Assembly (NCBI RefSeq): GCF_013426915.1
Contig: NZ_AP023180.1
Location: 2,108,001-2,172,000 of the forward strand
Direction of reading: 5' to 3'
Source: Paraburkholderia sp. PGU19
Lineage (GTDB): Bacteria > Pseudomonadota > Gammaproteobacteria > Burkholderiales > Burkholderiaceae
Length of the DNA: 64,000 bases
Shown here: piece after piece, positions 1 to 64,000 of the stretch
How the letters are laid out: each line of letters begins with the position of its first letter
Numbering within the stretch: the first letter of the stretch is position 1
The notes under the pieces: model-generated
Databases searched by the model: none
The model's input: the letters and a program-made list of their open reading frames with translations, nothing else
What the model was told of the DNA's origin: nothing
Made by a program: the position numbers and the translations under genes

Positions 1-534
1 ATGATCATTTATCTGACGAATGCTTACGTTTCGACTCGAATCTGATTCAAACGAGTTAAATTCGTTCGACGAATGCATTCTGGCGAGTTGCCTTTCCGCA
101 AATTTGATTCGAAAATTGCGCACAGATAAATAATCAGCCCGCCATGATCGGGCGAATTTCGCGCGCGGGACCGGGCATTGCATGCCATGCAAGACCTGGC
201 AAACCCACACGCAGACCAGCGGGGCACCACGGAGCCATGAACGCCGTCTTGCCGCCGCAGCACTATCTACGGGGTAGGCTTCGAAAATGCCGGTCATTGC
301 CGTTGTCCATTGCGTGCACGCTGCAGCGGCGGCACGCCGCGCGCGCAGCACCTGCCGTCGGGTGCGCCTGTCGCCGCGCCACGTGGGGTCAGCATCGCTC
401 GTGCCGACCGTTTCGGGTTCCCGCTTTGTCGCCGCTGGAGAGGCTGCGTCGCGCGACTGCGCGAGCGGCCACTCAAGTTCGCCCACGCAGCGCCGTTAAC
501 ACGCAAGAACCCACTCCGTTTCCAGCCCGCCGCC
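1..534. other. Non-coding leader region
   Basis: I see no supportable gene here. The first 140 bases are AT-rich, unlike the rest of the window, and the remainder is GC-rich with only short overlapping reading frames that lack domain signatures. It presumably holds the promoter of the signalling operon starting at 535, but I cannot identify convincing -35 and -10 elements. Confidence 0.5.
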
Positions 535-903
535 ATGTCTTTGCCCATTGTGATCGCCGATGACTCGCTGCTTGCCCGCAAGGTGCTCACGAAAGCATTG
601 CCGCAGGACTGGGCCGTCGACATTACCTACGCGTCCAACGGACGCGAAGCGCTCGAGCATTATCGCAAGGGGCGCGCATCGGTGATGTTTCTCGACCTGA
701 CGATGCCCGACATGACGGGCTATCAGGTTCTGGAGGCCCTGCAGCACGAGGACCTGAATACCTTCGTGATCGTCGTGTCCGCCGATGTCCAGCCGATGGC
801 AAGGGAACGCGTGCGCGCGCTCGGCGCAGTCGCATTCATCGCCAAGCCCGTGACTACCGAGGCGGTGCTTCCCATCCTCAAGGAGTACGGGTTGTATGTC
901 TGA
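535..903 (+). CDS. Single-domain response regulator (CheY-like)
   Basis: This 122-residue protein is a lone receiver domain with no output domain. The phosphorylation chemistry is intact: acidic pair D9-D10, phospho-acceptor D54 in LDLTMPDMTG, S82 in VVSAD and K104 in IAKP. I chose the ATG at 535 because the domain begins at once (LPIVIADDS), whereas the upstream extension is low-complexity. The stop overlaps the start of the CheC-like gene by 8 bases, and that gene in turn overlaps a diguanylate cyclase gene. The three are therefore probably translated together, and this protein is likely the phosphorylated input whose signal the CheC-like phosphatase ends. No histidine kinase lies in the window. 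Confidence 0.9.
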   Translation: MSLPIVIADDSLLARKVLTKALPQDWAVDITYASNGREALEHYRKGRASVMFLDLTMPDMTGYQVLEALQHEDLNTFVIVVSADVQPMARERVRALGAVAFIAKPVTTEAVLPILKEYGLYV

Positions 904-1519
904 GCCAGTCCTCAACGAAGATCAGCGCGACGCGCTGCAAGAGGTCGCCAATCTGGCGATGGGCCAGGCCGCGACGCGCCTCGCTCTGCTGCTGGATGCG
1001 TTCATCGAACTGTCCGTGCCGCGCGTGCGCGTGGTCGCCGTGCGCGAGGCCGCGTCGGCGTTGCGCGAGATGACGGGGATCAACGAGCCCGTGAGCGCCG
1101 TGCGACAGGGCTTCCGCTCGGACATCAAGGGCGAGGCGCTGGTGATCTGCCGCAGCGGCAGCATCGAGCAGTTGTGCTCGCTGGTGAGCGACCCTTATGC
1201 GAAGTCCGCGTACGAGGCGACCACCCAGGAAGAGCTCGTGTTCGACGTCGCGAACATCCTGACGGGCGCGTGTGTGTCGTGCATTCTCGACCAGCTTGGG
1301 CGCATGCCCGTGTTCTCGCAGCCGGGCCTGCTCGGCTCGGCGATGTCGCTCGACGACGTGTTCCAGCCGAACGTGCTCGCCTGGGAAGTCGCGCTGCTGG
1401 TCGAAGTGAATTTCGCGTTAGAGGACCAGAGTTTCCGCGCCCACCTCGTGATGCTGATGGCGGAAGACTCGATCCGTCATCTCAGTTCCGCGCTGGACGC
1501 GCTGCTTTCCAGCATATGA
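896..1519 (+). CDS. CheC/CheX-like response-regulator phosphatase
   Basis: This 207-residue protein resembles the CheC family, which removes phosphate from receiver domains. The family active-site pattern (D/S)xxxExxN is present as D12-x3-E16-x2-N19 (within QRDALQEVANLAMG). A second, pseudo-symmetric copy reads E113-x3-D117-x2-N120, with Asp where Glu is usual, so that site may be weaker. The gene starts inside the end of the receiver gene and its own stop overlaps the ATG at 1516. Its likely substrate is the upstream CheY-like protein. No flagellar or chemoreceptor genes are nearby, so I infer a role in cyclic-di-GMP control more than in classical chemotaxis. Confidence 0.85.
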   Translation: MSEPVLNEDQRDALQEVANLAMGQAATRLALLLDAFIELSVPRVRVVAVREAASALREMTGINEPVSAVRQGFRSDIKGEALVICRSGSIEQLCSLVSDPYAKSAYEATTQEELVFDVANILTGACVSCILDQLGRMPVFSQPGLLGSAMSLDDVFQPNVLAWEVALLVEVNFALEDQSFRAHLVMLMAEDSIRHLSSALDALLSSI

Positions 1520-2454
1520 ATGCCCCGCTTCCTTCGCTGAGCGACCTGGTTGTCGAACGGGTCGGCTTCGGCATTTTCGTGCTCGACCGTCAGATGAACG
1601 TGCTGATGTGGAATCGCTTCATGCACGATCACAGCGGGCTGTCGGCGCAACAGGTGGTCGGCAAATCGATTTTCGCGAGCTTTCCGGAGCTGCCGCGCGT
1701 GTGGCTCACGCGCAAGCTCGAAAGCGTGTTCCAGCTCGGCAGCTTCGCGTTCAGTTCGTGGGAGCAGCGCCCCTATCTGTTCAAGTTCGATCACGACCGG
1801 CCGATCACGGGCGGCGTCGATTTCATGCAGCAGGACTGCACGTTCATGCCGATCATGCGCGATCGCGAGGTCGAGGCCGTTTGCGTGACGGTCTCCGACG
1901 TGACCCACGTGAGCATCATGCAGCGCGAGCGCGAAGAGGCCGTGGCGAAACTGCAGGAATACGCGGACCGTGATGGCCTGACGGGGATCGCGAACCGGCG
2001 CTACTTCGAAGCGCGCCTGCGCGACGAATACACGCGCTGGCAGCGTTACGGCGGCGAACTGTCGATCCTGCTGTTCGATCTGGACCACTTCAAGAAGATC
2101 AACGACCAGTTTGGCCACGTGGTCGGCGATACCGTGCTGCGCGATATGGCGCAGCGCGTGTCGCATGTCGTGCGCGCGCAGGATACGTTCGGGCGCTTCG
2201 GCGGCGAGGAGTTTGCGCTGTTGCTGCCGTGCACGCCGCTGGAAGACGCGATGCTGGTCGCGGAGAAGATCCGCAATACGATTGGCGACACGCCGGTTGA
2301 CGTGCAAGGCGTCGATGTGCCCGTGACGGCGAGTGTCGGCGGGGCGTCCGCGCGGGCGGGCGTGCCGGCCTACGAGGCGCTCATCAACGAGGCGGATGCG
2401 GCGCTGTATAGCGCGAAGCGGCAGGGGCGCAACCGGTCGGTGGCGTTTATCTGA
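1516..2454 (+). CDS. PAS-GGDEF diguanylate cyclase
   Basis: This 312-residue protein probably makes cyclic di-GMP from two GTP. A PAS sensor region covers roughly residues 8-125 (VGFGIFVLDRQMNVLMWN at its start), then a short helical linker leads to a GGDEF domain from about 145 to the end. The catalytic signature is GGEEF, and an RAQD motif five residues upstream matches the RxxD inhibitory site, so product feedback is expected. The domain opens with DGLTGIANRR, typical of active cyclases. I chose the ATG at 1516, which overlaps the upstream stop as ATGA. No transmembrane segment is seen, so the protein is probably cytosolic. Confidence 0.92.
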   Translation: MNAPLPSLSDLVVERVGFGIFVLDRQMNVLMWNRFMHDHSGLSAQQVVGKSIFASFPELPRVWLTRKLESVFQLGSFAFSSWEQRPYLFKFDHDRPITGGVDFMQQDCTFMPIMRDREVEAVCVTVSDVTHVSIMQREREEAVAKLQEYADRDGLTGIANRRYFEARLRDEYTRWQRYGGELSILLFDLDHFKKINDQFGHVVGDTVLRDMAQRVSHVVRAQDTFGRFGGEEFALLLPCTPLEDAMLVAEKIRNTIGDTPVDVQGVDVPVTASVGGASARAGVPAYEALINEADAALYSAKRQGRNRSVAFI

Positions 2455-2479
2455 AGGGTTTTCGGTGTTGTTGCCGGCG

Positions 2480-2498
2480 AGCGGGCGTCGGGCCCGCT
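2480..2498 (+). terminator. Short GC-rich hairpin between convergent genes
   Basis: AGCGGGC (2480-2486) pairs with GCCCGCT (2492-2498) around a 5-base loop. It lies between the convergent cyclase and NTF2-like genes. There is no T run, so termination is only a guess. Confidence 0.3.
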
Positions 2499-2516
2499 GC
2501 GGCGAATCGATTTGAA

Positions 2517-2942
2517 TTACTTGCGGCTTATCCACGAGCCAACGACACGCCACTGGCCGTCGTGGCGCGCAAAGTCGTCCTTGAAGGCGAACACGGCTTG
2601 CTGGCCGTCCGGCGCCATGAAGCGGTTCTCGCCGATCACCATGGCCTGATCGCCGTCCACATGAACGTTCACGAATTGCAGCGTTTGCGTCGATCCTGAC
2701 GGCGCCGGCGGGGCGCTCAGCACGTCGCTCTTCGAGCGCGCCGTACCGGACGGCGTGATTTCGCGGTACGAGTCGTCGAGCAGCAGTTTCAGCGTGTCGC
2801 GATCGTGATGCATGCTCGCCTGGACCCACGCTTCTTCCATCTGGCGGATCACGGCTTCGTCGTTTTCGGCGGCGAAGGCCGGCGTCGCGAGTGCAAAAGC
2901 GGCGAGAACGGGAGCGACAAACAGCATATACAGTTTCATCAT
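2517..2942 (-). CDS. Secreted NTF2-like (DUF4440-type) protein
   Basis: This 141-residue protein has a signal peptide (MKLYMLFVAPVLAAFALA, cleavage near AFA-AE) followed by a small alpha+beta barrel domain of the nuclear transport factor 2/DUF4440 kind. Family-like features are an N-terminal helix with WVQASMHHDRDTL, the segment DDSYREITPSG and a C-terminal WRVVGSW strand. It is probably periplasmic with an unknown ligand. Two adjacent ATG codons exist at 2942 and 2939, and the AAGGA upstream is better spaced for the second. It is convergent with the diguanylate cyclase gene, so no operon link is implied. Confidence 0.8.
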   Translation of the reverse strand: MMKLYMLFVAPVLAAFALATPAFAAENDEAVIRQMEEAWVQASMHHDRDTLKLLLDDSYREITPSGTARSKSDVLSAPPAPSGSTQTLQFVNVHVDGDQAMVIGENRFMAPDGQQAVFAFKDDFARHDGQWRVVGSWISRK

Positions 2943-3463
2943 TTTTCCTTGATACGATTTAAATCAATAATTCGATTCGATGATTTAGAAAGCGACGAAT
3001 TAAAATATGCTCCATATGTCTTTTTAAATTGGAGCAACAAAGATTTTTGTTGCGAACGATTAATGTGGATGGTTCAAATGCACGCTGCGGGCGCCACACA
3101 CGGTTATCTGCCATCTCGCTTCGTTTCGTTGCGGGATTAAATGTAGTCTGTATTTAAATCGAGGTATCTCGGATAACTCTTATTTTGAGATTGCGTTTCG
3201 AGACTTTTTAAATGTCAGTGCGTAGATAAATCTTCGTTTTTTGTTGCCGCTACACTTCGTTCTCCGTCGAGGCAGATCGCGATGGTGCGCCGCGCCGGCT
3301 TCCCGCCGTTTCTGCGTCCGCTATGAAAGGTTGGTATACTTTTGCCCGTTTTCCGGTCTTTTCGGCCGGCGTTTCGCGCGTGTCCGCGCGCGCGGGCGGC
3401 TTGCCCTGCGGGTAGGCATGACTTCTTGATCGCCCTTTCGGGGGTGTCTCAGCGGAGATCGTC
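2943..3463. other. Intergenic region upstream of the hopanoid operon
   Basis: About 520 bases without a gene. The first 300 are AT-rich (runs such as TTTTTAAATTGG), and the GC content rises towards hpnD. The only element I can point to is the extended -10 listed separately at 3332-3340. Short reading frames here have no family signatures. Confidence 0.5.
3332..3340 (+). promoter_or_regulatory. Extended -10 promoter candidate for hpnDE-shc-hpnG
   Basis: TGGTATACT is a TGnTATAAT-like extended -10 with five of six matches in the hexamer. No good -35 is seen 17 bases upstream, which extended -10 promoters tolerate. Transcription would begin near 3347, giving a leader of about 115 bases before the TTG of hpnD. 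The same GGTATACT core recurs at both hpnN/hpnM divergent starts. Confidence 0.5.
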
Positions 3464-4312
3464 TTGGCCGTTTCCAATCTCGTCGTGGACGACACACAAA
3501 CTGACGCAGCTGCCGCCAGTTCAGGCAGCTCGTTTTATCTCGCGATGCGCATCTTGCCGCCTGCGCAGCGCGATGCGATGTACCAGGTCTACGCTTTCTG
3601 CCGCGCCGTCGACGACATCGCCGACAGCGACCTGCCGCGCGCCGAGCGCGACGCGGGCCTCGAGCGCTGGCGGGCGGACATCGACGCGTGCTACGCCGGC
3701 TCGCCGCGCGCGTCGCTGCTCGAGCTGACCCGGCACATCCACACGTTTCATCTGCAGCGCGAAGACTTCCACGCGATGATCGATGGCATGGCGATGGATG
3801 CCGCCGCCGACATCTGCGCGCCCGACGAAGCCACGCTCGACCTGTACTGCGACCGTGTCGCGAGCGCAGCAGGCCGGCTATCGGTGAGGATATTCGGGAT
3901 GGAGGAGCAGCCGGGCATCGAGCTGTCGCATCATCTGGGCCGCGCGCTGCAACTGACGAACATCCTGCGCGACATCGACGAAGACGCGGAGATCAACCGC
4001 TGCTATCTGCCGTACGAGCTGCTGGCGCGCGAAGGCATCGCGGCGACGAATCCGCTCACGATCGCCGACGATCCGTCGCTGCCGCGCGTTTGCGCGACGC
4101 TCGCGGAGCGCGCGAAGCAGCACTTCGCCGCCGCCGACGCGATCATGGATGCGCAGCCGCGCGCGCAGGTCAAGGCGCCGCGCATCATGTCGGGCGTCTA
4201 TCGTCTGCTGCTCGAACGTACGCTGGAACGCGGCTTCGACATTCCGCGCACGAAAGTCAGCAAGCCGAAACTGCGGATGCTGGCCATCGTGGCGCGCTAC
4301 GCGGTCTTTTGA
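3464..4312 (+). CDS. hpnD: Presqualene diphosphate synthase HpnD
   Basis: This 282-residue enzyme of the squalene/phytoene synthase family joins two farnesyl diphosphates to presqualene diphosphate, the first committed hopanoid step. The two Asp-rich diphosphate-binding motifs are visible: DDIAD near residue 46 and ILRDIDEDAEINR in the second half. The start is a TTG with GGAG at 3454-3457, six bases upstream; no ATG lies between it and the conserved SSFYLAMRILP region. Its stop overlaps the hpnE start as TGATG. HpnC, which usually supplies the next rearrangement, is not in this window and must be elsewhere if the three-enzyme route is used. Confidence 0.93.
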   Translation: MAVSNLVVDDTQTDAAAASSGSSFYLAMRILPPAQRDAMYQVYAFCRAVDDIADSDLPRAERDAGLERWRADIDACYAGSPRASLLELTRHIHTFHLQREDFHAMIDGMAMDAAADICAPDEATLDLYCDRVASAAGRLSVRIFGMEEQPGIELSHHLGRALQLTNILRDIDEDAEINRCYLPYELLAREGIAATNPLTIADDPSLPRVCATLAERAKQHFAAADAIMDAQPRAQVKAPRIMSGVYRLLLERTLERGFDIPRTKVSKPKLRMLAIVARYAVF

Positions 4313-5598
4313 TGCGAAAGCTGGTTCACGTGATCGGCGCTGGACTGGCCGGCCTTGCCGCCGCCGTGCAGCTGCAACGGCGTGGCGCGCAGGTCGTGCT
4401 GTACGAGGCGGCCGAACAGGCGGGCGGCCGCTGCCGCACGTACTACGACCGCACGCTGGCTGCGACGGTGGACAGCGGCAATCATCTGGTGCTGTCCGGC
4501 CAGCAGGCCACGTTGAACTATGTGCGCGCGATCGGTTCCGCCGACGAACTCGTCGGGCCGACGCAGCCCGAATACCCGTTCGTCGATCTGGCGACGAACC
4601 GGCGCTGGACCGTGCGCATGTCGCCGGGACGGTTTCCGGCGTGGATTTTCGAGGCCGGCGCACGCGTGCCGGACACACAATGGACGGATTACCTGTCCAT
4701 CGTGCCACTGCTGCTGGCGAAGCCCGGCCGCACCGTCGCACAGTCCATGCGCAGCAACGGCCCGTTGTGGGACCGCATGCTGCATCCGCTCCTGCTGGCT
4801 ATGGCCAACATCGAGCCGCGTCAGGCGACGGCCGAACTGGCGGGCGCGGTGTTGCGCGACACGCTCGCGGCAGGCGGGCCTTCCAGCCGGCCGCTCATCG
4901 CGCGCAACGGTCTGGGGTCGGCGTTCGTCGAACCGGCGCTGCGGCTGTTGCAGCATGGTGGCGCGGCGATCCGGCTAGGCGCGCGGATCGACGCGCTGGA
5001 GTTTGCCGATAGCCCGGACCGCCGCGTTGCCGCGCTGCGTCTGGACGGCGGGGAACGCGACGAAATCGGCGCGAGCGAAGCCGTCGTGCTGGCCGTGACG
5101 CCGGATGTCGCGCAGGCGCTGGTGCCCGGCGTGCAGGCGCCGCGCCGCTTTTCGGCCGTCGTGACGGCGAATTTCGCGGTCGAGCCGCCGCTCGCCCATC
5201 CGCCGCTGATGGGCCTCGTCAACGCGAGCGCGAACTGGCTGGTGGCGTCGGACGGACGCCTGTCGGTGACGGTCTACGACGCGGCGAACCGTACGGTGAA
5301 CCTCGCCGACATGCCGCGCGACGAACTCGCGCGCAAGCTGTGGGCCGACGTCGCGCAAGTGACGGGCTTGTCGGCCGATCTGCCACTGAAGTGGCAACTG
5401 AGCGTCGAGCCGCAGGCAACCTTTGCCGCGCAACCCGACGACGAGATGCGCCGCCCGGCCACGCGCACTCGCTGGAACAACCTGATGCTCGCGGGCGACT
5501 GGACGGCAACCGGTCTGCCGCCGGGCATCGAAGGCGCGATTCGCTCCGGCCAGAAGGCCGCGGATACGCTATTGAACGAACCGATGGAACGCCGATGA
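4312..5598 (+). CDS. hpnE: Hydroxysqualene reductase/desaturase-like FAD enzyme HpnE
   Basis: This 428-residue amine-oxidase-fold flavoprotein reduces hydroxysqualene to squalene in the HpnCDE route. The N-terminal FAD dinucleotide motif is VIGAGLAGLAAA, followed by GGRCRTYYD typical of the phytoene desaturase superfamily. The C-terminal FAD-contact segment is LAGDWTATGLPPGIEGA. Starts and stops overlap on both sides (TGATG with hpnD, ATGA with shc), so the four genes form one translationally coupled unit. The reading frame extends further upstream, but only the ATG at 4312 puts the flavin motif at the expected N terminus. Confidence 0.93.
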   Translation: MRKLVHVIGAGLAGLAAAVQLQRRGAQVVLYEAAEQAGGRCRTYYDRTLAATVDSGNHLVLSGQQATLNYVRAIGSADELVGPTQPEYPFVDLATNRRWTVRMSPGRFPAWIFEAGARVPDTQWTDYLSIVPLLLAKPGRTVAQSMRSNGPLWDRMLHPLLLAMANIEPRQATAELAGAVLRDTLAAGGPSSRPLIARNGLGSAFVEPALRLLQHGGAAIRLGARIDALEFADSPDRRVAALRLDGGERDEIGASEAVVLAVTPDVAQALVPGVQAPRRFSAVVTANFAVEPPLAHPPLMGLVNASANWLVASDGRLSVTVYDAANRTVNLADMPRDELARKLWADVAQVTGLSADLPLKWQLSVEPQATFAAQPDDEMRRPATRTRWNNLMLAGDWTATGLPPGIEGAIRSGQKAADTLLNEPMERR

Positions 5599-7628
5599 AC
5601 GATTTATCCATGACCCAGACGCTGGGCGACGCACTGCCTCAAACGCTGATCGACGACCACGCGCCCGTGGCCGCCGCGCTGGCGACAGGCGCCGCGCCCG
5701 TCGACGCGCTCGACGCCGCCGTCACGCGCGCGACGGACGCCATCCTCGCCGCCCAAAAGGACGATGGCCACTGGGTCTACGAGCTCGAAGCCGACGCGAC
5801 GATTCCTGCCGAATACGTGCTGCTCGTCCACTACCTGGGCGAAACGCCCAACGTCGAGCTGGAACAGAAGATCGCGCGATACCTGCGCCGCATCCAGCTG
5901 GCCGACGGCGGCTGGCCGCTTTTCACCGACGGCGCGATGGACGTCAGCGCGAGCGTGAAGGCGTACTTCGCGCTGAAGATGATCGGCGATTCTGTCGACG
6001 CCGAACACATGGTGCGCGCGCGCGAGTGCATTCTGGCGCACGGCGGCGCGGAAGCGGCGAACGTGTTCACGCGCATCCTGCTCGCACTGTTCGGCGTGGT
6101 GACGTGGTACGCGGTGCCGATGATGCCCGTCGAAATCATGCTGCTGCCCAAGTGGTTCCCGTTCCATCTGTCGAAGGTGTCGTACTGGGCGCGCACGGTG
6201 ATCGTGCCGCTGCTGGTGCTGAACGCGAAGCGGCCGGTGGCGCGCAATCCGTGCGGCGTGCGCATCGACGAGCTGTTCCGCGGCGCGCCCGTCACGACGG
6301 GCCTGTTGCCGCGCTCGGGCCACCAGAGCAAGAGCTGGTTCGCGTTCTTCCGCGCCGTCGACGGCGTGCTGCGCGTGACGGACGGCCTGTTCCCGAAGCG
6401 CTCGCGCGAGCGCGCGATCAAGGCGGCCGTCGATTTCGTCGATGAACGCCTGAACGGTGAAGACGGTCTCGGCGCGATTTTCCCGGCGATGGCCAACTCC
6501 GTGATGATGTACGACGTGCTCGGCTATCCCGCCGATCACCCGACGCGCGCGATCGCCCGCCAGTCGATCGACAAGCTGCTCGTCATCCACGAAGACGAAG
6601 CGTATTGCCAGCCGTGCCTGTCGCCTGTCTGGGACACGTCGCTGGCGGCGCACGCGCTGCTCGAAACGGGCGACACGCGCGCCGAGGAAGCCGCCGAACG
6701 CGGCCTCGCATGGCTGCGTCCGTTGCAGATTCTCGACGTGCGCGGCGACTGGATTTCGCGCCGCCCGAACGTGCGTCCGGGCGGCTGGGCGTTCCAGTAC
6801 AACAACGCGCATTACCCCGACGTCGACGATACGGCGGTTGTCGCGCTGGCCATGCACCGCTCGGCGGCGCTGACGCAATCGGATGTCGATGCGAACGCGA
6901 TTGCGCGCGCGCGCGAATGGGTGGTCGGCATGCAGAGCAGCGACGGCGGCTGGGGCGCGTTCGAGCCGGAAAACACGCAGTACTACCTGAACAACATCCC
7001 GTTCTCCGATCACGGCGCCTTGCTCGATCCGCCGACGGCCGACGTGTCCGGCCGCTGCCTGTCGATGCTCGCGCAACTCGGCGAAATGCCCGCGACGAGC
7101 GAGCCGGCGCGCCGCGCCTACGACTATCTGCTGAAAGAGCAGGAAGACGACGGCAGCTGGTACGGCCGCTGGGGCATGAACTACATCTACGGCACGTGGA
7201 CGGCGCTGTGCGCGCTGAACGCGGCGGGCATCTCTCATGACGACGCGCGCATCCAGCGCGCCGCGCAGTGGCTCGTGTCGATCCAGAACGCAGACGGCGG
7301 CTGGGGCGAAGACGGCACCAGCTACAAGCTCGACTATCGCGGCTACGAAAAGGCGGCGAGCATTCCGTCGCAGACGGCATGGGCGCTCCTCGGGCTGATG
7401 GCGGTCGGTTATGTCGATCATCCCGCCGTCGCGCGCGGCATCGAATATCTGCAGAACGAGCAGCGCGATCACGGCCTGTGGGACGAAACGCGCTTCTCGG
7501 CAACGGGTTTCCCGCGCGTGTTCTATCTGCGCTACCACGGTTATCGCAAGTTCTTCCCGCTGTGGGCGCTCGCGCGCTACCGCAATCTGACGCGCGCGGG
7601 CCAGAAGCGCGTCGCCTTCGGCCTGTGA
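5595..7628 (+). CDS. shc: Squalene-hopene cyclase
   Basis: This 677-residue terpene cyclase (also called HpnF) folds squalene into hopene and diplopterol at the inner membrane. The acid motif DxDD, which protonates the substrate, is DVDD at residues 409-412 in HYPDVDDTAV. Several QW repeats are visible: DDGHW, LADGGW, SDGGWGAF, DDGSWYGRW and NADGGWGED. Length agrees with bacterial cyclases. A second ATG five codons in is possible, but the ATG at 5595 overlaps the hpnE stop (ATGA), which fits coupling. The stop overlaps hpnG (TGATG). All recognisable functional motifs are intact. Confidence 0.96.
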   Translation: MNDLSMTQTLGDALPQTLIDDHAPVAAALATGAAPVDALDAAVTRATDAILAAQKDDGHWVYELEADATIPAEYVLLVHYLGETPNVELEQKIARYLRRIQLADGGWPLFTDGAMDVSASVKAYFALKMIGDSVDAEHMVRARECILAHGGAEAANVFTRILLALFGVVTWYAVPMMPVEIMLLPKWFPFHLSKVSYWARTVIVPLLVLNAKRPVARNPCGVRIDELFRGAPVTTGLLPRSGHQSKSWFAFFRAVDGVLRVTDGLFPKRSRERAIKAAVDFVDERLNGEDGLGAIFPAMANSVMMYDVLGYPADHPTRAIARQSIDKLLVIHEDEAYCQPCLSPVWDTSLAAHALLETGDTRAEEAAERGLAWLRPLQILDVRGDWISRRPNVRPGGWAFQYNNAHYPDVDDTAVVALAMHRSAALTQSDVDANAIARAREWVVGMQSSDGGWGAFEPENTQYYLNNIPFSDHGALLDPPTADVSGRCLSMLAQLGEMPATSEPARRAYDYLLKEQEDDGSWYGRWGMNYIYGTWTALCALNAAGISHDDARIQRAAQWLVSIQNADGGWGEDGTSYKLDYRGYEKAASIPSQTAWALLGLMAVGYVDHPAVARGIEYLQNEQRDHGLWDETRFSATGFPRVFYLRYHGYRKFFPLWALARYRNLTRAGQKRVAFGL

Positions 7629-8341
7629 TGGCGGCCCGGCCTGATCTGATGAACGCAAAGCTGCCCGTCATCGCCGTGACGGGCATGGCGTTCGAAGCGC
7701 GCATCGCGCGTGGCAAAGGCGTCGAAGCGGTGTACGCGGCGCGCGCCGATCTGCTCGAGCGCGCGTTGAACGAGGCGATCGCGCGCGGTTGCGCGGGCAT
7801 CATCAGCTTCGGGACGGCAGGCGGGCTGGCGCCCGATCTCGCGCCCGGGACCTTGATCGTTGCGAGCAGCGTGCATAGCCCACTCGGCGTCGTCGAGACC
7901 GATCTGCGCTGGGCGGGACGCATCGCCACCGCGCTCGGCGCGGCGCCGCTGGCGTCGAAGCTGCGGCGCGGGCCGATTGCGGGCGTGACCGCGCCGCTGG
8001 TCGGCGCCGCCGACAAGGCCGCGCTGCACGCCTCGACAGGTGCGCTCGCCGTCGATATGGAATCTCACCTTGCGGGCGCGATCGCCGAGGCGAACGGCCT
8101 GCCGTTCGTCGTTTGCCGGGCGATCGTCGATCCCGCGTGGCGCACGCTGCCGTCTGCCGCGACGGCGGGTCTGCGCGACGATGGCACGACCGCCATCGGT
8201 CCCATCCTTCGCGAACTGGCGCGCCAGCCATCCCAACTCGGCGGACTGCTGCAAGTCGCCGCCGACGCCCGCGCGGCCCGCGCTTCCCTCGTCGCTGCCC
8301 GCCAGATACTGGAGCGCTCGGGCGCGCTCCTCTCCATTTAG
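7628..8341 (+). CDS. hpnG: Hopanoid phosphorylase/nucleosidase HpnG
   Basis: This 237-residue protein of the purine nucleoside phosphorylase/MTAN fold releases adenine from adenosylhopane to give ribosyl- or phosphoribosylhopane, the product of HpnH being its substrate. Family features are the nucleoside-binding stretch SFGTAGGLAPDL and VDMES (the purine/ribose-contacting Met-Glu motif) near residue 140. The ATG at 7628 overlaps the shc stop; a second ATG at 7649 is also possible. It ends the plus-strand hpnDE-shc-hpnG unit, while its partner gene hpnH is transcribed separately 6 kb away. Confidence 0.9.
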   Translation: MAARPDLMNAKLPVIAVTGMAFEARIARGKGVEAVYAARADLLERALNEAIARGCAGIISFGTAGGLAPDLAPGTLIVASSVHSPLGVVETDLRWAGRIATALGAAPLASKLRRGPIAGVTAPLVGAADKAALHASTGALAVDMESHLAGAIAEANGLPFVVCRAIVDPAWRTLPSAATAGLRDDGTTAIGPILRELARQPSQLGGLLQVAADARAARASLVAARQILERSGALLSI

Positions 8342-8392
8342 GCCCGGCGCGCCGGCAATGCGGATAGCGAAATAGTGTGTTGGTCTTGAAGG

Positions 8393-8441
8393 CCTAGGGA
8401 AAACCCTTATCTCTGTTATAGTGCTAGGTGTTAACCCTAGG
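8393..8441 (+). promoter_or_regulatory. Extended -10 promoter flanked by an inverted repeat
   Basis: TGTTATAGT at 8414-8422 fits an extended -10 for the thioesterase gene. It sits between CCTAGGG (8393-8399) and its exact reverse complement CCCTAGG (8435-8441). The arrangement suggests operator control or a 5' leader structure, but seven-base arms are short and this remains tentative. Confidence 0.4.
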
Positions 8442-8486
8442 TCGCGCGGAAAAGCGCGGCCGCGCTATTTCCAAAGAGGGACCGCA

Positions 8487-8969
8487 ATGAATTTCCACAC
8501 ACGCAAATGGGTCAAGCCCGAAGACCTGAACCCCAACGGTACGCTGTTCGGCGGCAGCCTGCTGCGCTGGATCGATGAAGAAGCCGCCATCTACGCAATC
8601 TGCCAGCTCGACAACCAGCGCGTCGTGACCAAGTTCATGTCGGAGATCAACTTCGTCAGCTCGGCGCGTCAGGGCGACATCATCGAACTGGGCATGACGG
8701 CAACGCACTTCGGCACGACGTCGATCACGCTGCGCGCGGAAGTGCGCAACAAGATCACGCGCAAGAGCATTCTGACCGTCGAAAAGATGGTGTTCGTGAA
8801 TCTGGACGCGAACGGCAATCCGGCGCCGCACGGCCGCACGAAGATCCGTTATTCGGATGAAGCGTTCGAGCGTTACAGCGAGAGTCTGCGTGCCATGCAG
8901 CAGCAGCCGGCCATGCTGGTTTCGGACAGCACGGAAGACGCGGATCAGGAAGCGGACGCAGCGCACTAA
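8487..8969 (+). CDS. YciA-like acyl-CoA thioesterase
   Basis: This 160-residue hotdog-fold protein hydrolyses acyl-CoA thioesters. The family signature is PNGTLFGGSLLRWID near the N terminus, followed by the MSEINFVSSARQGDIIEL core strand. The ATG at 8487 is preceded by AAAGAGGGACC as ribosome-binding site. The C-terminal 25 residues are acidic and probably disordered. It is separated from hpnG by 145 bases with its own promoter candidate and ends at a strong bidirectional terminator, so it is likely monocistronic. A direct link to hopanoid chemistry is not shown; membrane lipid supply is one possibility. Confidence 0.9.
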   Translation: MNFHTRKWVKPEDLNPNGTLFGGSLLRWIDEEAAIYAICQLDNQRVVTKFMSEINFVSSARQGDIIELGMTATHFGTTSITLRAEVRNKITRKSILTVEKMVFVNLDANGNPAPHGRTKIRYSDEAFERYSESLRAMQQQPAMLVSDSTEDADQEADAAH

Positions 8970-9014
8970 GAACAAATCGGCGGCGGAGTCGGCGGTGCGC
9001 CCGGCTGCTGAAAG

Positions 9015-9055
9015 AAAAGCCCCGGCTGGTCTCACGACCAGCCGGGGCTTTTTTG
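9015..9055. terminator. Strong bidirectional intrinsic terminator
   Basis: AAAAGCCCCGGCTGGT (9015-9030) pairs perfectly with 9037-9052 around a six-base loop, followed by T residues. A-rich sequence on the left arm lets it also end the convergent mlaA transcript on the minus strand. Confidence 0.9.
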
Positions 9056-9097
9056 TTTCTGGTGTTTCGCGCGTGCCGCAAGGCCGCGCGAACGGCG

Positions 9098-10042
9098 TCA
9101 CTGCGAAGCGGGCTTGGCGGGCGACGGTGCTGCGCCTTCGCCCGGATCTTCATACTTCGGCACGCTGTCGTCGTTGGTCTTCGGGGCCTTTGCACCGCCC
9201 GCACCCGACGCGCCATCGGCCGGCGCGGCTTGCCCCGGTTCGGCGTTCGGCACAGCAAGCGGCGCTGCGCCCGGCACGGTGGTCGGCGCCGTGCCCGATG
9301 CACCCGAAGGCGCCTGCGCGCCCGAATCGTCCTCGTCGCCGTAGTCCGGCAACGCCGAAGCCGGCGCGTTCGCGCCGCGCAGCAACGATTTGCGTTGCTG
9401 CGTATAGGCGTCGCGAACGAACGAGTATTTGTCGAGGGCCGCCTGTTCCAGCAACGTCGTCGCGCCGAGCAGATCCGAACGCACGCTGACGAACTGTACG
9501 AAGAACAGCGGATACTTGTACTCCCAGCCCATGTAAGTGATCGGATTGGCGCGGAAATCGACCAGATAGCCAATGCCGTCGCGGAACGAGCTAGGACCGA
9601 ACAGCGGCAGCACCAGATAAGGACCCGACGGCACACCCCAGCGACCGAGCGTCAGACCGAAGTCCTCCTTGTGCTTCGGCAGGCCGGCGGGCGTCGCGAA
9701 GTCGATCAGGCCGCCGATACCGAACGTCGAGTTCATCGCGAAACGCATCAGGCTTTCGGTAGCGTCCTTGATGTGCAGTTGAAGCAGGCTGTTGGCGAAG
9801 TTGTCGAGATCGCCGAGGTTCGAGAAGAAGTTGCTGATTGCCTGACGCAACGGCTGCGGCGTGACCTTCTGATAGCCCTTCGCAATCGGCACGGCGACCG
9901 TGCGGTCGATTGCGTCATTGAAGCTGAAAATCGCGCGGTTCATCGGCTCGAGCGGATCCCCGGGCTTCCGGTCGGGTCCCGTTGCACACCCCGTTGCAAG
10001 ACTCGCGGCGGCCAATGCCAGCGCGGCTGTACGCATCTTCAT
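9098..10042 (-). CDS. mlaA: MlaA/VacJ family outer-membrane lipoprotein
   Basis: This 314-residue lipoprotein belongs to the MlaA (VacJ) family, which sits in the outer membrane and moves phospholipid from the outer leaflet to the MlaC carrier. A lipobox is visible (ASLATGC, acylated Cys at 19), followed by DPLEPMNRAIFSFND and the family core through GPSSFRDGIGYLVD. The last 85 residues are a Pro/Ala/Gly/Glu-rich tail not needed for the fold and longer than usual. It lies just downstream of hpnN, with about 10 bases between them, so the two are probably one transcript. In this context the lipid moved may include hopanoids; that is inference. Confidence 0.93.
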   Translation of the reverse strand: MKMRTAALALAAASLATGCATGPDRKPGDPLEPMNRAIFSFNDAIDRTVAVPIAKGYQKVTPQPLRQAISNFFSNLGDLDNFANSLLQLHIKDATESLMRFAMNSTFGIGGLIDFATPAGLPKHKEDFGLTLGRWGVPSGPYLVLPLFGPSSFRDGIGYLVDFRANPITYMGWEYKYPLFFVQFVSVRSDLLGATTLLEQAALDKYSFVRDAYTQQRKSLLRGANAPASALPDYGDEDDSGAQAPSGASGTAPTTVPGAAPLAVPNAEPGQAAPADGASGAGGAKAPKTNDDSVPKYEDPGEGAAPSPAKPASQ

Positions 10043-10052
10043 GCGGCTATCC

Positions 10053-12665
10053 TTATTGTTTCTTCGATGCGCGTCGAACGCGCGGTTTGCCCATCAATAC
10101 CGGTTGAAATACCACAGCGCCAATCAGCGTGCATAGAAGGGACAACGCCAGCAGGCGCCCCATGCTCGACGTGCCCGGATGGTGCGACAACCACAGGCTG
10201 CCGAACGCCGTAGCGGTGGTCGCCGCACTGAACAGCACGGCATGCGTGAGGCTGGATTGCAGCAAGCCCGTTTGCCCTCTGCGCCAGGCCATCACGAAGT
10301 AGATCTTGAACGCGACGCCCACGCCGAGCATCAGTGGCAAGGCGATGATATTCGCGAAATTAAGCGGCATGTTGAAGACGACGCACAACTCCAGCGTGAC
10401 GACGGCCGACACCAGCAACGGCACGAGCGTGCGCAGCACGTCGCCGAAACGGCGCAGCGTGAGCCAGAGCAGGGCGCTGATCGACAGGATGGCCCACGCG
10501 CCCGCTTGCACGAACGACTTGATGATCACGTTCGCCGAATGGAGGATCGAAATCGGCCCGCCGATCGCGCCCGGTTCCGCCGCCTTCACGGCTCGCGCGA
10601 AGTTGCGCAGCATCACGTCGTCGCCGGGATCGGTGCCGGGCGGCACTTTGGGCGAAATCTCGACGAGCGCCTGGCCTGTTTTCGACACCCAGCTGTCGGC
10701 GATGTCCTTCGGCACGTTTTCGCGGGTGATTTCCGACGGTTGCAGCAAGGTTTCCAGCTGCTTCAGCGAAATCTTCAGCGGTACCGACATCGCGCGCTCG
10801 GCGCGGTCGCGCGTCGAGACGTCCGCGTTCGCTAGCTTGGCCAGCGTTTCCGACAAGTGTTTGGCTTCCGCGGCACCGGGGCCGGGGTGGTCGTCGGCGG
10901 CGAGCGACAGCTGGGCCGACGTACGCTTCAGCGCGGCGACGCGGACGGCGTCGGTGGCAGGCGGCGCGGGCGTCTGCGTCAGCGCGGGCAGCAGTTGCTG
11001 CGCCGCGGCGTCAATCAGCGCGAGCTTTTGCGGCTGGTCGGCGGGAATGAACGTGGTAAGGGTCGTCGTACGGCCCACTTCCGGCAGCTTCGACAGACGC
11101 GCTGCGATCTTGTCCGCATCCGCCAGCGAAGGCGCCAGCGCCCGCACGTTGTTGACGGCCGCTTCGGGCGCGTCGTTCAGCGAGATCAGCGTCGCCATCG
11201 ACTCCGTGTTCGGGTCCTTCAGATGCAGCGGATTGAAGTCGAAGCGCAGATGCAGCAGCAACGGCGACGCGCCGATGATCAGCACCGCCGTCGCGATCAG
11301 CACAGGCGTGCGGTTGCGGTCGAGGAAGTCGTCGACGGGCGCGAGGAACGTGAAACCCGGCGATTCGGCTTCGCCCGGCGGATTGAAGACCTTGATCAGC
11401 GCGGGCAGTAGCGTCATGTTGGTCAGATACGCGACGAACATGCCGACGCCGGCGATCTTGCCCAGTTCCGAGACGCCGCGATAGGCGGTCGGCAGGAATG
11501 AGAAGAAGCTCTCGGCGACGGCCACGGCGGCGAGCGTCAACGGCACGCCGATGCTGTAAGCCGTATGGATCAGCGCGGCGGCGAGCCGGTCGTCGCGATT
11601 GCGTTCTTCGCGGTACTTCACGCCGAACTGCACACCGAAGTCGACGCCAAGCCCGACGAACAGCACCATGAACGCGACGGAAATCATGTTCAGTGCATCG
11701 ACCAGCATCAGACCGAGCGCCGCCGTGATCACGAGGCCGACGAACAGCGTGATGAACACCGCGACGATCAGGCGTCCCGAGCGCAGCGCGAGCCACAGGA
11801 TGCCGAGCACGACGAAGAACGTGACGATGCCGTTGATCTCCGCGCCGTCCTGCACGGAGGCGAATTCATCGTCCGCGAGCGGCTGCTCGCCCGTCAGACG
11901 GATGCGGGCGCCATATTGCGAGTTGAGATCGAGCGATTCCGCCGTCTTGCGAACTTCTTCCGACGCCCGTGCGCCCGCCTGCAGCGCCGCATAGTCCAGC
12001 TTCGGCTGCACGACGATGAACGCGCGCGCGGGCACCTTGGCGGCATCCTTGTCGACGAGCGCGCGCCACGAGAAGACGGCGGGCTCGTTGGCCAGCACGT
12101 GATCGATCACGGTCGCACTGCGCGACAGCAGGTTGCTCATGTCGCCGAGCTTGACCTGGCCGATCTGCAGCGGTAGCAGCAGCGTCGTGTTCAGCGTGCC
12201 GGCGAGGCCCGTCAGACTCGGATCATGCGCGAGCGAGTTGATGAGCGGGCGCGCCTTGACCAGTTGCGAGGTGGTGGATTGCACGTCGGCGAGCGACGGG
12301 AACAGCAAGCCTTCCTTTTCGAAGAACGGCCCGCTGCCCGGCTGCATGACGGAACTGAATTCCTTCGTGTTCTTTTGCAGCTCGGTGGCGAGCGTGTTCG
12401 CGGCGGCATCCGCGTATTCGGGCGCGCCGGCCTCGACGACGACCAGCAAGGTCTGCCCGCGATCGGGGAAGGCCTTGTCGATTTGCTGTTCGAGCGCCGC
12501 CCATTTCGCATCGTTCTCGACGAGACGACTGATGTCGGTATTGATCTTGAAGTGATGAACGACGTAAATGGCGCTCAGCACGGCGAGCACGAGCGACAGC
12601 CCGATGACCTGCAGCGGACGGCGCACCGACCAGACAACGAGGCGAACGATAGATGACTTCAGCAT
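10053..12665 (-). CDS. hpnN: Hopanoid transporter HpnN (RND/MMPL family)
   Basis: This 870-residue inner-membrane protein belongs to the RND superfamily and carries hopanoids towards the outer membrane in organisms where it was studied. It shows one transmembrane helix near the N terminus, a large periplasmic domain, a five-helix bundle, then a second copy of this layout. I chose the ATG at 12665. The alternative GTG at 12713 has no ribosome-binding site and lies only two bases from a TATACT -10 candidate (12715-12720), which would put the transcription start inside the longer version. The start therefore remains partly a promoter argument. mlaA follows about 10 bases downstream. Confidence 0.93.
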
Positions 12666-12714
12666 GTACGCGAGCGGGGCCTTGTCACGATTGGCGTTAT
12701 TGGTAAAGGGCACA

Positions 12715-12790
12715 AGTATACCGACGCTGCCGCCGCACGGTCGCCTTAGTGAACCCTGTGCAGCCCGTCAAAGTCTTAAGTCGGTATACT
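12715..12790. promoter_or_regulatory. Divergent hpnN/hpnM promoters with mirrored GTCGGTATACT
   Basis: GTCGGTATACT occurs on the plus strand at 12780-12790 and as its exact reverse complement at 12715-12725. Each TATACT is correctly placed as the -10 of the gene it faces, hpnM on the plus strand and hpnN on the minus strand. The shared 11-mer could simply be two similar promoters or a common operator. I see no strong -35 for either. Confidence 0.5.
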
Positions 12791-12856
12791 GGCCCGTAAT
12801 CGCGCCAGATGCGGCCGGTCCCGCGCGAGTTCATTCCTAACTGTCCCGATGAGCGT

Positions 12857-13462
12857 ATGAAACGTTATCTCTCTGCTTTTCTGGCAGCCGCCGTGGTCTC
12901 CACCGCGGCTTTCGCACAAAGCGCGCCTGATGCGATCGTGAAGAGCGCGGTCGAAGGCACCGTCAATGCGATGAAGGCCGACCCGCAGGCGCGCGGCGGC
13001 GACATGAAGAAGATCACGCAGGTGGTCGAGACGAACTTCGTGCCCGCCACGAACTTCCAGCGCACGACGCGCATCGCCGTCGGCAAGGCTTGGTCCACGG
13101 CCACGCCGGAGCAGCAAAAACAACTGTATGAGCAATTCTCGAAGCTGCTCGTCGGCACGTATGCGGCATCGCTGTCGCAACTGCGCGATCAGGACGTGAA
13201 GTTCAAGTTCGCGCCGTCCACGGCATCCGCCGACGCGAAAGACACTGTCGTCCAGTCGCACGTGCTGAGCAACGGTGGCGACGACTCAATCGACTATCGC
13301 CTGGAAAAAACGGCGAACGGCTGGAAGATTTACGACATCAACATGATGGGCGCGTGGCTGATCCAGGTGTATCAGACGCAGTTCCAGGATCAACTGAACA
13401 AGGGCGGCGTGGACGGTTTGATCAAGTTCCTCACCGAGCACAACGCGCGCAGCGCCGGCTGA
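12857..13462 (+). CDS. hpnM: HpnM, MlaC/Ttg2D-like periplasmic lipid carrier
   Basis: This 201-residue protein has a signal peptide (MKRYLSAFLAAAVVSTAAFAQ) and an MlaC-type domain, known for carrying phospholipid across the periplasm. Family-like segments are VETNFVPATNFQRTTRIAVG, WSTATPEQQKQLYEQF and GWKIYDINMMG. The frame continues 16 codons upstream, but the signal peptide begins at the ATG at 12857. Transcribed divergently from hpnN-mlaA and ending at an intrinsic terminator, it would supply the shuttle between an inner-membrane RND pump and outer-membrane MlaA. That division of labour is inferred from homologous systems. Confidence 0.92.
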   Translation: MKRYLSAFLAAAVVSTAAFAQSAPDAIVKSAVEGTVNAMKADPQARGGDMKKITQVVETNFVPATNFQRTTRIAVGKAWSTATPEQQKQLYEQFSKLLVGTYAASLSQLRDQDVKFKFAPSTASADAKDTVVQSHVLSNGGDDSIDYRLEKTANGWKIYDINMMGAWLIQVYQTQFQDQLNKGGVDGLIKFLTEHNARSAG

Positions 13463-13508
13463 TCGTCAACGCCGCGCAGCGCCGTTTTCCCGGTTGCGGT
13501 CCGCAAAA

Positions 13509-13545
13509 CAAAAGAGCGCGACGGCTAAACCGTTGCGCTCTTTTT
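13509..13545 (+). terminator. Intrinsic terminator after hpnM
   Basis: AAAGAGCGCGACGG pairs with CCGTTGCGCTCTTT with one G-T pair around a five-base loop, followed by five T residues. It separates hpnM from the convergent hpnH; the A-rich left arm may let it work in both directions. Confidence 0.85.
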
Positions 13546-13564
13546 CATGCGGCTTTGATGCGTC

Positions 13565-14722
13565 TTAATTCAACGCGGCTGCCGACGTCTGCACCTTCTT
13601 GCCCGTGCCCTTGACCTTGATCTCTTCGAGCTTGATTTCGACGTGGCGCGAGAACACGTACTCGGCGGGACGCGCCTTGTCGAGCGGGATGTCCTTGACG
13701 AACGCGCCCGTCGTGCGCGCACCCTTCAGGCTGACCTTCAGCGCCTTCAGCGGATGCGCGACCGTGTCCATCACGGCCGTCGCTTCGAAGCCGCAGTGGA
13801 CCATGCAGTCCGCGCATTTCTCATACTTGCCGGTGCCGTACTTGTCCCATTCGGTGGTTTCCATCAGTTCCTTGAAGGTCTTCACGTAACCTTCGCCGAC
13901 CAGATAGCACGGCTTCTGCCAGCCGAACACCGTGCGCGCCGGGTTGCCCCACGGCGTGCATTCGTAGCTCTGATTGCCGGCCAGGAAGTCGAGAAACAGG
14001 CTCGACTGGCTGAACGACCACTTCTTGCCGTTGTTGCCGCGCTTGAAGATCTCGCGGAACAGGTTTTTGGTCTTGTCGCGGTTCAGGAAGTGCTGCTGGT
14101 CCGGGGCACGCTCATACGCATAGCCGGGCGACACCGTGATGCCGTCCACACCAATCTCGCCGACCGTGTCGAAGAACTTCGCCACGCGCTCGGGCACGGC
14201 ATCGTTGAACAGCGTGCAGTTGATGTTCACGCGGAAGCCGCGGCGCTTGGCTTCCTTGATGGCTGCGACGGCCTTGTCGTACACGCCTTCCTGCGAGACC
14301 GAGTGATCGTGCGCTTCGCGGTCGCCGTCGAGGTGTACCGACCAGACGAAGTACGGGTTCGGCTCGTAATCGTCCATCTTCTTTTCCATCAGCAGCGCGT
14401 TCGTGCACAGGTACACGAACTTCTTGCGCGCCATGATGCCCTTGACGATCTGCGGCATTTCCTTGTGCAGCAGCGGCTCGCCGCCCGCAATCGAGACCAC
14501 GGGCGCGCCGCACTCGTCGACGGCTTCGAGGCATTCCGCCAGCGACAGACGCTGGTTGAGGATGGGATCGGGATAATCGATCTTGCCGCAGCCGTTGCAG
14601 GCCAGGTTACAGCGGAACAGCGGCTCGAGCATCAGCGCGAGCGGGTAGCGTCGGTTGCCCTTGAGGTGGTTGCGCATGATGTAGGCGCCAACCCGGACTT
14701 TTTGTAGCATCGGAATAGACAA
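13565..14722 (-). CDS. hpnH: Radical SAM adenosylhopane synthase HpnH
   Basis: This 385-residue radical SAM enzyme attaches 5'-deoxyadenosine to hopene, giving adenosylhopane, the entry to all C35 extended hopanoids. The [4Fe-4S] motif CxxxCxxC is C38-C42-C45 in FRCNLACNGCGK, and the SAM-binding GGEP follows (SIAGGEPLL). A SPASM-like cysteine cluster appears late (KCADCMVHCGF). The start is TTG: AGGAGG lies five bases upstream of it, while the first ATG (14710) would be 17 bases away. It follows ispH by 10 bases in the same direction, so the two are co-transcribed. Confidence 0.96.
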   Translation of the reverse strand: MSIPMLQKVRVGAYIMRNHLKGNRRYPLALMLEPLFRCNLACNGCGKIDYPDPILNQRLSLAECLEAVDECGAPVVSIAGGEPLLHKEMPQIVKGIMARKKFVYLCTNALLMEKKMDDYEPNPYFVWSVHLDGDREAHDHSVSQEGVYDKAVAAIKEAKRRGFRVNINCTLFNDAVPERVAKFFDTVGEIGVDGITVSPGYAYERAPDQQHFLNRDKTKNLFREIFKRGNNGKKWSFSQSSLFLDFLAGNQSYECTPWGNPARTVFGWQKPCYLVGEGYVKTFKELMETTEWDKYGTGKYEKCADCMVHCGFEATAVMDTVAHPLKALKVSLKGARTTGAFVKDIPLDKARPAEYVFSRHVEIKLEEIKVKGTGKKVQTSAAALN

Positions 14723-14732
14723 ATTGTCCTCC

Positions 14733-15677
14733 TTAAACTTCGCGTGCAGCGAGTTGTTGCGTCAGCTTCGACGGCAACTTGAATTCAACTTTTTCTTCAC
14801 GTCCCGCCATCGTCGTAACGTCGACGGGGCCCAGTGCGCGTAGCGCATCGATTACGTTCTCGACCATTTCTTCCGGTGCCGAAGCGCCCGCCGTGATGCC
14901 GACCGTTTTCACGTTGGCGAACCACTCCGGCTTCACTTCGGAACCGTCGGCGACCAGAAAGCTCGGTACGCCCGTTTCGCTGCCGATCTCGCGCAGGCGA
15001 TTCGAGTTCGAGCTGTTCGTTGCACCCACCACCAGCAGCACGTCGACTTGCGTGCTGAGCTCGCGCACGGCCGCCTGGCGGTTTTGCGTCGCGTAGCAGA
15101 TGTCGCGCGTATCCGGACCGACGATGTCGGGGAACCGGCGCTTCAGCGCGTCGATGATGCCGCGCGTGTCGTCCACCGACAGCGTGGTCTGCGTGACATA
15201 GGCGAGCGGCGTGTCGACAGGCAGTTCCAGCTTCGCGACTTCCGCTTCGCTTTGCACGAGCAGCACCTTGCCAGGAATCTGGCCGATCGTGCCTTCAACT
15301 TCCGGATGGCCCGCGTGCCCGATCAGGATCAGCGTGCGGCCCCCGCCCACGTACTGACGGCCTTGCACATGAACCTTCGTCACCAGCGGGCAGGTGGCAT
15401 CGAGCACGTCGAGGCCGCGCTGCTCCGCGTCGCGTTCGACGCTTTGCGCAACACCGTGGGCACTGAAAATGGCAACTGCGCCCTGCGGCACTTCATCGAG
15501 TTCCTCGACGAAGCGCGCGCCTTTACGGCGAAGGTTATCGACCACGTGCCTGTTGTGGACGATTTCATGACGCACGTACACAGGTGCGCCATGTTGCTGC
15601 AAAGCGCGATCGACAATTTCGATCGCCCTCACGACTCCCGCGCAAAAGCCGCGGGGTTGGGCAAGGATCACTCGCAT
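14733..15677 (-). CDS. ispH: 4-Hydroxy-3-methylbut-2-enyl diphosphate reductase IspH
   Basis: This 314-residue [4Fe-4S] enzyme makes IPP and DMAPP in the last step of the MEP pathway, supplying farnesyl diphosphate for hopanoids. The three cluster ligands are C12 (RGFCAGV), C96 (LDATCPLV) and C194 ([11 protein letters not shown]), matching the family spacing, and the E/T segment [12 protein letters not shown] is present. The frame extends 42 codons upstream, but homology starts at the ATG at 15677. Its position directly before hpnH suggests a pathway-dedicated copy; whether a second housekeeping ispH exists elsewhere cannot be seen here. Confidence 0.95.
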
Positions 15678-16159
15678 AGGCTGCCGAACTCCGACTGACG
15701 CGGGATTCCGGGCAGATCGGTAAAAACGACCTGTTCGCCGCGTCTGTATATTAGTTGATGTCTTAAATCCGACGGAAGTCGATACTCGAGACCAAACGCG
15801 CATTCTAACGCTATCGCTGTCTGTTTGCTTTTCAGACGTCCCGCACTGTGGCGTTTGGGCGGCGCCTGGCGTGGCAAAAATGACTCGCTGCGCCTGTTGA
15901 CGGGAACCCTTAAACTATCGAGCTTTGTTGCGCCGACGCATCGCCTGCGGTTTCCGGCCTGCATCAGTTGAATTTTCTGCGGCGTCTTTCGACGGCGGCG
16001 CATTCTTGAACGTATCGAAAACGCGGTCTATCACATATTCGATGGCCGGCTAGTGCTCGATTTCCACGATTGGCGCAGCGTCGCAAGTGTTGCTGGCGCG
16101 CCGCGTCCGTCGCCGCGCCTTGGAGACGCAAAGCGCGCGGCTTTCATAGAGGGCAATGC
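15678..16159. other. Divergent intergenic region ispH / hpnB
   Basis: About 480 bases with no supportable gene. It must contain the promoters for ispH-hpnH (minus) and hpnB (plus). AT-rich stretches near 15745-15770 include TATA-like sequence, and a TTGACG lies at 15897-15902 without a well-spaced -10. I cannot assign either promoter firmly. Confidence 0.4.
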
Positions 16160-17338
16160 ATGATTGCGGCGGTTCTGTTTCTGTTAGCGTGTCTGTCGCT
16201 GTTGATCTGGTGTGTGCTGCTGTTCGCGCGCGGCGGCTTCTGGCGCGCGCAACCCGCCCTGCCGCTCGCGCCCGAGACGCGCGACGCATGGCCGGGCGTC
16301 GCCGCCGTGGTCCCGGCGCGCAATGAAGCGGACGTGATCGCGCGGGCCGTGACGTCGCTGCTCGAGCAGGACTATCCGGGCGAGTTTCACGTGATCGTCG
16401 TCGACGACCACAGCACCGACGGCACCGCCGCCGCCGCCCGCGCCGCCGCGCTCGCGCTGCGGTGCCCGGACCGGCTCACGGTAATCAGCGCGAAGCCGCT
16501 GCCAGCGGGCTGGTCGGGCAAGGTCTGGGCGCAGTCGCAGGGTATCGAGGCGGCGCGCTCGGTCGGTTACACGCCGGAATACCTGCTGCTCACCGACGCC
16601 GACATCGGCCATCCGTCCGACGCGCTCACGCAACTCGTGATGCGCGCCGACGCCGAAAAGCGCGACCTCGTCTCGCTGATGGTCCGCCTGCGCTGCGACT
16701 CGTTCTGGGAAAAGGCGCTGATTCCCGCCTTCGTGTTCTTCTTCGCGAAGCTGTATCCGTTCGCGTGGGTCAACAACCCGCGCAACCGCACAGCGGGCGC
16801 GGCGGGCGGCTGCATGCTGGTGCGCCGCACGGCGCTGGAAGAAGCGGGCGGCATCGAATCGATCCGCGCCGAGCTGATCGACGATTGCAGCCTCGCCGCG
16901 CGCATCAAGCATCGCGGCGAAGGGCGTCACCCGATCCGCCTCGACGTGGCGGCCCGCAGCGTTTCGCTGCGTCCTTACGACAGCTGGCGCGAAATCTGGA
17001 ACATGATCGCGCGCACCGCGTTCACGCAGCTGCGCTATTCGGCGTGGCTGCTGGCGGGCACGCTGCTCGGCATGACGATCATCTATCTCGCGCCGCCCGT
17101 CGTTGCCATTGTGCTCGGGGCGAAAGGCTGGCCTGCGTGGCTCGCATGGGCCGCGATGTGCTGCGCCTACGCGCCGATGCTGCGCTACTACCAGCGCTCG
17201 CCGCTGTGGGCGCCGTTCCTGCCGCTTATCGCGCTGTTCTATGTCAGCGCCACATTTGGCTCGGCCGTGCGCTACTGGCGCGGCAAGGGCGGCCAGTGGA
17301 AGGCGCGCGTGCAGGCGCCCGCCGGGACGAATCAATGA
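16160..17338 (+). CDS. hpnB: Hopene-associated glycosyltransferase HpnB
   Basis: This 392-residue membrane protein is a GT-A family 2 glycosyltransferase. An N-terminal membrane helix (about residues 1-22) precedes the catalytic domain, with VVPARNEADVI, the first Asp pair VVDDHSTDGT, and the metal-binding LLTDADIGHPSD. The acceptor-side motif is ELIDDCSLAARIK. Three to four helices follow from about residue 290 to the end. The ATG at 16160 follows an AGAGGG ribosome-binding site. HpnB is found in hopanoid loci but its exact product is not settled. It overlaps the lytic transglycosylase gene by four bases (ATGA). Confidence 0.92.
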   Translation: MIAAVLFLLACLSLLIWCVLLFARGGFWRAQPALPLAPETRDAWPGVAAVVPARNEADVIARAVTSLLEQDYPGEFHVIVVDDHSTDGTAAAARAAALALRCPDRLTVISAKPLPAGWSGKVWAQSQGIEAARSVGYTPEYLLLTDADIGHPSDALTQLVMRADAEKRDLVSLMVRLRCDSFWEKALIPAFVFFFAKLYPFAWVNNPRNRTAGAAGGCMLVRRTALEEAGGIESIRAELIDDCSLAARIKHRGEGRHPIRLDVAARSVSLRPYDSWREIWNMIARTAFTQLRYSAWLLAGTLLGMTIIYLAPPVVAIVLGAKGWPAWLAWAAMCCAYAPMLRYYQRSPLWAPFLPLIALFYVSATFGSAVRYWRGKGGQWKARVQAPAGTNQ

Positions 17339-18006
17339 AGCGGCTTGTCTGCCTGATCGTCGTCGCGCTCGGCTTGATGCAAGGCGCACTGGCCGACGAT
17401 CAGACCCGCCAGGACCGCATGTCAGACTATCTGCGCCAGAAGTTCGGCCTCGCGAAGGAGAAGGCCGAGCAGATTTCGAACGCGGTGCGCACGGCCTCCG
17501 AGAAGTACGCGCTGCCGCCCGCGCTGATTCTCGCGATCATCTCGATCGAATCGCGCTTCAAGGAAAAGGCCAAAGGCGGCAACGGCGCGACAGGGCTGAT
17601 GCAGGTGGTGCCCGGCGCGCACAAGCGCATGCTGAAAGACGTGAAGGATCTGACCGATCCGGAGACCAATATCGAGGTCGGCTCCGCGATTCTGTACGGC
17701 TACATGAAATCGGCAGGCGGCGACCTGAATGCCGCGTTGAAGAGCTATGGTGGGTCGCAGGCGTATGCGGAGAAGGTCAACGGCCGCGTGAAGACGTTCG
17801 CGGAAGTCGTGGAGGCGGAGGCCAGCGCGGCATCGGGCGCGGACCAGCCGCTGCCGTCGCGCGACGGCGGATGCGATGCGCGCTACACATCGCTCTGCAT
17901 CGGGCCCGTGGTCTACGTAAGTCCCATCGAAGAAGCTGCGAGCAGCCCGAGCGTCTCGCAGCGCGCGAGCAGTCTGCTCAATTCGTTGCTGCCGCTGTCG
18001 CACTGA
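17335..18006 (+). CDS. Periplasmic lytic transglycosylase (SLT family)
   Basis: This 223-residue protein has a signal peptide (MKRLVCLIVVALGLMQGALA) and a lysozyme-like SLT domain. The catalytic Glu is E72 in ISIESRF, followed by GATGLMQVVPGA, characteristic of family 1 transglycosylases that cleave peptidoglycan to anhydromuropeptides. Residues beyond about 165 form a variable tail with two cysteines that could form a disulfide. The start overlaps the hpnB stop, so both are made from one message. A peptidoglycan enzyme coupled to a hopanoid glycosyltransferase hints at envelope remodelling; this is inference. Confidence 0.9.
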   Translation: MKRLVCLIVVALGLMQGALADDQTRQDRMSDYLRQKFGLAKEKAEQISNAVRTASEKYALPPALILAIISIESRFKEKAKGGNGATGLMQVVPGAHKRMLKDVKDLTDPETNIEVGSAILYGYMKSAGGDLNAALKSYGGSQAYAEKVNGRVKTFAEVVEAEASAASGADQPLPSRDGGCDARYTSLCIGPVVYVSPIEEAASSPSVSQRASSLLNSLLPLSH

Positions 18007-18027
18007 ATGGCGAGCAATACACGGTGC

Positions 18028-18045
18028 CGACGGCCAGCGCCGTCG
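18028..18045. terminator. Perfect 7-bp hairpin in a convergent gap
   Basis: CGACGGC and GCCGTCG flank a four-base loop in the 43-base gap between two convergent stops. It has no T run, so it is at best a weak or factor-assisted terminator. Confidence 0.35.
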
Positions 18046-18049
18046 CGCA

Positions 18050-18580
18050 TCACTTCTGCGTCAGCATCATGTACATCTGAATGACCGTCTCGGGCGAGAA
18101 CTGGAACGGCACCCAGCCATGTCCCGTATGGCGCATCACGAGCAGACGGTCGCCGTTCGATTGCTTCTGCACTGCCATGGCCGGGTTCTTCGTCGATACG
18201 AAACGCCAGCCAGCGGGCAGGTTCGGCGGGACTTCGGGCTGCATCGACGCGCGCGCGTTCGACAGTTCCTCGATCAACTGACCCAGTTGCAGCGGATGCA
18301 GCGTGACCGATTTGCCGCCGATGGTCATCGTGATCTCGTTCTGGCTCGGGCGCTCGATATGCAACGTCGGCTTTTCTTGCGCCGCTTCCTGCGCTTGCGG
18401 TTCGACGGGCGCTGCTTCGACCACCGTATCCTCGGCGGCCGTTTCTTGCGCGGCCGCCTCTGCGCCGTTCACATGCTGATCGGTCGAGGTCGCGGCCTGC
18501 GCCTCGCGCGAAGCCGTGACAACCTGGATGAGCTGATCGACGCCCATTTCGAGTGCGCCAATCTGTTCCTTAAGATTCAT
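18050..18580 (-). CDS. Unrecognised protein within the hopanoid locus
   Basis: I do not recognise this 176-residue protein. Residues 1-30 look like a short amphipathic or coiled segment (MNLKEQIGALEMGVDQLIQV). Residues 30-85 are an Ala/Glu/Thr-rich linker of low complexity. The remaining 90 residues form a compact C-terminal domain with ITMTIGGKSVTLHPLQLGQL and GHGWVPFQFSPETVIQMYMM. There is no signal peptide or membrane helix. The ATG at 18580 avoids a 34-codon upstream extension of poor composition. It lies downstream of hpnA on the same strand, 142 bases away, and converges with the transglycosylase. Codon bias matches its neighbours, so I take it as a real gene. Confidence 0.7.
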   Translation of the reverse strand: MNLKEQIGALEMGVDQLIQVVTASREAQAATSTDQHVNGAEAAAQETAAEDTVVEAAPVEPQAQEAAQEKPTLHIERPSQNEITMTIGGKSVTLHPLQLGQLIEELSNARASMQPEVPPNLPAGWRFVSTKNPAMAVQKQSNGDRLLVMRHTGHGWVPFQFSPETVIQMYMMLTQK

Positions 18581-18722
18581 GCGTAGTTCTCTGGTAAGAC
18601 CCGCGATTTTACCTTCTGCACGCTGGCGGTAGCCTTCGTGCCGGCGTTGCGAGTTGTAACAAAGCGTGTGCGGGTCACGCACGAGGCGCGATCCATTGCG
18701 TTCGCCACTGTATGCCCAGACC

Positions 18723-19733
18723 TCACGCTTTCAGATAGCCCGCCTCGCGAAACCACTCGAGCGCGTCGCGCAGACCTTCGCGGTATGGCCGCGCGCTGTA
18801 GCCAAGCTCGCGCTCCGCTTTCGCCGACGTGAAGTACATCTTGTTCTTCGACATCTTCAGCCCGTCGACGGTGACGAACGGTTCGCGCTTCGTGAACTTC
18901 GCGACGGCTTCCGCGCCCATCGCGAGCGGATACAGCGGCCAGCGCGGCAGCGCGATGGTCGGCGCCTTGCGTCCGACGATCCCGGCGATATCCGCGAGCA
19001 TCTGTTGCAGCGGCAGATTCTCGCCGCCGAGAATGTAGCGCTCGCCGATCTTGCCGCGTTCGAGCGCGAGGAAGTGGCCCGTCGCGACGTCGTCGACATG
19101 CACCAGGTTCAGCCCCGTATCGACGAACGCGGGAATCTTGCCGAGCGCCGCTTCGACGATGATGCGGCCCGTCGGCGTGGGCTTCACGTCGCGCGGGCCG
19201 ATGGGTGTCGACGGATTGACGATCACGGCGGGCAGGCCGTCGTTCGCGATCATCCGCTCGACGGCGCGTTCCGCCAGCACCTTGCTGCGCTTGTACACGC
19301 CGATCGCCTGCTGCGGCGTCATCGGCGACGTTTCATCGACCGACGCGCCCGAGCCCGTCACCTTCAGCGTCGCCACGCTGCTCGTGTAGACGATGCGCTC
19401 GACGCCTTCCTTCAGCGCGGCGCGCATTGTCGCTTCCGTGCCTTCCAGATTCGAGCGCTCGATCTCCAGCGGGTCCGGCGCCCACAAGCGGTAATCGGCC
19501 GCGACGTGCAGCAGATAGCGCACGCCGCGCAGCGCGGCGCGCATCGACGCCTCGTCGCGCATGTCGCCGACCGCGATCTCAGCATCGAGCGATTCGACGT
19601 TGCGGCGCGGGCTGGTCGGACGCACCAGCACGCGCACCGCGAAGCCCTTTTGCTGCGCGATGCGCGCGACGGCCGAGCCGACGAAACCGGATGCGCCGGT
19701 GACGAGTACGAGATCGCGAGTCTGATCGGTCAT
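18723..19733 (-). CDS. hpnA: Hopanoid-associated sugar epimerase HpnA
   Basis: This 336-residue extended short-chain dehydrogenase has a Rossmann nucleotide motif at the N terminus (VTGASGFVGSAVA), the catalytic YxxxK as YKRSK and an upstream TSS triad serine (IVYTSSVATL). It is the NAD(P)-dependent epimerase/reductase habitually found in hopanoid clusters, probably acting on the hopanoid side chain; the exact step is unsettled. A 67-codon upstream frame extension is ignored because the Rossmann strand starts right after the ATG at 19733. It is the last recognisable hpn gene in the window. Confidence 0.92.
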   Translation of the reverse strand: MTDQTRDLVLVTGASGFVGSAVARIAQQKGFAVRVLVRPTSPRRNVESLDAEIAVGDMRDEASMRAALRGVRYLLHVAADYRLWAPDPLEIERSNLEGTEATMRAALKEGVERIVYTSSVATLKVTGSGASVDETSPMTPQQAIGVYKRSKVLAERAVERMIANDGLPAVIVNPSTPIGPRDVKPTPTGRIIVEAALGKIPAFVDTGLNLVHVDDVATGHFLALERGKIGERYILGGENLPLQQMLADIAGIVGRKAPTIALPRWPLYPLAMGAEAVAKFTKREPFVTVDGLKMSKNKMYFTSAKAERELGYSARPYREGLRDALEWFREAGYLKA

Positions 19734-19923
19734 TGCTTGCCGTGTTCCTGATTGCTGCCTACGGGCGCATGGTTGAAGGTTTGCAGAGGTCGGATTGTAC
19801 GTGCTGCCGATCGCGTGCGCCGCGCTCGCGGGCTTCGCGTGGCGAGACGTGCGCGAGCAAAGCGCGCGCGGCGCGACTAGAATGCCCGCGTAAACGCATG
19901 AACGGCATAAAGGAGGAAAGAGC

Positions 19924-20220
19924 ATGTCCGGCACGGATCTCGATTCGCGGATCGAAACGTATTACGTGCGGGTGCGCGGCATGGTGCAGGGCGTTGGCTT
20001 TCGTCACGCGACGGTGCGCCAGGCGCATGCGCTGGGTATCCGGGGATGGGTGGCGAATCTGGAAGACGGTTCTGTCGAAGCGATGTTGCAAGGTCCGGCG
20101 AACCAGCTCGACCGGATGCTGTCATGGCTGCGTCACGGCCCGCCGATGGCGCGCGTGACGGAAGTCACGCACGAAGAGCGCGCCAACGACAAACGTTTCG
20201 AGCGCTTCGAACAGCACTGA
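19924..20220 (+). CDS. acyP: Acylphosphatase
   Basis: This 98-residue protein hydrolyses carboxyl-phosphate bonds in acylphosphates. The family signature is complete: VQGVGFR with the phosphate-binding Arg, then GWVANLEDG carrying the catalytic Asn. The ATG at 19924 has a strong AAGGAGGAAAGAGC ribosome-binding site. It is a single-gene unit, divergent from hpnA and convergent with egtD. Confidence 0.95.
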   Translation: MSGTDLDSRIETYYVRVRGMVQGVGFRHATVRQAHALGIRGWVANLEDGSVEAMLQGPANQLDRMLSWLRHGPPMARVTEVTHEERANDKRFERFEQH

Positions 20221-20234
20221 CACAAGCCGCTTGT

Positions 20235-20265
20235 AAAAAAGCGCGCGGGCGTGAGCCTCGCGCGC
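20235..20265 (-). terminator. Intrinsic terminator of egtD
   Basis: GCGCGCG (20241-20247) pairs with CGCGCGC (20259-20265), with more pairing across one bulge down to a four-base GTGA loop. Six A residues at 20235-20240 give the U tract on the minus-strand transcript. Confidence 0.75.
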
Positions 20266-20300
20266 TTCCCGTTGCTCACCTCAACATCACGCAACGCCCA

Positions 20301-21281
20301 TCAGCGCGCCACCAGCAGGCTTTCCGCAAAGCCCCAATCGCGCTCGATCCATTGATGACTGCACGTGAAGCCCGCATCGTCGGCGATCGCATGCAGTTCT
20401 TCCGGACGATACTTGTGGCTGCTCTCCGTCCAGATCGTCTCGCCTTCCTGTAGCTCGACAGTCAGCCTCGCCGCGCGCACCTGCGCGCTTACGCGCCGCT
20501 TCGCTCGCAGATGCATTTCGATGCTGCGCACATCCGGATTGAAGCGCGCGACGTGTTCGAACGCATCGAGCGGAAAATCGCCGTCCAGTTCGCGGTTGAT
20601 TCGCGCGAGCAGATTCAGATTAAACGCGGCCGTCACGCCGATGGGATCGTCGTACGCGGCGATCAGCACGGGCACCGGCTTTTCGAGGTCGGTGCCGAGC
20701 AGCAGCGCGTCGCCGGGCGCGAGCATGTTGCGGATGTCGCGCAGAAAACGCGTGGCCGCGAGCCGCCCGAAATTGCCGATCGTGCTGCCGAGAAACAGCA
20801 CGAGCAGCGGCTCGTCTTTCGCACGGCGCTTGCTCACCTCGGCAAGCCCCGCGAGATAGTCGCGCTCATAGCCGACGATCGAAATGCGTTCGATATCGCC
20901 CAGTTCACGGCGACACAATTGCAATGCGGTGCGCGAAATTTCAATCGGGCTGTAAGTAGTGGGGCGCTTTTTACAGAGTGCTTCGAGGATGCGGCGCGTT
21001 TTGCGGCCGCTGCCGCTGCCCAGTTCCGCGACGATCGCGTCGTGAGGCAAGTGCGCGACGATATCGCCCGCGTGCTCGGCGAGCAGACGTTCTTCGGCAC
21101 GCGTGACGCCGTATTCGGGCAGCGCGGTGATCACTTCGAACAGCGCCGAACCCACCTCGTCGTAAAGATACTTGGACGGCAATTCCTTCTGAGGCTGTTT
21201 GCTGAGGCCAGCGCGAACGGCGGCGGCGAACTCCGGCGATACGTCGTGCGATAGATGTTGCGATACGGCTGGCTGAGTCAT
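20301..21281 (-). CDS. egtD: L-histidine N-alpha-methyltransferase EgtD
   Basis: This 326-residue SAM enzyme trimethylates histidine to hercynine, the first step of ergothioneine synthesis. It contains KYLYDEVGSALFE near the N terminus, the SAM-binding ELGSGSGRKTR, LGSTIGNF with the histidine-binding Asn, and a C-terminal TESSHKY matching the Glu/Ser pair that contacts the substrate. Length agrees with the family. The partner sulfoxide synthase gene egtB, often adjacent, is absent: upstream lies a 490-base gap and then a divergent permease. The pathway must be completed elsewhere, or hercynine is the end product. Confidence 0.92.
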   Translation of the reverse strand: MTQPAVSQHLSHDVSPEFAAAVRAGLSKQPQKELPSKYLYDEVGSALFEVITALPEYGVTRAEERLLAEHAGDIVAHLPHDAIVAELGSGSGRKTRRILEALCKKRPTTYSPIEISRTALQLCRRELGDIERISIVGYERDYLAGLAEVSKRRAKDEPLLVLFLGSTIGNFGRLAATRFLRDIRNMLAPGDALLLGTDLEKPVPVLIAAYDDPIGVTAAFNLNLLARINRELDGDFPLDAFEHVARFNPDVRSIEMHLRAKRRVSAQVRAARLTVELQEGETIWTESSHKYRPEELHAIADDAGFTCSHQWIERDWGFAESLLVAR

Positions 21282-21768
21282 GTTGGCTCCGTGTTGTCTC
21301 GTTCCAGTGATGACTTGCGGACTGCGGAAGAGCGAATGCGTTGGAGTGAGTGGACCGGCAAGCGTTCAAGCGTGAGCGCGTTCGATGACGGGCGCGTGTC
21401 TGCACTTCTGTGCTTTCTGGCGCCTGATCGCGCGGCAGCGAATTGAAAGCCGCGCGGGCGCGGCATGAACGGAACACGGAAGCAAGAAGCAGGCTAAAAC
21501 GGCAGGCTCGTGTTTCCGCCGATGAATCGCCGGCGGCATGCGGCGTGGATATGAAACTAGTTTTTATAGTGCATCGGACGTGAATATGCACGGACGCAAT
21601 GTGGCGGAAAAAGACGGACCGTCCTCGCACTACCGCTAGAATGCGCGCTTCGCGCGACGAAGCGGGCTTCACATCGGGCATCGCTTGCGCCGCGCAGTTA
21701 AAACAAGACTTAACTATGGACGACACATCTCACGGCGTCGCGCCTGGCCGCCCGCAGCGGACCGGCCA
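21282..21768. other. Divergent intergenic region egtD / rarD-like
   Basis: Nearly 490 bases without a supportable gene. It includes an AT-rich patch around 21550-21590 (AGTTTTTATAGTGC) that may serve promoters. Short frames on both strands show no family signatures, and I see no remnant of egtB in the reading frames. Confidence 0.45.
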
Positions 21769-22659
21769 ATGAACGCCTATCAACCGGGACGCGGCATCGC
21801 GTTGTCCGTGAGCGCATCGACGCTGTTTGCCCTGATGTCCGTGTACGCAAAGCTGCTCACGCCGTTGACGGGGCTCGATATCTTCGCGTGGCGCGTGATC
21901 TGGACCGTGCCGGGCGCTTTCACGCTGATTGTGTTGCGCTCGCGGCTGCCGCAACTCAAGGCGCTGTCGATACGCGTGATCCGCGAGCCGCGCACGGCGC
22001 TTTTGCTGGCCGTCAGCGCGGCATTGCTCGGCGCGCAGCTATGGGTGTTCCTGTGGGCGCCGCTGCATGGGCGGATGCTGGAAGTATCGCTCGGCTATTT
22101 CCTGTTGCCGCTGACGATGGTGTTGCTCGGCCGCTTCTATTATTACGAACGGCTGGAGCCGTTGCAGTGGCTCGCGGTCGGTTGCGCGGCGCTCGGCGTG
22201 TTGCACGAGTTGTGGGTGACGCGCGCGTTCTCGTGGCCGACGCTGCTCGTGGCGATCGGTTATCCGCCGTACTTTGTGTTGCGGCGCAAGATCAACGCCG
22301 ATTCGCTGACGGCGTTTGCGCTCGAAATGTCACTGCTGCTGCCATTCGCGCTCGCGATGGCGCTCCACGGCGGCTCGCTCGCGCTGCTGTCGGGCCGCGT
22401 CGACATGTGGCTGCTGTTGCTGCCGGGACTCGGCGCGCTGAGCACGGTTGCGCTCGCGACCTATCTGAAAGCGAGCCGTTTGCTGCCGATGGCGCTATTC
22501 GGCATTCTCGGCTACGTGGAGCCGGTGTTGCTGGTGATCGTGTCGGTGACGCTGCTCGGCGAGTCCTTGACGGTGCAGCAGCTTGGCACGTATGTGCCGA
22601 TCTGGATCGCGGTGGCGCTGACGGGTTTGCATAGCGTAAGGCTGCTCGCGCCGCGTTGA
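21769..22659 (+). CDS. rarD: RarD-like EamA family permease
   Basis: This 296-residue integral membrane protein has about ten predicted helices in the two-repeat EamA/DMT layout. RarD-type features are GIALSVSASTLFALMSVY at the N terminus, FAWRVIWTVPGAF, GYFLLPL and the C-terminal GYVEPVLLVIVSV. Family members export metabolites, and RarD was linked to chloramphenicol phenotypes in E. coli; the natural substrate is unknown. The ATG at 21769 is chosen because a 28-codon upstream extension is Arg-rich and implausible for a membrane protein. It converges with the Mpo1-like gene. Confidence 0.9.
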   Translation: MNAYQPGRGIALSVSASTLFALMSVYAKLLTPLTGLDIFAWRVIWTVPGAFTLIVLRSRLPQLKALSIRVIREPRTALLLAVSAALLGAQLWVFLWAPLHGRMLEVSLGYFLLPLTMVLLGRFYYYERLEPLQWLAVGCAALGVLHELWVTRAFSWPTLLVAIGYPPYFVLRRKINADSLTAFALEMSLLLPFALAMALHGGSLALLSGRVDMWLLLLPGLGALSTVALATYLKASRLLPMALFGILGYVEPVLLVIVSVTLLGESLTVQQLGTYVPIWIAVALTGLHSVRLLAPR

Positions 22660-22699
22660 AAGCCTGTGAGGTCGTCGTGCAGCCTGGACGGTCACTGCC

Positions 22700-23245
22700 T
22701 CAGGACCGATGACGCGTGACCCCATGCGCCGCATCGACCCGCGTCGGGCCTGCCTTGGCTTCGATTGCCGCGCGCAACGCGGGCCGCCAGCCGAATGCGA
22801 ATAGCGCTTCAGCGAGCACGAACAGCGGCCCGATCAGCAGGCCGATCACGTCGTCGATGAATGCGGGCTTGCGATGCTCGTACGCGACGTGTCCCACGAA
22901 CTGGAACACCCAGCCGACCACGAACAGGCCGATACCCGACGCAAGCCACGTCAAGGTGGGCTGCTGCGCAAGCCACGCGCCGCACGCTACGCACAGTACC
23001 GACACGACGGCCATCATCGAACCGAGCGGCACATCGAGCACGAAGTAGTAGATCACGCTCAGGCCGAACAGCACCCACGCCGGCGACACCGCGAGCGGAA
23101 GCGTGGCAACCGTCCACGCGGGCCGGCTCAGCAACACGGCGAGCGCGAGCACGATCATCGGAATGCCGATGAAGTGCGTCGCGATGTTGCGGCGGTCGCG
23201 ATGATAGGCAGCGTATTGCGCAAGTTGGTCAGTGAGCGTTCTCAT
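22700..23245 (-). CDS. Mpo1-like (DUF962) membrane protein
   Basis: This 181-residue protein has four hydrophobic helices and belongs to the DUF962/YGL010w family, whose yeast member Mpo1 is a 2-hydroxy fatty acid dioxygenase. Conserved His-rich positions are YHRDRRNIATHFIG and GHVAYEHRKPA, which bind iron in the yeast enzyme. The ATG at 23245 is chosen because homology starts immediately (YAAYHRDRRN). It could act on hydroxylated fatty acids; the bacterial role is not established. It is divergent from the Crp/Fnr regulator 98 bases away. Confidence 0.85.
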   Translation of the reverse strand: MRTLTDQLAQYAAYHRDRRNIATHFIGIPMIVLALAVLLSRPAWTVATLPLAVSPAWVLFGLSVIYYFVLDVPLGSMMAVVSVLCVACGAWLAQQPTLTWLASGIGLFVVGWVFQFVGHVAYEHRKPAFIDDVIGLLIGPLFVLAEALFAFGWRPALRAAIEAKAGPTRVDAAHGVTRHRS

Positions 23246-23343
23246 GGATGCCGTTCCTTGTCGAAAGTCATCATAATCGCGGGCGGCGCGCCGCGACACT
23301 TTCGGCTAGCCGACAATTCAACCGCCAAAGCGCGCTTCAAACG

Positions 23344-24057
23344 ATGACATCGACTGAGCTCTTCAATCTGCTCGACCGCAGCGCCTGGTTTCGCGCCGCG
23401 CCCGATGCATTGCGCGCGCAACTAATCGAGCTCGGCCGCACGCGACGGCTGCCGGCGGGCCAGCGTCTCTTCAGCCGCGGCGATGCCGACGACGGCTTCT
23501 ACTGTGTGCTCGACGGATTGATGCGGATCGGCTCGATCACCGCGAACGGCAGGGAAGCGCTGCTCGCGGTGATCGAGCCCGTCAACTGGTTCGGCGAGAT
23601 CACGCTGTTCGATGGCCAGACGCGCACGCACGATGCCTATGCCGAGCGCGACACGCTGCTGTTTCATGTGCCGCGCGCGGCGCTCACGGCGCTGCTCGAA
23701 CGCACGCCCGCGTTCTGGCATGCGTTCGGCCTGCTGCTCACGCACAAGCTGCGCCTCGCGTTCGACGCGATCGAAGAGGCCGCGCTGCTGCCCGCTGCGC
23801 AACGCGTCGCGCGGCGTCTGCTGCTGATGGCGGGCGGATACGGTGGCGGCGCGGGTGCGCTGCGGCGCGTGCTCAAGGTGCCGCAAGAAGACCTCGCGAT
23901 GATGCTCGCGCTGTCGCGTCAAACCACGAACCAGATTCTCCGGCAGTTTGAAACGCAAGGCGCGCTCGCGCTGCGCTACGCGGAGATCGAGATCGTCGAT
24001 GCGGAGAAACTGCGCGGCTTCGCGGCGTCGACGAACGACGTCGCCGAGCGTGCCTGA
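23344..24057 (+). CDS. Crp/Fnr family transcription regulator
   Basis: This 237-residue protein has an N-terminal cyclic-nucleotide-binding-type beta-roll (about 15-130, with FSRGDADDGFYCVLDGLMRI) and a C-terminal winged helix whose recognition helix is LSRQTTNQILRQFE. The phosphate-binding cassette signature of true cAMP sensors is not clear, and there is no N-terminal Cys cluster for an FNR-type iron-sulfur centre. The ligand is therefore unknown. The divergent Mpo1-like gene is its nearest possible target. Confidence 0.88.
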   Translation: MTSTELFNLLDRSAWFRAAPDALRAQLIELGRTRRLPAGQRLFSRGDADDGFYCVLDGLMRIGSITANGREALLAVIEPVNWFGEITLFDGQTRTHDAYAERDTLLFHVPRAALTALLERTPAFWHAFGLLLTHKLRLAFDAIEEAALLPAAQRVARRLLLMAGGYGGGAGALRRVLKVPQEDLAMMLALSRQTTNQILRQFETQGALALRYAEIEIVDAEKLRGFAASTNDVAERA

Positions 24058-24250
24058 CCGCGCATAGTGCGACATCAATCCGCCGAACTTTAGAGATAGG
24101 TCATCGGCCGGCCAAGGTACCATCACCTATACTTTTTTTGCTGCCGTTTGTCGCTGTAGCCGCGCATCTTCTCATTCCCGCTCGCCCGCCTGGCCTGGCC
24201 GATATTGCGCGGCGCATTTCCAGAACTACTAAGAATTCCAAAGGATTGAA

Positions 24251-25972
24251 ATGAATCCGTCAGTTCCCGCGCTATCGCCCGCCGAGCGCTATCAGGCGTC
24301 GGTGTCGCTGTATTCGTCGGGGCGTCTCTCGGAGGCGCTCGCACTGCTCGACGAGATACTGCAGCGCGATCCCGCCCACGCGGAAGCCATGCACCTCGCG
24401 GCCGTTTGCCTGAACGACCTGTATGACGCGGCAGACGCGAAAGACCTCAAGCCCGCCGTCGACGACACGCTCGATCTGGCCGAAGCGCACAACGATCTGG
24501 GCGGCTGGTTCTACGGACGCAAGCAGTTGACGCAGGCCGAGCACGCGTACCGCCGCGCGCTGTCGATCAAACCCGATCTGACGAAGGCAATGAACAATCT
24601 CGGTCTCGTGCTGCGCGATCTCGGGCGCGAGCCGGAAGCCGAAGCCTCGTTCCTGCACGCGCTCGCCATCGCGCCCGACTACGTGACGGCACGCAACAAC
24701 CTCGGCGTGATGCTGTGGCAGCTCAAGCGCTTGCCGGAAGCGGAGGCCGCGTATCGGGATGTCGTCAGCCGTCAGCCGGGCGACGTCAGCGCGCACAACA
24801 ACCTCGGCTTGCTGCTGCTGGAACTCAACCGTGTGCCGGAAGCGGAGCAGGCGTGCCGCCAGGCGCTGGCGCTCAATGCCGATGTGCCCGAAGCGCACAA
24901 CAATCTGGGCAACGTGCTGTGGCAGCAAGGCCGCATCGCGGAAGCCATTGACGCATACCGCCAGGCGCTGGCGCTGCGGCCGGACTACGTCGGCGCGAAA
25001 GCGAACCTCGCGTTGCCGCTGCTGTGCATCGGCGATTACGTGCAAGGCTGGGCGCTCTACGAGTCGCGCTATCAAGAAGCGATCGGCACGCGCAGCGTGT
25101 TTCCGCCGCCCGTGCCTTATCCGCAATGGCGCGGCGAGCCGTTGCACGGCAAATCGCTGCTCGTGTGGCCCGAGCAGGGCTTCGGCGATGGCCTGCAATT
25201 CTGCCGCTATCTGCCGATGCTGAAGGCGCGTGGCGCGGCGAAGGTGAGTGTCGCTTGCCAGCCGCCGTTGCGGCGGCTGTTCGACAGCCTCGAAGGCGTG
25301 GACGCGGTGTATTCGCTCGACGGCGAGACGACGATTCCGGCGCACGACACCTGGTGTTTCATGCTGAGCCTGCCGATGCTGTTCGGCACGACCGTCGACA
25401 CGATTCCCGCGCCGATGCCCTATCTGCGTGCGCCCGCCGCGCTCGCGCAGCACTGGCGCGGCAGGTTGCCGGAAGGCGGGTTCAAGGTCGGCCTGGTGTG
25501 GGCGGGCGATCCGCGCCCGCACGATCCCAGTTCGAATGCGATCGACCAGCGCCGTTCGCTGACGGCGCAATCGTACTTGCCGCTGCTGCGCGTGCCTGGG
25601 GTGACCTTCGTGAGCTTGCAGAAAGGCGCGGCGACCCGCCCGCAGATCGAAGACCTGCCAGCAGGGTTCCGCCCGCTCGACCCGATGGACGACGTGCAGG
25701 ATTTCGCCGATACGGCCGCCATCGTCGAAAACCTGGATCTGGTGATCACGGTCGATACGTCGATGGCGCATCTGGCGGGCGCGCTCAACACGCCCGTGTG
25801 GATTCTGTCGCGCTATGACGCGTGCTGGCGCTGGTTCCGCGATCGTGACGATTCGCCGTGGTATCCGACTGCTCGGCTTTTCCGGCAAACGTCACCCGGC
25901 GACTGGGACAGCGTGGTCGAGCAGGTCGCGCAGGCGCTGGCGGGCCTGCGCGAGCCCGCCGTGTCGCACTGA
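24251..25972 (+). CDS. TPR protein with glycosyltransferase-9-like C-terminal domain
   Basis: This 573-residue protein combines about six tetratricopeptide repeats (residues 8-270; repeated patterns like AHNNLGLLLLELNRVPEAEQA) with a C-terminal GT-B-like domain. The latter contains the segment VWPEQGFGDGLQFCRYLPML, then VGLVWAGDP and ITVDTSMAHLAGAL, resembling heptosyltransferase-like proteins. Such fusions are often cytosolic and associated with surface glycan or flagellin modification, but no carbohydrate or flagellar locus is adjacent. The ATG at 24251 follows an AAAGGATTGAA leader. The gene is probably monocistronic. Confidence 0.85.
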   Translation: MNPSVPALSPAERYQASVSLYSSGRLSEALALLDEILQRDPAHAEAMHLAAVCLNDLYDAADAKDLKPAVDDTLDLAEAHNDLGGWFYGRKQLTQAEHAYRRALSIKPDLTKAMNNLGLVLRDLGREPEAEASFLHALAIAPDYVTARNNLGVMLWQLKRLPEAEAAYRDVVSRQPGDVSAHNNLGLLLLELNRVPEAEQACRQALALNADVPEAHNNLGNVLWQQGRIAEAIDAYRQALALRPDYVGAKANLALPLLCIGDYVQGWALYESRYQEAIGTRSVFPPPVPYPQWRGEPLHGKSLLVWPEQGFGDGLQFCRYLPMLKARGAAKVSVACQPPLRRLFDSLEGVDAVYSLDGETTIPAHDTWCFMLSLPMLFGTTVDTIPAPMPYLRAPAALAQHWRGRLPEGGFKVGLVWAGDPRPHDPSSNAIDQRRSLTAQSYLPLLRVPGVTFVSLQKGAATRPQIEDLPAGFRPLDPMDDVQDFADTAAIVENLDLVITVDTSMAHLAGALNTPVWILSRYDACWRWFRDRDDSPWYPTARLFRQTSPGDWDSVVEQVAQALAGLREPAVSH

Positions 25973-26002
25973 CGCTTGACGCTTGACGCGCCGCGCCGGA
26001 CG

Positions 26003-26260
26003 CTAGAACGGATTGTCGATCACGCCCGGCTTCGCGTCCGGCTCTTCCTTCACCTGCTCCGGCAGATGCGATTCCGCCTGAAGCGCGGCGACGATGCCGT
26101 CGAGCGCTTCCTTCAGGGCCAGCGCCGCTTTCAGACCGCGCTTGTCCTTCGTGAGTGCGAGCGTGCCGTTCACGACGACGCGCGTGGTGCCGTTCGACAC
26201 CGTCAGCGCGTCGCCCTGGATATTGAGCACGTCGTCGTCATTCGAATACGCTTTAAACAC
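26003..26260 (-). CDS. Small uncharacterised protein coupled to an endonuclease gene
   Basis: This 85-residue acidic protein has no signal peptide and no domain I recognise. The N-terminal half is strand-rich (NIQGDALTVSNGTTRVVVNG), followed by a helix (ALKEALDGIVAALQAE) and a Pro/Glu tail. Its ATG at 26260 overlaps the last eight bases of the upstream endonuclease gene, so it is translationally coupled to it. A role as partner or inhibitor of the nuclease is conceivable but unproven, and the absence of a signal peptide argues against direct contact if the nuclease is exported. Confidence 0.7.
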   Translation of the reverse strand: MFKAYSNDDDVLNIQGDALTVSNGTTRVVVNGTLALTKDKRGLKAALALKEALDGIVAALQAESHLPEQVKEEPDAKPGVIDNPF

Positions 26261-27011
26261 CTTTCAGCCCTCCCGGATGCTGGTCCTTCAGGTTTTCCGG
26301 AATGCCCGGAAAGCGGATGCCGCTCATTGCTTCGAGTTCATGCACGGACTTCACGTCGTACCGGTCGGTGGCCACGTTGTCCGCGACGATCGCGAACGCG
26401 AGTTTCTTCGACGGCACATAGACGACCTTGAATAGCTGCGTCGGCACGAACACGCGCGTCGGTCCGATGGTCTGCAACTGCCCGCCGATGAACATCGGGC
26501 CGGTGACCACGTAGATGTCGTCGTATTTTATCGACAGCTTGCGCACGGCCGTTTCGATGCGCGACCACATGCGCTGATTGTTCTCGCGGTTCTGCGGCAC
26601 GACGTTCGCAAGCGAGAACGATTGTGCCATCGCCTCCGCGTTCCATCGGTTGCCGGCCGGGCTCATATGGCCGCGATCGAAACCGCTGCGCTTGTAGTCG
26701 GCGAGCGTCGCGCCTTCGCCGTCAGGCAGGCGCGCGTCCTCGAAGAACTTGTTGGTGCGCACCATGTCTTTCGCGGCTTCGATGTGGTCGCGCGTCAAAT
26801 GCTCGGCGGACCACAGCGGACCATGCGTGATGCCTGAATGCAGAACGGCGAAATCCGAGTAGCACAGCATGCGCGACTTCGGCGTCATTTTCGCGTTCGT
26901 CAGCACGGGCCATTGGGCGTTGGGTGTGAAATCCGTGCATGACGTTGCCGCCCACGTGTGAGTCGCGTGACTCGCGGCCACGATAAGCAGGCTGACTAAC
27001 CACTTCTTCAT
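26253..27011 (-). CDS. Secreted DNA/RNA non-specific endonuclease
   Basis: This 252-residue protein has a signal peptide (MKKWLVSLLIVAASHATHTWA) and a beta-beta-alpha metal nuclease domain of the NUC1/Serratia nuclease family. The active-site motif DRGHMSPAGNR contains catalytic H115, and the Mg-binding Asn lies in NVVPQNRENNQ. It should degrade DNA and RNA in the periplasm or outside. The ATG at 27011 is chosen because the signal peptide starts there. It is followed by the overlapping 85-residue gene. Confidence 0.9.
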   Translation of the reverse strand: MKKWLVSLLIVAASHATHTWAATSCTDFTPNAQWPVLTNAKMTPKSRMLCYSDFAVLHSGITHGPLWSAEHLTRDHIEAAKDMVRTNKFFEDARLPDGEGATLADYKRSGFDRGHMSPAGNRWNAEAMAQSFSLANVVPQNRENNQRMWSRIETAVRKLSIKYDDIYVVTGPMFIGGQLQTIGPTRVFVPTQLFKVVYVPSKKLAFAIVADNVATDRYDVKSVHELEAMSGIRFPGIPENLKDQHPGGLKGV

Positions 27012-27240
27012 AGATCGGAAAGGCGAATGAGGGGGCCGCAAGTATAGCCGCGCGACCTATGCGCAATGCAAGGGCTTACACGCCGTTACGCGCCATCTTG
27101 TCGCGACGTATCGGCAAAACCGTCACGACGCATTGCCGCACGGCAAATTCTGCGCGTTCGACGGCGAGAGATGAAAGTGACAGAGGAAAGGCCCGCGTCG
27201 GCTAGGGGAGGCGCGAAGCGGGCGTGAATACGAAGCAGGC

Positions 27241-27600
27241 TTAGCGTCCGAACACGCTGTGCTCGGCGTTGACAGGCAAGCGGTCCACTGCCTGCAAGCG
27301 CCAGTAGCCGTTCATCCTCGCGTGCGTGCGGTCTGACGACCACGCCGCGCTGCCCTGTGCCGAGCTGACCCGCTGCCGTCCGTCCACGTGCAGGCCATTC
27401 AATGTGCATAACGGTGCTTCTGCGCTCGGCGCGCAGAGCTTGGTGACGCCGTTCTCGTCATGGAGTTCGCCCCAAGGGGGCAGGTCGATCCCATCGTGTG
27501 CTTCTCTCGACCAGCGATGTTCGTCGGTATCGAGCCAGAGCACGGCGTAGTCGTGATTGACGGTGGGGTCCGAACCGTTGATCAATATTGTCAGCCGCAT
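27241..27600 (-). CDS. Hypothetical 119-residue protein
   Basis: I do not recognise this protein. It starts at an ATG (27600) with MRLTILINGSDPTVNHDYAVLWLD, includes WSREAHDGIDLPPWGEL and ends in VNAEHSVFGR. The composition looks like a soluble protein, with no signal peptide or membrane segment. Its codon use is less biased than that of its neighbours. It is flanked by gaps of more than 200 bases on both sides, so it is an isolated gene of moderate support. Confidence 0.55.
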   Translation of the reverse strand: MRLTILINGSDPTVNHDYAVLWLDTDEHRWSREAHDGIDLPPWGELHDENGVTKLCAPSAEAPLCTLNGLHVDGRQRVSSAQGSAAWSSDRTHARMNGYWRLQAVDRLPVNAEHSVFGR

Positions 27601-27820
27601 GCAGAAATCCCCCGGTGAAAGATTGAGTATGTGCGCTTCCTCAGTCTACTTCGGGCCAACGGTTATGCAAGGCAAACAGCTATCGGTCAGATTGAAAAAC
27701 CCAATTGGGAACGCATCACCGAACTCCTAGATTTAAGGCACGGCTCAGGTGCGCGCGTCTGGCCGGTCGTTGCCATCAGAAACGCGCGCTCCCACATACA
27801 GGCTTTGGATGGAGGCTCAG

Positions 27821-28243
27821 ATGGCGCAACTCAAGGGTTCGAAGACGGAAGAGAATCTGAAGGCCGCATTTGCGGGTGAATCACAGGCCAATCGCCGCTA
27901 CCTGTATTTCGCAGCGAAGGCCGACGTCGAGGGACAGAACGACGTCGCGGCGCTATTCCGCTCGACGGCGGAAGGCGAGACGGGCCACGCGCATGGCCAC
28001 CTCGAATATCTGGAAGTTGTGGGCGATCCGGCGACGGGGCTGCCGTTCGGTTCATCGCGTCAGAATCTGCAGGCGGCGATTGCGGGCGAGACGCACGAAT
28101 ACACCGACATGTACCCCGGCATGGCAAAGGCCGCGCGCGAAGAAGGGTTCGACGAGATCGCGAACTGGTTCGAAACGCTGGCAAAGGCAGAACGCAGTCA
28201 TGCGAATCGCTATACGAAGGCACTGGAGGCGCTGGTCGATTGA
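27821..28243 (+). CDS. Rubrerythrin (rubredoxin-less form)
   Basis: This 140-residue ferritin-like four-helix protein carries the diiron ligands of rubrerythrins: E20 (AGESQA), E53 and H56 (EGETGH), E90/E93 (AGETHE), and E124 and H127 (AERSH). It lacks the C-terminal rubredoxin domain of classical peroxidase rubrerythrins. The ATG at 27821 follows GGAGG at 27811-27815. Downstream on the same strand are an Fe-S protein and a DUF3501 protein, an association found in many proteobacteria and likely forming a peroxide- or oxygen-related redox module. Confidence 0.92.
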   Translation: MAQLKGSKTEENLKAAFAGESQANRRYLYFAAKADVEGQNDVAALFRSTAEGETGHAHGHLEYLEVVGDPATGLPFGSSRQNLQAAIAGETHEYTDMYPGMAKAAREEGFDEIANWFETLAKAERSHANRYTKALEALVD

Positions 28244-28482
28244 GTTGCACGCGCCGGCTGCGCGGCTGGCGCGTGTCGTCGCTTCCGTTTGGTGCAGGCT
28301 TGGCATGCAGACGATGCGATAGTGCGGTACAAACGCGAGACGAAGTGAGACGATCACGATTTCGCGCGCCGCATGCGGAAAAGTACGAACGCGCTTGCGA
28401 GAAACGAAGCGCATAAAAAAACCCCACAGCATTGCATGGGATGGGAGTAAGCCTGCCCGCCATGCCATCGGAGACGCACGCC

Positions 28483-29820
28483 ATGCCTCACAAGGAAGGC
28501 AGTCTCGAAGCGCCCATTCGCCATCCGCTCGACTGGCAATCGGACGCGTTCTACGATCCGGAAGCGATCGATCAGGAATTGACGCGCGTATTCGACATCT
28601 GCGCCGGCTGTCGCCGATGCGTGTCGCTATGCGGCACATTTCCCACACTGTTCGACCTCGTCGACGAAACCGACTCCGGCGAAGCGCACGACGTCGACAA
28701 GAAGAAATTCGGCGCCGTCGTCGATCAATGCTATCTGTGCGACCTGTGCTACATGACGAAATGTCCCTATGTGCCGCCGCATCAATGGAACGTCGATTTT
28801 CCGCACCTGATGCTGCGCGCGAAGGCTGCCGCCTTCAAGCGCGGAGACGTACCGTTACGCGACAAGTTCCTGTCGAACACCGACGCGCTCGGCACGTTCG
28901 CCGGCATTCCCATCGTTACGCAGACGGTCAACGCGGTGAATCACACGCACGCGGCGCGCGGCATGATGGAAAAGGCGCTCGGCGTCGACAAGGACGCCTG
29001 GCTGCCGGACTTCGCCACGCGCAAGTTTCGCAGCGCCGCGAAGAAGTCGCCGCAGGTGCAGACCAGGGACGGCGAGCGTACGCCCGGCAAGGTCGCGATC
29101 TACGCCACCTGCTACGTGAATTTCAACGAGCCAGGCATCGGTCACGATCTGCTGGCCGTGCTCGCGCACAACGACATTCCCTACGAACTGGTATCGAGCG
29201 AGGCGTGCTGCGGCATGCCGTTGCTCGAGCAAGGCAACCTGCAAGGTGTCGCGGCGAAGAAAGAGAAGAACATGCCCGTGCTCGCGCGTTATGCGCGCGA
29301 CGGCTACGCGATCATCGGCGCGATTCCGAGTTGCGTGCTGATGTACAAGCACGAGCTGCCGCTCATGTTTCCCGACGACCTGGACGTGCGCGCCGTCAGC
29401 GAAGCGTTCTGGGACCCGTTCGAATATTTCATGGCGCGCCATCGCGATGGTTTGCTGAAGACCGACTTCAACACGCCGCTCGGCAAGGTGTCGTATCACG
29501 TGCCGTGTCATGCGCGCGTGCAGAACATTGGACGCAAGACGTCGGAGACGTTCGCGCTCGTGCCGGACACACAGGTGACGGTCATCGAGCGTTGTTCCGG
29601 TCACGCAGGCACGTTCGGCGTGAAGAAGGAATTTCACGCGATGGCGATGAAGATCGGCACGCCCGTCTTCAAGGCGATGGCGCAGCCGCAGCCCGATTAC
29701 ATCTCATCCGATTGCCAGCTTGCCGGTCATCACATCGAACAGGGTTTCGACGAAAACAGTTTGCCGAAGACGCCGCTCGCGCATCCGTTGACGCTGCTGC
29801 GCAAGGCGTACGGCCTTTGA
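28483..29820 (+). CDS. Fe-S oxidoreductase (GlpC/heterodisulfide reductase-like)
   Basis: This 445-residue protein has two N-terminal cysteine clusters, CAGCRRCVSLC and CYLCDLCYMTKC, suited to two [4Fe-4S] centres. They are followed by C-terminal CCG-type segments (SSEACCGMP; RCSGHAGTFG) as in the GlpC and heterodisulfide reductase families. It probably passes electrons, perhaps to the rubrerythrin encoded upstream. Several in-frame starts exist (TTG 28432; ATG 28441, 28462, 28483); I prefer 28483 because GGAG lies nine bases upstream and HKEGSLEAPIRHPLDW follows. The DUF3501 gene starts 22 bases after the stop. Confidence 0.9.
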   Translation: MPHKEGSLEAPIRHPLDWQSDAFYDPEAIDQELTRVFDICAGCRRCVSLCGTFPTLFDLVDETDSGEAHDVDKKKFGAVVDQCYLCDLCYMTKCPYVPPHQWNVDFPHLMLRAKAAAFKRGDVPLRDKFLSNTDALGTFAGIPIVTQTVNAVNHTHAARGMMEKALGVDKDAWLPDFATRKFRSAAKKSPQVQTRDGERTPGKVAIYATCYVNFNEPGIGHDLLAVLAHNDIPYELVSSEACCGMPLLEQGNLQGVAAKKEKNMPVLARYARDGYAIIGAIPSCVLMYKHELPLMFPDDLDVRAVSEAFWDPFEYFMARHRDGLLKTDFNTPLGKVSYHVPCHARVQNIGRKTSETFALVPDTQVTVIERCSGHAGTFGVKKEFHAMAMKIGTPVFKAMAQPQPDYISSDCQLAGHHIEQGFDENSLPKTPLAHPLTLLRKAYGL

Positions 29821-29842
29821 TCTTCAATTGGCGAGGATAACG

Positions 29843-30424
29843 ATGAGCATCGCGAGGAACTCCCTGTTGTCGCTCGAAAACTATGCGAAGCAGCGCAAGA
29901 CGATGCGCGAGCGGATCATCGAGCACAAGAAGAATCGCATGGTCCGGTTGGGCAATCACCTGACGTTCCTGTTCGAAGACGAACTGACGATCCGCTACCA
30001 GATCCAGGAGATGCTGCACATCGAAAAGATCTTCGACGAGGACGGCATTCAGGGCGAACTCGAAGCGTATTTGCCGCTCGTGCCCAACGGCAGCAACTTC
30101 AAGGCGACGCTGCAGATCGAGTACGAAAACGAAGTCGAACGGCATGCGGCGCTCGCGCGGCTGATCGGCATCGAAGACAGCGTGTTCATACGGGTGGACG
30201 GCGAAGAGCCCGTCTACGCGATCTCCGACGAAGACCTCGAACGCGAGACCAACGAGAAGACCTCAGCCGTGCATTTCGTGCGCTTCGAACTGACGCCTTC
30301 GATGAAATCGCGCCTGCGCGACGGCGCGGCGTTGCTTATCGGCTGCGATCACCCGGGCTATCCCGTCGACTTGCAGCCGGTCGCCGACGACGTGCGCCGC
30401 TCACTCGTCAAGGACCTCGCCTAA
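29843..30424 (+). CDS. DUF3501 family protein
   Basis: This 193-residue soluble protein matches the DUF3501 family that accompanies rubrerythrin and Fe-S oxidoreductase genes. Characteristic segments are RKTMRERIIEHKKNRMVRLGNHLTF, read over residues 17-41, and IRYQIQEMLHIEKIF. No catalytic motif is known to me. The ATG at 29843 has GAGGATAACG upstream. The stop overlaps the convergent GNAT gene by four bases. Its function is best guessed from context as an accessory of the redox module. Confidence 0.88.
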   Translation: MSIARNSLLSLENYAKQRKTMRERIIEHKKNRMVRLGNHLTFLFEDELTIRYQIQEMLHIEKIFDEDGIQGELEAYLPLVPNGSNFKATLQIEYENEVERHAALARLIGIEDSVFIRVDGEEPVYAISDEDLERETNEKTSAVHFVRFELTPSMKSRLRDGAALLIGCDHPGYPVDLQPVADDVRRSLVKDLA

Positions 30425-30885
30425 AGCGGCTTCCGGTATACGACGAAGCCTGACAGGTCGGCGATCTTGTCGTAAAGCTGCATGGCCGTCTGATTCGATT
30501 CGTGCGTGAGCCAGTACACGCGTTCGGCGCGCGCGGCCTTCGCCGCCGCGTAGACGGCTTCGATCAACGCGCGGCCCACGCCTTTGCCGCGCTCGGACTC
30601 GAGCGTGAACAGATCGTGCAGATAGCACGTCGGTCCCGCCATCAGCGTGCTGCGGTGATACAGATAATGCACGAGGCCGGTCAGCGTGCCGTCGGCGCGC
30701 TCGGCCACCATCGCATGCATTGGCTCCAGTCCGTCGAAGAAGCGCGCCCACGTCAGTTGGGTGATGTCGCGCGGCAGCGCCGTTGCGTCGAAGCGGCCGT
30801 AGAAACGGTTATAGCCGTCCCACAACGGCAGCCATGCTTCGTAGTCGGCGGGAACGACGGGGCGGATTTTCACAGCTTGCGTCAC
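30421..30885 (-). CDS. GNAT family N-acetyltransferase
   Basis: This 154-residue protein has the GNAT fold, with the acetyl-CoA pyrophosphate-binding motif SERGKGVGRALI (the R/Q-x-x-G-x-G/A pattern) and a preceding LHDLFTLE strand. The substrate is unknown. The start is GTG at 30885, supported by AAGGAG eight bases upstream. It is divergent from the MocR-type regulator and shares a 100-base control region with it, so it is the most likely regulatory target. Confidence 0.88.
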   Translation of the reverse strand: MTQAVKIRPVVPADYEAWLPLWDGYNRFYGRFDATALPRDITQLTWARFFDGLEPMHAMVAERADGTLTGLVHYLYHRSTLMAGPTCYLHDLFTLESERGKGVGRALIEAVYAAAKAARAERVYWLTHESNQTAMQLYDKIADLSGFVVYRKPL

Positions 30886-30942
30886 GAGTAGCGCTCCTTT
30901 CCTTTATCGACGGGTATGGACGAAGCTTAGGGTTTCTGTGGC

Positions 30943-30980
30943 ACCATTGGTAGCTCCACGTCGAATATAAAATCTGGAGC
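30943..30980. promoter_or_regulatory. Palindromes in the GNAT/MocR control region
   Basis: ACCATTGGT (30943-30951) is a perfect nine-base palindrome. GCTCCA (30953-30958) and TGGAGC (30975-30980) form an inverted repeat around AT-rich sequence. The second arm overlaps the regulator's ribosome-binding site. These are candidates for autoregulator binding. Confidence 0.4.
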
Positions 30981-30987
30981 CACGCAA

Positions 30988-32457
30988 TTGGACTACGGGC
31001 TGTTGATGTCGCGCTTCGCGAGCCAGGCGTCGGGCCGCAGGCTCACTCAGCAAACGCTGCTTTATGAAAGCCTGCGTCACGCCATCCTGAACGGCGACAT
31101 TCGCCACGGCAGCCAGCTCGTGCCGACACGCGCGCTCGCCGAGCAACTCGGCATCGCGCGCAACTCGGTGCTGTACGCATACGAACGGCTCGCTGAAGAA
31201 GGCTTCATCGCGGCGAGCCGTCACGGGTCGATCGTCAGTTGCGTCGCGCTGCCTTCGGCGCATGCGGGAGACGCCAACGTCGCGCCTGTCAGCCGCCTGT
31301 CGCGGCGCGTCGCCAGTCTGCCGCACGATCGCGCCGCGCGCGGCATGCGTTCGCCGTTTCAGGCGGGCGTCCCCGCGCTCGACGAATTTCCCGTCGCGCA
31401 ATGGCGCGCGTCGATGGAGCGCGCATGGCGATCCGTCGATGCCCGCGATCTCGGTTACGGCTATCACGCGGGTCATCCGTCGCTGCGGCGTGCGGTGGCC
31501 GAATATGTGCGCGTGTCGCGCGGCGTGCGCTGCACGGCCGATCAGGTGTTCATCACGTCGGGCACGCATACGAGCCTCGACCTGTGCGCACGGATGCTCG
31601 CCGATCCCGGCGATACCGTATGGCTCGAAAACCCAGGCTATCAGGGCGCGCGGATCGCGTTCCAGGCGGCGGGCCTGAACATCGTGCCGATTCCCGTCGA
31701 CGCCGCCGGACTCGCGCCCACGGAAGCACACTGGCAGCGCACGCCGCCGCGCCTCGTCTACATCACGCCGTCGCATCAATATCCGCTTGGCAGCGTGCTG
31801 AGCCTGGAGCGGCGCTGGTCGATCATCGACAACATCGTCGAGCGCGGCGCGTGGATCATCGAGGACGACTACGACAGCGAGTTGCGCCACAGCGGTCCGC
31901 CGCTGCCGTCGGTTCAGGGTCTGCGCGACGCGGCGCCCGTCGTCTATCTAGGCACCTTCAGCAAGACGATGTTTCCGGCGCTGCGCATCGGTTTCATGAT
32001 CGTGCCGGCGAGCCTGGCGCCGGAGATCGGCGGCGTGATCGGCGAGATGTCGCGGCAAGGGCGCGTCGCGGATCAGGTCGCGCTGGCGGATTTCATCGAA
32101 AGCGGTAAGTACGCGCGCCATTTGCGACGCATGCGCCGCATCTACCAGCAGCGGCGCGAAGCGATGGTCAGCGCGATTTATACGCACATGCGCGATCTCG
32201 TGACCGTTTCATCCGATGGCAGCGGCATGCATCTGACGATGCGGCTCGATGTGCCGCTGCAGGACCGCGACGTGAGCGCCGCGTTGCGCGAGCAAGGCAT
32301 GTCGGTTTCGCCGTTGAGCACGTACTGTCATCAAGGCGAGGATGCCGAACGCTACAACGGTTTCATGCTCGGCTACGCGGGCGTGCGTCCCGAGAAGGCA
32401 GACCGGCTCGTTGCCGAACTCGGCGCGGCGATTCACGCATTGATGCGAGACAAATAA
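30988..32457 (+). CDS. MocR/PdxR-type GntR regulator with aminotransferase domain
   Basis: This 489-residue protein fuses an N-terminal GntR winged helix (residues 20-85; LVPTRALAEQLGIARNSVLYAYERL) to a fold-type I aminotransferase domain. The PLP lysine is in GTFSKTMFPALRIG and the Asp contacting the pyridine ring is in EDDYDSE. Such proteins sense PLP or amino compounds and regulate neighbouring genes. The start is TTG with GGAG nine bases upstream; the first ATG is at 31006. It is divergent from the GNAT gene. Confidence 0.92.
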   Translation: MDYGLLMSRFASQASGRRLTQQTLLYESLRHAILNGDIRHGSQLVPTRALAEQLGIARNSVLYAYERLAEEGFIAASRHGSIVSCVALPSAHAGDANVAPVSRLSRRVASLPHDRAARGMRSPFQAGVPALDEFPVAQWRASMERAWRSVDARDLGYGYHAGHPSLRRAVAEYVRVSRGVRCTADQVFITSGTHTSLDLCARMLADPGDTVWLENPGYQGARIAFQAAGLNIVPIPVDAAGLAPTEAHWQRTPPRLVYITPSHQYPLGSVLSLERRWSIIDNIVERGAWIIEDDYDSELRHSGPPLPSVQGLRDAAPVVYLGTFSKTMFPALRIGFMIVPASLAPEIGGVIGEMSRQGRVADQVALADFIESGKYARHLRRMRRIYQQRREAMVSAIYTHMRDLVTVSSDGSGMHLTMRLDVPLQDRDVSAALREQGMSVSPLSTYCHQGEDAERYNGFMLGYAGVRPEKADRLVAELGAAIHALMRDK

Positions 32458-32458
32458 T

Positions 32459-32478
32459 ATTCAACTGAATGGTTGAAT
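32459..32478. promoter_or_regulatory. ArsR-type operator palindrome
   Basis: ATTCAAC-N6-GTTGAAT is a perfect seven-base inverted repeat, typical of ArsR-family operators. It lies 30 bases upstream of the ArsR ATG at 32509 and directly after the MocR stop, implying autorepression of the arsR-SRPBCC pair. Confidence 0.7.
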
Positions 32479-32508
32479 AACATCCAGGCCCTGCCTATAC
32501 TCGGACGG

Positions 32509-32841
32509 ATGAACGAGTCCGCTCTCGACGGCGTGTTTCGCGCGCTGTCCGATCCCACCCGGCGCGCGATGCTTGCGCAGCTCGCCACCGGCGAACGCAG
32601 CATCGGCGAACTGGCTGCGCCGTTCGCGATGTCGTTCGCGGCGGCGTCGAAGCACGTCAAGGTGCTCGAAGGCGCGGGGCTGATCCAGCGCCGGGTGCAA
32701 GGGCGCTCGCATATCTGCCGGATCGACCCGGCTCCGCTCGCCGCCGCCGACGCGTGGCTGCGTTTCTACGAACACTTCTGGAGCGGCCGGCTCGACCCGC
32801 TCGAAGACCTGCTGCGCAATTCCAAGGGGGATACACGATGA
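32509..32841 (+). CDS. ArsR family repressor
   Basis: This 110-residue winged-helix protein has the ArsR layout: FRALSDPTRRAMLAQLATGE, the recognition helix MSFAAASKHVKVLEGAGLI and the wing RRVQGRSHICRI. There are no cysteine metal-sensing motifs, so it belongs to the metal-free ArsR group often paired with SRPBCC proteins. A TTG at 32473 would give a longer protein but lies inside the operator palindrome, so I prefer the ATG at 32509. Its stop overlaps the next start (ATGA). Confidence 0.88.
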   Translation: MNESALDGVFRALSDPTRRAMLAQLATGERSIGELAAPFAMSFAAASKHVKVLEGAGLIQRRVQGRSHICRIDPAPLAAADAWLRFYEHFWSGRLDPLEDLLRNSKGDTR

Positions 32842-33374
32842 ACCAGAACGAACCACTCGGCGTTTTCGACGGCACACAGGTCGTGCGCTTCGAACGTCTG
32901 CTGCCCGGCCCGATCGAGCGCGTGTGGGCGTATCTGACCGAGTCCGACAAGCGCAGCCAGTGGCTCGCATCGGGCGCGATGCCGCCGCAGCCAGGCGGCG
33001 ACTTCATGATGCGTTTCGATCACTCGTTGTTGTCGGCGTCGCCTGAGATTCCGCCCGAGCCGTATCGGCAGTACGCGGGCGGGCATGATTCGCTGCACCG
33101 GCTGTTGCGCTTCGAGCCGCCGCATCTGCTCGCGTTCACATGGGGCAGCATTCAGGACAATCTGTCGGAAGTGACCTTCGAGCTATCGGAGGCGGGCGAT
33201 CAGGTGAAGCTGGTGCTCACGCATCGCAACCTGTCCGGCCGCGACGAGCAACTCGATGTCGGTCCCGGCTGGCACAGCCATCTCGACGTGTTGCGCGAGC
33301 GCCTGAACGGCACCGCGCCCGCGTCGTTCTGGACGATGTTCGAGGGAATCAAGGCGCGCTACGACGCGCTCTGA
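32838..33374 (+). CDS. SRPBCC (AHSA1-like) domain protein
   Basis: This 178-residue protein has the START-like SRPBCC fold: PGPIERVWAYLTESDKRSQW at the N terminus and a GWHSHLDVLRERL C-terminal helix. These proteins bind hydrophobic ligands or act as co-chaperone-like factors; the ligand is unknown. It overlaps the ArsR gene by four bases and is probably under its control. The sequence just after its stop is a decayed gene fragment. Confidence 0.88.
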   Translation: MNQNEPLGVFDGTQVVRFERLLPGPIERVWAYLTESDKRSQWLASGAMPPQPGGDFMMRFDHSLLSASPEIPPEPYRQYAGGHDSLHRLLRFEPPHLLAFTWGSIQDNLSEVTFELSEAGDQVKLVLTHRNLSGRDEQLDVGPGWHSHLDVLRERLNGTAPASFWTMFEGIKARYDAL

Positions 33375-33419
33375 GGTGCGCGCGGCACGTCCGCACACGC
33401 GTTTCCGTCATCGTGTACG

Positions 33420-33554
33420 CAGCGGCTGATCGGCAAGGTGCCGCAAGGGCGCTATGTCGAGATGCCGGAGACGGCGCAATCGTACGGACACCAGACGCTC
33501 GCGCACCCCGAAGTGTGGAAGCCTTATCTGATCCAGCTGATGAACGGCGGCTGA
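33420..33554 (+). pseudogene. C-terminal remnant of an alpha/beta hydrolase
   Basis: An open frame with no start codon of its own encodes about 44 residues ending at TGA 33554. It reads RLIGKVPQGRYVEMPETAQ, then SYGHQTLAHPEVWKPYLIQL. This matches the typical end of homoserine O-acetyltransferase-like alpha/beta hydrolases, where GHQT holds the catalytic His region. Upstream in the same frame the sequence degenerates into non-homologous residues and then enters the SRPBCC gene in another frame. I read this as the 3' end of a gene whose body was deleted. Confidence 0.6.
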
Positions 33555-33639
33555 AGCCCGGACGGGAGGCCGGCTGCGTCTCCCGCACGGCGAGTGAGAT
33601 AATCCACATTCGCCCCAAAATGCAGAGCTGGAGAATAAA

Positions 33640-34769
33640 GTGAGCCGCATCGACAACCCCACACGCGACCAGGAAGCCGGCGTCGCCGATTCCACCCAGG
33701 ACATCACGCGCATCGACGACACGCGCATCGGCGCGGTGCGTCCGCTGATCTCGCCGGCGCTGCTGCTCGACGAACTGCCGTGCCCGCCGGGCGTGCAGAC
33801 GCTGGTTGAGCAAAGCCGCGTCGAAATCGCCGATATCCTGCACGATCGTGACGACCGGCTGGTCGTCGTCGTCGGTCCGTGCTCGATTCACGACCACGAT
33901 CAGGCGATGGAATACGCGCACAAGCTGAAAGCCGCCGCCGATTCACTACGCGACGATCTGATGATCGTCATGCGTGTCTACTTCGAGAAGCCGCGTACGA
34001 CGGTTGGCTGGAAAGGCTATATCAATGATCCGCGTCTGGACGGCAGCTTCCGGATCAACGAAGGGCTGCGGAGGGCGCGCGAGCTGCTGCTCGAGATCAG
34101 CGGGCTCGGCTTGCCGACGGGCACCGAGTTTCTTGATCTGCTGAGCCCGCAGTACATTGCTGATCTGATCGCGTGGGGCGCGATCGGCGCGCGTACCACT
34201 GAAAGTCAGAGCCATCGGCAACTGGCTTCTGGCCTGTCGTGCCCGATCGGTTTCAAGAACGGCACCGATGGCGGCGTGCAGATTGCCGCTGATGCGATTG
34301 TCGCTGCGGCCGCGAGCCATGCGTTCATGGGTATGACGAAGATGGGCATGGCCGCGATCTTCGAGACGCGTGGCAACGATGACGCGCATGTGATCTTGCG
34401 TGGCGGCAAGAAGGGGCCGAATTATGATGCTGCGGGTGTCGAGGAGGCTTGTGCCGCGCTGCGCAAGTTGGGGTTGCGGGAACAGGTGATGGTCGATTGC
34501 TCGCATGCTAATTCCAACAAGTCGCATGAGCGGCAGATTGAAGTCGCTCAGGATCTGGCGAATCAGTTGACTGCCGGTGACAGGCGGATCGTTGGGGTGA
34601 TGATCGAGAGCCATCTCGAAGCTGGGCGGCAGGATCTCAAGCCGGGTGTGCCGCTTGCTCGGGGGTGTCGATTACTGATGCGTGTATTGGTTGGGCTCAG
34701 ACTGAGCCTGTGTTGCATACGCTTGCGCAGGCTGTTCGGGCGCGGAGGCAGGCTGTGGCTGGGAAGTGA
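33640..34769 (+). pseudogene. aroG: Class I DAHP synthase gene with a C-terminal frameshift
   Basis: The first 342 residues are a normal 3-deoxy-7-phosphoheptulonate synthase (shikimate pathway entry), with metal ligands in VVGPCSIHD, DCSHANSNK and MIESHL. At 34661-34665 a run of five G occurs where six are needed for the conserved RGVSITDAC. As read, translation continues into an unrelated tail of 48 residues to 34812. In the +1-shifted frame the correct ending VSITDACIGWAQTEPVL continues to TGA 34767-34769, giving 376 residues. The lost segment includes the Asp metal ligand equivalent to E. coli AroG D326, so the frameshifted product should be inactive. A base-calling error is possible. Confidence 0.85.
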
Positions 34770-34844
34770 CGGCAGGGCGTCGGCAGGTTTCTTTCTTTCG
34801 CTACGCGTGTGAGGCGCTGCGTTTTGTCCGGCGCATGGAGGCTT

Positions 34845-35168
34845 ATGACTAACGCGAATCAATACTCGAAGGTTGCGCCGAGCCGCGCGGATGTTGATGC
34901 GATGGCTGGCTTGACCGTCGTCGAATTTGGCACCGACTGGTGCGGGTATTGTCAGGGTGCGCAGCCTGTGATCGCGAAGGCCCTCGGCCAGCATCCGGGC
35001 ACCCGGCATCTCAAGATCGAGGATGGGCCTGGGCGGCCGCTTGGGCGTTCGTTCAAGGTTAAGCTTTGGCCGACTCTGGTCTTTGTGCGTGATGGAGTTG
35101 AGGTGGCGCGGGTGGTGCGGCCCACCGATGCCGCTCAGATTGAGGAGGCTTTTGCCAGCGTGGCGTGA
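34845..35168 (+). CDS. Thioredoxin-fold protein
   Basis: This 107-residue cytosolic protein has a thioredoxin domain with active site WCGYC and the cis-Pro segment KLWPTLVFVRDG. The Gly-Tyr dipeptide differs from classical CGPC, suggesting a different redox potential. The ATG at 34845 has GGAGG four bases upstream. Codon use is weaker than in most of the window (many T-ending codons), like the 3' part of the adjacent DAHP synthase gene. It is followed by the dispersed repeat. Confidence 0.88.
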   Translation: MTNANQYSKVAPSRADVDAMAGLTVVEFGTDWCGYCQGAQPVIAKALGQHPGTRHLKIEDGPGRPLGRSFKVKLWPTLVFVRDGVEVARVVRPTDAAQIEEAFASVA

Positions 35169-35220
35169 CTAGCGGTGTTTCTGCTTTTGCGCTGGCATCC
35201 GCGTTTTGTTAGCGTGCTTC

Positions 35221-35450
35221 AGGCGTCGCCCCTGTGCGGGGCGGCACCTACTTTTCTTTGCCGCCGCAAAGAAAAGTAGGCAAAAGAAAGCGGCTCACAC
35301 CGTCAGTTCTTGTTACTGCCTGAGGGCCCCCAACGGGTCTTACGCTTCACACGGCAATCACGTGACCCACGTTCGTTGCCAACGCTTCGAACAGATGCCT
35401 CCCCCGCTTCAATAACCCGTACTCAAGCTGACGCCGCCGGAAGTTTTCGG
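35221..35450. repeat. Dispersed intergenic repeat of Paraburkholderia type
   Basis: The gap between two convergent genes holds a structured element. A hairpin CGCCCC/GGGGCG (35227-35243) is followed by a perfect 14-bp inverted repeat, CCTACTTTTCTTTG (35247-35260) with its reverse complement at 35267-35280 around CCGCCG. A conserved-looking stretch (GGCTCACACC, GAGGGCCCCCAACGG, CACACGGCAATCACGTGAC) then runs to about 35450. I recall near-identical sequence in intergenic regions of Paraburkholderia genomes; this cannot be checked here, and the end point is approximate. The hairpin may also terminate both flanking transcripts. Confidence 0.65.
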
Positions 35451-35500
35451 CCCCATTGCGGCAAACTGTGTGTAGGTCGTCGGGATTTCTTTGCACCGCC

Positions 35501-35782
35501 TTAGCCTTTCGGGTCGCCGAACAGGCTGTTCAGATCCTTCGTATCTTCCGACAGGTTGTACTCCTTCTGTACCGCCTTGAGCGCTTCGTCGACTGAGCGG
35601 TCGAAGCCAATTGCATTGCCGAAATTTTTCATCGTCCAGTTGCAGCCGCTTGCGTCCGGTTCCTGCATCTGCGGACGCGGCACACGGATCTTGACGCCGT
35701 CCTCCACCACCTCCGGCGCGCGCTCGATGCGCCGCCTCACCTCGTCCTGTAACTGCGATGCGGTGCGTGTCTTGCGTAGCAT
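35501..35782 (-). CDS. Hypothetical 93-residue protein
   Basis: I do not recognise a named family. The protein is small, soluble and charged: an Arg-rich helix (LRKTRTASQLQDEVRRRIE), a central part with DASGCNWTMKNFGNAIGF, and DRSVDEALKAVQKEYNLSED with an acidic end. The ATG at 35782 is preceded by AGGAGACGCTC. It lies between the repeat and the GST-type gene and is transcribed in the same direction as the latter, 53 bases downstream of it, so the two may share a message. Confidence 0.7.
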   Translation of the reverse strand: MLRKTRTASQLQDEVRRRIERAPEVVEDGVKIRVPRPQMQEPDASGCNWTMKNFGNAIGFDRSVDEALKAVQKEYNLSEDTKDLNSLFGDPKG

Positions 35783-35835
35783 GAGCGTCTCCTGCTCTGT
35801 TGGCTAAAGTCGCTGGACAGTCTAGCGCAACGGCT

Positions 35836-36816
35836 TCACACGAAGCGTTTGCGATCATGCGGCGCGCTGAAATCCTGCACCGGGCCGAGCGGTACGATGC
35901 CCGTCGGGTTCACAGAGCCGTGGCTCTCGTAGTAATGCCGCTTGATATGCTCGAAGTTCACCGTGCCGGCCACGCCCGGGTGCTGGTAGATGTCGCGCGT
36001 ATAAGCCGACAGATTCGGATAGTCCGCGATGCGCCGCAGGTTGCACTTGAAGTGGCCAAAGTACACGGCGTCGAAACGGATCAGCGTCGTGAAGAGTCGG
36101 ATGTCGGCTTCCGTCAGCCGGTTGCCCGTCAGGAAGCGCTGCGTCGACAGTTTCTGTTCGAGCCAGTCCAGCGTCTCGAAGAGCGGCACGACGGCCTCTT
36201 CGTACGCCGCCTGCGTGGTCGCGAAGCCCGACTTGTAGACGCCGTTGTTCACCGTGTCGTAGACGCGTGCGTTGATCGCGTCGATCTCGGCGCGCAGCGG
36301 CGGCGGATAGAAGTCGCCCGGCTCGGCGCCGAGTTCGTCGAACGCCGAGTTCAGCATGCGGATGATTTCCGACGACTCGTTATTGACGATCGTCCGTTGA
36401 TGTTTGTCCCACAGGATCGGCACGGTCACGCGGCCCGTGTAGTGCTTATCCGCGGCAACGTAGACGTCGCGCAGATACTTCGCGTGATTCAGCGTGTCGG
36501 GTACGACGCCCGGGCTGTCGGCAAAGGTCCAGCCGTCGCCGAGCATCAGCCAGTGCACGACGGAGACGCTGATCATGTCCTCAAGACCTTTCAACGCGCG
36601 CACGATCAGCGTGCGGTGCGCCCACGGACACGCCAGGCTCACGTACAGGTGATAACGTCCCGCTTCCGCTTCGAAGCCGTCGTTGCCGCTCGGGCCGGCT
36701 TCGCCGTCGGGTGTGACCCAGTTGCGGAAGATGGCGTCTGTACGCACGAAGCGGCCGCCCGTCGATGCCGTGTCATACCATTTGTCCTGCCATTGACCGT
36801 CGACTAACAATCCCAT
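35836..36816 (-). CDS. Glutathionyl-hydroquinone reductase (Xi-class GST)
   Basis: This 326-residue protein reduces glutathionyl-hydroquinones with glutathione. The catalytic Cys is in the family motif LACPWAHRTLI, and the N-terminal GRFVRTDAIFRNW and the C-terminal helical domain with LTEADIRLFTTLIRFDAVY match YqjG/PcpF-type enzymes in order and length. The ATG at 36816 is used because a 27-codon extension upstream has no homology. The LysR regulator is divergent from it across a 161-base region, which suggests quinone- or stress-responsive control. Confidence 0.93.
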   Translation of the reverse strand: MGLLVDGQWQDKWYDTASTGGRFVRTDAIFRNWVTPDGEAGPSGNDGFEAEAGRYHLYVSLACPWAHRTLIVRALKGLEDMISVSVVHWLMLGDGWTFADSPGVVPDTLNHAKYLRDVYVAADKHYTGRVTVPILWDKHQRTIVNNESSEIIRMLNSAFDELGAEPGDFYPPPLRAEIDAINARVYDTVNNGVYKSGFATTQAAYEEAVVPLFETLDWLEQKLSTQRFLTGNRLTEADIRLFTTLIRFDAVYFGHFKCNLRRIADYPNLSAYTRDIYQHPGVAGTVNFEHIKRHYYESHGSVNPTGIVPLGPVQDFSAPHDRKRFV

Positions 36817-36977
36817 TTCGCTGCTCCTTCTATCCCGCGTTTCCAGCCCGCGCGATATGCGCTGCGCCGCTGCGATGTCAGCCGTGCGGCAAGACATCGG
36901 CAGAAGACCTTATGATGGACCGCCATTCGGGTTTTGCCGTACGATTTTCCCGTTGATCTCATTCGACAGGTTCGCAC

Positions 36978-37892
36978 ATGTTGACGGATGAAGAGCTTGC
37001 GCTGCTCGAAGCGATTCGTGAAAGCGGCAGCTTGTCGCGCGCCGCGGCGCGGCTCGGCAAGGCTCCGTCGACGGTCTCGCACGCGGCGCGCCAGCTCGAA
37101 ACGCGCTTCGACGCGCTGCTGTTCGACCGCCGCCGCTATCGGCTGCAATTGACGCCCGCCGGCCAGCTGCTCGCCGAAGAGGCCGCGCGCCTGATGCAGG
37201 ACGTGTCGCGCATGACGCAACGCGTACGGCAGATCGCCAGCGGCTGGGAAGACCGGCTGTGGATCGTCACCGACGAACTCATGGAGTTCGAGACCTTCAT
37301 GCCCGTCGTCCACGCGTTCGATACGCTGCAATCGGGCGTCAAGCTGCGTCTGACGACGGAAGTGCTCAGCGGCACATGGGAAGCGCTGCGCGACGGCCGC
37401 GCCGACGTGATCGTCGGCGCGACCAACGAGCCGCCCGCCATTCCCGGCTTGCGCTGGTTCGAACTGGGCGTGGTCGACTGGGTGTTCGCCGTGTCGCCGC
37501 GGCATGCGCTCGCGAGCATCAAGGAGCCGCTCAGACGCGAGCAGATCGCGAAGCAGCGCGGTATCGTCGTCGCCGATTCGTCGCGTGCGAGCGGCCGCGC
37601 GTATGGCCTGCTCGGCGGGCAGACTTCACTCGCGGTGCCCAGCATGCGTGCGAAAATCCTTGCGCAGCGCGATGGGCTCGGCGTCGGCTGGTTGCCGCGC
37701 CAACGCGTGGCGTCGCTGCTCAAGCGCGGTGAACTCGTCGAGAAGGAAACCGCCGATCCGCGCGAGCCGAATGTGCTGTACGTCGCATGGCGCGGCGATC
37801 AGGAGGGGCGGGCGCTGAAATGGTGGCTCGACCAGCTGCGCGAGCCGCGCTTTGCGAAACGTCTGGTGCAGGGGATCGATCAGTTCGCGTGA
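36978..37892 (+). CDS. LysR family transcription regulator
   Basis: This 304-residue protein has an N-terminal winged helix-turn-helix (ALLEAIRESGSLSRAAARL, then KAPSTVSHAARQLE) and a type 2 periplasmic-binding-like effector domain from about residue 90. It is divergent from the glutathionyl-hydroquinone reductase gene, the usual arrangement for a LysR protein and its target. The effector is not evident from sequence. Confidence 0.92.
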   Translation: MLTDEELALLEAIRESGSLSRAAARLGKAPSTVSHAARQLETRFDALLFDRRRYRLQLTPAGQLLAEEAARLMQDVSRMTQRVRQIASGWEDRLWIVTDELMEFETFMPVVHAFDTLQSGVKLRLTTEVLSGTWEALRDGRADVIVGATNEPPAIPGLRWFELGVVDWVFAVSPRHALASIKEPLRREQIAKQRGIVVADSSRASGRAYGLLGGQTSLAVPSMRAKILAQRDGLGVGWLPRQRVASLLKRGELVEKETADPREPNVLYVAWRGDQEGRALKWWLDQLREPRFAKRLVQGIDQFA

Positions 37893-38110
37893 AGGGCGTG
37901 GCGTGTCCTGCCAGTCCGATGAACTGTCGACAGGCGCGCGAAACAAACGGAAATACGACGGAAACCCGCGCCTCGCGCGTTGAAGGAATAAAGCGACCGG
38001 ATGGGGCGTTCTGTTGATATGACGATTGCAGTGCGCCGCTTGCACGATGAAGACCCGCCGGCTTGCACCTCGCTTTCGCCGTCCCTACCGACTTCCAACC
38101 AGAACGGCTC

Positions 38111-38731
38111 ATGAACACATCGACAACTTCCCGCACGGCCTCGCGCGACGGCATCGAGACGCTTTCCACGCCGGCGCACGCGTCCCGCTACACACGCACC
38201 GCGATGATCCTGCATTGGCTGATTGCCGTGCTCATCATCGTGAACGTGGTGCTTGGGCTTTCCGCCGATGCGCTGCCCGACGACTGGGTGCGCCCCGTCA
38301 TCGACACGCACAAGTCGATCGGCATCACGGTGCTCGGCCTTGCGCTGCTGCGCCTGCTGTGGCGCGCGTCGCACCGGCCGCCGCCGTTGCCGCGCGAGTT
38401 TCCGTCGTGGGAGCGGATGGCTGCGCACGTCGCGCACTTCCTGCTCTATTTCGTGATGATCGCGCTGCCGCTGTCGGGCTGGATGCACGACTCCGCGTGG
38501 AAAGCGGCGGCAACCCATCCGATGCATCTGTTCGGCGTGGTCCCGTTTCCGCGCATCGGCTTCATCATGAATCTCGATCCCGCCGTGAAAGAGCCGCTGC
38601 ACGACAGATTCGGCGCGCTGCACACGTACCTCGGCTATGCGCTGTACGCGTTGCTGGCGATGCACATTGGCGGCGCGCTCAAGCATGAGTTGTTCGACCG
38701 TCATTCCGTCATCAAGCGGATGGTGCCGTGA
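38111..38731 (+). CDS. Cytochrome b561
   Basis: This 206-residue inner-membrane protein is a four-helix di-haem cytochrome of the bacterial b561 type. Candidate haem His residues lie in MILHWLIAVL, VIDTHKSIGI, LHTYLGYALY and LAMHIGGALKH, one per helix as expected. It could move electrons from quinol to periplasmic partners. The ATG at 38111 is chosen because 30 residues of loop precede the first helix. The stop overlaps the glycosyltransferase start by one base (TGATG). Confidence 0.92.
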   Translation: MNTSTTSRTASRDGIETLSTPAHASRYTRTAMILHWLIAVLIIVNVVLGLSADALPDDWVRPVIDTHKSIGITVLGLALLRLLWRASHRPPPLPREFPSWERMAAHVAHFLLYFVMIALPLSGWMHDSAWKAAATHPMHLFGVVPFPRIGFIMNLDPAVKEPLHDRFGALHTYLGYALYALLAMHIGGALKHELFDRHSVIKRMVP

Positions 38732-40269
38732 TGGATATCGACGTGATCGAAGATGCGACGCTGACGAACCACAGCCTGTCCGACGAGCCCACGGTGGTAG
38801 CGGGCGAGCGTCCAAGGCCGTCGCTGCGCGAAGCGCTCGCCGCCGCGTCGCCGCGCATCAACCCGCGCAAGGGCACCTGGCAGAGCGCCGTGATTCACGG
38901 CAGCGTGACCGCCTTGTGGCTGCTGCTGTTCGCGCGCGCGTTCTTTCTGCATGGCGCGCTCGCGTGGTCGACGGGGATCGCTTACGTGCTGTACGACACG
39001 CTGCTGCTCGCGTTCGTCACTATCAAGACCTGGCCGCTGATCCGCCGCTCGTTGCCTGCGCACCGGTCTGCAGTTGGCGGGAAACTGCCCACTATGGGCG
39101 TCATCGTCGCCTCGCACAACGAGGCTGGCGTGCTGCCCGTGACGCTTGCCGCACTGCTGCGGCAGATGCACGGCCCGGCGCAGATCGTGATCGCCGACGA
39201 CGGCTCGACGGACGGCACGCGCGATCTGCTCACCGGCCGCTTCGGTCTGACGGAGCCCGCGTTGGGCGTACTGAGCGCGCCGAGCAGCCGCTATCCGAAT
39301 CTGCACTGGCTGCGCGTGCCGCATGGCGGCAAGGCGCTGGCGCTGAATGCCGCGATCGACGTGATGACGACGGACACCGTCATGACCGTGGACGCCGACA
39401 CGCTGCTCGCCGACGACGCCACGCTCGCGATGCGAGCGGCCTTCGCGCAGTCGCCGAAGCTGGTCGCGGCGACGGGCATTCTCGTGCCCGTGTGCAACCG
39501 CACGGCGAGCGGGCGCGTGTTCCAGTGGTTCCAGACTTACGAATACATGCGCAACTTCATCGCGCGCTTCGCATGGATGCGGGCCGACAGTCTGCTGCTG
39601 GTGTCGGGCGCATTTGCGTCGTTCCGGCGCGACGCGCTCGTCGCCGTCGGCGGCTTCGACGCGCAATGCCTCGTCGAAGATTACGAGCTGATTCACCGGC
39701 TGCGGCGCTATTCCGTCGATCACGACCTCGGCTGGGACGTGCGCGTGGTCGGCGACGCCCACGCGCAGACGGAAGCGCCCGCAACGCTCGGCGCGTTCCT
39801 GCGCCAGCGCCGCCGCTGGTTCGCGGGCTTCCTGCAAACGCAGTACTGGAACCGCGACATGACGGGCAACGCACGTTATGGCACGCTCGGCCGGCTGATG
39901 CTGCCCGTGAAGGCGTTCGACACGATGCAGCCGGTCTACGGCCTGACTGCGTTCGCGTTGCTGCTCGGCTTCGTGGTCGGCGGACATGGGTTGATCGTCG
40001 TGTCGATCTTCAGCGTGATCGGCCTGAAGACGGCGATCGACCTCGCGTTCTATCTGTGGAGCATCCATCTGTACCGCCGCTGGACGGGGCTGACGCACGG
40101 CACGAGCTTGCCGATGGCTGTCGTTGCCGCCATTGCCGAGCCGTTCACCTTCCAGCTGCTCCGGCATACGGGCGCGGTGCTCGGCTGGCTGCAATTTCTA
40201 CGCGGTGGCAAGACGTGGGGCAAGCAGCATCGGTCGGGTCTCGTGGGCGCGACGCAGAGTACGCGTTGA
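38731..40269 (+). CDS. Membrane GT2 glycosyltransferase (processive type)
   Basis: This 512-residue protein has two N-terminal helices, a cytosolic GT-A domain (about residues 125-360) and two to three C-terminal helices. Catalytic motifs are ADDGSTDGT, VDADTLL, LVEDYELIHRL and the QxxRW-type QRRRWFAGFLQTQYW found in processive enzymes such as cellulose or poly-GlcNAc synthases. It probably makes or extends a surface polysaccharide, but no deacetylase, exporter or PilZ gene lies beside it. The ATG at 38731 overlaps the cytochrome b561 stop, an unusual pairing. Confidence 0.9.
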   Translation: MDIDVIEDATLTNHSLSDEPTVVAGERPRPSLREALAAASPRINPRKGTWQSAVIHGSVTALWLLLFARAFFLHGALAWSTGIAYVLYDTLLLAFVTIKTWPLIRRSLPAHRSAVGGKLPTMGVIVASHNEAGVLPVTLAALLRQMHGPAQIVIADDGSTDGTRDLLTGRFGLTEPALGVLSAPSSRYPNLHWLRVPHGGKALALNAAIDVMTTDTVMTVDADTLLADDATLAMRAAFAQSPKLVAATGILVPVCNRTASGRVFQWFQTYEYMRNFIARFAWMRADSLLLVSGAFASFRRDALVAVGGFDAQCLVEDYELIHRLRRYSVDHDLGWDVRVVGDAHAQTEAPATLGAFLRQRRRWFAGFLQTQYWNRDMTGNARYGTLGRLMLPVKAFDTMQPVYGLTAFALLLGFVVGGHGLIVVSIFSVIGLKTAIDLAFYLWSIHLYRRWTGLTHGTSLPMAVVAAIAEPFTFQLLRHTGAVLGWLQFLRGGKTWGKQHRSGLVGATQSTR

Positions 40270-40344
40270 GCGCGGTTGCGGTGCATATCGGCGACGTATG
40301 ACGTTGTTGCGAGTTTCTTGAGCGTTGCGGCTGCAACAAAATGG

Positions 40345-40376
40345 AAGGGCGGTGCTTCGGCGCCGCCCTTTGTTTT
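40345..40376 (+). terminator. Intrinsic terminator after the glycosyltransferase
   Basis: AAGGGCGGTGC (40345-40355) pairs with GCGCCGCCCTT (40360-40370) with one mismatch around a TTCG tetraloop, followed by TGTTTTT. It closes the b561-glycosyltransferase transcript. Confidence 0.85.
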
Positions 40377-40556
40377 TGGCGCAACGACGGGGGCGTCGAC
40401 GCTCATCCGGTAATGCCTACCGGCACGCCTACCTGCGGTGAGTCCTCATAATTCTCGGACGCGACTTCTAGTAGACTGACCGGACATCGGTTTTCTAACT
40501 ATCAAATCCGCTCGGTCCCGGCGACCGGCCGACCGTTGTGCCAGGAGGCTTCATTC

Positions 40557-41681
40557 ATGCACGTAGTCGCTCCGTTGGACAGCAGTTCCGTCGATAACCC
40601 TCCCAAGGCTGCCGTGCGCGATCTGCGCCGCGTCGATATTCATCCCGATCACTGGTATCCCCTTGCATGGTCGCGCGAAGTGAAGCGCGGTAAAACGCAT
40701 GCCGTGCGCTTTGCAGGCGAGCCGATCGTGCTGGCGCGCACCGAATCGGGCAAGGTGATCGCACTGGAGGATCGCTGCGCGCATCGGCAGGTGCCGCTGA
40801 GCGGCGGTGTGGTCGACGGCGAGGCTATCCGCTGCGGTTACCACGGCTGGACCTACGACTGCTCGGGCAAATGCATCGATGTGCCGTATCTCGGCCGTGA
40901 GCGACTGCCGAATGGCGTGCGCGCGTACCCGTGCCGCGAAGCCGAAGGGCTGATTTTCGTGTTTCCGGGCGATGCCGCGCTCGCCGAGAGGATGCCGCTG
41001 CCGCCGCTCGGTTCCGTGGCCGACAAGGCGTACAAGACGCGGCGCTTCGGCCGCGAAGTGGCGTGCCACTACTCGTTCATGCACGAAAACCTGATGGATA
41101 TGAACCATCAGTTTCTGCACCGCAAGCAGATGGGCAAGATGCGCGCGCGTTCGCTGGGCCGGCGGCGCGGCGACGACTGGGTCGAAGTGGACTACACGTT
41201 CGCGCGTGAAGCGGGTCAGCAGCCGATCGGCGAAGCGCTGGTGTTCGGGCAAAGCCGCAAGACCACGAGAGCCGACGACAAGGACGTGATGACGATCCGC
41301 ACGCAGTATCCGTTTCAGACGCTGCGGATTCGCACGTCCGACGGGACGATCGTGATGGACCTGTGGATCTGCTACGTGCCGCTCGATCGCGATCAGCGCA
41401 CCAATCGCACGTTTGGCCTGCTGTCCATCAAGCGGCCGAAGATCGGCGCACTGCTCGACGTCGCGTGGCCGCTGCTGGTGTGGTTCACCGAGCGCATCTT
41501 CAAGGAGGACCGCTGGATCGTCGAACTCGAGCAGGCCGCGCACGACGCGCAAGGCGCCGACTGGAATCACGAAGTCTTCCCGGTGATCAACGAGCTGCGC
41601 GATCTGCTGCGCGAATGCGGCGCGCCCGCGGCGCGGCGGGTGATTCCTATCGAGCCTTCTGCCGAGTCCGTTGCCGTCTGA
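40557..41681 (+). CDS. Rieske non-haem iron oxygenase
   Basis: This 374-residue oxygenase alpha-subunit-like protein has an N-terminal Rieske [2Fe-2S] domain with C74-x-H76 and C93-x2-H96 (RCAHRQVPLSGG; RCGYHGWTYD). Its C-terminal catalytic domain carries the mononuclear iron motif ENLMDMNHQFLH. No ferredoxin or reductase gene is adjacent, so electrons must come from elsewhere. The ATG at 40557 has AGGAGG eight bases upstream; a longer frame starting at 40536 is less likely. The substrate is unknown; aromatic, steroid-like or terpenoid compounds are possible. Confidence 0.92.
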   Translation: MHVVAPLDSSSVDNPPKAAVRDLRRVDIHPDHWYPLAWSREVKRGKTHAVRFAGEPIVLARTESGKVIALEDRCAHRQVPLSGGVVDGEAIRCGYHGWTYDCSGKCIDVPYLGRERLPNGVRAYPCREAEGLIFVFPGDAALAERMPLPPLGSVADKAYKTRRFGREVACHYSFMHENLMDMNHQFLHRKQMGKMRARSLGRRRGDDWVEVDYTFAREAGQQPIGEALVFGQSRKTTRADDKDVMTIRTQYPFQTLRIRTSDGTIVMDLWICYVPLDRDQRTNRTFGLLSIKRPKIGALLDVAWPLLVWFTERIFKEDRWIVELEQAAHDAQGADWNHEVFPVINELRDLLRECGAPAARRVIPIEPSAESVAV

Positions 41682-41823
41682 CTGTGCGGCGTTTCGTTTC
41701 AAACGGCCATTGATCGGACGTTAGGCGTTCGAACGTTCGGCCCCTCTCATTCGTCGCGACTTTCTGTCCGCGCGGTGCACGCGGCGAGCGTGCGATGCTT
41801 CGACAATGCGTTATGCTTGATTT

Positions 41824-41845
41824 GTCCGCCCGGCTTCGGGCGGAC
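41824..41845. promoter_or_regulatory. Perfect 9-bp hairpin upstream of the SRPBCC gene
   Basis: GTCCGCCCG (41824-41832) and CGGGCGGAC (41837-41845) surround a GCTT loop. It lies 30 bases before the ATG at 41875 and lacks a T run. It may be a leader structure or operator rather than a terminator. Confidence 0.4.
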
Positions 41846-41874
41846 GCGATGCATCGTTCGAAGGAGGCTGTCTC

Positions 41875-42339
41875 ATGTCCGAGGATGGCGACGCAACTCC
41901 GCCGATCGCGGATCTGCAAATCGTGTCGACGCGCGTGTTCGATTTTCCGCGCGATCTCGTGTTCAGGGCCTGGACTGAGCCGGTCCATCTCGCGCACTGG
42001 TGGGGCCCGAAGGGCTTCACGAATTCCTTCCACGAATTCGATCTACGTCCGGGCGGCAACTGGCGCCTCGCGATGCACGGGCCGGACGGCGTCGAGTACA
42101 AGAATCACAGTGTATTCGTCGAGATCGTCGCGCCCGAACGTATCGTGTTCGATCACGTGTCGGGTCCGCAATACCGCGTCACGGCGACTTTCGATGCGCT
42201 GAGCGACGAACAGACGGGCATCACGTTTCGCATGGTCTTCGAGACGCCTGCCGTGTGCGCGCAGGTGAAGACGTTTGCCGTCAAGGCCAACGAAGAGAAC
42301 TTCGACCGTCTGCAGAAGGAGTTGAAGCGGATGGTTTGA
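41875..42339 (+). CDS. SRPBCC (AHSA1-like) domain protein
   Basis: This 154-residue START-like protein shows the usual family signature: TRVFDFPRDLVFRAWTEPVH, HWWGPKGFTNSFHEFDLRPG, GGNWRLAMHGPDG and a closing helix ENFDRLQKELKRM. Such proteins bind hydrophobic ligands; the partner is unknown. The ATG at 41875 follows GAAGGAGGCTGTCTC. It is distinct from the SRPBCC protein at 32838 and lacks an ArsR partner here. Confidence 0.88.
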   Translation: MSEDGDATPPIADLQIVSTRVFDFPRDLVFRAWTEPVHLAHWWGPKGFTNSFHEFDLRPGGNWRLAMHGPDGVEYKNHSVFVEIVAPERIVFDHVSGPQYRVTATFDALSDEQTGITFRMVFETPAVCAQVKTFAVKANEENFDRLQKELKRMV

Positions 42340-42402
42340 GCGGGCGTCACGGTTCTCGTGACGCTATTCCGCCAGCTCAGTCCGTTCCGTCAGTTCAATA
42401 GG

Positions 42403-42438
42403 CAACGGTCTCACGTTCCGAAGAACGTGAGGCCGTTG
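42403..42438. terminator. Long near-perfect hairpin between convergent genes
   Basis: Sixteen-base arms (42403-42418 and 42423-42438) pair with a single mismatch around a CGAA loop. It lies between the SRPBCC and porin stops. No T run follows on either strand, so termination is likely but not certain. Confidence 0.5.
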
Positions 42439-42510
42439 TGGTCGCCTCGTGGGCCCGAGCGCTTACGGCGGGTCGATCGTACGTATCAACCCGCCGCGCT
42501 TCGTGTGTGA

Positions 42511-43623
42511 TTAGAAGCGGTGACGCAAGCCAACGGATGCGACGCCCTGGCGGTGCGTCGACGAAACGCCCGTCGTGCTGCCGTTGTCGATCACTGCGTT
42601 GATCGTCGAGCCATCCGGCGCGCTCGTTTCCTGATACGTGCCTTGCACGTACACGTCCGTGCGCTTCGACAGCGAGTAGTCGCCCTTCAGGCCGACCTGG
42701 TTCGCGTGGAAGTGTGCATTTTCAGCCGCGCCGTTCGAGTACGTGTAGGCAATGCCCAGACCCAGCGCAGGCGTCAGGTTGTAGGTGGCGTTGGCTTCGT
42801 AGTTGTTGGTGTGAACGGAACCCGTGCTGCCCGTCACGTTGTCGAGGCGAGCTTGCGTCCATACGATGCCGAACAGCGCCGGGCCGAACGCGTAGGTTGC
42901 GCCCGCGCCGAACTGGCGCTGACGGAACGACACGCCCGTCAGACCGATATTGTTCAGATCGAGGTTGTTGTAAGCGCCGCCCGACGTGGCATTCGGGTTG
43001 TTCTGCTGCGCGTAGCCCGCGCCGACGCGCAGGCCTGCGTTTTCATAGCCCGCGCCGACGCTGTATGCGCGGTTGTTGGCGAACTGCGAGCTGTTCGAGA
43101 ACGAGTAGGTGCCGCCGAACGAGAAGCCCGAGTAGTTGGCGCTCGCGAACTTGATCGAGTTGCTGGCTGCGTCCTGGCTGTTCTTGTCGAGGTGATCGAG
43201 GTTGCCGTAGTGGGCGAAGTTCGCGCCGCCCCAGCTGCCCGTTGCCGATAGCGGCGACACGAAGTCCTGCATCGCGTCGTACTGACGGCCCAGCGTGACC
43301 GTGCCAAACTGGCTCGACAGGCCGACGAACGACTGACGCGAGAACATCTTGCCTTGCGATGCCTGTGCACCGTTGTTCGTGTCGAAGCCTTCTTCCAACG
43401 TGAAGATGGTCTTCAGGCCGCCGCCGAGGTCTTCGACGCCGCGCAAGCCGAAGCGGTTTTCATCCGTCGAGCCGCTGCCGACTGCCCACTGGTGGCCGCC
43501 ATTGACGTTGCTCGTGTAGGAGATCGACGTGTCCAGCGTGCCGTACAGCGTGACGCTGCTTTGTGCGTGCGCGACCGAGGCGAACGAGGCAGCCACTGCC
43601 GTCGCGATCAGAATCTTCTTCAT
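42511..43623 (-). CDS. Gram-negative general porin (OmpC/Opc-like)
   Basis: This 370-residue outer-membrane beta-barrel belongs to the burkholderial porin family. It has a signal peptide (MKKILIATAVAASFASVAHAQ), then SSVTLYGTLDTSISY. The segment ENRFGLRGVEDLGGGLKTIF and the C-terminal VASVGLRHRF, ending in Phe as barrel-assembly signals do, are family hallmarks. Sixteen strands are expected, forming a trimeric diffusion pore. The ATG at 43623 has AAGGAAG upstream. A TATACT that could be its -10 lies at 43740-43745 on the minus strand. Confidence 0.95.
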   Translation of the reverse strand: MKKILIATAVAASFASVAHAQSSVTLYGTLDTSISYTSNVNGGHQWAVGSGSTDENRFGLRGVEDLGGGLKTIFTLEEGFDTNNGAQASQGKMFSRQSFVGLSSQFGTVTLGRQYDAMQDFVSPLSATGSWGGANFAHYGNLDHLDKNSQDAASNSIKFASANYSGFSFGGTYSFSNSSQFANNRAYSVGAGYENAGLRVGAGYAQQNNPNATSGGAYNNLDLNNIGLTGVSFRQRQFGAGATYAFGPALFGIVWTQARLDNVTGSTGSVHTNNYEANATYNLTPALGLGIAYTYSNGAAENAHFHANQVGLKGDYSLSKRTDVYVQGTYQETSAPDGSTINAVIDNGSTTGVSSTHRQGVASVGLRHRF

Positions 43624-44527
43624 CTGTGCTTCCTTCAGTTCATGGGGCAATACGAGGCTTGAATACAAACGGACAAGCTATGCATGCCGCGTCCTGTACG
43701 AAGCAAGACCACTTAACTTGCCCGGTTTGGGGAAGCGCAAGTATAGAAAGGGACCCTAACTATCGATTGATATTCAAACTGGAAATGGTCTGTTTCCATA
43801 AAAGAAAGGAAAGACGCAGGGGATTGATTTGATTTGTATTTTTGGCTGGACTGGTTTTCGATTTTTTTATTGGTATAAATTTTAATGTTGTGATATGACA
43901 ACGAAGTTTGGCAGTGATTTATTTGAGATAAGCCATATATAAGAAATGGAAGCGATGCATTCGGCTAAAACAGCGGTTTCGGCTCGATGTGAATCGGTGG
44001 AAGGCCGTGAAATAGCGGGTAAGACGTCGGAGACGATTTCGTCAGAGTGTGTCATAAATCAAAATGTCAGTGAACTTTTTTGAGTGATTGAGATCGTCGA
44101 TGTAATTGAATTAATTTGAATTCGTCCACTATGAATATAGTTAAGGATTAGACGTATCACGCGGAAAATACGGATCTCAATCAAAGACAAATTTTTGCAA
44201 TTTAGCTATCCAGGAGAGCAGTGACATTATTTGGCAAAAATCAAGGCGGCGATTGAGCTTCAATCGCGATTGCGACGCGGACGATCTCGCGCTTCAACAT
44301 GTCATGCTCCTGCCTGATTGAAGATGTATCTTCCTCAGCAAGCGTTGTGCCATTTCCATCAGCGGAATGCCCATTCGCGCAGCAGACCTTTTCGCCCGCG
44401 TTGCCACTTTGCTAGACTGCCTTCGCCAGCAGATTCAAGCTTTGCTGCCATCGCCGCCGCGCCACCCGTCTCACGAAGTACGGCACCCCCGAACGCAGCG
44501 GCCCGACAACCGGAACACGGAGTCACC
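43624..44527. other. Long AT-rich intergenic region upstream of the porin
   Basis: About 900 bases separate the porin and YCII genes. From about 43740 to 44330 the sequence is strikingly AT-rich (for example GATTTTTTTATTGG), in contrast to flanking GC-rich coding DNA. I find no supportable gene, tRNA or small-RNA signature by eye. It probably houses porin regulation and may be bound by nucleoid proteins. An extended -10 (TGCTAGACT, 44410-44418) could serve the YCII gene at 44528. Confidence 0.5.
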
Positions 44528-44884
44528 ATGTCTTACATGCTGCTCATCGTCGAACCCACCGAGCAACGCGAGGAACGCGGCGAAGTCGCGGGTCGCGCCG
44601 TCTACGACCGCATGCTCAAATACCGCGCCGAGTTGCAGTCGCGCGGCCAGCTGATCGCCGCCGAATCGCTGTCGCCCAGCAAGAAGGGTGTGCGCCTCGA
44701 AAAGCGCGACGGGCAGACCCGCCTGATCGACGGGCCGTTTGCCGAAGCGAAGGAAATGATCGGCGGCTTCTTTCTGCTGAACGTCGATACCTACGAAGAA
44801 GCGCTCGCGCTCGCCAACGAATGTCCGGCCGCCGAGTGGTGCACCATCGAAGTCCGTAAGGTCGCGCCGTGCTACGAGTACTGA
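44528..44884 (+). CDS. YCII/DGPF-domain protein
   Basis: This 118-residue protein belongs to the YCII superfamily, with the DGPF signature in LIDGPFAEAKEMIGGFF. The fold is a ferredoxin-like barrel with a probable catalytic His/Asp pair in distant relatives; function is unknown. The long upstream frame is rejected because homology starts at MSYMLLIVEP. Genes of this type accompany ECF42 sigma factors, and an ECF42-type sigma gene lies 1 kb downstream. This copy lies upstream of the ECF42-type promoter signature at 44945, so it may be expressed separately. Confidence 0.88.
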   Translation: MSYMLLIVEPTEQREERGEVAGRAVYDRMLKYRAELQSRGQLIAAESLSPSKKGVRLEKRDGQTRLIDGPFAEAKEMIGGFFLLNVDTYEEALALANECPAAEWCTIEVRKVAPCYEY

Positions 44885-44944
44885 CGGCGCGCGCCGGCTG
44901 AACCGTCCGGTGCCCTCGCAAGGGTTTTCCCTGGCGACGCCAGT

Positions 44945-44971
44945 TGTCGATCTGACTGCGTGCCGCTCGTC
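44945..44971 (+). promoter_or_regulatory. ECF42-type promoter signature
   Basis: TGTCGA (44945-44950) and CGTC (44968-44971) are separated by exactly 17 bases, 52 bases before the YCII start codon at 45024. The two elements match my memory of the ECF42 consensus. The same spacing and flanks (TGTCGATCTGA ... CTCGTCGT) recur at 56052 before a VOC gene, which makes chance unlikely. Confidence 0.7.
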
Positions 44972-45023
44972 GTGGAAGTAGAAGCCGCCACGGGGCGTCC
45001 TTCATCCACGAGGAGAGACGGCG

Positions 45024-45437
45024 ATGCGATTCATGATCATGGTGAAGGCCACGGGCGACAGCGAGGCCGGCAAGATGCCGGACGAAGCACTGATGGCGTC
45101 GATGGCGACGTATCACGAAGCCTTGCAGAAGGCGGGCGTGCTACTCGACGCATCCGGCCTGCAGCCTAGCGCGAAGGGCTGGCGCGTGCGCTATGCGGGC
45201 GGCAGGCGCACCGTCACGGAAGGCCCGTTTGCGGAAACGAAAGAGCTGATCGCGGGCTACACCGTGATCCAGGTGCGATCGCGCGAAGAAGCGATGGAAT
45301 GGGCGCGACGCTTTCCCGCGCCGTTCGGCGAACAGGCCGACGGTGAAATCGAAGTTCGCCAGATGTTCGACCTCGACGACTTCGAGCCGAGCCAGTCGAC
45401 GGAACGCTTTCGCAAGATCGAAGGCGCGAACCACTGA
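45024..45437 (+). CDS. YCII/DGPF-domain protein
   Basis: This 137-residue second YCII-family protein carries TEGPFAETKELIAGY, a DGPF-like signature, and starts MRFMIMVKATGDSEAG. It is the first gene after the ECF42-type promoter and precedes the VOC and sigma genes in the same direction with short gaps. It is therefore the likely first gene of the sigma factor's own operon. A redox or detoxification role is suggested for the family but not demonstrated. Confidence 0.9.
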   Translation: MRFMIMVKATGDSEAGKMPDEALMASMATYHEALQKAGVLLDASGLQPSAKGWRVRYAGGRRTVTEGPFAETKELIAGYTVIQVRSREEAMEWARRFPAPFGEQADGEIEVRQMFDLDDFEPSQSTERFRKIEGANH

Positions 45438-45475
45438 CCTTGCATCTGTCACCTGCCAGCTTCCAAGGAACAATC

Positions 45476-45895
45476 ATGCACAAGCAAATCTATGTGAATC
45501 TCGCCGTGAACAGCGTGGAGAAATCGAAGGCGTTCTTCTCGCAACTCGGCTTCACGTTCGAACCGAAATTCACCAATGAGCAGGCGGCCTGCATGGTGAT
45601 CGGCGAAAACATCTACGCGATGCTGCTCGCGAAGGACTTTTTCCAGACCTTCACGAACAGGACGCTGTGCAATCCGAAGGAGAGCACAGAAGCGCTGATC
45701 TGCCTGTCGTGCGACAGCCGCTCGCAAGTCGACGATCTGGCCGATAAGGCGCTCGCCGCAGGCGGCGCGTTTTCGCGCCCGGCGCAAGACCACGGCTTCA
45801 TGTACGAGCGCAGCATCGAGGATATCGACGGGCATATCTGGGAACTCGTGTACATGGACCCGAACGCCGCGATGCCAGCGGCCGACGCGTCCTGA
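45476..45895 (+). CDS. VOC/glyoxalase-fold protein
   Basis: This 139-residue protein has the vicinal oxygen chelate fold of paired beta-alpha-beta-beta-beta units. Signatures are YVNLAVNSVEKSKAFFSQLGF and the C-terminal IEDIDGHIWELVYMD, whose Glu is a usual metal ligand. The ATG at 45476 follows AAGGAACAATC; a 12-codon extension upstream is ignored. It lies eight bases before the GTG of the sigma factor gene, so both are co-transcribed. Confidence 0.9.
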   Translation: MHKQIYVNLAVNSVEKSKAFFSQLGFTFEPKFTNEQAACMVIGENIYAMLLAKDFFQTFTNRTLCNPKESTEALICLSCDSRSQVDDLADKALAAGGAFSRPAQDHGFMYERSIEDIDGHIWELVYMDPNAAMPAADAS

Positions 45896-45903
45896 GGCCG
45901 GCC

Positions 45904-47196
45904 GTGACGACGGCTGCGACCCATCGTGCCATCGAGGCAGTCTGGCGGATCGAATCCGCGAAGGTCATCGCCCACGTCGCGCGGATCGTGCGCGATGTCG
46001 GCGTGGCGGAAGAACTCGCGCAGGACGCACTGGTGGCCGCGCTCGAAACCTGGCCGGACTCAGGGGTGCCCGACAATCCTGGAGCATGGCTGATGGCGAC
46101 GGCGAAAAACCGCGCGCTCGACCGCTGGCGCCAGGATGCGTTGCACGCGCGCAAGCACGAGGAACTCGGCGCCGACATGGACGCGCGCGAGGCGCATATC
46201 GTGCCCGATTTCGTCGATGCGCTCGACGCCGCGCGCGCCGACGACATTGGCGACGATCTGTTGCGGCTGGTGTTCACCGCCTGTCATCCCGTGCTGTCGA
46301 AGGACGCGCGTGTCGCGCTCACGTTGCGCCTGCTCGGCGGCCTGACGACGGATGAAATCGCGCGCGCGTTTCTTGTGCCCGAGCCGACCATCGCGCAGCG
46401 TATCGTGCGGGCCAAGAAGACGCTGTCGGCGGCAAAGGTGCCGTTCGAAGTACCGCAGGCGAACGATCGCGCGGTGCGGCTCGCGTCCGTGCTCGAAGTG
46501 ATTTACCTGATTTTCAACGAAGGCTATTCGGCGACGGCGGGCGACGACTGGATGCGCCCGACGCTGTGCGAGGAAGCGCTGCGCCTGGGCCGCGTGCTCG
46601 CGGGCCTGATGCCCGACGAAAGCGAAGTGCACGGCCTGGTCGCGCTGATGGAGATTCAGGCGTCGCGCATGCATGCGCGCGTCGATGCGCAAGGACGGCC
46701 CGTGCTGCTGCTCGATCAGGACCGCAGCCGTTGGGACCCGCTGCTGATCCGTCGCGGCCTGACCGCGCTTGCGCGTTCGGAAGCGCTCGGCGGGATGAGC
46801 GGTCAGTACACGCTGCAGGCCGCACTCGCCGCGTGCCATGCGCGCGCCCGCACGGCGGCGGAAACGGATTGGGCGCAGATCGTCGCACTCTACGATGCGC
46901 TCGCCGAGGTCGCGCCGTCGCCCGTGGTCGATCTGAACCGGGCGGTTGCCGTCGGCATGGCGTATGGCCCGATGGCCGCGCTCGAACTCGTCGAGGCCCT
47001 CGCCGACGAGCCTTCGCTGAAAAACTATCACTGGTTGCCGAGCGTGCGCGGCGATCTGCTCGCCAAGCTCGCTCGCAACGACGAAGCACGCGCGGAATTC
47101 GAGCGCGCCGCATCGATGACGCGCAACGCGCGCGAACGCGAACTGCTGCTCGAGCGCGCCCGCGAAATGGGCGGCGCGCCCGGACGCATGCAGTAG
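45904..47196 (+). CDS. ECF42-type sigma factor with C-terminal TPR-like extension
   Basis: This 430-residue protein contains sigma region 2 (VAEELAQDALVAALETWPD) and region 4 (LGGLTTDEIARAFLVPEPTIAQRIVRAKK). A long helical extension of about 240 residues follows, with IFNEGYSATAG and VVDLNRAVAVGMAYGP, which defines the ECF42 group. No anti-sigma factor is present; the extension probably controls activity. The start is GTG with GAGG upstream. The preceding YCII-YCII-VOC genes and the promoter at 44945 suggest autoregulation. Confidence 0.92.
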   Translation: MTTAATHRAIEAVWRIESAKVIAHVARIVRDVGVAEELAQDALVAALETWPDSGVPDNPGAWLMATAKNRALDRWRQDALHARKHEELGADMDAREAHIVPDFVDALDAARADDIGDDLLRLVFTACHPVLSKDARVALTLRLLGGLTTDEIARAFLVPEPTIAQRIVRAKKTLSAAKVPFEVPQANDRAVRLASVLEVIYLIFNEGYSATAGDDWMRPTLCEEALRLGRVLAGLMPDESEVHGLVALMEIQASRMHARVDAQGRPVLLLDQDRSRWDPLLIRRGLTALARSEALGGMSGQYTLQAALAACHARARTAAETDWAQIVALYDALAEVAPSPVVDLNRAVAVGMAYGPMAALELVEALADEPSLKNYHWLPSVRGDLLAKLARNDEARAEFERAASMTRNARERELLLERAREMGGAPGRMQ

Positions 47197-47212
47197 GCGT
47201 TCGCGGTTTGCT

Positions 47213-47389
47213 TTAGCTCGTCACGTGAGTGAGCAGCGAGCGCACGAACGGAATCGCATGCTCGCCCGCGACCATGCCGAGCAGGCCGAGCAGCGCGACG
47301 ATGGGCGGCGCGGGCGATTTCACATCGACGATGTTATAGAGCAGTCCGACGACGACCCCCGCCGCCAGCGACACGATATACGGCTTCAT
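47213..47389 (-). CDS. XapX domain membrane protein (58 residues)
   Basis: A 59-codon frame too short for most automatic calls encodes MKPYIVSLAAGVVVGLLYNI followed by VDVKSPAPPIVALLGLLGMVAGEH. This is a clear XapX (DUF1427) pattern, with two membrane helices separated by a Pro-rich turn. GGAG lies seven bases upstream of the ATG. It follows the quinone oxidoreductase gene by 31 bases on the same strand and converges with the sigma gene. The function of XapX proteins is unknown. Confidence 0.85.
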   Translation of the reverse strand: MKPYIVSLAAGVVVGLLYNIVDVKSPAPPIVALLGLLGMVAGEHAIPFVRSLLTHVTS

Positions 47390-47420
47390 ACGAGTCTCCG
47401 GTTGTAGTGATCGGGTTGCG

Positions 47421-48377
47421 TCACATCGTGATGACGACGCGTCCGCGCGTGCCGCCTGCGACGGCTGCGTAAGCGTCGCGTGCCTGTTCGAGCGGAAAGG
47501 TCTGCGCGATCGACGGCGCCTGCAACGCGCCGCTGTCGAACACGCTGGCCAGTTCCGTCATCAGACGCGCCGAATCCGCGACGCCGAGCTTGGCGCTGTC
47601 CGCGCCGAACAGTTGCGTCTCGTTGTGATAGAAGTCGATCAGGTCGAACTCGACGCGCCGCTTGCCCGTCGCGCTGATCTCGACCACGCGGCCGCGCCAC
47701 TTCGCGAGCTTCAGCGCCGTTTCGAACGCGACGCCGCCAACGGCGTCGTACACGACATCCGCGCCGCCGAGTGCCTTCACGCGTTCCGGGGCGTGTTCGT
47801 CGAACGGTACGTAGTGATCGAGCAGACGGCCCGCGGGCGAATCCGCATCGGGCTCGCGGCGATCGACGGCGATCACCTTGCAGCCACGCGACTTCGCGAT
47901 CTGCACGACCGCGCCGCCCACGCCGCCGCTCGCGCCGATCACGGCCACCGTTTCGCCCGCGACGAGCTGTGCATAATCGACGGCCCCGAGCCACGCGACC
48001 ACGAAGTTCACGCCGATCGCCGACGCCTGTTCGTGCGTAAGCGTGCGCGGCTTGCGCGACAGCGCGCCGACGGGAATCTTGATGAACTGCGCGTGTGTGC
48101 CGTCGCGCGTGAAGCCGATGTCGCCGCCCGTGCCCCATACTTCCGCGCCGATCCATTCGGCGGGGCCTTCCGTCACGACGCCGCTGAAGTCGCGGCCAGG
48201 GATGCGCGGCAGCGTCGTGTGGCCGAAATGGCCCGAGAGGTTTTTCACGTCGCTCGGATTCACCGAGGCTGCTTTCACCTGCACGATCGCGCTGTCGGCG
48301 TCGGCGGTGGGTGTCGGCAGATCGACGAGGTCGAGGACTTCGGGACCGCCAAAAGAGTTGAACTGGATCGCTTTCAT
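47421..48377 (-). CDS. Zinc-free quinone oxidoreductase-like dehydrogenase
   Basis: This 318-residue medium-chain dehydrogenase/reductase has an N-terminal catalytic fold (VNPSDVKNLSGHFG, PRIPGRDFSGVV) and a Rossmann domain with VIGASGGVGGAVVQIA. The structural-zinc cysteines of alcohol dehydrogenases are absent, placing it with NADPH quinone oxidoreductases. It probably reduces quinones or enones. It is transcribed with the downstream XapX gene and is divergent from the DUF429 gene. Confidence 0.92.
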   Translation of the reverse strand: MKAIQFNSFGGPEVLDLVDLPTPTADADSAIVQVKAASVNPSDVKNLSGHFGHTTLPRIPGRDFSGVVTEGPAEWIGAEVWGTGGDIGFTRDGTHAQFIKIPVGALSRKPRTLTHEQASAIGVNFVVAWLGAVDYAQLVAGETVAVIGASGGVGGAVVQIAKSRGCKVIAVDRREPDADSPAGRLLDHYVPFDEHAPERVKALGGADVVYDAVGGVAFETALKLAKWRGRVVEISATGKRRVEFDLIDFYHNETQLFGADSAKLGVADSARLMTELASVFDSGALQAPSIAQTFPLEQARDAYAAVAGGTRGRVVITM

Positions 48378-48556
48378 TGCCGCTCCTGCGGAAACTGTCG
48401 GATTCGATGGGTTTCGCTTGCCGCCTCACGATGGGTGAATCAGCGTATGAAGGCAGTCTAAGTGACCGGCGCGGCGTGGTTCAGACAAGTGCTTTCGAAT
48501 ATCGGACAGCGGGCGGCGCGGGTTCGGAACGATCAAACGGTTCGGGGAAACACGCG

Positions 48557-49288
48557 ATGCGTGAGAAAACAACAGACCTGGTGGGCGTGGACGGCTGTAA
48601 GGGCGGCTGGTACGCCGTCAGGCAGCACGGCCGGACGGGCGCCATCGAGACGCGAATCTGCGCGACGTTTGAGGCGTTGCTTGCGTGGGCGCCCGCGCCT
48701 GCCATCGTGGCCGTCGATATGCCGATCGGCCTGTCGTCGACGGGCTATCGCGCGTGCGATGCCGAAGCGAGGCAGCGTCTGAAATGGCCGCGCAGTGCGT
48801 CGGTGTTTCAGACGCCTGTGCGTCAGACGCTTGGTGTCAGGGAGTATCGAACGGCGTGCGATCTGAACCGCGAAGCAACGGGCAAGGGCATCTCGCAACA
48901 GGCCTTCAACATTCTCGGCAAGATCGCTGAAGTCGATACGTCGTTGCGTGCCAGCAATAGCGATGCTTCGCGTGTGTTCGAGGTGCATCCTGAGCTTGCC
49001 TTCATGCAGCTTCAGATCGAGCAAGGCGGTGAGGCGGCCGGGCTCAAGGAGGGCAAAACGTCGGAAGCGGGACACGCGAAAAGAAAAGCCTTGCTTGACC
49101 CCGTCTTCGGCGCCGGTCTAAAGACCGCGCTCGACGAACGCGTTGCCCGGCACGCGCAGAAAGACGACGTGCTCGATGCCTTTGCGGTGCTATGGAGCGC
49201 GCGCCGCATCGCGGCAGGCAGCGCCGTCATGCTGCCCGACGACGAACCGCGCGACAGCGCGCTTCTGCCGATGGTGATCCGCTACTGA
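48557..49288 (+). CDS. DUF429 predicted RNase H-fold protein
   Basis: This 243-residue protein belongs to DUF429, a family predicted to have an RNase H-like nuclease fold. Conserved acidic positions appear in LVGVDGCKGGW, VAVDMPIGL and HAQKDDVLDAFAVLW, at the usual spacing of such active sites. The biochemical role is unproven. The ATG at 48557 is used; a 60-codon frame extension upstream is of poor composition. It converges with the DUF1330 gene. Confidence 0.87.
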   Translation: MREKTTDLVGVDGCKGGWYAVRQHGRTGAIETRICATFEALLAWAPAPAIVAVDMPIGLSSTGYRACDAEARQRLKWPRSASVFQTPVRQTLGVREYRTACDLNREATGKGISQQAFNILGKIAEVDTSLRASNSDASRVFEVHPELAFMQLQIEQGGEAAGLKEGKTSEAGHAKRKALLDPVFGAGLKTALDERVARHAQKDDVLDAFAVLWSARRIAAGSAVMLPDDEPRDSALLPMVIRY

Positions 49289-49344
49289 GCGAACGTTGCG
49301 GCCCGCGCTGTTCCGCAACGTTTCAGCAACTCACGCCTAAAGAA

Positions 49345-49638
49345 TCACTCCGCGCCGCGCACGATGCGCAGATCGCGCTCGACGCCATTGCCGAGCGCCG
49401 CCAGCGCCTTCTTGTAGGCCTCACTGTCGTAGGCCGCGACGGCCTGCTCGTAGGTCGGGAATTCGATCACGACGGTGCGGTCCTTCAGGCCTTGTTCACG
49501 CACTTCCTCGGCGAGACCGCGCACAAGAAACTTGCCGCCCGCCGCCGTGACGGCCGGCAACGCCAGTTGTGCATATGCGGCCAGTGCCGCTGGATCGTTC
49601 GTCTTGCGGTAGAGAGTGACCCAGTATCCCTTGCTCAT
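49345..49638 (-). CDS. DUF1330 family protein
   Basis: This 97-residue protein has the ferredoxin-like dimeric alpha-beta barrel fold of DUF1330. Signatures are KGYWVTLYRK, a central GGKFLVRG strand, VVIEFPTYEQAVAAYDSEAY and a closing RDLRIVRG. Members are often stress-linked but without established activity. The ATG at 49638 is used because the 35-codon upstream extension is Arg-rich. It is single and convergent with DUF429. Confidence 0.9.
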   Translation of the reverse strand: MSKGYWVTLYRKTNDPAALAAYAQLALPAVTAAGGKFLVRGLAEEVREQGLKDRTVVIEFPTYEQAVAAYDSEAYKKALAALGNGVERDLRIVRGAE

Positions 49639-49776
49639 TTCACGTTTCCTCACGTTTAAGGTTTGGCCATGGCGACGCCAGCCGATCCATCCATCTGCCC
49701 GTCCGCGCCGCCGACGCCCACGATTCTCGCTCAAGCGCAGCAAGCGCGCTTGAGCGCGTCGCGACGCCCGACAGCC

Positions 49777-50580
49777 TCAGGACTTTAACGCAGCCGACGC
49801 GGCCAGCGTCGCGTGAGGATCGAAGTCGGTCGGCGGCGCGCCGAGTTCGCGGCGGAACATGTCGCTGAAACTGCTTGGCAGATAGCCGAGTTCGCGCGCG
49901 ATGGTGCTGACCGCGCGTCCTTCGGCGAGCCCCGACACGGCGACGGCCAGTTGCACCTGCCTGCGCCACTCCGCGAAACCGATACCCAGCGCCCGCGTGA
50001 AGAGCCGCGCGAGTGTGCGCACGCTCGCGCCCACCGACGCCGCATGCTGCTCGAAGCTGATCGCATTCGACGGATTGTCGATCACCGTGCGGCACAGCGC
50101 GTCGAGCCGCCGGTCCGAGGCATCGGGCAGCGGAATGCGCAGCGACGAGCGCGGCGCCTGTTCGAGTTCGAGCATGGCGAGCCGGTACGCCGTGCTCAGA
50201 TAGTCGTCGTCGCGCGTCTGTGCCGCTTCATGTTCGGCAATCGACGCAATCAGTTCGCGCAACAGGCCGTTGATCTCGAACACATCGCTGCGTGCGCTCA
50301 GATGGCCGATGCTGCGCTCATGGAAATACAGATTGCGCATCTCGACGTCGCTCATCATGTGGATCGAGTGCTCGGTGCCGGCGGGCAGCCACACGGCGCG
50401 CTGCGGCGGAACGACGAGCGCCTCGTGCCCGGCTTCGACCCACATCACACCCGACACGGCATACAGCACCTGCGCCCACGTGTGCGAATGCGGGTCGATG
50501 CGCAGCCCGCGCGGATAGTGCCGCGCGAGCGAATGGCCTTTGTCTGCGTCATGCAGGGCGGGTGGCGTCGCTTGTGTCAT
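49777..50580 (-). CDS. AraC family transcription regulator
   Basis: This 267-residue protein has an N-terminal cupin sensor (HSHTWAQVLYAVSGVMWVEAG, then PAGTEHSIHM) and a C-terminal pair of helix-turn-helix motifs (SVRTLARLFTRALGIGFAEW; STIARELGYLPSSFSDMFRRELG). The effector is unknown. It is divergent from the YXWGXW gene at 50779, a possible target, and reads towards the DUF1330 gene. The ATG at 50580 lacks an obvious ribosome-binding site. Confidence 0.92.
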   Translation of the reverse strand: MTQATPPALHDADKGHSLARHYPRGLRIDPHSHTWAQVLYAVSGVMWVEAGHEALVVPPQRAVWLPAGTEHSIHMMSDVEMRNLYFHERSIGHLSARSDVFEINGLLRELIASIAEHEAAQTRDDDYLSTAYRLAMLELEQAPRSSLRIPLPDASDRRLDALCRTVIDNPSNAISFEQHAASVGASVRTLARLFTRALGIGFAEWRRQVQLAVAVSGLAEGRAVSTIARELGYLPSSFSDMFRRELGAPPTDFDPHATLAASAALKS

Positions 50581-50778
50581 CGGTCAGTGCGTGTCCTGGC
50601 GAGGCTTGCGGTCCGTGTGAAGTTCAGCCTTGACGATACCCATTCCCCCGCGCGTGCGCCACCGCACCCGTTGGTCCCTCGCGGCCGCGAAAAATCTTGC
50701 GACGGATTTTCGCGGCCCGCGCGTTTAACCCCTAAACCGGCGCATTCGAGACCGGCAACCGTTCCAAGGGAAAGCGCA

Positions 50779-51081
50779 ATGAAGATGCAAAAACTGGTCC
50801 GCATGCTTGCGGCAGGCGTGGTCGCGCTGAGCGCCTCGGCGGCGTTCGCGCAGGCGGTAATCGTCGCGCCGATGGCGCCGCCCGCCGCGCGCGTCGAAGT
50901 CGTGCCGCCGCCGCGCGCCGGCTACGCGTGGGACCCGGGCCACTGGCGCTGGGCGGATGGCCGCTACGTGTGGGTGGCGGGGCACTGGCAGACCATGCGT
51001 CCGGGCTATCGCTGGGTGCCTGGACATTGGGTCGCGCATGGTCCGAACTGGCGCTGGGTGCCCGCGCACTGGGTGAGCTGA
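50779..51081 (+). CDS. YXWGXW repeat-containing secreted protein
   Basis: This 100-residue protein has a signal peptide (QKLVRMLAAGVVALSASAAFA) and then a Pro-rich stretch leading into YXWGXW-type repeats: DPGHWRWADGRYVWVAGHW, WVPGHWVAHG and WVPAHW. These aromatic repeats are common in small periplasmic or surface proteins of proteobacteria and are of unknown function. The true start is the ATG at 50779; the much longer frame upstream runs through the AraC gene. A similar lipoprotein lies at 55779, bracketing the sigma/DUF1800/DUF1501 cluster. Confidence 0.85.
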   Translation: MKMQKLVRMLAAGVVALSASAAFAQAVIVAPMAPPAARVEVVPPPRAGYAWDPGHWRWADGRYVWVAGHWQTMRPGYRWVPGHWVAHGPNWRWVPAHWVS

Positions 51082-51104
51082 ACTTGGCGACGGGAGACTG
51101 AAAG

Positions 51105-51209
51105 ATGAAGAAGCTGTTGTTACTGGCGTTGTTTATCGCGACGCTCGCGGGTTGCGTGGTGGTGCCGGCGCACCCTTACTACTATCGGCCGGCCGTCGTC
51201 GTATATTGA
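51105..51209 (+). CDS. Tiny lipoprotein (34 residues)
   Basis: A 35-codon frame below usual length cutoffs encodes KKLLLLALFIATLAGCVVV, then a Tyr-rich tail PYYYRPAVVVY. The signal sequence and lipobox LAGC are convincing, with lipidation at Cys17, leaving an 18-residue mature peptide. A GGAG lies nine bases upstream of the ATG. It follows the YXWGXW gene by 23 bases on the same strand, so both are probably one transcript. Function unknown; it may be a small envelope anchor. Confidence 0.75.
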   Translation: MKKLLLLALFIATLAGCVVVPAHPYYYRPAVVVY

Positions 51210-51333
51210 ACTGCCTTGAACAGGGGTTGACGGAGCGCATCGCGGAGTTCGCGGTGTTCCTGTGAAGGTGAAGTCACTCGATCAGAACAACAGGGAGCGA
51301 CAGCAGTGACGACAGCACATCTCGTCGCGACAG

Positions 51334-51356
51334 ATGCCGCGCGTGACACGCGGCAT
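51334..51356. promoter_or_regulatory. 8-bp inverted repeat upstream of the ECF sigma gene
   Basis: ATGCCGCG (51334-51341) and CGCGGCAT (51349-51356) enclose seven bases. The repeat lies 36 bases before the TTG of the sigma gene and could be an operator or a leader hairpin. No T run follows. Confidence 0.4.
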
Positions 51357-51391
51357 GCGTGCAATAGGCGGCATACCCGGAGCCGCGCGCG

Positions 51392-51958
51392 TTGAACGAA
51401 CGCGATCCGGATGCGGAACTGGTGGCGGGCGTCGGCAGGCAGGAGCCGGCGGCCGTTCGCACGCTCGTCGCGCGCAAGTTGCCGCGTCTGCTGGCGCTCG
51501 CCACGCGGATGCTGGGAGATCGTATGGAAGCGGAAGACGTCGCGCAGGAAGCCTTCATGCGCATCTGGAAGCAGGCGCCGCGCTGGCGCGAGGGTGAGGC
51601 GCGTTTCGATACATGGCTGCATCGCGTCGCGCTGAATCTCTGCTATGACCGTTTGCGCGCACATCGTGAGGAGCCCGCCGACGAACTGCCCGACGCCGTC
51701 GATCCCGCCGCCACGCCCGATGCGCAACTCGAAGCGCAGTCGCGCGAGGCACGGGTGCGCGCGGCGCTCGCCGCGTTGCCGGCGCGCCAGCGCGAGGCGC
51801 TAGTGCTCAACTACTACCAGGAACTGTCGAACATCGAGGCGGCCGCGCTGATGGGCATTACCGTCGACGCGCTCGAAAGCCTGCTGGCCCGCGCGCGCCG
51901 CAATCTGCGCGCGCAACTGACGGGCGACGATCTTGCCGGAACGAGGACCAGCCGATGA
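51392..51958 (+). CDS. ECF sigma factor
   Basis: This 188-residue protein has sigma region 2 (RMLGDRMEAEDVAQEAFMRIW) and region 4 (LPARQREALVLNYYQELSNIEAAALMGITVDALE), the minimal two-domain ECF layout. The start is TTG with GGAG ten bases upstream; the first ATG would truncate region 2. The stop overlaps the next gene's ATG, which encodes a membrane protein fitting an anti-sigma role. The order sigma, anti-sigma, periplasmic sensor suggests envelope or metal stress signalling. Confidence 0.93.
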   Translation: MNERDPDAELVAGVGRQEPAAVRTLVARKLPRLLALATRMLGDRMEAEDVAQEAFMRIWKQAPRWREGEARFDTWLHRVALNLCYDRLRAHREEPADELPDAVDPAATPDAQLEAQSREARVRAALAALPARQREALVLNYYQELSNIEAAALMGITVDALESLLARARRNLRAQLTGDDLAGTRTSR

Positions 51959-52425
51959 CTCCAGAAAGATTTCGCGCAATAGTCGATGCGTATGGCGCCG
52001 AGGCGCGCCATTGGCCCGAAGCGGAGCGCGCCGCCGCGAGCGCGTGGGCCGCGCAGCATCGCAGCGAGGTGGACGCGCTGCTCGCGCAGGCCGCGCAACT
52101 CGACGCATGGCTCGCGAGCGATGCCGCCGCGACCGATATGGCGCCGGACGCCGCGCTCATCGAGCGCGTGATGGCTTCGGCGCCCGCTAACCGTCGATCG
52201 CGTCGACCGCGCCGGCTGTCGTTGATCTGGCCGGGCGGCGGCTCGGGGCGCGCGGGCTGGTGGTGGTCGGGCGCGGCGTTCGCGGGCGTTGGTTTGATCG
52301 GCGGATTGGCGGGCGCATTCGCGGTGTCGTTCTTCCTCGTGACGGGCAACCCGTCTCCGGGACCGGAGTCTTCGTATCTGACAACTGGATTTGGCGGCAC
52401 GGCCGCAGACTGGAGTGACGAATGA
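51955..52425 (+). CDS. Putative anti-sigma factor (single membrane helix)
   Basis: This 156-residue protein has an Ala-rich helical cytosolic part (PERFRAIVDAYGAEARHWPE), one membrane helix around residues 105-128 (SGAAFAGVGLIGGLAGAF) and a short periplasmic tail. No zinc-binding HxxxCxxC motif is present, so it is not a canonical ZAS protein. Its role is inferred from overlap with both neighbours (four bases on each side) and from topology. It likely sequesters the ECF sigma factor until the periplasmic partner signals. Confidence 0.7.
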   Translation: MTPERFRAIVDAYGAEARHWPEAERAAASAWAAQHRSEVDALLAQAAQLDAWLASDAAATDMAPDAALIERVMASAPANRRSRRPRRLSLIWPGGGSGRAGWWWSGAAFAGVGLIGGLAGAFAVSFFLVTGNPSPGPESSYLTTGFGGTAADWSDE

Positions 52426-52931
52426 GCGGACGCGCCTGGAAATTTCTGTTGGTCGGCTCGCTGGTGCTCAACGTGTTTCTGATTGGCGGCGTCGCGGGCG
52501 GCGCGTATCAGTGGTTCGTCGCGCATGGCGGCGTGACGGCCGCCAGTCAACCACAGCCGCGCGCGCTGCGATTCGCGGCGGAAGGGTTGTCGGCGGAGCG
52601 CCAGCAGCAGTTCGTCGATGCCTTGAAGGACGCGCGCCGCGAAGCGCGCGAGTACGCGCGTGACGGGCGAGAGGATCGGCGCGAGGTACTGCGGCTGCTA
52701 GCCGCGCCGCAGCTGGACCGCGCGGCGCTCGATGTCGCACTGAACCGCACGCGCGAAGCCGATATCGCGCTGCGCTCGCGGGTCGAGCAAAGCGTCGCCG
52801 ATTTCGCGGCGACCTTGTCGCCCGATGAACGCGTGAAGTTCGCGGAAGGCTTGCGCGAGCGCGGGCAATGGCGGCTCGCGCAGGCGCAGCAGCGCGTGCA
52901 GAAGCCGGGCAATCAGCCCGCGAGCGACTGA
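52422..52931 (+). CDS. Periplasmic sensor-like protein (CnrX/Spy-type fold)
   Basis: This 169-residue protein has an N-terminal membrane anchor (KFLLVGSLVLNVFLIGGVAGG) and a periplasmic four-helix region rich in Arg/Glu, with ALRFAAEGLSAERQQQFVDAL and TLSPDERVKFAEGL. This resembles the heavy-metal-resistance/CnrX and CpxP-like families. I see no cluster of His, Met or Cys ligands, so metal binding is doubtful. Its start overlaps the putative anti-sigma gene by four bases. Together the three genes form a likely transmembrane signalling module. Confidence 0.78.
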   Translation: MSGRAWKFLLVGSLVLNVFLIGGVAGGAYQWFVAHGGVTAASQPQPRALRFAAEGLSAERQQQFVDALKDARREAREYARDGREDRREVLRLLAAPQLDRAALDVALNRTREADIALRSRVEQSVADFAATLSPDERVKFAEGLRERGQWRLAQAQQRVQKPGNQPASD

Positions 52932-53024
52932 TCGGCCGCGACTGAAAAAGCAGCGACGGAAAAGCGCCGCTCACTCCGTTTAATGCACATCGAACCACGC
53001 ACGACAGGCGAGACAGGAGCGAGC

Positions 53025-54554
53025 ATGGCCAATTCACCTGCAACTACGGCGCCGCCGTTGAGCGCCGCCGCGATCGCGCTGAACCGCTTCGGTCTCGGCG
53101 CGCGCGCCGACGAAGCGCCACCGGTGAACCCGAAGAACTGGCTGCTCGCGCAGTTCGACGCCTATCAGCCGATGCCCGCGGCATGGGCTGCGCAACTGAC
53201 ATCGCTGGCGATTGCTGCGGATCTGGCCGACGAACGCCAGCAGGCGATAGCAAACACCGCAACCAACGCAACGAACGCCACCGCGAGCGGCGCGAATGCC
53301 GCCAGCGCGCCGAACCTCGCCAGCAACGCGGATGACGCGCGCAAAGCCGCCCGTCAGGCCGCGAACAAGGCGCAGCGCATGGAAGCGCGCGACACGTACC
53401 GCGCAGCCGTGAACGCGCGTGTCGCGAGTGCGCTGACGACGCCCGCGCCGTTCGTCGAACGGCTCGTGCACTTCTGGTCGAATCACTTCGCGGTTTCCAT
53501 CGACAAAGGCCGCGTCGCGCCGTTCGCCGGCGCATTCGAAGCGGAGGCGATCCGCCCGCACGTGCTCGGGCGCTTCGAAGACATGCTGGTGGCCGTCGAG
53601 CGTCATCCCGCGATGCAGCTTTTTCTCGACCAGACGCGCTCGGTCGGACCCGACAGCGTCGCCGCGTTGCGCGCCGCGCAGCGCAATCCGAACCGCAAGC
53701 CCGGACTCAATGAAAACCTCGCGCGCGAGATCATGGAGCTGCATACGCTCGGGGTGCGCAGTGGCTACACGCAGGACGACGTCACCGAGTTCGCGCGCGC
53801 CATGACGGGCTGGAGCATTGCGGCCGTGCAAGGCCCGCAGGCGAACAACGCAAACAGCGCAAACGCGAACGCCGCGCCGCCGGGTGCGTTCATGTTCCGT
53901 CCGCAATTGCACGAGCCGGGCACACGGACCATCATGGGCCGCCGCTACGACCAGCCGGGCGAAGGGCAAACGCTCGCGGTGCTGCACGATCTGTCGAGCG
54001 CGCCCGCCACCGCGACGCATATCGCGACCAAGCTCGCGCGCCACTTCGTCGCGGACAATCCGCCGCCCGATGTAGTCGACCAGCTGGCGACAGCCTTCAT
54101 GCGAAGCAGCGGCGATCTGCCCACGGTCTATCGCGCGCTGATCGACAGTGACGCCGCGTGGTCGCCCGTTGCCGTCAAGTTCAAGTCGCCCTGGGAATGG
54201 ACGGTTTCGTCGATGCGCGGCCTCGGCATGCACAACCTGAACGACGGCGCGAACACCGTGCAGATGGCGCCCGTGCTGACGCAACTTGGTCAGCAGGTGT
54301 GGCGCCCCGGCTCGCCGGCCGGCTATGACGATATCGCCGCGAGCTGGGCCGCGCCCGATGCGCTCGTGCGGCGTGTCGAGATCGCGCAGCGTTTCGCGGC
54401 GCGCGTCGGTGATCGGCTCGATGCGCGCTCGCTGGGGCAGACGCTGACGGCAGGTTCGCTGAGCGAGCCGACGCAGCTCGCCGTGTCGCGTGCGGAAAGC
54501 GCATCGACGGCGCTCGCGCTGCTGCTCGTCTCGCCCGATTTCCAACGGAGATGA
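53025..54554 (+). CDS. DUF1800 family protein
   Basis: This 509-residue protein matches DUF1800, whose core includes AALNRFGLGA-like AIALNRFGLGARADE, VERLVHFWSNHFAVS, NENLAREIMELHTLGVRSGY and FARAMTGWS. Two Asn/Ala-rich inserts (about residues 82-110 and 273-285) look disordered. No signal peptide is evident. I prefer the ATG at 53025 with AGGAGC upstream over 52983. It overlaps the DUF1501 gene by four bases; this pairing is widespread in bacteria and of unknown function, perhaps in surface or matrix assembly. Confidence 0.9.
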   Translation: MANSPATTAPPLSAAAIALNRFGLGARADEAPPVNPKNWLLAQFDAYQPMPAAWAAQLTSLAIAADLADERQQAIANTATNATNATASGANAASAPNLASNADDARKAARQAANKAQRMEARDTYRAAVNARVASALTTPAPFVERLVHFWSNHFAVSIDKGRVAPFAGAFEAEAIRPHVLGRFEDMLVAVERHPAMQLFLDQTRSVGPDSVAALRAAQRNPNRKPGLNENLAREIMELHTLGVRSGYTQDDVTEFARAMTGWSIAAVQGPQANNANSANANAAPPGAFMFRPQLHEPGTRTIMGRRYDQPGEGQTLAVLHDLSSAPATATHIATKLARHFVADNPPPDVVDQLATAFMRSSGDLPTVYRALIDSDAAWSPVAVKFKSPWEWTVSSMRGLGMHNLNDGANTVQMAPVLTQLGQQVWRPGSPAGYDDIAASWAAPDALVRRVEIAQRFAARVGDRLDARSLGQTLTAGSLSEPTQLAVSRAESASTALALLLVSPDFQRR

Positions 54555-55717
54555 CCATGCTCACTCGCCGCAGTTTCGTGCGCATCGCAGCCGCTGGCGC
54601 GGGCGCGATGCTCGTCGCGCCGCAGATCGTGTTCGCGCGCGCTGCGACCGACCGCCGCTTCGTGTTCGTGATCCAGCGCGGCGCCGCCGACGGGCTGAAC
54701 ATCGTCGTGCCGTACGCGGACCCTGCGTATTCGACATTGCGTGGCGCGCTGACCGTCGATACGTCGGCTTCGACGAAGCTCGACGGCACGTTCGCGCTGC
54801 ATCCGTCGCTCGTGCAGATCGGGCAGATGTACGGGCGGCGCGAGGCGCTGTTTGTGCACGCCGTCGCGTCGCCGTATCGCGACCGGTCGCATTTCGACGG
54901 ACAGAACGTGCTGGAGACGGGCGGATCTTCCGCGTATCAGGTGAAGGATGGCTGGCTCAACCGGCTCGTCGGCATGATGCCGGGCGCAACGTCGACGACG
55001 CCCGAGAACGCGATCGCGTTCGCGCCAACCGTGCCGATGGCGTTGCGCGGTGCGGCGAACGTCGCGTCGTATGCGCCTTCCGGGCTGCCGCAGGCGCCCG
55101 ACGATCTGCTCGCGCGCGTTTCGCAACTCTACGAACAGGACGCGCAATTGCGTCCGCTGTGGGAATCGGCGATGGCGGCGCGCGGTCTCGCGGGCGATGC
55201 GGGCGCGCGCCAGGACCCGGCGAGTCTCGGCAAGCTGGCGGCCGGGTTTCTGTCGCGCGAAGACGGGCCGCGCATTGCGATGATCGAAACGGGCGGCTGG
55301 GACACGCATAGCGCGCAGATGCCGCGCCTCGCCGCCCAACTCAGGGCGCTCGACACGATGCTCGCTGCATTACGCGACGGACTCGGACCGGCGTGGAACA
55401 AGACGACGGTGCTGGTCGCCACCGAATTCGGCCGCACTGCTGCGGCGAATGGGACGGGCGGCACGGATCACGGCACGGCATCCGTCGCGATGGTGATCGG
55501 CGGCGCGGTGGCGGGCGGGCGCGTGGTCGCCGACTGGCCGGGCTTGCGGCAAGGCGATCTGTACCAGGCGCGCGACCTGAAGCCGACGGCGTCGCTCGAC
55601 GCGCTGATTACGGGCGTCGCGAGCGAAAGCCTCGGGCTCGATCCGCACCGGACTTCGCGCACGCTGTTCGCGCAAGCGGGCAGCGTGCAGCCGATGACGG
55701 GCCTGATTCGCGTGTAG
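54551..55717 (+). CDS. DUF1501 family protein with Tat-like signal
   Basis: This 388-residue protein starts MTMLTRRSFVRIAAAGAGAM, a twin-arginine signal, so it is probably exported folded. The body belongs to DUF1501, related to the sulfatase/alkaline phosphatase superfamily, with FVIQRGAADGLN near the N terminus, ETGGWDTHSAQ and TEFGRTAAANGTGGTDHG towards the C terminus, which would hold metal ligands. No activity is established. It overlaps the DUF1800 gene and precedes a YXWGXW lipoprotein. Confidence 0.92.
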   Translation: MTMLTRRSFVRIAAAGAGAMLVAPQIVFARAATDRRFVFVIQRGAADGLNIVVPYADPAYSTLRGALTVDTSASTKLDGTFALHPSLVQIGQMYGRREALFVHAVASPYRDRSHFDGQNVLETGGSSAYQVKDGWLNRLVGMMPGATSTTPENAIAFAPTVPMALRGAANVASYAPSGLPQAPDDLLARVSQLYEQDAQLRPLWESAMAARGLAGDAGARQDPASLGKLAAGFLSREDGPRIAMIETGGWDTHSAQMPRLAAQLRALDTMLAALRDGLGPAWNKTTVLVATEFGRTAAANGTGGTDHGTASVAMVIGGAVAGGRVVADWPGLRQGDLYQARDLKPTASLDALITGVASESLGLDPHRTSRTLFAQAGSVQPMTGLIRV

Positions 55718-55778
55718 GCCGCGCGAGCCGATTTAACAATCGAGCCAACAACCAGTCAACAGGGAGATGAACTCGACA

Positions 55779-56012
55779 ATGAATGGTCTGAACCTGAAAT
55801 CAACGACACTGCGCGCGCTGCTCGCGGCCACGCTCTGCGCATCGACGCTTTCCGCCTGCTATGTCGTCGAGCCCGCGCGGCCGGCGCAGCCCGCGCCCGT
55901 CGCGGAGGTCATACCTGCGGCGCCTGCGCCGGGATATCGGTGGGTGAAGGGTCACTATCGCTGGGAGGGCAATCACTGGGCATGGGTGCCGGGACACTGG
56001 CGGCCCGTTTGA
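55779..56012 (+). CDS. YXWGXW repeat-containing lipoprotein
   Basis: This 77-residue protein has a lipoprotein signal (LLAATLCASTLSAC; acylated Cys about 27), a Pro/Ala linker and YXWGXW repeats (YRWVKGHYRW, HWAWVPGHWRP). The frame also offers an ATG at 55767, but that abuts the AGGGAG ribosome-binding site, so 55779 is preferred. It follows the DUF1501 gene by about 60 bases and likely belongs to the same transcript. It resembles the protein at 50779. Confidence 0.82.
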   Translation: MNGLNLKSTTLRALLAATLCASTLSACYVVEPARPAQPAPVAEVIPAAPAPGYRWVKGHYRWEGNHWAWVPGHWRPV

Positions 56013-56051
56013 CCGCGTCCGATCCGGTTCGGAAAAAATATCGGTTGCGCG

Positions 56052-56078
56052 TGTCGATCTGAAGATGGCTCACTCGTC
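56052..56078 (+). promoter_or_regulatory. ECF42-type promoter signature (second copy)
   Basis: TGTCGA (56052-56057) and CGTC (56075-56078) with a 17-base spacer, 71 bases before the VOC gene at 56150. It shares TGTCGATCTGA and CTCGTCGT flanks with the site at 44945, while the spacer centre differs. It is probably read by the ECF42-type sigma factor encoded at 45904. Confidence 0.68.
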
Positions 56079-56149
56079 GTAGTGGTGAAGACTCGCTTAT
56101 CGGGCGAAACTTCGTCACCCATGAAACTCTTCACATCAGGAGACACGAC

Positions 56150-56635
56150 ATGTCCACGCCAGCCGTCAAGCCCATCCCCGAAGGGATGCACACGTTGACA
56201 CCGCACATCATCGTCGCGGGCGCGGCCGAAGCAATCGAGTTCTACAAGAAAGCGTTCAATGCAGTCGAGCAGGTGCGCCTGCCCGGTCCCGGCGGCAAGA
56301 TAATGCACGCGTCGCTGAAAATCGGCGATTCGACGCTGATGCTGGTCGATGAAATGCCCGATTGCGGCAACGGCGCGTCGTTCGGGCCGAAGGCGCTGAA
56401 GGGCACGCCTGTCGTGCTGCATCTGTACGTCAACGACGCTGACGCCACCATCGCACAGGCGGCGTCAGCGGGCGCGAAGGTCATCATGCCCGCGACCGAT
56501 ATGTTCTGGGGCGACCGTTACGGCCAGGTCGAAGATCCGTTCGGCCACCGCTGGTCCGTCGCGACGCACACGCGCGACGTCACGCCCGACGAAATGAAAT
56601 CGGCGATGGAGCAGATGGCGCAAGGCCGTCAATAA
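56150..56635 (+). CDS. VOC/PhnB-like protein
   Basis: This 161-residue glyoxalase-fold protein shows LTPHIIVAGAAEAIEFYKKAF, MHASLKIGDSTLML and the C-terminal GDRYGQVEDPFGHRWSVATH. That last segment is typical of PhnB-like VOC proteins. The metal-ligand set is incomplete by eye, so catalysis is uncertain. The ATG at 56150 follows AGGAGACACGAC. Its promoter carries the ECF42-type signature, and VOC proteins are frequent ECF42 partners, so it is probably part of that regulon. Another VOC gene follows 93 bases downstream. Confidence 0.9.
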   Translation: MSTPAVKPIPEGMHTLTPHIIVAGAAEAIEFYKKAFNAVEQVRLPGPGGKIMHASLKIGDSTLMLVDEMPDCGNGASFGPKALKGTPVVLHLYVNDADATIAQAASAGAKVIMPATDMFWGDRYGQVEDPFGHRWSVATHTRDVTPDEMKSAMEQMAQGRQ

Positions 56636-56728
56636 CGACCGTCGCGGGCGCGTGATTCGATGCGCGGTGATGCATCGCGCATTTCACCGCACGCTGCCGC
56701 GCCCGATACAACCATCCAAGGAGATGTG

Positions 56729-57205
56729 ATGGACAAGATTGCCACGTGCCTGTGGTTCGACGGCAATGCGGAGGAAGCCGTCCGGTTCTACACGGGCATC
56801 TTCGGGGATTCGAGCATCGGCGACATCACGCATTACGGCGAGTCGATGCCCGGCAAGGCGGGTGAAGTGCTGACGATCACCTTCCATCTGGAAGGCCGCG
56901 AATTCCTCGCGTTGAACGGCGGCCCGCAGTACACGTTTTCTCCGGCGATTTCGATGTTCGTGAAGTGCGAATCGCAAGAGGAAGTCGACGCGTTGTGGGA
57001 CGGGCTGCTCGAAGGCGGCGGCTCGCCAGTGCAATGCGGCTGGCTGACGGACCGCTTCGGCGTGTCGTGGCAGATCGTGCCGACCGCGATGATGAAGTTT
57101 CTGACGGACAAGGATCAGACGAAGGTTCAGCGCGCGATGCAGGCCATGATGCAAATGGTGAAGCTCGATGTGAAGGCGCTCGAAGCGGCTTTCAACGGGC
57201 AGTGA
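56729..57205 (+). CDS. VOC family protein (PhnB/3-dmu-9 type)
   Basis: This 158-residue protein belongs to the 3-demethylubiquinone-9-methyltransferase-like VOC group: KIATCLWFDGNAEEAVRFYT, GREFLALNGGPQYTFSPAIS and CGWLTDRFGVSWQIVP are typical. Despite the family name, methyltransferase activity is not expected from this fold. The ATG at 56729 has AAGGAGATGTG upstream. It lies in the same direction as the preceding VOC gene and may be co-transcribed from the ECF42-type promoter. Confidence 0.92.
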   Translation: MDKIATCLWFDGNAEEAVRFYTGIFGDSSIGDITHYGESMPGKAGEVLTITFHLEGREFLALNGGPQYTFSPAISMFVKCESQEEVDALWDGLLEGGGSPVQCGWLTDRFGVSWQIVPTAMMKFLTDKDQTKVQRAMQAMMQMVKLDVKALEAAFNGQ

Positions 57206-57312
57206 TTTCGGTTGAGCCTGGTGCGCGCCGCGCGTGAAGGGGTTTCGCTGCGGCGCGCGTATCTGCGATCATCGGCGCTTTCCTCTCTGCCGGCTCCTGC
57301 CGGATACGCGCG

Positions 57313-57837
57313 ATGAATCCTTCCGTCCTTGAGCTTGAAACCGATCGTCTGATCTTGCGTCCTCATGTTCGCGAGGACTTCGACGAGAGCTACGCGCTGT
57401 GGTCCGATGAGACCGTTACGCGCTTTATCGGCGGAAAGCCGTTCAGCCGCGAAGAGGTGTGGTCGCGGCTGCTGCGCTATGCCGGGCACTGGGCACTGCT
57501 CGGCTATGGCTACTGGGTGATCCGCGAGAAAAACAGCGGCCGGTTCGTTGGCGAAATCGGCTTTGCGGACTACCAGCGCGACATCGAACCGCCGCTAGAC
57601 GCACCGGAGATAGGCTGGGCGTTGATGCCGTCGATGCATGGCATCGGCTACGCGACGGAAGCCGTGCGCGGCGCGCTGACATGGTCCGATGCGACATGGC
57701 CGGAGCGTGAGACCGTGTGCATCATCGCGCCGGATAACGTGGCGTCGCGGCGGGTTGCGGCGAAATGCGGCTACGTCGAGGCGCGGCAGGCGACATACAA
57801 AGGGCATCCGACTGGCGTGTTTTGCCGCGTTGGCTAA
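57313..57837 (+). CDS. GNAT family acetyltransferase (RimJ/RimL type)
   Basis: This 174-residue protein fits the RimJ/RimL-like GNAT group: LETDRLILRPHVREDFDESY near the N terminus, EIGWALMPSMHGIGYATEAV as acetyl-CoA site, and APDNVASRRVAAKCGYVEA near the end. It may acetylate an amino group of a protein or small molecule. It is single, with gaps of about 100 bases upstream and 220 downstream. Confidence 0.9.
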   Translation: MNPSVLELETDRLILRPHVREDFDESYALWSDETVTRFIGGKPFSREEVWSRLLRYAGHWALLGYGYWVIREKNSGRFVGEIGFADYQRDIEPPLDAPEIGWALMPSMHGIGYATEAVRGALTWSDATWPERETVCIIAPDNVASRRVAAKCGYVEARQATYKGHPTGVFCRVG

Positions 57838-57953
57838 GAGTTTTTCGGGCTTTTCCTAGGGTTCCTATATCTTCCGGCCGAATTGTTTGAGGCCGCCGCC
57901 GATGCGATATTGACTGCGCGAATGCATCGGTCATCTGAACCACCCAATCGCAC

Positions 57954-58017
57954 GTAGATACAGCGTTGACACATCAACCCGCGCCGCGTAGCATGACGGT
58001 ATCTACATTGTAGATAC
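57954..58017 (+). promoter_or_regulatory. mazEF promoter and palindromic operator
   Basis: TTGACA (57966-57971) and TAGCAT (57989-57994) are spaced by 17 bases. The perfect 19-bp palindrome GTATCTACATTGTAGATAC (57999-58017) covers the expected transcription start, and a further half-site GTAGATAC lies at 57954-57961 upstream of the -35. This fits cooperative autorepression by the antitoxin or the MazEF complex. Confidence 0.75.
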
Positions 58018-58060
58018 GCGCGGCGCTTCTGCTCCCTCACGGGGTTTCAAGGAGGCAATC

Positions 58061-58366
58061 GTGTATCTGGATTTCTCGGGCGAAGGTGGGGCTATGGCTA
58101 TTCAGACAATCAAGCGGTGGGGCAACAGTCTTGCGGTGCGCATTCCAGCAAGCCTGGCGGACGAACTGCACCTGCGCGAAGATCAGGAAGTCGACATGGT
58201 GGTAGCGGATGGCGCGCTCGTCGCAACGCCCGCCATCAGGACGTTCAATTGGGACGAGTATCGCGAGCAACTCGCGGCGCGGCCCGGCGACGTGCATCCG
58301 ACCATCAATCTTGGCGTGGCTGTGGGTTCCGAACTTGCCGATCCAACGGGCCAGGACGACTGGTAA
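58061..58366 (+). CDS. mazE: MazE-like antitoxin (AbrB fold)
   Basis: This 101-residue protein has an N-terminal swapped-hairpin AbrB DNA-binding domain (IQTIKRWGNSLAVRIPASLA) and an acidic C-terminal tail ending GQDDW, suited to wrapping the toxin. The GTG at 58061 has GGAGG five bases upstream; a start at ATG 58094 (MAIQTIK) would also give a complete AbrB domain and is the main alternative. The toxin gene follows eight bases later. It is expected to repress its own promoter through the 57999 palindrome. Confidence 0.9.
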   Translation: MYLDFSGEGGAMAIQTIKRWGNSLAVRIPASLADELHLREDQEVDMVVADGALVATPAIRTFNWDEYREQLAARPGDVHPTINLGVAVGSELADPTGQDDW

Positions 58367-58374
58367 GGAGCAAC

Positions 58375-58719
58375 ATGAAGAACGGCGTTCCCGAAATCGG
58401 CGATGTGTGGTGGATGAGTCTCGAACCCGTGGTCGGGCACGAGCAGGGCGGCGGTTATCCTCGGCCCGTGGTGGTGTTGTCGCACGACGAGCACAACGGT
58501 CCGGCACAGCGCATCGTCGCTGTGCCGTGCACGTCGAAGATACGTGGCTTTTCGACGGAGATTCCCGTCTCCGCGTTGCCAAAGCCGTGCGTCGCGCTGA
58601 TCGACCAGATCACCACACTCGACTGGGTGGCGCGGCGCGGTGAGTTCAGGGAAGAGCGGATCGCGCAGCCCGAACTGGATGCGATCCGCCGCAGTTTAAA
58701 AGCATTCCTGATGATGTGA
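58375..58719 (+). CDS. mazF: MazF/PemK family endoribonuclease toxin
   Basis: This 114-residue protein has the MazF fold: GDVWWMSLEPVVGHEQGG at the N terminus with YPRPVVVLSHDEHNG, then VPCTSKIRGFSTEIPV and ALIDQITTLDW. The Arg in the PRPVVVLS strand and the Thr/Ser of PCTSK form the usual RNA-cleavage site, and both are present. AAGGAG lies before the ATG at 58375. It should cut single-stranded RNA at a short motif unless bound by the antitoxin. Confidence 0.92.
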   Translation: MKNGVPEIGDVWWMSLEPVVGHEQGGGYPRPVVVLSHDEHNGPAQRIVAVPCTSKIRGFSTEIPVSALPKPCVALIDQITTLDWVARRGEFREERIAQPELDAIRRSLKAFLMM

Positions 58720-58732
58720 AGGTGTTATTGCG

Positions 58733-59452
58733 TTACGGGCGTTGTGCCGCTATGCACGCCTGTAACGTGCGCCGCTGCGTGCCCTGCGCGTCGAAGTTCG
58801 CTTCGTCGAGCCATTGCGCGAAGCCGGCGCGCAGCGCCGGCCATTCGCCGTCGATGATCGAGAACCACGCCGTATCGCGGTTACGGCCTTTGTAAGTCAC
58901 GGCCTGCCGGAAGATACCTTCGTACGTGAAGCCGAAGCGGGCAGCCGCGGCGCGCGACGGTGCATTCAGCGAATCGCATTTCCATTCGAACCGCCGGTAG
59001 CCGAGTTCGTCGAATGCGCGCTGCATCAACAGGAAGATGGATTCCGTTGCCATGCGCGTCTTTTGCAGACGCTGCGAAAACACGACGAAGCCGACTTCGA
59101 TCACGCCGTTCGCCTTGTCGATGCGCATCAGCGAAAGCGTGCCGATGGCTTTGCCCGTCGCGAGATCGATGACGGCGTGATGCAGCGGGTCGGGGGAAGC
59201 CGCGCAGGAGGTAAGGAAGTCGCGGTACGCTTCGCGCGTGTCGAACGGGCCAACCGAAAGATAGGTCCAGTCGCGGCCGTCGGGCGCGGCGCTGTAGGCG
59301 TCGTACAGATCGTCTGCGTGGCGTTCGACGTCGACCCGTTCCAGCCGGCAGTAGCGGCCTGTCATTGGCTGATCGCCTGGCGCCTTTGCAGGTTGCCACT
59401 GTGGCATGGGTTCGCCGATAGCCTGGCCGTATTCGTTGACTCGTTGCACCAC
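58733..59452 (-). CDS. GNAT family acetyltransferase
   Basis: This 239-residue protein resembles RimJ/YjcK-like GNAT enzymes: LERVDVERHADDLYDAYSA, EVGFVVFSQRLQKTRMATES and GYRRFEWKCDSLNAPSRAAA. The frame runs 440 codons further upstream without homology; I place the start at GTG 59452, six bases from GGGAG, with GTG 59449 as alternative. It converges with mazF and is divergent from the DUF2252 gene. Confidence 0.85.
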   Translation of the reverse strand: MVQRVNEYGQAIGEPMPQWQPAKAPGDQPMTGRYCRLERVDVERHADDLYDAYSAAPDGRDWTYLSVGPFDTREAYRDFLTSCAASPDPLHHAVIDLATGKAIGTLSLMRIDKANGVIEVGFVVFSQRLQKTRMATESIFLLMQRAFDELGYRRFEWKCDSLNAPSRAAAARFGFTYEGIFRQAVTYKGRNRDTAWFSIIDGEWPALRAGFAQWLDEANFDAQGTQRRTLQACIAAQRP

Positions 59453-59671
59453 GTCATTCTCCCGTCGCGTGTACCGTTGAAGTATGCCAAGCGGGCACGA
59501 TACGGCAAAGGCTGTGCGCCCGTAAGAACCAGGTGGGCGCGATTCGATGGAGCCAGCATCGCGCGGTGTCTCGCCATCGTTCGCGAATCGTGCGCCGATT
59601 GCGAACGTTTGGAAGTGAAAGGCTGTCGGTACAGAATGACCCCGATCATTCCCCATTCGTGTGAGGTCCGC

Positions 59672-60886
59672 ATGCTCGACGTTGCTGAGGAAATCGCCCG
59701 GTTCAATGCGGGCCGTGACCCCGACCGCCACGCGATGAAATTCGCGCGCATGCGCACGTCGCCATTCGTGTTTTTGCGCGGAACCTGTCATCTGTTCTAC
59801 AGGCGTCTGTCTAAAGGCACGGTGCTCGACGGCGCGCCGCGCGCGTGGATCTGCGGCGACATGCATCTGGAGAATTTCGGCAGCTACAAGGGCGACAACC
59901 GGCTCATCTATTTCGACGTCAATGATTTTGACGAGGCGTGCCTCGCGCCCTGCCTTTACGAAATGATCCGTCTGCTGTCGAGCGTGCTGGTGGCGGCCGA
60001 CGACCTGAAGCTCAGCCGCGCCGAGGCGCTCGCGCTGTGCCATACGGCTACGGACGCTTACGCCGCCGCGCTGCGCTTCGGCAAGGCGCGCTGGATCGAA
60101 GAGGAGACGGCCGAAGGCATGGTCGGCGAACTGTTCACGGCTTTGCACCAGCGCTCGCGCGCCGATCACCTGAACCGGCGCACCGAGTTGAAGGGGAAAA
60201 AGCGGACGCTGCGCGTCGACGGCAAGAAGGCGTTGCCTGCCACGGCCGACGCACGCGCCAAGGTCGTCGCATTCATGAACGATTTCGCGAAGCACGAGCC
60301 GAATCCGCAGTTCTACGAGATCATCGACGTCGCGCGGCGCATTGCGGGTACGGGCAGTCTGGGCATCGAGCGCTATGTGATTCTCGTCGAAGGCAAGGGC
60401 TCGCCCGACGGCAATTACCTGCTCGACATGAAGCTGGCTTTGCCGTCCGCCACCGCGCCGAACGTCCATACGCCGCAGCCCAAATGGGGCAGCGAGGCCG
60501 AGCGCGTCGTCGAGATTCAGAGGCGTAATCAGGTGGTGTCGCAAGCCTTTCTGCATGCCGTCGAGTTCGAACAGCGGCCGTTCGTGCTGCGCGGCCTGCA
60601 GCCATCGGAAGACCGCGTCGCGCTCGACAACTGGAACGGCAAGCTGCCACGGCTGGAGTCCGTCGTGCGCAACATGGCCGAACTGGTCGCGTGGGCGCAC
60701 TTTCGCAGCAGCGGAAGGCAGACTTCCGCGATTGCCGACGACCTGATCGCGTTCGGCGAAGACAGCAAATGGCAATTGCCGTTGATCGATCTCGCGACGC
60801 AGTGCGAAGCGCAGGTCGTCAGCGACTGGAAGGCATACTGCGAAGCGTTCGATCGCGGCGCCTTTACACTGAACGCGAAAGCGTGA
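59672..60886 (+). CDS. DUF2252 family protein (kinase-like fold)
   Basis: This 404-residue protein matches DUF2252, related to aminoglycoside-phosphotransferase-like kinases. Signatures are RTSPFVFLRGTCHLFY, WICGDMHLENFGSYKGDNR with a catalytic-loop-like Asp/His/Asn set, and IYFDVNDFDEACLAPCLYEM. The ATP-dependent activity is unproven. I chose the ATG at 59672 with TGAGG upstream; an ATG at 59636 has no ribosome-binding site. The gene appears single. Confidence 0.88.
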   Translation: MLDVAEEIARFNAGRDPDRHAMKFARMRTSPFVFLRGTCHLFYRRLSKGTVLDGAPRAWICGDMHLENFGSYKGDNRLIYFDVNDFDEACLAPCLYEMIRLLSSVLVAADDLKLSRAEALALCHTATDAYAAALRFGKARWIEEETAEGMVGELFTALHQRSRADHLNRRTELKGKKRTLRVDGKKALPATADARAKVVAFMNDFAKHEPNPQFYEIIDVARRIAGTGSLGIERYVILVEGKGSPDGNYLLDMKLALPSATAPNVHTPQPKWGSEAERVVEIQRRNQVVSQAFLHAVEFEQRPFVLRGLQPSEDRVALDNWNGKLPRLESVVRNMAELVAWAHFRSSGRQTSAIADDLIAFGEDSKWQLPLIDLATQCEAQVVSDWKAYCEAFDRGAFTLNAKA

Positions 60887-61133
60887 ATGTTCGGGGCCGA
60901 ACGTTTCCGACCCTACGTTCGAAAAATCCGAATATGTTGCCGGGCTTTACGCCGACAGGCGAGATGTGTAAATCTGGTGGTGCGTCGTGGTCAAAAAGTG
61001 CGTGGCTTTTCTGGGTCCGTTCGCCCTGCAAATCCCGGACCGCGCCATGACCCGACGCCGTGAGCGGGCGCGCCGCCCGTAAGGCATAAACAATGCCTCC
61101 CTATGAGTCACTTCCACGACAGGAGACGGCACT

Positions 61134-61460
61134 ATGGAAATCGAAGCGACCGCATGGTTCCCGCTGGACGACTATGCGCCCGTGCGAGACGGGTGGTACG
61201 AAGTCCAGCTGGTGAGCGGAGACACGGCATTCGCTAAATTTATCGAAGGCGGATGGACGGAGAAACCGCTCCTGGTGTTCACCCACTGGCGCGGACTGAG
61301 CGAAGATCCCGCCCGCGTGGACGAACCGGAAACCATCGACGCGGAAGCCACGGCGGCCGAGGGCGTGCGTGCCGCATGGAACGCCTTCTTTCCCGGCGCG
61401 AACGGCGAAGCGCACAAACCGCTCGACGTCACGCACGGCAAGCCACCGACTACACACTGA
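61134..61460 (+). CDS. Hypothetical 108-residue acidic protein
   Basis: I do not recognise a family name. The protein has a compact N-terminal part (TAWFPLDDYAPVRDGWYEVQ, then AFAKFIEGGW and FTHWRGLSED) and an acidic Ala/Glu tail. It has no signal peptide or membrane helix. AGGAGACGGCACT precedes the ATG at 61134, and an intrinsic terminator follows the stop, which supports a real single-gene unit. Confidence 0.75.
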   Translation: MEIEATAWFPLDDYAPVRDGWYEVQLVSGDTAFAKFIEGGWTEKPLLVFTHWRGLSEDPARVDEPETIDAEATAAEGVRAAWNAFFPGANGEAHKPLDVTHGKPPTTH

Positions 61461-61482
61461 ATTTGCACCATGCGGGTCTGCG

Positions 61483-61510
61483 GGCGGCGCGATGGCGCCG
61501 CCGTTTTTTT
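61483..61510 (+). terminator. Intrinsic terminator
   Basis: GGCGGCGC (61483-61490) pairs with GCGCCGCC (61495-61502) around a GATG loop, followed by seven T residues. It ends the 61134 gene transcript. Confidence 0.85.
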
Positions 61511-61637
61511 GCCAAGAGTCTTTGCGTCGGCTTTTCGCACAACGCACGCTTGCACGGCGCATGTCGCCACGGCACCCAAGCTTCGCGTTTTGCCCGGCTT
61601 CGCTAGAATGCAGCGATCGATATCGCGAAGGTCTCTC

Positions 61638-62222
61638 ATGCAATCATTCCGGCAACCCGTCGATCTGTCGCGCGCAACGCGTCTTCTGAATCATGGTCCC
61701 GTCACGTTGATTACGAGCGCACACGACGGGCGCTCGAACGTGATGGCGGCTTCGTGGGCCATGCCGCTGGATTTCGTGCCGCCAAAACTCGTCGTCGTGA
61801 TCGACGCGAAGACATTGACGCGGCAACTGGTCGAAGCGAGCGGCGTATTCGGCCTGCAACTGCCCACGCGCGGCTTCGCGCGCCATACGCTCGCGGTCGG
61901 ATCGAACGCAGGCGTCGAAATCGACAAGTTCACCGCGCTCCAGCTCGAGACGTTTCCGGCCGAAAAGATCGATGTGCCGATGCTGGAAGGGTGCGTGGCG
62001 TGGTTCGAATGCAAGGTGATTCCCGACGACGCCCAGCGGCACGATCTGATCCTCGCCGAAGTGGTCGCGTGCTACGCAGATAGCCGCGTCTACTCGGACA
62101 ACCGCTGGCACTTCGGCGACGATCACGACATGCGCACCTGCCATTACGTGGCGGGCGGCACGTTCTTCGAAACGGGTGACACGTTTGAAGTCGATGCCGC
62201 GCCCGTCGGCGGCACGCGCTGA
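61638..62222 (+). CDS. Flavin reductase-like (FMN-binding split barrel) protein
   Basis: This 194-residue protein has the flavin reductase/DIM6-NTAB split-barrel fold: NHGPVTLITSAHDGRSNVMA, PPKLVVVIDAKTLTRQL and VFGLQLPT are typical. It probably binds FMN and could supply reduced flavin to an oxygenase, though none is adjacent. The ATG at 61638 is used; a 56-codon upstream frame reads through the terminator of the previous gene and is rejected. It converges with the AraC-type regulator. Confidence 0.9.
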   Translation: MQSFRQPVDLSRATRLLNHGPVTLITSAHDGRSNVMAASWAMPLDFVPPKLVVVIDAKTLTRQLVEASGVFGLQLPTRGFARHTLAVGSNAGVEIDKFTALQLETFPAEKIDVPMLEGCVAWFECKVIPDDAQRHDLILAEVVACYADSRVYSDNRWHFGDDHDMRTCHYVAGGTFFETGDTFEVDAAPVGGTR

Positions 62223-62247
62223 TTCGCGTCTGCGCTCGGTTCGCGCT

Positions 62248-63093
62248 TCAGTGCCTGAGCGGCAGCCAGATTTCGACGCCGCCCATGCCTGTCACGGTAT
62301 TGAACTGCTCGCTGTAGCGCTCGAAGTTGGGCGCATCGGCGGGCGCGTGCCCAGATTCCGGCAGCCATTTGTTCCAGATCGTGTTCCACGTGCGGCGTAT
62401 CGTCGAAATGTGCTCGCTGTGCGTGAACACCGCATAGCGCTGCGTGCCGATGCGCACGCGGCTCAGTTCGTCGGGCAAGCCCGAGAAATCGGCGACTTCC
62501 ACACCGCACAGATAATCGAAGTTGCCGGAGTCGTCGGCGTTGTAGCAAACGCCGTACGCGACACGGCCGACCTGTCCTGGCACTTTGCCGAAGATCGCGT
62601 TGAAGCGCTGCCATTGCGCGGGAATGCCCGAACTGCTCTCACAGTTGTAGCGTTCGCTTGATCCCGCTACGAGCAACGGTTTGCCGTCCACGAAACGCGG
62701 CGGCTCCAGGTGAGCGAGAAGTGATTCATCCATTTTGATCGGCTCCACGAGTGCGAGGTTGTCGAGATGACCTTGCGCGCGCAACGCTTCGGGTGTGAGC
62801 CCGAACTGCTCGCGAAACGCGCGCGTGAATGCCTCGTGAGAGCCGTAACCCGCGTCGACCGCGACGGCGAGGATATCCGGTGCACCGCGCGCAAGTCGCC
62901 GCGCCGCTTCCGTCAGGCGGCGCGCGCGTACGTAGCGCATCACCGCAAAGCCCGTTGCAGCTTCGAACGCGCGCGACAGATGAAAGCGCGAGACGCAACC
63001 GCAACTGGCGATATCGTCGAGCGACAACTCCTCATGGAAGTGGCTTTCGATAAACCACAACGCCTTTCCAGCGGGGTTTCCGACCAGGTTCAT
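62248..63093 (-). CDS. AraC-type regulator with GyrI-like effector domain
   Basis: This 281-residue protein has an N-terminal AraC DNA-binding region (LSLDDIASCGCVSRFHLSRAF; VAVDAGYGSHEAFTRAFREQFGLTP) and a C-terminal GyrI/effector-binding domain (VAYGVCYNADDSGNFDYLCGVEV; ends VEIWLPLRH). This is the Rob/MarA-with-GyrI layout of small-molecule sensors, often for lipophilic drugs. The neighbouring minus-strand genes, SnoaL-like and MFS exporter, lie upstream and may be regulated by it. Confidence 0.92.
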   Translation of the reverse strand: MNLVGNPAGKALWFIESHFHEELSLDDIASCGCVSRFHLSRAFEAATGFAVMRYVRARRLTEAARRLARGAPDILAVAVDAGYGSHEAFTRAFREQFGLTPEALRAQGHLDNLALVEPIKMDESLLAHLEPPRFVDGKPLLVAGSSERYNCESSSGIPAQWQRFNAIFGKVPGQVGRVAYGVCYNADDSGNFDYLCGVEVADFSGLPDELSRVRIGTQRYAVFTHSEHISTIRRTWNTIWNKWLPESGHAPADAPNFERYSEQFNTVTGMGGVEIWLPLRH

Positions 63094-63183
63094 ACGGACT
63101 CTCGTTTCGGCATGAACCCAGCATATCGATTGGACGGCCCGTTCATTTGATCGCGCTTGCGGTTCTTCAGATGCAGCGGCCCG

Positions 63184-63543
63184 TCAATCCGCCGATACGT
63201 CTTTCGCGGGCGAACCGAAATAGACCTGTACTTCGACGATCTTGCCGTTGTCGACCCGAAAGAACTCGGTATTGCGAAACGCTTCGCGGTTCACCGGCTT
63301 GCACGCATAACGCACAAAGGCTTCATTGCCTTCGCTGAACAGTTTCTCGATCTGAAAGAACTCGACCTGTTCGTTGAACGGCCAGCAGCGTTCAAAGTAC
63401 TCGCGCCGGTCGATATGAGCGTCGTGCGGACTCGTGAAATGAAAATCGTCGGCGAGGATCGCTTCGATCGCCGCGCGGTCCTGGTGCTGATACGCCGCGA
63501 AGCAGCGGCGAACCAGATCGGGCACATCCGTGGTCTTGCTCAT
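63184..63543 (-). CDS. SnoaL-like/NTF2-fold protein
   Basis: This 119-residue protein has the SnoaL-like cone-barrel fold: VRRCFAAYQHQDRAAIEAIL, DDFHFTSPHDAHIDRREYFE and NTEFFRVDNGKIVEVQVYFG are characteristic. The His/Asp set could be catalytic in small-molecule isomerisation, but the substrate is unknown. The ATG overlaps the stop of the upstream MFS gene by four bases, so they are translated from one message. Confidence 0.9.
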   Translation of the reverse strand: MSKTTDVPDLVRRCFAAYQHQDRAAIEAILADDFHFTSPHDAHIDRREYFERCWPFNEQVEFFQIEKLFSEGNEAFVRYACKPVNREAFRNTEFFRVDNGKIVEVQVYFGSPAKDVSAD

Positions 63544-64000
63544 GGCGATTGCTCCATCTGCTGCTTCAACGCGTCGTCGTCGCGCTCCTGTCGCGCGGCG
63601 GAGGCTGAGCCGGGCCGCAGCAACGCGCCGCCAATCGTCGCAGCCATGGCCGCGAAGATCGCGCCGATGAAAAATGCAACGTGATACCCGCTCGCGAGCG
63701 CAGCGGGCGTATCGGCTTGCTGCGCGCCGCTGCTCGCCGATTGTGCCGCCGCGAGACTCGCCAGCACCGCGAGTCCCAATGCGCCGCCCATCATGAACGA
63801 CGTGTTGACGATGCCCGACGCGAGCCCGGAATCGGTGGGATCGACATCGCTCATTGCAGCCAGCAGCATCGGATTGAACGCGACGCCCGCGCCCACGCCG
63901 AGCAACACCATGCCGGGCAGCACGTCTGCGACGAAGTGTCCGTCGACGGGCGCGCGCGCAAACAGCAGCAAGCCGAGCGCTGCGAGAAACAGGCCGACGG
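63540..64000 (-). CDS. MFS multidrug exporter, C-terminal part (cut by window edge)
   Basis: The frame runs off the window at 64000 without a start; the visible 153 codons encode the C-terminal helices of a 14-helix EmrB/QacA-type drug:H+ antiporter. Segments such as VLPGMVLLGVGAGVAFNPML, VDPTDSGLASGIVNTSFMMG and HVAFFIGAIFAAMAATIGGA match that group. The stop overlaps the SnoaL-like gene. Together with the AraC/GyrI regulator this suggests an inducible efflux locus. Confidence 0.88.
   Translation of the reverse strand, partial: VGLFLAALGLLLFARAPVDGHFVADVLPGMVLLGVGAGVAFNPMLLAAMSDVDPTDSGLASGIVNTSFMMGGALGLAVLASLAAAQSASSGAQQADTPAALASGYHVAFFIGAIFAAMAATIGGALLRPGSASAARQERDDDALKQQMEQSP

Follow-up and report, generated by a model that had tools for sequence, protein, structure and literature searches.

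Two sites in the window, the whole 64,000-nucleotide stretch of Paraburkholderia sp. PGU19 DNA analysed here, are highly likely, judging by their sequence and placement, to be the -35/-10 promoters of the sigma factor encoded at 45904-47196, and to belong to a genome-wide set of about seven targets. One ECF42 sigma factor very probably uses this shared promoter to switch on, in concert, small enzymes of detoxification-like type. The element TGTCGATCTGA-N12-CTCGTCGT is present twice in the window, at 44945-44973 and 56052-56080 on the + strand, reading TGTCGATCTGACTGCGTGCCGCTCGTCGT from 44945 and TGTCGATCTGAAGATGGCTCACTCGTCGT from 56052, and both copies carry the TGTCGA-N17-CGTC match reported in the initial annotation. 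Both are predicted ECF42-type promoters of the form TGTCGAT-N16-CGTCGT, on the basis of motif match and gene-start placement and, for promoter 1 (44945-44973), the same position in relatives; the gaps to the start codon are 50 nt and 69 nt, respectively. Transcription likely begins at the ninth base after CGTC, an A at 44980 and a G at 56087 (+ strand; motif position 36, a conserved purine after T), about 2 nt off the start about 7 bases after CGTC that had been proposed.

The protein encoded at 45904-47196 (+ strand), here called type 1, is an ECF42-type sigma factor, as originally assigned, which its domain content, TPR-like tail, adjacent YCII genes and promoter all indicate. Sigma70_r2 (40.4 bits) and Sigma70_r4_2 (41.1 bits) exceed the Pfam cut-offs, as does NCBIfam sigma70-ECF, and the protein also carries DUF6596 and a C-terminal extension of about 200 residues, for which an AlphaFold2 model and TPR matches indicate the TPR-type fold characteristic of ECF42. 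A YCII (DGPF) gene beside the sigma gene, another ECF42 trait, is represented in the window by two YCII genes, and among 80 ECF42 loci from many phyla, taken from 366 relatives, YCII lies at most 3 kb upstream of the sigma gene in 74. The combination of TGTCGA with CG[AT]C, the ECF42 promoter pattern reported by Liu et al. 2018, is present at the window sites. No anti-sigma candidate was found in or directly beside the sigma operon by Pfam or by the hydrophobicity of the operon proteins and their neighbours, in keeping with the earlier claim that there is none. In other ECF42 members, the C-terminal extension is reported to be needed for activity (PMC8999054).

The arrangement of the sigma locus is well preserved. 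Promoter 1 is followed by YCII gene 2 (45024-45437, EGPF variant, Pfam YCII 70.8 bits), a VOC (glyoxalase-fold) protein gene (45476-45895, Pfam Glyoxalase 33.2 bits) and the sigma gene, all on the + strand, so that Pfam bears out the YCII-VOC-sigma operon originally described; a refinement is the further YCII gene 1 (44531-44884, + strand, DGPF motif, Pfam YCII 59.5 bits), upstream of the promoter. In 20/20 relatives examined, whose operons were drawn from genomes already listed as having sites, YCII gene 1 lies upstream of the promoter and promoter 1 sits between two YCII genes, and the VOC gene of the sigma operon recurs in 19 of these 20. Upstream of YCII gene 1, alignment of the window with 13 relatives revealed by eye a TAGACT hexamer in 12/14 regions (44413-44418, + strand, in the window), a putative housekeeping-like -10 element, and an ECF42-type motif in none of the 14.

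At the second locus, promoter 2 precedes a VOC protein gene (56150-56635, + strand, Pfam Glyoxalase 66 bits), a gene type also found behind the promoter in relatives (11 of the 100 sites sampled). The probable second gene (56729-57205, + strand, start codon corrected) encodes a 3-dmu-9_3-mt (PhnB-like) protein (Pfam 157.3 bits), so that the VOC gene pair of the initial annotation holds for its first member and is amended for the second, which starts at 56729. A full-length relative of the PhnB-like protein follows the VOC gene at 7/12 genus sites, with a fragment at one more. Between the two promoters lies another ECF gene (51392), with a membrane-like protein encoded behind it at 51955.

On the level of genome-wide frequency, the motif is not rare. 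The window contains 11 copies of its loose form, TGTCGA-N14..20-CGTC, against 2.74 expected, and only 2 of these 11 have spacer 17; genome-wide, there are 14 copies of TGTCGA-N17-CGTCGT, compared with 14 for N16 and 22 for N18. Because the spacer-17 count does not exceed those of its neighbours, raw frequency gives no evidence in this genome, and bare motif counting was rejected as a line of argument. Placement, by contrast, is far from random. The exact motif TGTCGAT-N16-CGTCGT has eight sites in the 11.2-Mb genome, seven of them upstream of YCII, VOC, GST, DUF1428, RibD_C or MFS genes and the remaining one at the end of an FtsH-like gene. Under one mechanical rule, none of the 22 N16 or N18 sites examined (36 in the genome) lies at a gene start, whereas 8 of 13 N17 sites examined do (14 in the genome; one of the eight is intragenic), as do 7 of the 8 N17 sites whose seventh base is T; the Fisher p values are 5e-5 and 4e-6, respectively. 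The genome-wide scan proposed earlier as a check for random frequency thus gives a divided answer, random-like when occurrences of the loose motif are simply counted and non-random for placement. The exact motif was retained as the search pattern, which misses TGTCGAA variants such as those at loci L211 and L212. The same genome has 32 one-mismatch sites; a comparison of 22 of them with the target proteins gave no match, and a scan for sigma70 promoters and terminators was uninformative (1 promoter-like site versus 2.2 expected; 11 terminator-like versus 13.2 expected).

The predicted regulon extends beyond this genome. Of 100 sampled sites in relatives, 82 precede target-type genes, with AHSA1, DUF899, GNAT and SnoaL as additional families, and 18 lead to no target gene; one recurring site, TGTCGATGTCATCGCCGG(G/T)TTGCCGTCGT, makes up 6 of the 100 and leads to no target gene. 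Across 96 targets, conservation reaches past the searched bases and takes in a T-purine initiator at positions 35-36. In a survey of 117 genomes that covered, among the candidate sigma factors, ECF42 types 1 and 2, and was uncorrected for kinship, genomes with a type-1 sigma (n=107) have on average 5.24 sites and those without one (n=10) 1.3, and off-spacer motifs show no difference (3.21 versus 3.05). Among the 80 cross-phylum loci, TGTCGA-N17-CG[TA]C precedes the YCII gene in 54, compared with 0-10 for other spacers, and the strict motif is absent from 26. These comparisons support the original attribution of the motif to an ECF42 sigma factor; its proposed regulon of YCII and VOC proteins stands for both families and falls short as a complete list, since GST, DUF1428, RibD_C, MFS and orphan YCII genes are also predicted targets here. 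A relative of the VOC gene at 56150 (61-65%) adjoins a YCII gene near the sigma gene in 5/80 cross-phylum loci, and Duganella-type loci (L327, L328, L350) have a VOC relative beside YCII and no motif under the search rule.

The genome also encodes a second ECF42 paralogue (type 2), whose operons carry a TGTCCR-N17-CGTCATT promoter, with TGTCC[GA]-N17-CGTC found in 20/20. The single exact site of this promoter in the present genome lies before the type-2 operon, and three type-2-only genomes contain 0, 1 and 0 type-1 motifs. Since the type-2 promoter differs and its sole exact site precedes its own operon, the type-1 and type-2 circuits look insulated from each other at the level of promoter sequence.

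The promoter type is already known, and the range of target genes here is wider than in the described ECF42 examples compared. The Streptomyces venezuelae ECF42 promoter reportedly combines TGTCGA with CG[AT]C, and the targets there are said to be the DGPF operons themselves; that system resembles the present one in its TPR-rich tail and YCII (DGPF) partner gene, whereas here the targets are dispersed and drawn from several families, and the two paralogues each have their own promoter. The S. venezuelae ECF42 sigmas, the subject of Liu et al. 2018 and Wu et al. 2019, are Sven_0747, Sven_4377 and Sven_7131, named in PMC8999054. Sinorhizobium meliloti RpoE10, as described in PMC6180224, is likewise a long sigma factor with a TPR tail, a YCII neighbour and no anti-sigma factor; glyoxalase-like genes are among its targets, two target promoters are printed with TGTCGG-N17-CGTC, and the mapped start of SMc01149 coincides in motif position with the start predicted here. 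It differs in having TGTCGG rather than TGTCGA as its -35 element and six induced genes, compared with about seven target sites here and other families (GST, MFS, DUF1428, RibD_C). Pseudomonas putida ECF-10 (Tettmann et al., 2014) belongs to the ECF42 group with a similar gene context, according to PMC6180224, and its knockout has stress, antibiotic and biofilm phenotypes (described in PMC8999054 and PMC6180224). A search of literature listings returned no published Burkholderiaceae ECF42 regulon, and the reviews consulted name no inducing signal for ECF42 sigma factors.

Several alternative explanations must be weighed against this reading. That two similar GC-rich 29-mers arose by chance within 64 kb, with no common regulator, would accord with the unremarkable spacer-17 count, but is very improbable given the gene-start placement (7/8 versus 0/22), the recurrence of the same gene families after sampled sites of relatives, and the conserved bases outside the searched pattern. 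Just as improbable is a role as transcription-factor operators rather than promoters: a bipartite conserved site is by itself compatible with an operator, but the half-sites are not mutual inverted repeats, the spacer is fixed at 17, the T-purine initiator is spaced as in a mapped S. meliloti promoter, and the motif fits the ECF42 pattern both as printed for S. meliloti and as reported by Liu et al. 2018.

A small probability attaches to another reader of the sites, be it type-2 ECF42, an ECF41-type sigma or the ECF encoded at 51392. CGTC-like -10 elements are common to ECF promoters, PMC6180224 shows TGTCACA and CGTC in the promoter of an ECF41 target of S. meliloti, and one genome (G008) retains seven sites before target-type genes with no ECF42 gene found in its assembly, where a query with 11 kb of DNA from a relative's sigma region gave no match, an empty and uninformative answer. 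Against this stand the association of site number with type 1, the 0, 1 and 0 sites of type-2-only genomes, the distinct type-2 promoter, and the recurrence of the type-1 motif upstream of YCII at ECF42 loci from many phyla. It is unlikely, though less so, that the dispersed regulon is real and yet the sigma factor does not in practice drive its own operon, the amount of sigma depending instead on the housekeeping promoter upstream of YCII gene 1 and its activity on the tail. The conserved housekeeping-like -10 element would agree with this, as would the finding that overexpressed RpoE10 did not raise expression of its own YCII-sigma operon in S. meliloti (PMC6180224, section 12); promoter 1, however, has a full consensus and a position shared by every relative examined, and the motif recurs before the YCII gene at the sigma locus across phyla.

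Under the preferred reading of a shared, autoregulated ECF42 promoter, YCII gene 1 would be read from its own housekeeping-like promoter, with read-through yielding a little sigma factor. This sigma factor would be activated by some signal, possibly the binding of a protein or ligand to the TPR-like tail, in line with published ECF42 models. Together with RNA polymerase, the sigma factor would then recognise TGTCGAT-N16-CGTCGT and, as conservation suggests, initiate at the purine 9 bases after CGTC; transcription of YCII2-VOC-sigma would create positive feedback, and distant operons encoding VOC/PhnB-like, orphan YCII, GST, DUF1428, RibD_C and MFS transporter proteins would be transcribed as well. 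Judging by protein families, the outcome would be a dispersed, detoxification-like response.

More tentatively, several genera of the family may share a scheme in which one ECF42 sigma factor centrally controls a dispersed regulon, made up of 11 families (YCII, VOC, PhnB-like, DUF1428, DUF899, AHSA1, RibD_C, GST, MFS, GNAT and SnoaL) and directed against electrophile- or xenobiotic-type stress. In this scheme, the switch would be a tandem pair of YCII genes on either side of the promoter, with gene 1 constitutive and perhaps a sensor or inhibitor of the TPR tail and gene 2 within the feedback loop, and a few bases in the -35 element and in the -10 flank would insulate the regulon from a second ECF42 that serves only itself. 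Several of these families have unknown function. If this is true, the shared promoter assigns a common process to several DUF families, and the regulon places uncharacterised families (DUF1428, DUF899, YCII and others) in one response. As ECF42 sigma factors are widely distributed, a promoter that lists its targets gives a ready regulon and could serve as a reporter to screen for the inducing compound, and the coexistence of two paralogues whose promoters differ offers, within a single cell, a natural test of how ECF specificity diverges.

The pattern TGTCGATCTGA-N12-CTCGTCGT, an ECF42-type promoter, occurs on the plus strand at 44945-44973 (promoter 1) and 56052-56080 (promoter 2), and both sites were found in the sequence exactly where the initial annotation had located them. 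By Pfam, YCII gene 1 (44531-44884) precedes promoter 1, and YCII gene 2 (45024-45437; ATG 50 nt from the promoter), a VOC gene (45476-45895) and a sigma factor gene with sigma2, sigma4 and DUF6596 domains (45904-47196) follow it; promoter 2 is followed, after 69 nt, by the ATG of another VOC gene (56150-56635), with a 3-dmu-9_3-mt (PhnB-like) gene starting at 56729.

The window sigma factor, whose nearest named relative is from Paraburkholderia caribensis (97% identity), carries the ECF42 domains (Pfam), a TPR-like tail by structure prediction, a YCII neighbour, no anti-sigma gene and the promoter, and relevant sections of the literature taken together describe ECF42 as TPR-tailed, lacking a known anti-sigma factor and neighboured by YCII genes (PMC8999054, PMC9023288, PMC8103513, PMC6180224). 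The search beside the sigma operon turned up no anti-sigma candidate. The intervening stretch at 51392-55717 looks like an ECF/anti-sigma system apart from the ECF42 circuit, comprising a separate ECF gene (51392-51958), the membrane-like protein that follows it (51955), a Metal_resist protein (52422), DUF1800 (52983) and DUF1501 (54551). Across phyla, ECF42 loci have a YCII neighbour in 74/80 cases and the promoter with spacer 17 in 54/80, against 0-10 loci for other spacers of 10-24. Because a 61-65% relative of the 56150 VOC adjoins a YCII gene near the sigma gene in five of the 80 (L316, L327, L328, L343, L350), this VOC gene, 11 kb away in the window, gains independent support as a probable ECF42 partner. 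In some phyla the -10 element CGAC replaces CGTC with the -35 unchanged (A in 32 and T in 24 of 56 among loci L300-L379; for example L310, L311, L329, L338).

Within the 11.25-Mb own genome, the motif exceeds chance by position, not by count. TGTCGA-N17-CGTCGT occurs 14 times, not above the spacer-shifted controls (N16, 14; N18, 22), so that a random genome-wide frequency applies to the bare count but not to gene-start placement: by a mechanical rule, 8 of 13 examined N17 sites (14 in all; L058, among the eight, is intragenic) and 7 of the 8 bearing T at position 7 are placed at a gene start, versus 0/22 off-spacer sites (22 of 36 examined; Fisher p = 5e-5 and 4e-6, respectively). Besides the YCII2-VOC-sigma and VOC plus PhnB-like groups, the sites precede an orphan YCII gene (C2:1442234, on contig 2), GST followed by DUF899 (C2:761612), DUF1428 (C2:1350684), RibD_C (C3:1021443, on contig 3) and an MFS transporter (C2:2173109-2173137, 99 nt to the gene), whereas the remaining exact site falls within the end of an FtsH-like gene. 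The C2:2173109 site, approximately 1.1 kb past the window end, is a third promoter copy near the window region.

A scan of 117 genomes from the genus counted 574 copies of TGTCGAT-N16-CGTCGT, compared with a mean of 374.5 for spacers one base shorter or longer and 18 for the reversed pattern. In a sample of 100 sites from 19 genomes (98 in listing order, then two more after nine rows from three genomes were left out), 82 lie upstream of a gene from one of 11 families, namely YCII (30), VOC (11), GST (8), AHSA1 (8), DUF899 (7), DUF1428 (5), PhnB-like (4), MFS (3), RibD_C (3), GNAT (2) and SnoaL (1), as named by Pfam on representatives and BLAST clustering of remaining members. Site-to-start-codon distances, measured for 77 of the 82, were 17-124 nt (median 58); six of the remaining 18 sites are copies of one recurring site. 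In the wider family, at least one site occurs in 92/200 genomes and 12/25 genera, with several per genome in five other genera (g10, g12, g14, g17, g25) and few or none in genera such as g3, g11, g13 and g24; in g10 and g12, 33/47 distinct readable sites (two duplicated sites counted once, L272 left out) precede the same families.

Site number correlates with the type-1 sigma gene, the window's form, one of two PF20239 (ECF42-like) sigma genes in the own genome; the type-2 paralogue lies on contig 3. Splitting by score, with ten exceptions re-searched using the window protein, gave a type-1-scoring gene in 107 genus genomes, type 2 only in three (37-39% identity on re-search) and neither in seven, where the search returned distant ECF-like matches only. 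Genomes with type 1 average 5.24 sites and those lacking it 1.3 (0.67 excluding the relative G008; Mann-Whitney p = 1.3e-5, a statistic that ignores relatedness), while off-spacer counts per spacer are alike (3.21 and 3.05). The type-2-only genomes hold 0, 1 and 0 sites, and all three sampled sites from sigma-less genomes fall among the 18 without a target gene. The main result against the type-1 sigma reading the motif is G008 (5.2 Mb), which has seven exact sites before target-type genes (L164, L167, L169-L173), yet no ECF42 gene was found in its assembly; this exception might reflect a gap in the assembly or a sigma gene lost recently. The paralogue has a different promoter, TGTCC(G/A)-N17-CGTC, in 20/20 fetched type-2 operons, followed by ATT by eye; the distance from its start to the YCII ATG is 81-84 nt in 18 operons and 114 nt in one (the twentieth, its ATG not placed, was left out of the distances). 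In the own genome, TGTCCR-N17-CGTCATT has a single exact match, which precedes the type-2 operon. In many type-2 operons (L180-L199, L033) a T-rich tract lies shortly upstream of this promoter. The two sigmas share 37% identity, and the difference in the likely -35-reading helix of region 4 (TIAQRIVRAKK against AMSKRLVRAKN) may cause the promoter difference, which would insulate them.

The sigma operon itself has the order YCII gene 1, promoter, YCII gene 2, VOC, sigma in 20/20 type-1 loci of relatives (VOC in 19/20), a sample that is not blind because the genomes were already listed for having sites. Two of the 20 carry TGTCGAA, and seven (L202, L203, L207, L214, L216, L217, L219) have approximately 650-700 bases between YCII gene 2 and VOC, room for one further gene of about 600 bases. 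YCII gene 1, which encodes DGPF where YCII gene 2 has EGPF, is probably expressed independently, and YCII gene 2 onward by the sigma, since 14 regions upstream of YCII gene 1 contain no ECF42-type motif and 12 of them show, by eye, a housekeeping-like -10, TAGACT. Transcription from promoter 1 would entail positive feedback.

A comparison of 96 targets (seven own-genome, 82 sampled, seven from G008) revealed a conserved initiator. Outside the search pattern, position 8 is T or C, position 23 is T in 85%, position 35 is T in 72% and position 36 is a purine (A in 57%, G in 34%), and A-rich sequence lies 15-18 bases ahead of the motif. Of 56 sites preceding a YCII gene at ECF42 loci from different phyla, 55 have a purine at position 36. 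The Sinorhizobium meliloti SMc01149 start, in lower case in PMC6180224 (Table 1 and footnote) because two methods agree, falls by our count at the same position. Owing to this agreement and the conserved purine, the window starts are predicted at A44980 and G56087, 9 bases after CGTC.

The proposal of an ECF42 regulon of YCII and VOC proteins was right at its core but too narrow in membership, the predicted regulon being broader. A limited literature search found no published Burkholderiaceae ECF42 regulon. An experimental precedent is S. meliloti RpoE10, for which the relevant part of PMC6180224 reports six induced genes, glyoxalase-like ones among them, but no raised expression of RpoE10's own YCII gene; in the present regulon, the YCII proteins may have roles of their own, and the target families would fit a detoxification theme.
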